Below, one piece after another: positions 1-25,566 of a stretch of DNA of 25,566 nt (the stretch's first letter is position 1; every line of letters starts with the position of its first letter). Source of the stretch: Acidobacteriota bacterium. Its GTDB lineage: Bacteria > Acidobacteriota > Terriglobia > UBA7540. The stretch spans positions 1 through 25,566 of the forward strand of contig PLWR01000302.1 in NCBI GenBank assembly GCA_003165615.1. The letters are read 5' to 3'. A program made the translations under genes and the position numbers. The notes beneath the pieces are model-generated. The model worked only from the letters and a program-made list of their open reading frames with translations. It did not search any database and was not told where the DNA came from.

Positions 1-88
1 AAATCAGGACCATGCCGTAGAAGACGAGGTCCCAAAGACCCAGGACTCGGCTCAGATGTTGGGGGGGGGCTTCGATAGATTGTCCCAT
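1..88 (-). CDS. APC-type amino acid/polyamine permease, N-terminal fragment
   Basis: The reverse strand reads ATG at 88 and stays open to the window edge. It gives about 29 residues, including HLSRVLGLWDLVFYGMVLI. This matches the first transmembrane entry of APC-superfamily permeases, where an LGLWDLVFYG-like stretch precedes the first helix. These are inner-membrane transporters of amino acids or related amines. Only the N-terminus is present, so substrate and completeness are unknown. No convincing Shine-Dalgarno sequence precedes the ATG. The gene diverges from the glycosidase-like gene at 407, with 318 bases between their start codons. It may be unrelated to the sugar cluster. Confidence 0.6.
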   Translation of the reverse strand, partial: MGQSIEAPPQHLSRVLGLWDLVFYGMVLI

Positions 89-292
89 GTCGTTTATGGA
101 GGGGCCGGCTCGCAAACATCCAAAGCAGCCTAACGCCGCATCCTGTCATCTCCTGATGTCGCGTCCCGAGAAATAGTGGGGAGCGCAGAATTATCCCGGC
201 CGGCGGGATTACTCTCCGGCTTTCGTTTCAATAAGGTTCGGGGCTCCCTTCCCCGTGCCCATCACATACCTTCCCTAAATAGAAATCTCGGG

Positions 293-322
293 TTGACATC
301 TTAGCATAATATATCATATAAA
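293..322 (+). promoter_or_regulatory. Sigma-70-like promoter of the secreted glycosidase-like gene
   Basis: TTGACA at 293-298 and TATAAA at 317-322 are separated by 18 bases, a good housekeeping-sigma arrangement. The downstream gene starts at 407, leaving a leader of roughly 80 bases. The -10 region overlaps the TCATATA half-site at 314-320 that recurs at two other promoters of this window, so a repressor bound there would block RNA polymerase. The stretch 89-292 shows no gene. Confidence 0.5.
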
Positions 323-330
323 ACTTGCGG
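314..330. promoter_or_regulatory. Degenerate copy of the TCATATA-N3-TATATGA operator
   Basis: TCATATA at 314-320 matches the left arm of the perfect inverted repeat at 8611-8627, but the right arm is not conserved here. An alternative small palindrome, TATAT-C-ATATA, spans 310-320. The site sits on the -10 element of the promoter at 293-322. The regulator is not proven; the GntR/FCD protein at 20169 is the only transcription factor seen in the window. Confidence 0.3.
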
Positions 331-406
331 TTAATGGTGTGCAGCCGTCTAAACCCATTTGATGGAATTGCCCAACTCGCGCTCTGCCGAGAAGCCGGAG
401 GCTGGC

Positions 407-2287
407 ATGTCGTGCAATTATTGCAATTACGGTTATACCTTTTCCAATAGGTTCGTCAGGGCCGTAATCGCATTCTTGTTCTTGACCCAGATTTCCTGGG
501 CAAGTGCGTCCGGCCCCGTTTTGGCCAACCCCCCGAAGTCCTCGGCAATGGCACAGGCGGGGGCAGGCATGAATCAAGGCAAATTTATCGGGTGGCAGGT
601 TCACACCAATTTCGCACAAGAAGCGCTTACCCACGCCCGCGAGCATGAAGTGAACTCAATGATCCTCGAGTTTCACCCCAATGCTGAGCAACCCGGACGG
701 GGATTTGCGACCCTTGTGGACGATCTCGCTTTGGATGAATCCGCTCCCAAGGTGGCCAAGAGGGGAAAGGCGAAGGACGAGGTCCTGAAGTTGCGCGCCA
801 ACATCGGAGGGATCATCCAGCAGGCCGCCAAACAAAAAATTGACGTCTATTTTGCAGACTTTGAGATCACTTTTCCTCGCGGCATGACAGAGGCATACCC
901 CTCCGCCGCCGACTTGAACTCCGAGTTCGCATGGCAGTTTTTGGAGAAGCGCCTGGATGAGGTGTGGAGCGCGCTGCCGCAATTGGCAGGAATTGTTCTC
1001 TACACGGACGAGCCTGACGACCTCATCATCTATAACCAAAAAAACATTGATCGGCAGGCAGCGGTGCGGAGACTGATTGAACTTTATCTCCGCGTTTGCC
1101 GACGTCATGGTGGTCGGCTGGCCGTATGCACGTTTGCGGATTACGCATCAGAGCGGTACGACATACTTATTTCTGCCTTACGGCAGATTCCTCCGTCCAA
1201 AGACTTGTTGGTTGACAACTATATCTGTCCGAGTGATTGGGGATTCATCCGGTTGGTTAACCCCGCCATCGGCAAGACCGGGCACCCCGAGTTTCTAACT
1301 GCCAATTACGCAGACGAGGTGCTGGGACAAGCTCAAATCCCAATCTGCGAAGCTCGGCTACTCCAGGACCGCATCCTCGAGGCGCAGCGAAGGGGCGCAA
1401 AGCTCGTGGGTATCAATGGATATATTTCCTGGTATGGCCGGAAGATCTTCGGCACGCCCACGGAGATCAATCTGGACCTTGCTCCGGCACTCCTGAGCGA
1501 TCCCCACCAGGATCCGGGGACATTGGTTCACCAATGGCTTGGCAAACATTATGGAGGGCCGGCGGCAGACGCTCTAACATCCGCCTTCCTCAACAGCTTC
1601 GATACGGCTGAGAAAGCCATCCAGACGTTGGGCTTTTGGAGCTCGGAATATCCCAAGAGCAGTTTCCCCGATCCCGTTTGGCTGGAGTTCTCGATTCGCA
1701 CGGAAGACCTGGCGATTTTCGATCCCTCCTACAAGTCGCTTGGGAATGAGCTTGTTCACCCCGACGCGAAGACCCTGGCAAGAGTGATTCAAGAAAAGGA
1801 CGAGGCGGTGTCGATGGCAGCCCAGGGTGTGAAGGCAGTCGAACAAATCAGGACGTCACTGAGCGAACCTGACTACCGGCTGCTCCACCGCCAATTCCTG
1901 TTGGCGTGGTATATCGCTCGCGCCTATCGGCTCTATATGGAGGCGTATTTCCGCTTTCGCATTTGGGACCAATCCGGCCGAGGACCTGTCCCCGCGGAAT
2001 TGTCAATGCTGACGGCCCAAATTGAAGCGCTCGCTGCGGAGATGGAAAAGGGCGTGGATTCGCCGCCGGTTTTTTGCCCGAAAAGCCTGCGAAGCTGCTT
2101 GAAAGTGCTGGAGGGATTCTTGAATGGCAAGCCTTTTCCCGACTATCCCACTTCGATGGTATATGCCCCGAGGGCACAGTATCCACCTTCGGGATCAACT
2201 GAGTGCTCGCCGGACACGCTTTATCCTTTCCCTACGATCGCGATCTTGGGTCCGCTGCCCACGCCCAAAGAGGTCACTTGTCGCTGA
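407..2287 (+). CDS. Secreted glycosidase-like TIM-barrel protein, family uncertain
   Basis: The protein has about 626 residues. I start it at ATG 407 because GGAGG at 397-401 lies 5 bases upstream and the product then opens with a signal peptide: FVRAVIAFLFLTQISWASASG within the first 45 residues. ATG 362 would add 15 residues with no such site. After the signal comes FIGWQVHTNFAQEAL and then alternating strands and helices. Acidic barrel-edge motifs include FADFEITFPRG and GIVLYTDEPDD, and later GINGYISWYGR. This layout resembles retaining glycosidases of the alpha-glucuronidase/hexosaminidase type, in which acidic residues end beta strands. The C-terminal third looks helical. I cannot assign a GH family, and the catalytic role is inferred only. 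The gene has its own promoter, diverges from the permease, and ends tail-to-tail with the amidohydrolase. Confidence 0.7.
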   Translation: MSCNYCNYGYTFSNRFVRAVIAFLFLTQISWASASGPVLANPPKSSAMAQAGAGMNQGKFIGWQVHTNFAQEALTHAREHEVNSMILEFHPNAEQPGRGFATLVDDLALDESAPKVAKRGKAKDEVLKLRANIGGIIQQAAKQKIDVYFADFEITFPRGMTEAYPSAADLNSEFAWQFLEKRLDEVWSALPQLAGIVLYTDEPDDLIIYNQKNIDRQAAVRRLIELYLRVCRRHGGRLAVCTFADYASERYDILISALRQIPPSKDLLVDNYICPSDWGFIRLVNPAIGKTGHPEFLTANYADEVLGQAQIPICEARLLQDRILEAQRRGAKLVGINGYISWYGRKIFGTPTEINLDLAPALLSDPHQDPGTLVHQWLGKHYGGPAADALTSAFLNSFDTAEKAIQTLGFWSSEYPKSSFPDPVWLEFSIRTEDLAIFDPSYKSLGNELVHPDAKTLARVIQEKDEAVSMAAQGVKAVEQIRTSLSEPDYRLLHRQFLLAWYIARAYRLYMEAYFRFRIWDQSGRGPVPAELSMLTAQIEALAAEMEKGVDSPPVFCPKSLRSCLKVLEGFLNGKPFPDYPTSMVYAPRAQYPPSGSTECSPDTLYPFPTIAILGPLPTPKEVTCR

Positions 2288-2389
2288 TTCGAGCAGGCGA
2301 CCACCTGGCACAGACAACTCGGGTTTAGTGTCTGCGATTTCCCGGAGGGACCGTTTATTCGTGGTGAGAAATCCGGGGCCAATTTTCAA

Positions 2390-3142
2390 TCATCGCGTTC
2401 GATCAAATAGCCGCTGAGATGTGTTAAACAAGATGTCCTGCCGGGTTTCTTCGGGGACACCCAAGGAGAGGATCTTCCCCATTTCCGTGTCCAGATCTTC
2501 AGGTGTATCCGAACCGATCAGCAAGCGGGAAGGCGGCACGTACCGGAGAACCTCGAGGATGTGATGGGGCATGAGCGAAGAGAGTTCAAGAAAGATATTC
2601 GGGCAGACATGGGCGGCCACAATCGCCTCGGCAAAGTAAATACTCCCCCCGCAATGGGCGAGAATAATATTCAACTCGGGGAACTTTAGAGCGGGCTTGA
2701 TAAAAAGCGACGGAAGTGCAAACGGGATTCCCGCACCAGTGTGAACAATGACGGGTAGGTGATAATTCAGCGCGGCCCCAAAGAAAAACTCCGCCCGCGG
2801 TGAGAGCGGATTCAGTGGCTGGTATTGGGGCTGCAATTTCAGCGCGCGACAGCCGAGTTCTTCCACGTAGCGGCGCAGCTCATCACGAAACGCGTCTTCT
2901 GGGAGAAACGGGTCAAGGCAAGCTGCACCGGTCAGACGGTCCGGATAAGCGCTTAACGCCTTGGCGATTTCATCGTGTGCCCTCCGGCGGTCATCGACGA
3001 CAGGAAATGGGATGACCAAGGCGCGGTCCACCCCATAGCGGTCCATTCGAGAGATCAGCTCTGCGGCCGAAAATTGCCGACCGGAGTGCAGTGCTTGACC
3101 GATATGGGTGTGTGCATCGTAAATCCGGAAGCCGTTTTTCAT
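2390..3142 (-). CDS. Amidohydrolase-2 family metal-dependent hydrolase
   Basis: This 250-residue TIM-barrel hydrolase belongs to the amidohydrolase-2 (lactonase/decarboxylase) group. The metal-site motifs are in order: DAHTHIG near residue 9, PVIVHTGAG near 130, ILAHCGG near 160 and LIGSDTPE near 210. These supply the two N-terminal histidines, two further histidines and the final aspartate, so the enzyme should be active. Members hydrolyse sugar lactones or decarboxylate acids; the exact substrate is unknown. The ATG overlaps the dehydrogenase stop as ATGA (3139-3142), which implies translational coupling. It is the last gene of the leftward operon and could act on a lactone or keto-acid product of the dehydrogenase step. 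No clear terminator is seen in the 102 bases up to the convergent gene. Confidence 0.85.
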   Translation of the reverse strand: MKNGFRIYDAHTHIGQALHSGRQFSAAELISRMDRYGVDRALVIPFPVVDDRRRAHDEIAKALSAYPDRLTGAACLDPFLPEDAFRDELRRYVEELGCRALKLQPQYQPLNPLSPRAEFFFGAALNYHLPVIVHTGAGIPFALPSLFIKPALKFPELNIILAHCGGSIYFAEAIVAAHVCPNIFLELSSLMPHHILEVLRYVPPSRLLIGSDTPEDLDTEMGKILSLGVPEETRQDILFNTSQRLFDRTR

Positions 3143-4197
3143 GATGCCAACCCCCGAATAATTCGGTCTCCCATCTCGGAGGTCCTTAGGGAGCCCCCGA
3201 GATCGGGGGTAGCGTTTGGCAATTCATCGAAAACGCCTTCCACCGCCCGGCGAATCATCCCCGCTCCCCGCACGGTTTCTGGATGGCCCAGCCAATCGAG
3301 CATCATCGCCACGGACAAGATCGTCGCGGTGGGGTTGGCAATTCTCTGCCCGCTGATATCGGGAGCGGAGCCGTGGGACGGCTGGAAGACTGCGAGTTCC
3401 TCTCCAATATCACCCGATGGGGCCATGCCCATGCCGCCCACCAGGGCGGCGGCAAGATCGGAGAGGATGTCGCCGAGGAAGTTCTCCGTCACCATCACGT
3501 CAAATGTGTTCGGACGCTTGATCAGATGGAGGGCTGCGGCGTCTGCGTAGAGCTTTTCGGTTCGAATGGCGGGGAATTCACGCGCAATTTCATCAAAAAT
3601 GCGGCGAAAGAAGGCCATCGACGGGAGTACGTTGGCCTTGTCCACTAGCGTCACCAGGCCGCGGCGACGGTTCGCCTCCCGAAAGGCCGCACGGAAGATT
3701 CTCTCGGAGGCTTCTCGCGATACCTTTAGGGAGTCGGTAATCACGGGTGCATTCGAAGCGTACGGTTTCAGTCGCGAGGAGAACAAACCCTCGGTGTTTT
3801 CACGAAAAATGACGAAGTCAATCTCCCCCTTGCGATACCCCTTCAGCGGCGTTTGCTGCTCATGGTAAAGGTAAACCGGGCGAACGCCACAATAGAGGTT
3901 AAGCTGCTCGCGCAAATCGAGCTGCGGTGTAATTTCCGTGCCATCTGGTAGGCGAACATCGGGCAGGCCGATGGCGCCGAGAAGAATCGCGCTACAACTT
4001 CGCAGCTCCTGAATAGTATCCGCTGATAAGGCGTCACCGGTTCGCAGGTAACACCCCGCCCCTACGTCGAACTCGCGGAGTTCGATCTCGATATCTTGAA
4101 GCCGGCGTACCACCTCGCGTAGAACTCGGACTCCTTCCGCGACGACCTCAGTGCCGATCCCATCCCCCGGAATTACTCCTATTTTGAACCGTTTCAT
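3139..4197 (-). CDS. Isocitrate/isopropylmalate-type NAD-dependent dehydrogenase
   Basis: This 352-residue protein is a beta-decarboxylating dehydrogenase of the isopropylmalate/isocitrate/tartrate group. The start IGVIPGDGIGTEV is the family N-terminus. FRENTEGLFSS corresponds to the substrate-binding region. DKANVLPSMAFFRRIF, VMVTENFLGDILSDLAA and FQPSHGSAPDISGQRIANP supply the catalytic lysine, the metal-binding aspartates and the cofactor-binding loop. The family oxidises and usually decarboxylates 2-hydroxy acids bearing a 3-carboxylate or hydroxyl. Housekeeping leuB normally sits with leucine genes. Here it lies between a kinase and an amidohydrolase, so a tartrate- or sugar-acid-type substrate is more likely (inference). 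It shares a 4-base overlap with the amidohydrolase and lies 162 bases after the kinase. Confidence 0.85.
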   Translation of the reverse strand: MKRFKIGVIPGDGIGTEVVAEGVRVLREVVRRLQDIEIELREFDVGAGCYLRTGDALSADTIQELRSCSAILLGAIGLPDVRLPDGTEITPQLDLREQLNLYCGVRPVYLYHEQQTPLKGYRKGEIDFVIFRENTEGLFSSRLKPYASNAPVITDSLKVSREASERIFRAAFREANRRRGLVTLVDKANVLPSMAFFRRIFDEIAREFPAIRTEKLYADAAALHLIKRPNTFDVMVTENFLGDILSDLAAALVGGMGMAPSGDIGEELAVFQPSHGSAPDISGQRIANPTATILSVAMMLDWLGHPETVRGAGMIRRAVEGVFDELPNATPDLGGSLRTSEMGDRIIRGLAS

Positions 4198-4359
4198 GGC
4201 CTACTACACCCAGTTGCCAGTCTCCTGCGTCAGATATTCGTTCATGGATTCAGCCCGTCCGGCTGACGTGGCTGAGGAAAACTATCCGGGGCGAGGGAAG
4301 CGGAACGCTCGTACCACGTTCCAGTGCACCCCTGCCGCGTTGTGATTTCAAAACCACCC

Positions 4360-5916
4360 TTAAGCAAGTGCCTCCGCCAGGCGAACGTACTGCTCCTTCA
4401 CCGCAGGGTAAAGATCGCGAAAGATGGCATAGAGGCGCATATAACGTTCGTGAATCTCCGGATTCGGGACTGATTTGGGGCCTAGTTTCACCCATTGTTT
4501 TACAACGTCATAGTCCTTATAGACTCCTACGCCAACCCCGGCGGCAACGGCGTTGCCGACCGGGGCTCCTTTGGAAGATTCTGCCAGTACGCATTCAACG
4601 TTGAGGATGTCGGCAAGGATTTGCCGCCAAAGCGGGTTATGGGCTCCCCCTTCGCTAAGCACTATTGGCAAGGTCATACGGACTCCGCTCTCCCGCATCA
4701 TCTGGAAGTTGTGCAACAGCGCGTACCCCGCACCCTCCATCAAAGCGCGAACCAGGTGCCCGCGCCCATGATTCAGGTTGAGGCCGAACATGACTCCGCG
4801 GGCATGAGTGTCCCAAATAGGTGTGCGCTCCCCCATAAAATAGGGGAGAATAATAAGCCCCTCACTGCCCGGGGGAGCACTGGCGGCCTCTCGACTGATA
4901 ATGTCATAGGCACTTATACCTGAGATCGACTCGGTGGCGCGCTCGAGCTGGCCAAATTGGTCGCGAAAATAGCGAATCAGGGCACCGCAGGAAACCAGCG
5001 CGGCCACGGTGGTGTACTTCCGACGCGAATCGGCGGTGTGAACAATGGAAATCATTCCCTTGGTGAAAGTCGGCTCCTCGTGAACCACACCCATCACGCC
5101 CGCTGTGCCCATCACCAGTTGCGTGGCGCCGGAATCAATGGCCCCCGCCGCAACCCACGCAGCCGTGGCGTCAACCGTTCCGGCCACCACCGGGGTCCCG
5201 GGCGCAAGGCCTGTCTGCTCGGCGGCTTCCCGGGTCACTTCCCCTACAACTTCGTCACAGGGATAGGGGTCTGGGAATTTGGCCGGGTCCATGCCAATCT
5301 CTTCGATCAATTCTTCGTCCCACTTGCGCTTCACGATGTCAAATACGATACCGAATAGCGAGGCATTGGAGTAATCGGTCACCGCTTTTCCCGTTAATTT
5401 AAGGCAAGGGTAGTCGGCTGCTGTCTGAACTTTGTATGTCCGCTTGTAAAGTTCGGGGCGGTTGTTCTTCTCCCACATGAATTTTGTCGTCGCGTAGTAA
5501 GGATCAATGGGATTGGCGCTTACCTGAAAAACCCGCTCTTCCCCAAGGTTTTGTCGAAGCCAATTACATTCCGCCGTGGCGCGGCGGTCCATCCAGATAT
5601 GCGCATTCTGAAGGGGACGAAGATCACGGTCCACCAGGATGCACGCCGGCGAAAGCGCGCTGATCGAAACACCCTTAATATCTTTCGGATCCACTTTGGC
5701 ATTCCGGATGGAAAGCCGTATGGTTTCGGCGACGGCGTTCCAGTACGACTCCGGATCGTGTTCGGCTTTCGCTCCAGGGAATCTGTCGTCTGAGTTCTTT
5801 CGGGTGATCAGAGGGTATTCAATGTAATGCGAGCCCACAACTGTTCCATCGATTGCCATCACGATGGCCTTCGTCCCACCTGTCCCCACATCGCAACCCA
5901 CCAGAAAGCCCGCCAT
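4360..5916 (-). CDS. FGGY-family carbohydrate kinase, xylulokinase-like
   Basis: This 518-residue cytoplasmic ATP-dependent sugar kinase has the expected family length. The N-terminal phosphate loop is LVGCDVGTGGTKAIV (residues 5-19). The substrate region IWMDRRATAECNWL follows near 110. The catalytic-base motif AGTVDATAAWVAAGA lies near 240. The C-terminal ATP-binding segment LSEGGAHNPLWRQILAD lies near 430. The FGGY group phosphorylates xylulose, ribulose, gluconate, glycerol and similar substrates. Xylulokinase is favoured by overall pattern and by the ketose epimerase just upstream, but related ketose substrates are possible. The start is well supported: GGGGAGGG lies 4 to 5 bases upstream of the ATG on the reverse strand. 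It is the second gene of the leftward operon, 125 bases after the epimerase. Confidence 0.88.
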   Translation of the reverse strand: MAGFLVGCDVGTGGTKAIVMAIDGTVVGSHYIEYPLITRKNSDDRFPGAKAEHDPESYWNAVAETIRLSIRNAKVDPKDIKGVSISALSPACILVDRDLRPLQNAHIWMDRRATAECNWLRQNLGEERVFQVSANPIDPYYATTKFMWEKNNRPELYKRTYKVQTAADYPCLKLTGKAVTDYSNASLFGIVFDIVKRKWDEELIEEIGMDPAKFPDPYPCDEVVGEVTREAAEQTGLAPGTPVVAGTVDATAAWVAAGAIDSGATQLVMGTAGVMGVVHEEPTFTKGMISIVHTADSRRKYTTVAALVSCGALIRYFRDQFGQLERATESISGISAYDIISREAASAPPGSEGLIILPYFMGERTPIWDTHARGVMFGLNLNHGRGHLVRALMEGAGYALLHNFQMMRESGVRMTLPIVLSEGGAHNPLWRQILADILNVECVLAESSKGAPVGNAVAAGVGVGVYKDYDVVKQWVKLGPKSVPNPEIHERYMRLYAIFRDLYPAVKEQYVRLAEALA

Positions 5917-6041
5917 TCTGCCCTCCCCTTACCGCCAGTGTTAGTGTACTCGTTGGATTAGCGGACAACACCCACAAACCTGACCACGTCTAGCGACGCA
6001 AGGTGCGACAGCACTTAGCTTGGAATCACCTTTGATCAGTT

Positions 6042-6911
6042 TTAATTACTGCCCTTCTCGACTTCCCCAGCAACGGCTCGCAAATTCTTTAAGCCTTCTA
6101 TGGCCAGGATTTCCCCGGATTCGGCAAACCTCCTCCATATGGCACAGAGCCTGTTTAGCTCTTCAAAGCTGGGGTCGAACGATTCGATGACCATGGGACC
6201 CCAATATCCAATGTCCTTCAAGGCGACGAAAAACTCTTTCCACGGAACAAGCCCAGTGCCCGGTATGCCCCTGTTGTTTTCACACACGTGGACGTACCCA
6301 AGGTATTCTCTCCCACAGGTTCTGACTGCTCCGGCAAAGCTGGTTTCCTCTCGAATCATATGAAAGGTGTCCAGGTGGACCTTCATGTTTCTTATTCCCA
6401 CATCCTGGCAATATTTCACCGCATCCTGTGCGGTGTTGATAAAGTGCGTTTCAAACCGGTTGACCGGTTCAATGGCAATAATGACGTCGCCTTTTTCCTT
6501 CGCATAATGGGCCACTTCGCGCATTGCCCCGACGGACCATTCCCACTCTTGCTCCGTCCTGGGCTTTCCCGTCAGGCAACCCCAACCTGCATACGTGACG
6601 CCGCCAAGGATCCTGGACCCCAGTTGAATGTTGATATCCACGAGCTTCTTCAGCGATTGAACTCCTGCCGCCCTCACCAATGGGTCAGGGGATATGAAGC
6701 TCGTGTTCTTGTTGAGGGTATTGGTGGTGACGACCTCAATCCCTACTTCGGTGACCTTCTCCCGCACCCTCTCGGTGGGGAATGCCTCAGGATGGCCTAT
6801 GAAGATATCGAGAGTCTCAAATCCCAGGTCCTTTGCCTTGGGTATGATCCAGAGGTCGCTTTCTGAAAAGTTTTCAGACCAAATAAAGGAATCGACTCCG
6901 ATTCTAAACAT
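6042..6911 (-). CDS. Ketose 3-epimerase (D-tagatose/D-psicose 3-epimerase-like)
   Basis: This 289-residue xylose-isomerase-like TIM barrel fits the tagatose/psicose 3-epimerase group in length and motifs. IAIEPVNRFETHFINTA near residue 150 is the hallmark strand. With VHLDTFHM, YVHVCENNRG and MVIESFDP it provides the four metal ligands (Glu, Asp, His, Glu) that bind a divalent ion and the ketose. The reaction inverts C3 of a free ketose; xylulose/ribulose or tagatose/sorbose pairs are plausible. GGAGG at 6918-6922 (reverse strand) sits 6 bases before the ATG, which fixes the start. It is the first gene of the leftward operon and faces the enolase remnant across a 188-base divergent promoter region that carries an operator-like repeat. 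Confidence 0.87.
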   Translation of the reverse strand: MFRIGVDSFIWSENFSESDLWIIPKAKDLGFETLDIFIGHPEAFPTERVREKVTEVGIEVVTTNTLNKNTSFISPDPLVRAAGVQSLKKLVDINIQLGSRILGGVTYAGWGCLTGKPRTEQEWEWSVGAMREVAHYAKEKGDVIIAIEPVNRFETHFINTAQDAVKYCQDVGIRNMKVHLDTFHMIREETSFAGAVRTCGREYLGYVHVCENNRGIPGTGLVPWKEFFVALKDIGYWGPMVIESFDPSFEELNRLCAIWRRFAESGEILAIEGLKNLRAVAGEVEKGSN

Positions 6912-7037
6912 ACCGATCCTCCAATCAAGGATGCTCGTTCGGACTGCGAGTTTCAGTGGCCCATTAATGCCCCCTCACGGCGTGGGTGGGCCTAAAATTG
7001 GGTCACCTCTGACCTCAGGCTTAACTTTCATCGTACA

Positions 7038-7054
7038 TCATATAACATATAAAA
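7038..7054. promoter_or_regulatory. Operator-like repeat in the divergent promoter region
   Basis: TCATATA-ACA-TATAAAA keeps the left arm and the TATA core of the perfect repeat at 8611-8627. Flanking bases are also shared: TACATCATATAA occurs at both places. AT-rich -10-like hexamers (TATAAC at 7041, TATAAA at 7048) overlap the site. It lies 46 bases before the enolase pseudogene and 127 bases before the leftward epimerase operon, so one bound regulator could affect both directions. Confidence 0.4.
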
Positions 7055-7099
7055 TGAATTATCAAATGCCGTTGTTATCCTCATGATTCCTGGAGCACC

Positions 7100-7628
7100 A
7101 TGAAGATCACAGGCGTCGAAGCGATTTACCTCCGTCAAACATTGGTAAAGGAACAGTGCGATAGCGGTCAGGATGCGCTGATCGTCAAAGTCACCATCGA
7201 TGCGGGGATCACTGGCATCGGGGAGGTTGACTCCTCGCTGGCGGCGGTGAAGGGAGGAGGAAAGCAACCGCCGCTCCTACCTGGATCTCATGGACCGGGG
7301 GAAAATCGATGTCGTGCAGATTGATCTGACACGTTGTGGTGGATTTACCGAGGCCGTTAAGATAGCCAGCCTTGCCCACGACCGCGGCCTAGTGGTGGCA
7401 AGCCACGGATTTTCAACCTACATCAACGTTGCGGCGGCGCTCCATTTCCTCAATGCCATTCCCAACACCCTGATCGTGGAGTTTGTCGCCGAAGAGGAAA
7501 CCACGCTGCGGGACAAGATCACCCGGCAGAGAATCCGTGCCGAAGATGGTTTCCTCAATATTCCAGATGCCCCCGGCTTGGGTACTGAACTCGATGAGGA
7601 AGAAGTAAGAAAACTGAGGATTGGCTAG
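7100..7628 (+). pseudogene. Enolase-superfamily sugar-acid dehydratase, internally deleted
   Basis: The first about 50 codons from ATG 7100 (GGAG 4 bases upstream) read as the N-terminal capping domain of a mandelate racemase/muconate lactonizing enzyme-type dehydratase, with [15 protein letters not shown] and [10 protein letters not shown]. Near 7250-7260 the homology jumps into another frame. It resumes as [28 protein letters not shown] and VVASHGFSTYINVAAALHF, to a stop at 7626-7628. This is the C-terminal part of the barrel. Family members run to about 380-400 residues, so some 200 are missing, including the catalytic lysine motif and the metal-binding Asp/Glu/Glu residues. The remainder cannot be functional. 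The intact enzyme would dehydrate an aldonic or uronic sugar acid. Confidence 0.8.
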
Positions 7629-7710
7629 TCACGCAACTTCGCATGATTCGCAGCGTCCGCCGAAACATCATTCGTAAATATGTTTATCTGATAATTTCTG
7701 AGGAGGAAAC

Positions 7711-8350
7711 ATGACGAACGGCCTTACTTCCTATCGCTTTTCATTTGGGTCCTGGAACCTCAGTGAAGGGGCTGATCCCTTTGGTCCCCCCGTGCGAGAC
7801 CCTTTCACCTTTGTGGAAAAGACGAAGATCGCCCAGCAACTGGGATTCGCCGCTTTACAATTCCACGATGATGATGCCGTGCCCGACCTTGATTTGCTCA
7901 GTCCGGCGGAGATAACCCGCCAAGCTCGTGCGACCCGGCAAATCCTTGCGGACCACGGACTGGCGGCGGAGTTCGTGGCGCCGCGCCTCTGGTTTAATCC
8001 CCACACGATTGATGGGGCTTACACCTCGAACAACCCAGCAGACCGCGCCTACGCATTGGAAAGGTCCATCAAAGCCATCGATATCGCCCACGAGTTGGGT
8101 TCGAACCTCCTGGTCCTGTGGTTAGCGCGCGAAGGAACATAGGTGCGCGAAGCCAAGTCGGTTCCCCATGCGCACACAGAAGAAGGAAGTCTCCGCGAGA
8201 CACCTCTCCAACAGCAAGCAGACCTTCCTCTGGCTGGTCGAAAAAGTGCGCAGCCCGAATCGCACCTTGCAGTCCGAGTTGGTGAAACAGCGGGATTACG
8301 AGGAGTTGACTCGCTACATCACCGCCCATTTGCTGGGGGTGGCCTACTAA
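7711..8350 (+). pseudogene. xylA: Xylose isomerase, internally deleted with a nonsense codon
   Basis: AGGAGG at 7701-7706 and ATG 7711 open a good N-terminus of an actinobacterial-type xylose isomerase: YRFSFGSWNLSEGADPFG, QFHDDDAVPDLDLL and EFVAPRLWFNPHTIDGAYTS. At 8140-8142 a TAG interrupts EGT-stop-VREAKS, where a tyrosine codon is expected. Shortly after, the central barrel is missing. In the +1 frame from 8168 the C-terminus resumes as MRTQKKEVSARHLSNSKQTF and LVKQRDYEELTRYITAHLLG, to a stop at 8348-8350. The family has about 390 residues and roughly 180 are lost, including most metal ligands. The intact enzyme interconverts xylose and xylulose, which would have supplied the kinase at 4360. 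It follows the decayed dehydratase by 82 bases. Confidence 0.8.
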
Positions 8351-8596
8351 CCATCGACGCGGTGTTGTTCGACGGGGAGCCAACTCAGCGTCCAGTTCGC
8401 AATGTTAGTGGATTCCCGGGAAGGGCACCATGGGCAAATAATGCACATCTGCAAGGCAGCCGGTTCAACTTGGGATCCGCTGTTCCGAACCACGGCGCCG
8501 GGAACAATTTCCAATGCGCACCGCAAATCTGCGTACCTTCCAAGTTGATTAGCCCGGGCAAGGTTCGTCAGGGAAATTCAGGACCAGAAATTAAGC
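8351..8596. other. Non-coding remainder after the xylose isomerase remnant
   Basis: No recognisable gene is seen in this stretch of about 250 bases. Open frames cross it, but their translations show no family motif or plausible start with a ribosome binding site. Confidence 0.4.
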
Positions 8597-8626
8597 TTGA
8601 CAGCCATACATCATATAAGATATATG
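8597..8626 (+). promoter_or_regulatory. Candidate promoter upstream of the TonB-dependent receptor
   Basis: TTGACA at 8597-8602 is followed after 18 bases by TATATG at 8621-8626. The -10 region lies inside a perfect inverted repeat (8611-8627), so regulation by a DNA-binding protein is likely. The nearest convincing gene downstream is the receptor at 9230, which leaves an unusually long leader of about 600 bases. Confidence 0.45.
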
Positions 8627-8627
8627 A
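8611..8627. promoter_or_regulatory. Perfect inverted repeat TCATATA-AGA-TATATGA, likely operator
   Basis: Two 7-base arms pair exactly around a 3-base centre. This is the size and symmetry expected for a dimeric winged-helix regulator. Related sites lie at 7038-7054 and 314-330, each upstream of a carbohydrate gene. The GntR/FCD regulator at 20169 is a candidate binder by proximity only. Confidence 0.5.
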
Positions 8628-9229
8628 ATTGCGAAGTCGAGTCTGAAAGCTCGTTTGAAAGAAGAGTTTTCCCTGAAAGCTGGGACTGGGTAGCCGCTCT
8701 GGTTCGAACGAAGGCTCTGAGGTCTTGGGCAATGCGTCTTCGCGCAAATTCATTGCTTTTCCTCCGCCGCACCGGACAATACGGAGTTCACTTTCAAGCG
8801 CCGGCGCTTGCGCTCTATCGGGCACTCGAGCCCAAAGCGGCAGGACTTCTCACTTTATCAATGTCAAACACGATTTTGGCACAAGGTGTTCACGTGGCAT
8901 GGGCTCCTTCTTGGGATGAACCCCACGCCGGGAACAGCGTTCGTTTAGCGGTCTGCCCGCATAGGGCAGCGGATTGACATTTTCATGCCAGCAACCTTTC
9001 TGCGATGCGCCTTTGCATCACGAAACTGCCAGTCAAGGAGGACAGGATGTTAATTGTCAGCTTGGCGTGCTTCAGTGGGCCTCTTGGTCACATGGTGCGG
9101 AATCCAGCATCTGCGTGCGGCCCTTCATCGAGTCCATCAGGAACAGTCGAGGGGCAATCTCCGAACAAGACCTTCGTTTCTCGTCACCTTCAAGGCAACG
9201 CGCGTAACAGGTGGACGGAGGTTTCCATC
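8628..9229 (+). other. Long leader or intergenic region before the receptor gene
   Basis: About 600 bases lie between the likely promoter and the receptor start. No recognisable protein is encoded. A strong Shine-Dalgarno (AAGGAGG, 9035-9041) precedes ATG 9047, which is in frame with the receptor and would add 61 residues ahead of its signal peptide. That extension (MLIVSLACFSGPLGHMVRN...) does not look like part of the receptor, so it may be an upstream translation start or a remnant. Confidence 0.4.
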
Positions 9230-12200
9230 GTGCGTCTCCTCCTCTCCGCGGTGCTTATGATTTTCTTCGCCAGCGCCGTCGCATGGGGTGGCGTCACGGG
9301 GAGCATTTCCGGCACTGTGAAGGATCCTTCCGGCGCCGTTGTGCCGGGAGCGACGGTTACTGCGCTCCAAACCGAGACGGGGATCCAACAGACCACCCAC
9401 ACGGATGCCCAAGGGTTCTATACCTTTCCGTTGCTGCCCGTCGGTCATTACGAAATCAACGTGCAACAAACGGGGTTCAAGGAGTTCCACCAAAGCGGCT
9501 TGGTGATCGATGTCAACAGTGCCTTGCGCACCGACGTTACTCTTGAGGTCGGCGCCGTCACGCAGAGTGTTAATGTCCATGCGGCTGCGGTGCAAGTGGA
9601 AACTACGAATACCCAGATGGGGGAATTGATTGGCAGCACCAAGATTGAAACCATCCCGCTCAATGGTCGCAGTTACACGGACCTGCTTGCCCTCCAGCCC
9701 GGGGTGGTTCCCATATCCTCGGGGGAGACCAGCGCGATTCCGGTCTCCGGCGGGCTTAACGGTGGCGCGCTGTCGGTAAGCGGCCAGAGGGAAAGCGCCA
9801 ACGGTTTCATGGTGAATGGCGCCAACGTTGAGGAGGGAGTGAACAATGGCACGGCGATCATTCCCAACCTTGATTCCATCGCGGAGTTTCGCATCATCAC
9901 CAACAATTTTGACGCCGAATACGGCAACTATAGTGGCGGCCAGGTCAACGCCGTCACCAAGTCGGGCACCAATCAGGTTCATGGCGACCTTTTTGAGTTT
10001 GTCCGCAACACCGATTTAGATGCCCGCAACTACTTCTCGCCGGACCGGGGTACCTTCCAACAGAATCAATTTGGAGGAACGGTAGGCGGACCAATTAAAC
10101 ACGACAAGGTGTTCTACTTCGCCGATTATCAAGGCAGCCGCCAGATTCTCGGCGTGGCCACCGGCTTGATCCCCGTCCCTTCTCAGCAAGACCACCAGGG
10201 GAATCTTTCGGATGTTGCCAGCCAGCTCAAAGGCACCGTGGGCGGCAGTTATTGGGCTAACACGCTTTCGCAGGAACTCGGTTATACGGTAACGCCCGGC
10301 GAGCCCTACTACACGGCAGCGTGCACCCCCTCCACGCAATGTGTGTTTCCCAACGCCGTCATTCCACAGGCGGCCTTTTCCGCCCCCGCGCAGGCCCTTC
10401 ACCATTTCGTCCCACCTCCTAACTTTCCGGGCGGGTATTATTCCACCTCGGCTTTTAAACAGACCCTTCCCGACAACAAAGGCAGCGGGCGTATTGACGC
10501 AACCACCCGACTGGGAATGATCTCCGGCTACTATTTTATCGACGACTATGATTTGAATAGCCCCTACCCGGTGAGTGGTGCAACATTGCCTGGGTTCAGC
10601 GCCGCCACCGAGGGTGGGGCACAATTGTTCACCATGAGTGTGACCAAGGCATTCGGCGGGAACAGTGTGAACGAATTCCGGTTAAACTACGTGCGCGATG
10701 CCAACAACTTTACCAAGCCCATTGGTGGGGTCGGCCAGAAACTCAGCAGCTATGGCTTTGTTGAGGGGCCGAATACTTTGGGTGTGGTGGCCATGGATCC
10801 GGCCGATGAGGGTGTTCCTCCCACCCTTTTCACGAACTATCAGATCGGGGTCGCCGCGTTTCCCAAGGTCCAAAAGAACAACACCTATCAATTGCTCGAC
10901 AATTTTTCCAAGGTCAAGGGGACGCATACGCTGAAGTTCGGGGTAGACCTCCACTATGACCAGATTAATATTGCCGCCCATGCTTTCAGCAACGGCGACA
11001 CACAATTCTTTGGGGGTGAAACCGGAGTCGATTTTGCGGACTTCTTAATCGGTGCGCCATCCGTGTACGCGCAAGGCGTCCAGTTCCCCATCTACAATCG
11101 TGGCAAATACGCAGGGTTATTTGCCGAGGATAGCTGGCGGGCCAGGTCGGACTTAACCCTCAACTTTGGCGTACGCTGGGACTATACGACTCCGTGGTAT
11201 GAGAAATACAACCATCAAAATGTCATGGACCCGGGTGTGCAATCGGCCACCTTCCCCGGCTCCCCCGTGGGATGGATTTTCCCGGGCGACGCGGGGATTC
11301 CGCGGACCGTTGCGCCCACTCCCCTCGATGATTTTGCTCCCCGCATCGGATTGGCGTACTCCCCAAAGACGAACGGAGGATTTTTGGAGAAGATCTTCGG
11401 CGGAAGTGGCAAGTCGAGCCTTCGCGCCGGCTTTGGCATGTTTTATACGGCCACCGAGGACCAACCGAACTTTAACCAACTGGGCGACGCTCCCTTTGGT
11501 TCCTTCTATGTGAACCCGGTTCCACCGCTCTATGCCACGCCTTTTGTCGATCGGGCCACCGGAAACAGCGAGGGGCAACGATTTCCACCTCCTCTGCCCA
11601 AGTGGAACGCTTCTCCCAGCAATCCGGACAACACCATCAATTGGGCGCAGTTCTTGCCCATCGGCAGTTCACCTGCCTATTTCCAGGGGAACCGCACACC
11701 TTACTCGGAAGAATATGAGTTTTCGTTTCAGCGGCAATTCGGCTCGTCCACCTTACTCACAGCAAGTTACATCGGCACGCAGGGTCACCGGCTGCTTTCC
11801 GCGCTCGAATCCAATCCGGGCATTGCCGCGCTGTGCCTCAGCGTGAGCCAGATAAGCCAAGTGGCCCCCGGCGGCCCTACGTGTGGGCCCTTCGGAGAAA
11901 ACGGAGTGTACACAACCGCATCTGGCCAGGTCATCAATGGGACGCGTGCTCCGCTCGGTCCGGCTTTTGCCAGCAACAACTGGTACATCAATATGGGTAA
12001 TTCCAACTACAACGCCCTCCAGATGAGCCTTCGACATGCCGTGGGCCGCCTGGAGTTTCTCGCCGGCTACTCTTACAGCAAGTCCCTTGACAACGCCTCC
12101 GGCTACGGCGACCAGATCAATCCGTTCAATTACAAGGCAAGCAAGTCCCTCTCCGCTTTTGATATGACTCAGAACTTTGTCCTGAGTTATCGCTACGAAC

Positions 12201-12697
12201 TGCCATTTGACAAGATTGGCGGGCCGAATCGTTTGTCGAAAGGCTGGGTGATCACGGGGGTCACGCGATTCACTACAGGTCTTCCTGTAACCATGGTGGA
12301 AGTCGACGACAACTCTCTTTCCGGCACCGCCTTTGCCGGCAACAACCCTGTGGATACGCCCGACTACACACCCGGCAACTTGCAATTTAACAACCCGCGG
12401 TCCGGGCAGCCCTACTTCAACGCCGCGCTCTTTGCGCCGGAGCAGCTCGGCCAATTAGGATCCGCCAGTCGGCGCTTTTTCCATGGCCCAGGTCTCAATA
12501 ATTTTGACTTGGCTTTGTTGAAAGATTTGCGCTTGACGGAATCGATGTCGTTCCAATTCCGGGCCGAGTTCTTTAACGTTTTCAATCATGCGCAGTTCCT
12601 GAACCCCATCGGCAACATTGACAGTACGAGCTTTGGTGATGTAACAGGAGCAGCCAATCCCCGGATTGGGCAGTTTGCGGTCAAGTTCCTGTTCTAA
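9230..12697 (+). CDS. Oar-like TonB-dependent outer-membrane receptor
   Basis: About 1155 residues. I choose GTG 9230: GGAGG at 9217-9221 lies 8 bases upstream, and the product then begins with a signal peptide (VRLLLSAVLMIFFASAVAWG). Residues about 20-110 form a carboxypeptidase-regulatory-like beta-sandwich (GSISGTVKDPSGAVVPGATV, FYTFPLLPVGHYEI). The plug follows (IPLNGRSYTDLLALQPGV, then AEYGNYSGGQVNAVTKSGTN near residue 240), and then a long beta barrel ending in ...GQFAVKFLF. The terminal phenylalanine is typical of outer-membrane barrels. Such receptors are very numerous in Acidobacteriota and are thought to import oligosaccharides or other large nutrients using TonB energy. The promoter-proximal operator at 8611 suggests control with the sugar genes. 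Ligand unknown. Confidence 0.92.
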   Translation: MRLLLSAVLMIFFASAVAWGGVTGSISGTVKDPSGAVVPGATVTALQTETGIQQTTHTDAQGFYTFPLLPVGHYEINVQQTGFKEFHQSGLVIDVNSALRTDVTLEVGAVTQSVNVHAAAVQVETTNTQMGELIGSTKIETIPLNGRSYTDLLALQPGVVPISSGETSAIPVSGGLNGGALSVSGQRESANGFMVNGANVEEGVNNGTAIIPNLDSIAEFRIITNNFDAEYGNYSGGQVNAVTKSGTNQVHGDLFEFVRNTDLDARNYFSPDRGTFQQNQFGGTVGGPIKHDKVFYFADYQGSRQILGVATGLIPVPSQQDHQGNLSDVASQLKGTVGGSYWANTLSQELGYTVTPGEPYYTAACTPSTQCVFPNAVIPQAAFSAPAQALHHFVPPPNFPGGYYSTSAFKQTLPDNKGSGRIDATTRLGMISGYYFIDDYDLNSPYPVSGATLPGFSAATEGGAQLFTMSVTKAFGGNSVNEFRLNYVRDANNFTKPIGGVGQKLSSYGFVEGPNTLGVVAMDPADEGVPPTLFTNYQIGVAAFPKVQKNNTYQLLDNFSKVKGTHTLKFGVDLHYDQINIAAHAFSNGDTQFFGGETGVDFADFLIGAPSVYAQGVQFPIYNRGKYAGLFAEDSWRARSDLTLNFGVRWDYTTPWYEKYNHQNVMDPGVQSATFPGSPVGWIFPGDAGIPRTVAPTPLDDFAPRIGLAYSPKTNGGFLEKIFGGSGKSSLRAGFGMFYTATEDQPNFNQLGDAPFGSFYVNPVPPLYATPFVDRATGNSEGQRFPPPLPKWNASPSNPDNTINWAQFLPIGSSPAYFQGNRTPYSEEYEFSFQRQFGSSTLLTASYIGTQGHRLLSALESNPGIAALCLSVSQISQVAPGGPTCGPFGENGVYTTASGQVINGTRAPLGPAFASNNWYINMGNSNYNALQMSLRHAVGRLEFLAGYSYSKSLDNASGYGDQINPFNYKASKSLSAFDMTQNFVLSYRYELPFDKIGGPNRLSKGWVITGVTRFTTGLPVTMVEVDDNSLSGTAFAGNNPVDTPDYTPGNLQFNNPRSGQPYFNAALFAPEQLGQLGSASRRFFHGPGLNNFDLALLKDLRLTESMSFQFRAEFFNVFNHAQFLNPIGNIDSTSFGDVTGAANPRIGQFAVKFLF

Positions 12698-12838
12698 GAA
12701 AGGGGTCTGAGACAATTCTGAGTTGCCGCCATCGCGCTTGGTAATCAAGCTATGAGGGATGAGTGTCGTTTCGATGAACGCACTTTCAGAAATGACCGAC
12801 TCGCACAATTTTTCAGAATGGGGGCATTGACATCTCTC

Positions 12839-13855
12839 ATGAGGCACAAGGTCTGCACGGTTGATTCAGGCCAATGGAACAATGGACTACAAATCGTTCG
12901 TCTTGAGAACGATCTGCTGTCGGTTGAGGTTTTCCCGCAGCTTGGCGCAAAGATCTGGAGCTTTGTTCACAAGCCTTCGGGAACCAACCTGCTTTGGCAC
13001 AATCCGCGCCTGGCGCCCGCGCCGGTCCATTACGGGGCAAAGTTCGACGACAACTGGCCGGGCGGCTGGGATGAACTGATTCCCACCGACGTTCCGTACA
13101 CGTTTCCCAATGGTGATGTCCTTCCCGACCACGGCGAAGTGTGGTCCCAATCCAGCGACTGGCAGGTGGTAAGCGAGACCGCCGACTCTGTTACCGTCAG
13201 CTTTGTAACCCAGGGTCGCGTGCTGCCCACGCGTTTTGAAAAAGCGCTCACCCTGCGGGCGGGAGAACCACTGCTGCGGGTGCGCTACGCATATATCAAT
13301 CAGGGGCCCAGGCCGATTCACTTCCTTTGGAACATTCATCCGCCACTCGCAGTCTCTCCCGCTACGCGCTTAGACGTCCCTGCTCAGCGCGGCATACTAG
13401 AGGCATGGATGAACGAGCAGTTTGAACCGGGGCTGGAATACGAGTGGCCTTACGCGCCGGATCGTAATGGCCGAAAAGTAGACCTTAGCGTTGTGCCCCC
13501 GGTGTCGGAAACGGTCGCTGACCATCACTATTTTCCCAATATCAAAGAGGGTTGGTATGCCGTTACCGACACCGGGAAGCGGGTGGGATTTGGAGTTTGC
13601 TTCCCCACCCAGGTTTTTCCACACCTCTGGATGTTCCGGACGATCGGGGGATGGCGCGGGCTGAATACACTGATCCTCGAAATCTCGAATGGGTATTCCA
13701 CGGATTTGAGGAAAGGGATCCAGCAAGGGCAATGTGGGATGGTTGCGCCGGGTGGAGCGATCCGGGCCGAGGTCCTGGCCATTGCCTATGCGGGGATTAC
13801 GCGAGTCGCGCGGATCGATCCGTCGGGCAAGGTCCATCCGCAGTCCGGGCAGTAG
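12839..13855 (+). CDS. Aldose 1-epimerase-fold protein (galactose mutarotase-like)
   Basis: About 338 residues from ATG 12839. A longer reading from 12752 exists, but its extra 29 residues precede the fold and no start has a good ribosome binding site. QIVRLENDLLSVEVFPQLGA is the usual first strand pair of mutarotase-fold proteins. LPDHGEVWSQSSDW, HFLWNIHPPLAV and TLILEISNGYSTDL supply two histidines and a glutamate placed like the mutarotase catalytic set. Members of this branch act on sugar anomers or remain uncharacterised. There is no signal peptide, so it is probably cytoplasmic. It lies between the receptor and a Tat-exported glycosidase, with only 34 bases to the latter, which suggests an operon. 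Confidence 0.75.
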   Translation: MRHKVCTVDSGQWNNGLQIVRLENDLLSVEVFPQLGAKIWSFVHKPSGTNLLWHNPRLAPAPVHYGAKFDDNWPGGWDELIPTDVPYTFPNGDVLPDHGEVWSQSSDWQVVSETADSVTVSFVTQGRVLPTRFEKALTLRAGEPLLRVRYAYINQGPRPIHFLWNIHPPLAVSPATRLDVPAQRGILEAWMNEQFEPGLEYEWPYAPDRNGRKVDLSVVPPVSETVADHHYFPNIKEGWYAVTDTGKRVGFGVCFPTQVFPHLWMFRTIGGWRGLNTLILEISNGYSTDLRKGIQQGQCGMVAPGGAIRAEVLAIAYAGITRVARIDPSGKVHPQSGQ

Positions 13856-13889
13856 CCATTTCGGCCGGGGTGAGGCTCCAAGGTTGACC

Positions 13890-15047
13890 ATGAGTGAAAA
13901 AAATCAAATCCCGCGCCTGCCGCCGCAACCGCATGATCTGCCGGTTGGCAGGGTCAGCCGACGTGACCTTCTGAAAGCGATATCCGCTGGGGGGTTGGCT
14001 GCCGCACTTGCTCCGGGGTCGTTGGGGACGGGCGCGAGAACTACAATTTCCGTGGAGTCCGACAAGTTCTTCATCAACGGAATCCCCACTTACCGCGGGC
14101 GCACGTATCAAGGAATGAAGATGGAAGGCCTTCTGATGAACTCGCGGATGGTGAACGGCATCTTCGACGACCTCAATCCGGCCACCCGCCCGTTCTGGAA
14201 TTATCCTGACACCGGAAAATGGGATCCGGAACGAAATACCCGCGAATTCGTCGCCGCCATGCCAGAGTGGCGCCGGCACGGTTTGCTCAGCTTCACGATT
14301 GACCTCCAAGGCGGAAATCCCCGCGGTTACACGCACGTACAACCCTGGGACAACAGCGCTTTCGACAGCCAGGGGGCGCTGCGCAAGGACTGCCTGCGCC
14401 GCCTTAAGCAGATCCTGGATGCGGCAAACCATCTGGGGATGGCGCCCATCCTGGGGTATTTCTACTTTGGGCAGGACCACCAGCTTCAGGATGAATCGGC
14501 CGTAAAGCGCGGGACAGAGGCGGCAACTTCCTGGGTCCTGCGCAATGGGTACCGGAACGTGATGATCGAAATCAGCAATGAGTGCGACGGGCGGTATCGC
14601 CACGACATCCTGCGGCCTGCCCGTGTTCACGAATTGATTCAATTGGTTCGGTCCATGACGTGGCGCGGTGAACGACTGCTGGCAGGCGCCAGTTTCTCAG
14701 GCAACAAGATTCCGACTGACAAGGTCGTGGCTGCCTCCGACTTCGTCCTGATCCATGGGAATGGTGTGGCGGATCCGGCCCGCATTACGGACATGGTTGA
14801 CCAGGTGCGCCGCCTTCCCAGCTATCGTGCCAAACCCATCCTGTTCAACGAAGATGACCATTATGATTTCGACAAACCCGACAACAACATGGTGGCCGCG
14901 GTGCGTGGATACGCATCATGGGGGTTGCTCGACATCGGGGAGAATAACTACCGGGATGGTTATCAGTCCCCGCCGGTTAACTGGTCCATAAATACCGGGC
15001 GCAAGCAGGCCTTTTTTGGACTGCTGCGCGAGATGACGGGTTCTTGA
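13890..15047 (+). CDS. Tat-exported glycoside hydrolase, clan A/GH5-like
   Basis: About 385 residues from ATG 13890 (AAGG 6 bases upstream). The open frame extends upstream, but that part overlaps the previous gene in another frame. Residues 20-45 carry a twin-arginine signal (VSRRDLLKAISAGGLAAAL), so the folded enzyme is exported. The body is a TIM barrel with NVMIEISNECDGRY near residue 225, the Asn-Glu acid/base pair of clan-A glycosidases. KPILFNEDDHYDFD near 320 is a plausible nucleophile strand. The polysaccharide substrate is not evident. The last 30 residues have a diverged second copy at 18027-18119, the remnant of another glycosidase gene. Next gene: beta-lactamase-fold hydrolase, 57 bases on. 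Confidence 0.78.
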   Translation: MSEKNQIPRLPPQPHDLPVGRVSRRDLLKAISAGGLAAALAPGSLGTGARTTISVESDKFFINGIPTYRGRTYQGMKMEGLLMNSRMVNGIFDDLNPATRPFWNYPDTGKWDPERNTREFVAAMPEWRRHGLLSFTIDLQGGNPRGYTHVQPWDNSAFDSQGALRKDCLRRLKQILDAANHLGMAPILGYFYFGQDHQLQDESAVKRGTEAATSWVLRNGYRNVMIEISNECDGRYRHDILRPARVHELIQLVRSMTWRGERLLAGASFSGNKIPTDKVVAASDFVLIHGNGVADPARITDMVDQVRRLPSYRAKPILFNEDDHYDFDKPDNNMVAAVRGYASWGLLDIGENNYRDGYQSPPVNWSINTGRKQAFFGLLREMTGS

Positions 15048-15104
15048 ACGGAACCCGCACCTGAGAGGGGCTGAAAAGAAGTACCATTGCTGTGGGAGAT
15101 GATC

Positions 15105-16316
15105 ATGAAAAGTAATCAGATTCGATGCGCCATCCTAAAGGTTGTTGCATTCTTGATGACCGGTGCGGCAGCGTCATTTGCCCAGTACTATCCGCCACCC
15201 GACAGTGCGGGGGGGTGGCGCACCCTCACGGCGCCCGGCGAAATTCGCGACAAAGCCGGCATGGATGTTAAGAAACTCGATGAGGCCTTTCAGTACATCC
15301 AAGGCTCCAGCCAAAACGGCGGCATGCTGGTGGTGCGGCATGGGTGGCTGATATATGAACGATACTTCGGCCGTGCCAACCGCGAGGCAACGCCCAATAC
15401 CATGTCCTGCGGCAAGTCCTTCACCAGTATTGCCGTCGGCATCCTCATGCATGAACGGCCCGATCTGTTCCCTCAAGGGCTCGATCAAAAAGTTTACTCG
15501 CCGCGTTACCTGCCTTCCGAAGCATTTCCGGTGAACGACCCCAGGAAAAGCCAGATCAAGCTTGGCCAACTGCTGGCCATGAGTGCGGGGCTGGCCGGAA
15601 ACAGCCCGGGGTCCATAAATAAGAAACCGGTCTCCATTGTTCCCGAGGGATTGGATGGCTGGCGGGCGATGGTCGAGCCCTGGGCGTTCACCGAGCGCCT
15701 GTGGTGCGACCCCGGCGGGGGGTATTCCTATGCCACCGTATCGCCCCAAATCCTTGCCGCCATGGTTCGTCATTTGACCGGCATGGAGCTGAAGGAATAC
15801 GTGGGATTGCACATTGGCAAGCCGCTGGATTGGGGACGTTGGGGTTATGATTTTCACGATCATCCGGAAATCAATCACACCCCCGGGGGCGGGGGCATCT
15901 GCGTGCGGGCAACGGATATGCTCCGTTTCGAATACCTTCTGCTGCATCACGGGAAGTGGGGGAGCCGGCAGATCGTGCCTGCGGACTATGTGCTGAAGGC
16001 GACCACCCCCTCCCCGTACAATCCCCACTATGCTTACAGCTTGCAGTTTGAGCTCAACTCCGACAGCGAAGCCTCCGCGGCGCCGCGCGATGCCTATTGG
16101 AAGCACGGGTTCGGTGGCTTTGCCATTTGCGTCGTCCCTTCGCTGGACCTGATTGTCTGGAAGATGGGAGGCCCTGACAACCAGTACGACGAGAAAGCCA
16201 CCGGATTACCCGAGATCCAACCCTATGGGGAACGCGCCGGATGGAAGCGAACCGAAGACGAGGATGCCTCAGCCTTGCGCATGCTGGAGATGGTGGTGGC
16301 GGCAGTGGCAAAGTAG
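15105..16316 (+). CDS. Secreted serine hydrolase of the beta-lactamase/PBP-C fold
   Basis: About 403 residues from ATG 15105, preceded by GGGAG at 15094-15098 with 6 bases spacing. ATG 15087 in the same frame lacks such a site. A signal peptide (ILKVVAFLMTGAAASFA, then QYYPPP) indicates export. NTMSCGKSFTSIAVG near residue 103 holds the SxxK nucleophile and base. GGYSYATVSP near 205 is the Y-x-N-equivalent region. KHGFGGFAICVVPS near 335 replaces the KTG motif with HGFGG, as in esterase and peptidase members. An esterase or amidase that trims substituted glycans fits the context, but this is inference. The reading frame ends 71 bases before a truncated isomerase start. Confidence 0.85.
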   Translation: MKSNQIRCAILKVVAFLMTGAAASFAQYYPPPDSAGGWRTLTAPGEIRDKAGMDVKKLDEAFQYIQGSSQNGGMLVVRHGWLIYERYFGRANREATPNTMSCGKSFTSIAVGILMHERPDLFPQGLDQKVYSPRYLPSEAFPVNDPRKSQIKLGQLLAMSAGLAGNSPGSINKKPVSIVPEGLDGWRAMVEPWAFTERLWCDPGGGYSYATVSPQILAAMVRHLTGMELKEYVGLHIGKPLDWGRWGYDFHDHPEINHTPGGGGICVRATDMLRFEYLLLHHGKWGSRQIVPADYVLKATTPSPYNPHYAYSLQFELNSDSEASAAPRDAYWKHGFGGFAICVVPSLDLIVWKMGGPDNQYDEKATGLPEIQPYGERAGWKRTEDEDASALRMLEMVVAAVAK

Positions 16317-16373
16317 GCGGGAACGTGGAACAAGCCGGCTCAAGCGGGGGGCCACGGCGGGTTGGCCAGGCCA

Positions 16374-16456
16374 GAACGAGGTGACGTATGAAACACGCAG
16401 TTATCGCGGGCTTTATGGGAAGGCTTCGAGACCGCTATCCCGAGTATTCCGGGGGC
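16374..16456 (+). repeat. Left direct repeat: 5' end of a sugar-isomerase gene
   Basis: These 83 bases repeat at 18173-18255 with an offset of 1799 bases. A core of 51 bases (16386-16436) is identical and only a few differences lie outside it. The repeat contains the ribosome binding site (GAGGTGA) and the first about 20 codons of the isomerase at 18187. Confidence 0.85.
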
Positions 16457-16465
16457 CTGGCCTAG
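16388..16465 (+). pseudogene. Truncated copy of the sugar isomerase, first codons only
   Basis: ATG 16388 with GAGGTGA upstream begins MKHAVIAGFMGRLRDR, identical to the intact isomerase at 18187. It then diverges (YPEYSGG) and stops at 16463-16465 after 25 codons. The end differs slightly from the intact gene at matching positions, so it could come from a paralogue rather than an exact duplicate. It sits where an isomerase gene would follow the beta-lactamase-fold gene in an operon. Confidence 0.75.
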
Positions 16466-16487
16466 GCCTGGCGCAGACATTAGTTAC

Positions 16488-16684
16488 TAGAAGCCATTTC
16501 AAAACCCTATGGAACCTATTGAAATAGTTAACCAAATCCGGGCTATCCGGAATGATGACCTAGGCCTTCGAGTTAAGTCCTTTATTTTCAGTATGGCCTT
16601 AATGCCTGCTTCTTCTAAATTGCGGATGATCACATCAACAGCCTTCATTTCAATGGACTACAGAGGGTTTTGAAATGGCTTCTA
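16488..16684. mobile_element. MITE-like element with 21-base terminal inverted repeats
   Basis: TAGAAGCCATTTCAAAACCC(T) at 16488-16508 is the exact reverse complement of 16664-16684. The ends include TA on both sides, compatible with a TA target duplication as made by IS630/Tc1-type transposases. The 197-base element has no transposase. The reverse strand holds an open stretch of about 50 codons beginning MKAVDVIIRNLEEAGIKAI, which I cannot assign. The right end lies 29 bases from the start codon of the gene at 16714. Confidence 0.7.
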
Positions 16685-16713
16685 CTGTCAATCGGACTCG
16701 ATGAGGTGAATTC

Positions 16714-17898
16714 TTGAGAGCAGGATTAACGCGACGCGAACTTCTTTTCGCCGGCGGCGCCAGCGTAACTGCGCTGGCGCTCCCCGCGCTTTCCTCGCCC
16801 AACCCGCCGTCACCCAATGCTCAGATTCAGAGAGTTCACCTCGGTGAACCCGTCCAGTGTCCGAAAAGCTCGGGAGATCTTTGGGCGGTGACCTGGGCGG
16901 ACGACGGGGAACTTTATGTTGCTTCCGACGACACTTCGGCGTTTGACGGTGTCTGTAACAGCAACTTGGCGATCAGTTGCCTCAAGGGGGAAGCGCCCGC
17001 CAGCCTCAGGTGCGTCACAGTCAACTGCATGAAGGAATACGGTGGTGGATCCGAGACCCAGCGAGAGGACGGCGGCATGTGGAAAGCCTGCGGTCTGATC
17101 TGCGTGGATGGCGTGCTCTACCTGTCCGTCAGCCGCCAGCTAGCGTGCCCCACTGAGCCTAACGGGACATGGGAGGGCTACTACAGCCCCTTTTGGATCC
17201 AGGAAACGTGGGACTCGAGCATCATAAAGTCGAACGACCACGGAAAGACCTGGAGCCCGATGCCTCAACTTGGACGCTCTATGTTTCCGGGCAGGGCGTT
17301 CAGCACGCCCTTCTTCGTACAGTATGGAAAGGATGGCCGAGGGACGAAGGATGGCGCCGACCAATACATCTACGCCGTGTCCAACGATGGAGCTTGGAAT
17401 AACGGCAACTGGATGATCCTAGGCCGAGTGCGCAAGGACCGTATCAGCCAGCTCAATCCGTCCGACTGGGAGTTTATCCATGGCTACGATGAACAGCATC
17501 TCCCCATCTGGCATCCTCGCTACGATAGCGCCCTTTACACTTTCCGCGCTCCCGGCCGCACCAGCATGACAGGCATCCATCACATTCCAGGGCTTGACCT
17601 CTACATCATGCCGCAGTGGTACTACCCTGATCTTGATGACCCCGCGCGGCGATTCAAGCACACCCGCGTGGAGTTCTACCAAGCGCCTGCCCCGTGGGGT
17701 CCATGGAGTTTGTTCCACACTCAGGACTTTGAACCTGAGAGTTGGTATAACCCGTGCATCCCAAACAAGTTTATTGGGGATGATGGAAAGCGCTTCTGGC
17801 TGTTCGTGGCGGGAGACTTCTTGGGCGCGGCAAGGCCCGCTAGGACTTACTACGGCCTGTGGATGATCCCAGTCACACTCGATGTTCAATCTGTATAA
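16714..17898 (+). CDS. Tat-exported beta-propeller-like protein (DUF4185/sialidase-like)
   Basis: 394 residues from TTG 16714, with GAGGTG at 16703-16708 and 5 bases spacing. The N-terminus LTRRELLFAGGASVTALALP is a twin-arginine signal. The mature part begins with SGDLWAVTWADDGELYVASDD and contains SIIKSNDHGKTWSPMPQ, an Asp-box-like S-x-D-x-G-x-T-W motif. IHHIPGLDLYIMPQWYY and FWLFVAGDF follow. Repeats of this kind occur in five- or six-bladed propellers such as DUF4185 and sialidase-like proteins. An extracellular carbohydrate-binding or glycosidase role is plausible but not shown. It lies inside the segment bounded by the direct repeats, so it may be a recent arrival. The MITE end is just upstream and could alter its expression. 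Confidence 0.7.
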   Translation: MRAGLTRRELLFAGGASVTALALPALSSPNPPSPNAQIQRVHLGEPVQCPKSSGDLWAVTWADDGELYVASDDTSAFDGVCNSNLAISCLKGEAPASLRCVTVNCMKEYGGGSETQREDGGMWKACGLICVDGVLYLSVSRQLACPTEPNGTWEGYYSPFWIQETWDSSIIKSNDHGKTWSPMPQLGRSMFPGRAFSTPFFVQYGKDGRGTKDGADQYIYAVSNDGAWNNGNWMILGRVRKDRISQLNPSDWEFIHGYDEQHLPIWHPRYDSALYTFRAPGRTSMTGIHHIPGLDLYIMPQWYYPDLDDPARRFKHTRVEFYQAPAPWGPWSLFHTQDFEPESWYNPCIPNKFIGDDGKRFWLFVAGDFLGAARPARTYYGLWMIPVTLDVQSV

Positions 17899-18023
17899 GC
17901 GGCGGTTGCCTGGTTAACCCTGGCGCATAAGCATCTACGGTCCAACTAATTTCATGCTCTTCGAGGGGATTACTGAGTATGGGATTGACAAAGCGACGCT
18001 CGAAATTGTTTTGATCCACAGGC

Positions 18024-18119
18024 TGGGATGGGTATCAATCCCTGCCGGTCAACTGGGGCATCGGCACCGAGCGCAAGAAGGACTTCTTCAAGATGTTGCA
18101 AGGAATCACACGTTCCTGA
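18024..18119 (+). pseudogene. C-terminal remnant of a second clan-A-like glycosidase
   Basis: The stretch reads DGYQSLPVNWGIGTERKKDF and on to ITRS-stop (18117-18119). It aligns without gaps to the last 30 residues of the glycosidase at 13890 (DGYQSPPVNWSINTGRKQAF...MTGS). The rest of the gene is missing upstream. The DNA is only moderately similar, so this is an old paralogue or a gene from another lineage rather than a fresh duplication. It sits 67 bases before the intact isomerase. Confidence 0.75.
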
Positions 18120-18172
18120 GCCGAGGAATGGCCACAGCCCCAGGCGAGGAATATGGGCAGATGACCCATACG

Positions 18173-18255
18173 GAATGAGGTGATGTATGAAACACGCAGT
18201 TATCGCGGGCTTTATGGGAAGGCTTCGAGACCGCTTTTGCGAGTATCCCGGGGCG
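18173..18255 (+). repeat. Right direct repeat: 5' end of the intact sugar isomerase
   Basis: This is the partner of the repeat at 16374-16456, 1799 bases away, and contains the ribosome binding site and first codons of the intact gene. Recombination between the copies would remove the propeller gene, the MITE and the glycosidase remnant, and would place the isomerase directly after the beta-lactamase-fold gene. Confidence 0.85.
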
Positions 18256-19173
18256 CCAACAATCGTGGAAAAGCTGGAGCGCCTGGCGGCCATCCCCGGG
18301 GTTTCGGGTACCGAAATCGTTCACCCTTATGAAACGGAAAACGTGCAGGAACTCCAGCAAGCCCTGGGCCGCCTGCATCTGGAAGTTGCCGCCGTCAATG
18401 TAAACATCAAGGGGGACCCGGATTTTCACCGCGGCGCGCTTTCCTCGCCTGATCCGAAAGTGCGCAGCAAAGCCGTGGAATTCATCAAGGGAGCAAAGGA
18501 TCTTGCCGCGACCCTGGGTGTGAAGAGGGTCACCTGCTGTCCGTTGGCGGACGGTTACGATTACTCTTTCCAGACTCACTACGCAATTGCCTGGGACCGG
18601 CTGGTGGATACGCTTCGCGAAGCCGCTGCTTACCGGCCGGAGGTGGTGCTCTATCTTGAATACAAGTCCTCCGAAACGCGCGTCCATTGCTTCCTGGATT
18701 CGGCCATGAAGACGCTTCTATTGTGCAATGAATTAAGGAATGAAAAAGTTGGCGTGACCCTGGATTTCGGCCATTCCATGTATGGGGGTGAAACTCCCGC
18801 TGAATCGTTGGCGCATATTGCCCGCAGCGGCTTCCCCTACTACGTCCACATCAATGATAATAATGGGCGCTGGGACTGGGATCTTATCACCGGGACTTAC
18901 CATCTGTGGCAGTACGTCGAATTCCTGTATTATCTGAAGGAATTGGGGTATGACGACTGGGTTACTTCCGATACATCACCGGTCCGCCAGAATGCATCAG
19001 AAACCTTCGCTCTTAATGTTCGCATTACCAACCGGATTTGGAACTGGTTGGGGACGATCGATCGGGAGATGATCGGTTCCCATTTGGAGCGCGATGAATT
19101 CATGCCCATCATGCAATACCTGGAGGGATTCTTGTTCAGTGAACCGCCGGCTGCGCGGGTTGCCCCCCGCTAA
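18187..19173 (+). CDS. Sugar phosphate isomerase/epimerase, xylose-isomerase-like TIM barrel
   Basis: 328 residues from ATG 18187 (GAGGTGA upstream). This is a cytoplasmic TIM barrel of the AP-endonuclease-2/xylose-isomerase superfamily. Putative metal ligands are LYLEYKSSE (Glu) near residue 158, VTLDFGHSMYGGE (Asp) near 197 and YYVHINDNNGRWDWD (His) near 219. DWVTSDTSP near 257 has Asp where many relatives have Glu. Such proteins isomerise or epimerise ketoses, inosoles or sugar acids; the substrate here is unknown. Its 5' end is duplicated at 16388. It heads a run of rightward genes (19229, 20169, 20922) and is separated from the next by 55 bases containing a hairpin. Confidence 0.85.
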   Translation: MKHAVIAGFMGRLRDRFCEYPGAPTIVEKLERLAAIPGVSGTEIVHPYETENVQELQQALGRLHLEVAAVNVNIKGDPDFHRGALSSPDPKVRSKAVEFIKGAKDLAATLGVKRVTCCPLADGYDYSFQTHYAIAWDRLVDTLREAAAYRPEVVLYLEYKSSETRVHCFLDSAMKTLLLCNELRNEKVGVTLDFGHSMYGGETPAESLAHIARSGFPYYVHINDNNGRWDWDLITGTYHLWQYVEFLYYLKELGYDDWVTSDTSPVRQNASETFALNVRITNRIWNWLGTIDREMIGSHLERDEFMPIMQYLEGFLFSEPPAARVAPR

Positions 19174-19184
19174 GCGCTGAAGAG

Positions 19185-19203
19185 AACCTCCTGCCCGGAG
19201 GTT
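19185..19203 (+). promoter_or_regulatory. Intercistronic hairpin
   Basis: AACCTCC and GGAGGTT form a perfect 7-base stem around TGCCC. No run of T follows, so it is not a standard terminator. It could act in mRNA stability or in differential expression of the two isomerase genes. Confidence 0.4.
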
Positions 19204-19228
19204 AAATCGAGACTCAAAGGGTTTTGTC

Positions 19229-20035
19229 ATGAAATTAGGAACTACCAGTTATGCCTTTCGTTATCTCCTGGCGGACCCCCGGGGGGCCCCGTCATTGCGG
19301 CGAATCGTTGAATTGACAAAATCTTACGGCCTGGACAGGCTGCAGGTTTGCGAAAATGCACAGCCCACCAAGCTGCCCCACTCGGCTTGGAGGGATCTCA
19401 TCCAGTGTGCTGCCCAGGAGGGGGTGGAGCTTCAACTTGGATGCAAGACCTTGAACATTGAAACGCTGAAAGCCCACCTTGAACGCGTCGCCGGCACATT
19501 GAACAAGACTCTGAGAATTGTCCTGGAGGAAGATGGTGAACCCCCTCCAACGCGTTCGCGGCTGGAAACGTTTCTGGAACGAGCTGCCCCCCTGCTGGAA
19601 AAAGCGGCGTCGAAACTGGCGATTGAGAACTACTTCGCCATCCCTTCTCACGTCTTGGCGGAAATCGTTGGGCCTTACCCATCGTCATCGGTGGGGTTCT
19701 GTGTGGACACGGCAAACTCTTTGCGGAAATTCGAGCCTTCGGAGTATGTATTAAAGTTATTAGGGTCGCGGGCTTTTTGTTACCATATTAAGGATTACAA
19801 AGTCGCAGGGGACAACGTCGGGTTCTCAGTAGGGGGAGCGCCGCTGGGGAAGGGTGATCTGGCGCTGGATAAGTTCCTCGACGCCGTATTCGCCCGCAAT
19901 CCTTCGCCCGAGTTCTTCTTGGAAAACTGGGTGCCCGCTACTGGACGGCGGGAAACCGATGTGGAGGCTGATGCCCTCTGGCTTCAGGAATCTCTCTTGA
20001 ACCTTCGGGAACGATTGAGCCACAGGGGGGTATGA
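19229..20035 (+). CDS. Sugar phosphate isomerase/epimerase, second TIM barrel
   Basis: 268 residues from ATG 19229, with AAAGGG about 7 bases upstream. The first strand MKLGTTSYAFRYLL is typical of the superfamily. KLAIENYFAIPS, VGFCVDTANSLRKFEP, FCYHIKDYKVAG and FFLENWVPATGR give Glu, Asp, His and Glu metal ligands in order, so an active divalent-metal isomerase or epimerase is expected. It is more distant from the gene at 18187 than a tandem duplicate would be. The substrate is not evident. The GntR-regulator reading frame starts within 16 to 134 bases downstream, which suggests cotranscription. Confidence 0.82.
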   Translation: MKLGTTSYAFRYLLADPRGAPSLRRIVELTKSYGLDRLQVCENAQPTKLPHSAWRDLIQCAAQEGVELQLGCKTLNIETLKAHLERVAGTLNKTLRIVLEEDGEPPPTRSRLETFLERAAPLLEKAASKLAIENYFAIPSHVLAEIVGPYPSSSVGFCVDTANSLRKFEPSEYVLKLLGSRAFCYHIKDYKVAGDNVGFSVGGAPLGKGDLALDKFLDAVFARNPSPEFFLENWVPATGRRETDVEADALWLQESLLNLRERLSHRGV

Positions 20036-20168
20036 TTCCCTGAGGAGCAAGATGAAGCTGGGAGCACGAATGGTCAGCGTGGCCTTGGTATGGAAGTTGC
20101 CGCATGAATTAAGCCCTGCGAATAAAGCCTCGCGCGCAAGAGCCGTCAGAGAATTCGTGGGAGAGGAA

Positions 20169-20864
20169 ATGAAAATGGAAGCACCGGCGAAGACTACCTT
20201 GCTTGATACGTCTCTTACGCGGAAGGCTCTGAGCAAGCAGATTGTGGACTCTCTTCAGGATGCGGTCATCAACGGAGTCTACAAGCCGGGGGACTGGCTG
20301 GTGGAGCGCAAGATTGCCGAATTGTTCAAAGTAAGCTCCGTCCCCGTCCGCGAGGCTTTGCAGGAATTATGCTCGCGTGGCTTGCTCACCAAGTACCACC
20401 ACCGTGGATGCATGGTCACCAAGCTCACCGATGACGAGATTCGCCAGCTCGTGGAATTGCGGGCCGCTTTGGAACCCAAAGTGATCGAGTGGGCAGGCGC
20501 CAAGCTGAATGAGCAAGTGACGGCAGAATTAGTACAGCAGTTGGAGCTCCTTTTCAAGGCGGCTGACGCCAACAGCCTGCCGGAATTCTTTAGTCACGAT
20601 TTGGAACTCCATAGGATTCTTTGGAGGCTTTCCGGAAACAAGTACGCAGCGGCAACCCTTGAGACCACCATTGTTCCCCTCTTCGCCACGGGCCAGATGG
20701 TGCAGAATTATCGCAAGATGCCGGACCTGAAGCACGAGGCGAACCGGCACCTGCTCCTGATCGATTACCTGAGGGCCGGGCAGACATCCAAGGCTTCAGA
20801 AATTCTGCAGGATACAGCGGCGGAATTTAGACGGCACCTGTTCCATGATCGGGCCACAACTTGA
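20169..20864 (+). CDS. GntR-family transcription regulator with FCD domain
   Basis: About 231 residues from ATG 20169. ATG 20175 has the best spacing to GAGAGG at 20161-20166. A frame from 20052 (GAGGAG 4 bases upstream) would add 39 residues not typical of the family. The winged helix spans about residues 20-85 (KQIVDSLQDAVINGVYKPGD, FKVSSVPVREALQELCSRGL, RGCMVTKLT). The C-terminal all-helical FCD domain shows HDLELHRIL and EANRHLLLIDYL, residues that usually bind a metal and an organic-acid or sugar-acid effector. FCD regulators commonly repress hexuronate or sugar-acid catabolism. It lies between the isomerases and a hexuronate-type transporter, so local control is likely. The palindromes at 8611, 7038 and 314 are candidate targets. 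Confidence 0.87.
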   Translation: MKMEAPAKTTLLDTSLTRKALSKQIVDSLQDAVINGVYKPGDWLVERKIAELFKVSSVPVREALQELCSRGLLTKYHHRGCMVTKLTDDEIRQLVELRAALEPKVIEWAGAKLNEQVTAELVQQLELLFKAADANSLPEFFSHDLELHRILWRLSGNKYAAATLETTIVPLFATGQMVQNYRKMPDLKHEANRHLLLIDYLRAGQTSKASEILQDTAAEFRRHLFHDRATT

Positions 20865-20921
20865 TGGGGCCTCGTTAATCACACCGCCTGGGCCGCTGGA
20901 TCTTTCCCGTGTGCCAAACCC

Positions 20922-22157
20922 ATGAAGCGCTACCTTGTCCTCGTCGCGCTCTTCTTCCTCGCGTTGATAGCTTACGTCGACCGGGCGTGCATCTCCTCAA
21001 CCAAGGAGCCGCTGGCCCACGCGCTAGCACTTTCCGACAGTGCCATGGGGCTGGTTTTCGGGGCCTTCGCCCTGGGCTATGCCCTCGCCCAAATCCCCGC
21101 CGGGTGGTTCGCCGATAAAACCGGCCCCCGCCTCACCCTGGTATTGATTGTTTCGCTTTGGAGCGTTCTGACCACAATGACCGGGGCCTCCTTGGGCTTA
21201 TTGATGTTGTTAACAGTACGCTTTCTGGTCGGAGTTGCCGAGGCCGGCGTCTTCCCCAGCTCCGCTCGCGCCATTTACAACTGGTTACCCAAGAAAGAGC
21301 GTGGATTGGCAAACGGCGTTGTCTTTTCAGGCTCCAGGATTGGTGCTGCACTGGCTTTTCCCTTGCTTGCCTATTTGCTGAAAAGTTTGTCGTGGAGAGT
21401 GATCTTCGGCTTGTTGGGCGCCTTGGGGTTGTCGTGGGTGGGTCTTTGGACCCTCTTCTCTCGAAACCTGCCCGGGCAAGCTCACACGGAACTTGGCGGC
21501 ATAGCGGCTTCAGGAGCACCGAAGGTATTTGGGCAGATTCTTCGATCCCGGCGAATGGCACTCACCATGACCCAGTATTTTGCCAGTAATTTCACATTTT
21601 TTATCGCTCTCTCCTGGATGTATCCGTATCTGAAGAGTCACTATTCGCTCTCAAGCTCTCAGGCTGCCACATTTACGATGTTTCCCCTCCTTTTTGGAGC
21701 TTCGGCCCAATGGCTATCGGGTTTCCTGGTGGACTTTCTCTACCGTCACAATTTTGGCGCGCAATCGCGCCGCTTGCCCGCCATAGCCGGTTTTCTACTT
21801 TCGGCCTGTGCCGTGCTTGCCGTGACGCAAGCCGGCAGCGCACTGGAGGCGGAATTCTGGTTTTGTCTAAGTACGTTTGGGTGTGAGATGACCATTAGCC
21901 CAAGCTGGGCATATTGCATCGATATGGGCAAAGCTGCTTCAGGTGTTGTTTCAGCGTCAATGAACATGGCTGGGAACCTGGGCGCATTCGTAAGCGCCAA
22001 CGCCTTCCCATTACTGCAACACCTGGCCGGCAATTCTAGCGCGTTTTTCAAAACTGCGGCATTTCTCGACGCGGTCGCGATCTTTTGTTGGTTCTGGATG
22101 CAACCAGAAAAGCGGTCTCGCAACGGTGAAGAGCCAGATTCTGTTTTCGCTTCCTAG
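20922..22157 (+). CDS. MFS transporter of the anion:cation symporter family (ExuT/DgoT-like)
   Basis: 411 residues, about twelve hydrophobic segments, inner membrane. The first segment YLVLVALFFLALIAYVDRAC has the conserved Y-x-D-R motif. ALGYALAQIPAGWFADKTGPR is the MFS signature loop between segments 2 and 3. RFLVGVAEAGVFPSSARAIY is the ACS hallmark in segment 4. This group carries hexuronates, galactonate, glucarate or phthalate with protons or sodium. The regulator just upstream (57 bases) and the sugar isomerases support a sugar-acid substrate. No Shine-Dalgarno sequence is visible before ATG 20922, so translation may depend on coupling or the start may differ. Confidence 0.87.
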   Translation: MKRYLVLVALFFLALIAYVDRACISSTKEPLAHALALSDSAMGLVFGAFALGYALAQIPAGWFADKTGPRLTLVLIVSLWSVLTTMTGASLGLLMLLTVRFLVGVAEAGVFPSSARAIYNWLPKKERGLANGVVFSGSRIGAALAFPLLAYLLKSLSWRVIFGLLGALGLSWVGLWTLFSRNLPGQAHTELGGIAASGAPKVFGQILRSRRMALTMTQYFASNFTFFIALSWMYPYLKSHYSLSSSQAATFTMFPLLFGASAQWLSGFLVDFLYRHNFGAQSRRLPAIAGFLLSACAVLAVTQAGSALEAEFWFCLSTFGCEMTISPSWAYCIDMGKAASGVVSASMNMAGNLGAFVSANAFPLLQHLAGNSSAFFKTAAFLDAVAIFCWFWMQPEKRSRNGEEPDSVFAS

Positions 22158-22289
22158 AATCTTGGCATGCCGTCATGAGCTACGTTGGGGAATTAAGCAG
22201 AGAGATGAATTCGAAACCACGGATTGATACAGGTACCGTGAACAATCGTATGAAATCGTTCAGTTCGTAGCACACAAGGAGGGAAACAC

Positions 22290-23099
22290 CTGAAGGTGGG
22301 AATCTGTTTGGAAATGGCATTAACTCATTTGCCATTCGAAACACGGATGAAGAAGGCCGCGCAATTAGGCTTCAAGTATGCGGAAATGTGGTGGGTGGAC
22401 TCATCCTTCAGGGGCAGCCCTGCGGAGTTAACCAAGCTGGCGGAGGACGCAGGAGTGCAAATTACCGACACGGTGATTAACGCCCCGGATGGGTCGATGG
22501 GCGGCAATCTCACGGACCCCCGCCAGGACATGCAAGAGTTGTGGCAGCGGGCGCAAAGGACTATCACTTATACCAAGGAGGCGCAAATCCCAGCCACCAT
22601 TGTCCTGACCGGCAACCGGGTGAAAGGTCTTGATGACCAGACAATGGAGGCGTCGGTGATTGAAAGATTGAAACCTATTGTCGAGATGGCCGAGAAAGCT
22701 GGCGTTACGGTACTCCTGGAACCCCTCAACGACAAGTACGACCACCCTGATCTGTACGACCACCCTGATCACTGGCTGACCAGCAGCGACAAGGGAGCGG
22801 AAATTTGTCGCCGCATTGGCTCACCCCGGCTGCGACTGCTTTTCGACACTTACCACATGCGAGTCATGGAAGGGGATATGGTCAAACACATCGAGAGGAA
22901 TATCGATGTGATCGCCCACTTCCACGCTGCGGGTGTCCCCGGCCGACACGAGGTTTTCAGCGGTGAAACCAACTATCCCTTCGTCTTGAAACAAATCGGG
23001 CGCCTTGGCTATGAAGGAGTCATAGGTCTTGAGTACTCGCCCTCCATGGACCAGGAGGATTCGGCTCGTCAATCGTTGGAGTTTCTATCGAACGTATAG
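22290..23099 (+). CDS. Hydroxypyruvate isomerase-like TIM barrel with apparent CTG start
   Basis: About 269 residues. LLEPLND, LRLLFDTYHMRVMEGDM, VIAHFHAAGVPGRHEVFSGE and VIGLEYSPSMD give the Glu, Asp, His and Glu pattern of the hydroxypyruvate isomerase branch, including the V-P-G-R-H-E loop. Members interconvert hydroxypyruvate and tartronate semialdehyde or act on related ketoses. AAGGAGGG at 22276-22283 lies 6 bases before CTG 22290, giving the usual start (M)KVGICLEM. The next candidate, GTG 22296, is 12 bases away. An 18-base tandem duplication (22736-22771) doubles YDHPD(L/H) right after the first metal ligand. It lies 132 bases after the transporter and is probably the last gene of the rightward sugar group. 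Confidence 0.83.
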   Translation: MKVGICLEMALTHLPFETRMKKAAQLGFKYAEMWWVDSSFRGSPAELTKLAEDAGVQITDTVINAPDGSMGGNLTDPRQDMQELWQRAQRTITYTKEAQIPATIVLTGNRVKGLDDQTMEASVIERLKPIVEMAEKAGVTVLLEPLNDKYDHPDLYDHPDHWLTSSDKGAEICRRIGSPRLRLLFDTYHMRVMEGDMVKHIERNIDVIAHFHAAGVPGRHEVFSGETNYPFVLKQIGRLGYEGVIGLEYSPSMDQEDSARQSLEFLSNV

Positions 23100-23280
23100 G
23101 TTGATCGCGCTCCGGGCGGTCGTCGATATGTTGTCAAACGCTAGAGTTACGAGCGTTAGGATTTGTTGGGTCAGCCAGATAGCGACCAGTTGTAGGAGTC
23201 CCGAAGAGCAGTGTTTTGCTCGCGTCCCGCTCATGTGGCCTTTATTGGTAAATAGATCAGGGGTCGTTCAGCAACGAAGT

Positions 23281-23300
23281 AACCCGCACCCGTGCGGGTT
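23281..23300 (+). terminator. GC-rich hairpin, possible terminator
   Basis: AACCCGCA and TGCGGGTT pair perfectly around CCCG, 181 bases after the isomerase stop. Only TTTG follows, so the U-tract is poor. It is the strongest hairpin in the 390 bases between 23100 and 23490, which otherwise contain no gene. Confidence 0.35.
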
Positions 23301-23409
23301 TGTTCATGACAGTGCACCTGGAAGGTACTTCTGAATCTTCCGCTCGGGATGCGGGGGCTGCTCTGTCTGCCGCTTCTCGCATCCTTTCCAGCCAACATGC
23401 CGACTCCCG

Positions 23410-23479
23410 GATTATGCCGACTACTCGGTCGGGACAACGGGTGGGAGGGGTTCGTGTTGTGTCTGGATTCGGCATAATC
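23410..23479. repeat. 11-base inverted repeat pair, possible recombinase or element ends
   Basis: GATTATGCCGA at 23410-23420 is the exact reverse complement of TCGGCATAATC at 23469-23479, 48 bases apart. Length and spacing do not suit a terminator. The pair sits next to the IS66 end, so it may mark an older insertion target or a recombinase site. Confidence 0.4.
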
Positions 23480-23490
23480 AGAGGTTTTCT

Positions 23491-23707
23491 GTAAGCGTCT
23501 GGAGTTGGCCGTCTTGACAGGTGATAGGTGCATGTAAGTGTCCACTTGTAGATCTGGGTGGACACTTGGGGCTGCGGGGTGGTTATTGGGGGTCGGAGTT
23601 GGGTCAGGATTCTGCAAGACGACGTTCCAGGGGAGCAACTCCTCGATACGGTTAATCCTGAATTCCGAAGTTGGACCTCGATTCTGCCCTCCTGAGTGAA
23701 ACCTCAA
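23491..23707 (-). mobile_element. IS66-family end with C-terminal transposase scrap
   Basis: GTAAGCG at 23491 matches the characteristic IS66 terminal bases. On the reverse strand the segment reads FRINRIEELLPWNVVL, which resembles the final residues of IS66 TnpC (the RIxELLPWN motif). The remainder of TnpC, and TnpA and TnpB, are absent. Inside is a 10-base stem hairpin (AAGTGTCCAC 23536-23545, GTGGACACTT 23558-23567). The IS1380 scrap adjoins it at 23717. Confidence 0.55.
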
Positions 23708-23716
23708 GACAACGGT

Positions 23717-24526
23717 TTAGGTGCTGGCGCGCGGTTGAAATTCGAACTTCGGCGAAGGTGGAATTTCATCGTGCAAGAGTTTATCGAACAGCGAGTTGCG
23801 CTCATCGAGTCCTCCCCATGCAGCCGACCGGTGGAGGACGGTTCGGCGGCCCGCACGCCCCAGAATGGCCCCACAGAGGAACACTTGCGCGCGCAGCGTG
23901 GCGGGCTGTCGATAGCCGCTCATGGCGCTGGCACGCTGGAATTCTCCGAGCAGGTTGAAGAGCATCAGAATGCCCAGGAAGGCAGCCTCGGTGGCGAAGA
24001 ACTCGCGCAGGCAGAAATCATCCGCAGCCAGGTCCGACTTCAACTCTTCAATGCGTTGCTCGATGCACGCGCGCTGGTTGTAGTCGCGCCCGATCTCCTC
24101 CGGCGCCTCCGATCGGTTGGTCACGAACACCCGAAAGGTGTAACCGGGAACTTCCAACAGCTTCCGCCCCAGCGAGCGCCTCGTCTCGCGCACCTGCTCC
24201 CGCACCACCACAAAGCGTCGTTCCCGATCCCACCCCAAGAGCTTCAGCCGGAACTCGCCCACCGCGTAGGTCTCGTCCAGCGCCCGCCAGGTTTGCACCC
24301 GCGCCGCCTCCCGCTTCAGCCACTTCGTCAGGCGGCCCACCACGATGTAGTGCAACTCCCAACCCTCCAGGTATTGCAACAACTCTTGCGCGCAGAACCC
24401 GGAGTCGGCACGCACCACCCGAATCCACTGCCGACTTTCCAGTTTCGCCAGCGCTTCCTTCAGAAACTCCACCACCCCGCTGTCGGACCGCGTGTTCCCG
24501 CTCCGTTTGTGTCTAACCAACTTCAA
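23717..24526 (-). pseudogene. IS1380-family transposase, 5'-truncated
   Basis: About 269 residues remain of a transposase that is usually about 420-450. VVRADSGFCAQELLQYLEG contains the second catalytic Asp. YNQRACIEQRIEELKSDLAA and FFATEAAFLGILMLFNLLGE contain the catalytic Glu and the typical helix after it. The upstream part with the first Asp is missing: homology begins near RSGNTRSDSGVVEFLKE at the right edge (about 24515), and the sequence beyond is unrelated. The element is therefore dead by itself. It is back to back with the IS66 scrap, and both are read leftward. Confidence 0.8.
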
Positions 24527-24939
24527 TCTAACGGATTAGAACGGAACAGTGCCCCCTAATTTCGGAATTCGAGATAAAAACAAACAGACGCGGATAACCC
24601 ACCGATCCCCAAAGATGTCCGCCAAGGCCCGCCTCGTGGGACATTTTGTCTATATGAATGGCTTCAGGCTTTATGTCTTGGTTTGAACTCCGGTTGCGCG
24701 GTTCGCGGTGGTTTGGAGCAAGGTCTCATAGTGCCAGTGGTGACTTAGCCCGGATTTCTCGCCACGCCGAGACAATGTTGGCGGCAGCCGGAAGGGCGGG
24801 CTTCAGGGGTTGCGGAAATACTCATTGGCACGGTCATTCTGAGGAGCAGCAGCGACGAAGAACCTCTGTATGTGCTTGAAAATTCAAATGCAGGGATCGG
24901 CGCTACGTAAGGGTTCGCGCCGCGCTTGTCCATTTTCGG
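24527..24939. other. Intergenic region with a common Acidobacteriota-type repeat
   Basis: No gene is recognised. At about 24831-24868 the sequence TCATTCTGAGGAGCAGCAGC, followed by GACGAAGAACCTCTGTA, resembles an interspersed repeat I associate with Acidobacteriota intergenic regions. That association is from memory and not checked. Confidence 0.35.
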
Positions 24940-24945
24940 TATAAT
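24940..24945 (+). promoter_or_regulatory. Candidate -10 element
   Basis: A perfect TATAAT lies 46 bases before ATG 24991. No convincing -35 hexamer is seen at the usual distance, so the assignment is tentative. Confidence 0.3.
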
Positions 24946-24990
24946 CACCCCATCGATTTTCTCAGTCCACGCGAGCCGCGCGAGGTGGCC

Positions 24991-25566
24991 ATGAGATTCC
25001 GCAGAACGCTGACATTCCTCATTCTGGCGATGGCGTTGCTCTTTGCCCTGCCTGCCGGAGCGCAGCCGGAGGTAGCGCCGGGCTTTAGCCCGGCACATGC
25101 GGATGTAGCGCCGACCTTTAGGTCGGCACGTGCTGACGTAGCGGCGAGTTTACCTCGCCATGGCGGCGTAAAGCCGCCGCTACGGTATGCCGCCTTCCAG
25201 GACGGCGCTACAATGCCGGGGGGAACCAATCCCGGCATCGCCGGGAGCCCGGCAAAGCCCTTCACCCAGGAGCAGGTCGTAAGCATGGTGCGCGCCGGGC
25301 TTGAGCCCGGCACGGAACGTAGCGCCGACCTTCAGGTCGGCACATGCTGACCTGAAGGTCAGCGCTACAACACCCTCGCCCGAGCCCGCCAGCGCCAAGA
25401 AGCCGCTGAACCAAGTGCAGGTTTTCGCCCTGCTGGCGGGCGGCGTGCCGAGCCATCGAGTCACCATGCTGGTCGAGGAACGCGGAATCGATTTTGAGCC
25501 CACGGATGACTACCTTCAGGAAGTCCGTTTGGCCGGCGGCTTCCTAGAAATCCATCCGAGAACCTG
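24991..25566 (+). pseudogene. Exported protein gene broken by REP-like palindromes, runs off the window
   Basis: ATG 24991 (GAGG 5 bases upstream) begins MRFRRTLTFLILAMALLFAL-PAGAQ, a clean signal peptide. The frame then runs through GTAGCGCC-type palindromes. It shows KPFTQEQVVSMVRAG (about 25255-25299) and stops at 25348-25350 inside the last palindrome pair. In the +1 frame, coding-like sequence resumes with KKPLNQVQVFALLAGGVPSH, RVTMLVEERGIDFEPTDDYL and the window end. The two segments look like repeats of one small domain. A REP insertion probably shifted the frame; alternatively the second part is a separate gene, or an assembly error is involved. The function of this domain is unknown to me. 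Confidence 0.5.
25072..25368. repeat. Cluster of REP-like palindromes
   Basis: Several related units are present. GCCGGGC-TTTA-GCCCGGC is at 25077-25094, GCCGACC-TTTA-GGTCGGC at 25110-25127, and a GGCGAG/GGCGGC pair at 25138-25183. ATGCCGGG/CCCGGCAT is at 25213-25238, and GCCGGGC-TTGA-GCCCGGC at 25294-25311. A 50-base double palindrome bounded by GTAGCGC and GCGCTAC is at 25319-25368. They share the GTAGCGCC lead and look like mobile REP-type units that entered a coding region. Confidence 0.8.

Follow-up and report, generated by a model that had tools for sequence, protein, structure and literature searches.

How did the start of an isomerase gene come to stand twice in one locus of an Acidobacteriota bacterium, first as a short fragment and then in front of the intact gene? 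The window, i.e. the whole stretch of DNA that was analysed, comprises 25,566 nucleotides (positions 1 to 25,566 of contig PLWR01000302.1). The initial annotation regarded the segment between the two starts as a module inserted or duplicated by homologous recombination, and suggested that glycan-degradation cassettes shuffle through shared isomerase starts.

Layout of the locus

On the plus strand, the features of the locus follow each other in this order:

13869-15047, plus strand: GH1, a glycosidase-like gene (open reading frame 13734-15047, later start likely)
15087-16316, plus strand: beta-lactamase-fold serine hydrolase gene (PF00144, E 5.8e-22)
16374-16454, plus strand: repeat copy A, with the ribosome binding site and first 22 isomerase codons
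16488-16684, no strand: MITE-like element of 197 bp with 38-nt terminal inverted repeats
16714-17898, plus strand: propeller gene, intact, DUF4185/GH183-like (PF13810 below threshold; predicted model near 8ic1)
18025-18124, plus strand: 3' remnant of GH2, a second glycosidase-like gene (70% DNA identity to 14953-15052)
18173-18253, plus strand: repeat copy B, which opens the intact isomerase with its ribosome binding site and first 22 codons
18187-19173, plus strand: xylose-isomerase-like TIM-barrel gene, intact, 328 aa (PF01261, E 1.9e-24)
19229-20035, plus strand: TIM2, a second TIM-barrel gene (PF01261), which neighbours the isomerase in relatives
Between TIM2 and the MFS gene in gene order: GntR regulator
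20922-22157, plus strand: MFS transporter (PF07690), which neighbours the isomerase in relatives

The isomerase had 1954 homologues among the 7999 sequences scored, of which 120 were listed, and its closest solved chain by sequence was 3ktc. The upstream beta-lactamase-fold gene of the initial annotation is borne out by the PF00144 match. Known RNA families gave no Rfam match at the gathering score.

Structure of the repeat pair

A repeat search of the window yielded copies A and B as direct repeats of 81 nt each, with a start-to-start spacing of 1799 bases. They are identical at 75 of the 81 bases (93%), and their longest shared exact run is 51 nt, while simulated first-order Markov sequences matched in length and composition (n = 50) had longest exact repeats of 13-17 nt. 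The repeat is real, with a length far beyond chance. The earlier description of two 83-base repeats was accurate in its identical run of 51 bases and its distance of 1799 bases, but the length is 81 bases here. Both copies contain GAGGTGA followed by ATG (at 16388 in copy A and at 18187 in copy B), in agreement with the claim that each repeat carries the ribosome binding site and first codons of the isomerase. The proposed looping-out geometry is also correct, as a crossover between A and B would remove 1799 bases and leave the beta-lactamase-fold gene followed by the isomerase.

The six mismatches are located at positions 16377, 16385, 16437, 16439, 16440 and 16448, all of them outside the central 51 bases. 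If six mismatches were placed randomly in 81 positions, a clean run of at least 51 would be expected with P ~0.013, an approximate value because the repeat ends were picked by the aligner. Mismatches flanking a clean core on both sides are compatible with crossover or gene conversion. This pattern would be expected from a crossover inside the core, and the segment is bounded at both ends by direct repeats, as a Campbell-type insertion would require and leave behind. In such an insertion, a donor with the propeller gene, the GH2 tail and an isomerase start would have entered an operon of GH1, beta-lactamase-fold gene and isomerase by a single homologous crossover in the isomerase start, leaving the common 81 bases on either side of the insert. 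We consider this origin unlikely on balance, although it is the strongest competitor of the account given below.

Imperfect direct repeats of a gene's 5' end are also left by dusA-specific genomic islands, according to the available part of one report (PMC4482086). As in those islands, one of the two copies here serves an intact gene, and the repeats could be the two attachment sites of an integrative element, inserted in the isomerase 5' end and rebuilding the gene, since dusA-specific islands are described there as leaving imperfect gene-start repeats together with new 5' sequence. However, compared with what that part of the report describes, our segment shows no integrase, is far smaller at just 1.8 kb and has a decayed copy A, which would leave general recombination at most. 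The only open reading frame of the segment above 160 aa is the propeller gene, which had no PHROG hit, and the next (156 aa) runs opposite to it. With no integrase among the open reading frames above 160 aa and little room for one elsewhere in the segment, a site-specific integrative element was rejected, and we regard an attachment-site pair as extremely improbable.

Copy A as a decayed isomerase stub

The reading frame of copy A runs from ATG 16388 over 25 codons to a TAG at 16463-16465, against 328 aa for the intact isomerase. Two of its differences from copy B lie upstream of the ATG, and the other four fall in three codons, each of which thereby encodes another amino acid. Among the 114 readable sequences of the 120 listed homologues, 113 have Phe where copy A has Tyr, and 111 have Cys where copy A has Pro; Tyr and Pro occurred in none of them at these places. 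Copy B agrees with the isomerase family at the residues where copy A deviates. Hence, from its early stop and its three amino-acid changes in three changed codons, two of them at near-invariant residues, copy A looks like a decayed isomerase stub. It shows the features of a pseudogene, namely homology to an intact gene, an early end of the frame and relaxed constraint, the last by a weak test, as three changed codons are few.

Partial gene duplication and deletion leave pseudogene relics. Copy A is similar to such relics in that it is a 5' piece, cut short and mutated, in the vicinity of a complete paralogue, in a window where other genes are reduced too. The upstream neighbours of copies A and B differ, which sets the locus apart from a simple tandem duplication of a single block. 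A start of 16 residues, MKHAVIAGFMGRLRDR, is common to A, B and P0001, an isomerase from other metagenome data that is 96% identical to that of the window, and differs from the ten commonest homologue starts, which indicates that A and B are recent copies. The stub is genuine but ordinary.

The near-identical P0001 also implies that sister strains exist, so that two strains or genomic copies might have been joined at their shared isomerase start during assembly. As copy A is mutated and has an early stop, it is neither a perfect nor a strain-like copy, and we consider such an artefact improbable. Still less credible is a regulatory role of copy A in the operon, whether as a short upstream frame that is functional or as a reserve site for ribosome binding. 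Its ribosome binding site and 25-codon frame do exist, but all changed codons alter the peptide, the MITE-like element and a 1.2-kb gene separate copy A from the isomerase, and a separate start fragment was found in none of the seven relatives read (0/7).

Two glycosidase-like genes

GH1 gave no Pfam match and no PDB sequence match. Its predicted model (mean pLDDT 82.8) resembles TIM-barrel glycosidases, with 4n0r at the top (TM about 0.5), and the label 'glycosidase-like' is supported by this prediction at the fold level only. The GH2 remnant comprises the last 30 codons of the gene, with the TGA at 18117-18119, followed by a few further bases. Each isomerase start is preceded by a glycosidase: in the case of copy A by GH1, with the beta-lactamase-fold gene in between, and in the case of copy B by the GH2 tail.

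Identity is 70% between the glycosidase tails but 93% between the isomerase starts. Tandem duplication of a complete cassette in one step is therefore at odds with the data, and the mismatch calls for later copying of the isomerase, gene conversion, or recombination with a donor through a crossover in the isomerase start.

For two pairs of isomerase and GH1 homologues the longest contig was equal (P0003/P0243, 19607; P0005/P0322, 25232), and the isomerases P0003 and P0005 are 78-79% identical to that of the window. A GH1-type gene and the isomerase may therefore occur together in nearer relatives, which fits an insertion and the account given below alike. In a locus titled Bacillota (L041:162-9205), an isomerase with 44% identity was accompanied by two glycosidase-like genes with 58% and 34% identity to GH1, so that the partnership of isomerase and glycosidase may extend beyond this group.

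The isomerase locus in relatives

Relatives were reached from locus L020, which led to the isomerase of genome G944 (64%) and from there to six of the 237 genomes of its family. In total, seven loci were read (L066 and L074-L079, several of them on short contigs), with isomerases 55-66% identical to that of the window. Among 396 genomes of the phylum, only the centre of the genome search itself matched the isomerase at E <= 1e-90, and further samples of 298, 8 and 14 genomes gave no match. The 399 genomes of the class gave one isomerase match, and a glycosidase search of 99 genomes also gave one match. These genome samples overlap and are not independent. Plasmid or viral carriage is unsupported, as no relative turned up in searches of plasmid and viral sequences.

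Three loci (L074, L075 and L077) carry a GH1-kind glycosidase (35-38% identity) whose end either lies 7-10 bases short of the isomerase start or overlaps it. A glycosidase thus stands directly 5' of the isomerase in three of the six loci with a readable upstream region, and is absent there in L066, which has a divergent gene upstream, and in L078 and L079, which have an outer-membrane receptor gene; L076, with 273 bases upstream, was left out of this count. The MFS gene was found in six of the seven stretches, five times near the isomerase and in its orientation. TIM2 was found in five. In none of the seven loci was the beta-lactamase-fold gene or the propeller gene matched. These counts indicate that isomerase, MFS transporter and TIM2 form a lasting core with a frequent upstream glycosidase, and suggest that the beta-lactamase-fold and propeller genes are accessory.

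The glycosidases of the relatives bear on an insertion in two ways. Their presence before the isomerase in half of the readable loci argues against it. Conversely, sequence comparison leaves it doubtful that they are the gene behind the GH2 remnant, which favours it: the tails in L074 and L075 scored 96 and 106 to GH1 vs 64 and 66 to the remnant, and both glycosidases extend for ~110 residues that the remnant lacks.

The propeller gene and the MITE-like element

The predicted model of the propeller (mean pLDDT 86.2) was closest to the endo-alpha-D-arabinanase 8ic1 (TM 0.58), which we take to be a member of GH183. The protein is only 14% identical to 8ic1, and its PF13810 (DUF4185) score of 30 bits stays below the curated cut-off of 39.5 bits. 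Enzymes of DUF4185/GH183 are described as endo-D-arabinanases in the available parts of two reports (PMC10115798, PMC10509167). The model and the weak DUF4185 match make the propeller similar to these enzymes, while its low identity and sub-threshold score set it apart, so that such an activity is only predicted.

Among 2878 candidates, 386 were homologues of the propeller, and several of them were 76-78% identical over 92-100% of its length. In the family with isomerase carriers (six of 237 genomes), no genome matched the propeller in a search without a positive control. Accordingly, the propeller does not look like a member of the conserved gene set, and its absence from these genomes and from the seven isomerase loci favours an insertion. 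A search for the DUF4185 family matched none of four genomes, but none of 14 controls either.

The arms of the MITE-like element (16488-16525 and 16647-16684; 38 nt) are 87% complementary, and its GC content is 0.41 vs 0.56 for the window. It opens and closes with TA and encodes no transposase. The TA may be a target duplication, although it also belongs to the arms. Sixteen bases of the element's end had no exact match in 79 loci, and the element gave no match in plasmids. The 16 bases were present in 54 viral-contig stretches, the best five of which had no inverted partner within 3 kb. Relatives of the element on viral contigs (matches of 26-27 bases in five loci) were rejected: four of the five share an identical flank, and one of the five (L086) is a phage gene. 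Thus, of the contents first described for the segment, the propeller, the 38-nt inverted repeat and the glycosidase tail were recovered, but the mobility of a MITE was not, as no further copy was found in the 79 loci or in plasmids. Within the element, 49 open codons on the minus strand (16499-16648) are possibly a gene relic.

Proposed exchange through isomerase starts

The general claim that cassettes shuffle via shared isomerase starts was not upheld. A second copy of the locus's own isomerase start was found in none of 44 distant loci (L001-L043 and L052 out of 60, several on short contigs; the other 16, 27-36% identical, were omitted) and in one of the seven nearer loci, where it is the complete tandem isomerase of L077, a whole gene. 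Literature searches on partial gene duplications or cassette recombination yielded no papers. It would be very improbable, in our judgement, that isomerase starts act as homology patches at which upstream enzyme genes are traded, with this locus caught between two exchanges. If true, exchange via gene starts would offer a simple rule for the mixing of sugar-use clusters, for which one decayed stub is insufficient.

The narrower claim of an insertion by homologous recombination fared better. The direct repeats and the restricted occurrence of the propeller make it possible at this locus, against which stand the decay of copy A and the upstream glycosidases of the relatives. Furthermore, the donor must already have held a 22-codon isomerase start between a glycosidase and the MITE-like element, and such a start fragment was found in none of the 44 and seven loci. 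The empty site that an insertion predicts was not among the relatives' loci read, whose isomerases are at most 66% identical to that of the window.

Origin of the locus

The likeliest reading, which we hold with about as much confidence as doubt, is that the locus is the scar of two neighbouring glycosidase-isomerase cassettes from which redundant parts were lost. The first would have consisted of GH1, the beta-lactamase-fold gene and isomerase A, and the second of GH2, isomerase B, TIM2, GntR and MFS genes, perhaps with the propeller. Once the cassettes had become neighbours, two isomerases would have been present and one of them redundant. Deletions next to the MITE-like element and the propeller gene, with whatever part, if any, the element may have played in them, would then have left nothing of isomerase A but the ribosome binding site with the 22 initial codons, and of GH2 only the 30 terminal codons. 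Copy A and GH2 would accordingly once have been whole at this locus; neither a whole isomerase A nor a whole GH2 was found at this place in the relatives read.

Several results support this scar of two cassettes: the remnants themselves, the decayed copy A, the glycosidase before the isomerase in some relatives, and the tandem isomerases of L077, which are 65% and 48% identical to that of the window. Two other reduced sugar genes in the window (7290-7628 and 7711-8142) are also counted in its favour. Against it, two separate truncations must be assumed, the glycosidase tails of L074 and L075 are nearer to GH1 than to the GH2 remnant, and the tails of the locus are much less similar than its isomerase starts.

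Elsewhere in the window, 7290-7628 matches the C-terminal part only of the enolase-type MR_MLE_C (profile positions 116-218 of 219), and this gene may once have started in the open frame from 7100, with 7100-7249 giving no Pfam match. The 143 codons of 7711-8142 match the start of PF01261 only, at 28.6 bits vs a cut-off of 31.1 bits, and this gene may formerly have ended in the open stretch 8168-8350 (8168-8347 without Pfam match). On the minus strand, 23717-24526 is a transposase fragment, apparently without its N-terminal part (PF13701, profile positions 188-423 of 435). Near the window end, short direct and inverted repeats cluster inside an open frame (25058-25369).

If the scar of two cassettes is the correct reading, the repeat would be a relic rather than a working recombination site, although a crossover could still drop the 1799 bases at a low rate. 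The locus would then be a clear fossil of the rebuilding of a glycosidase-isomerase operon by duplication and loss.
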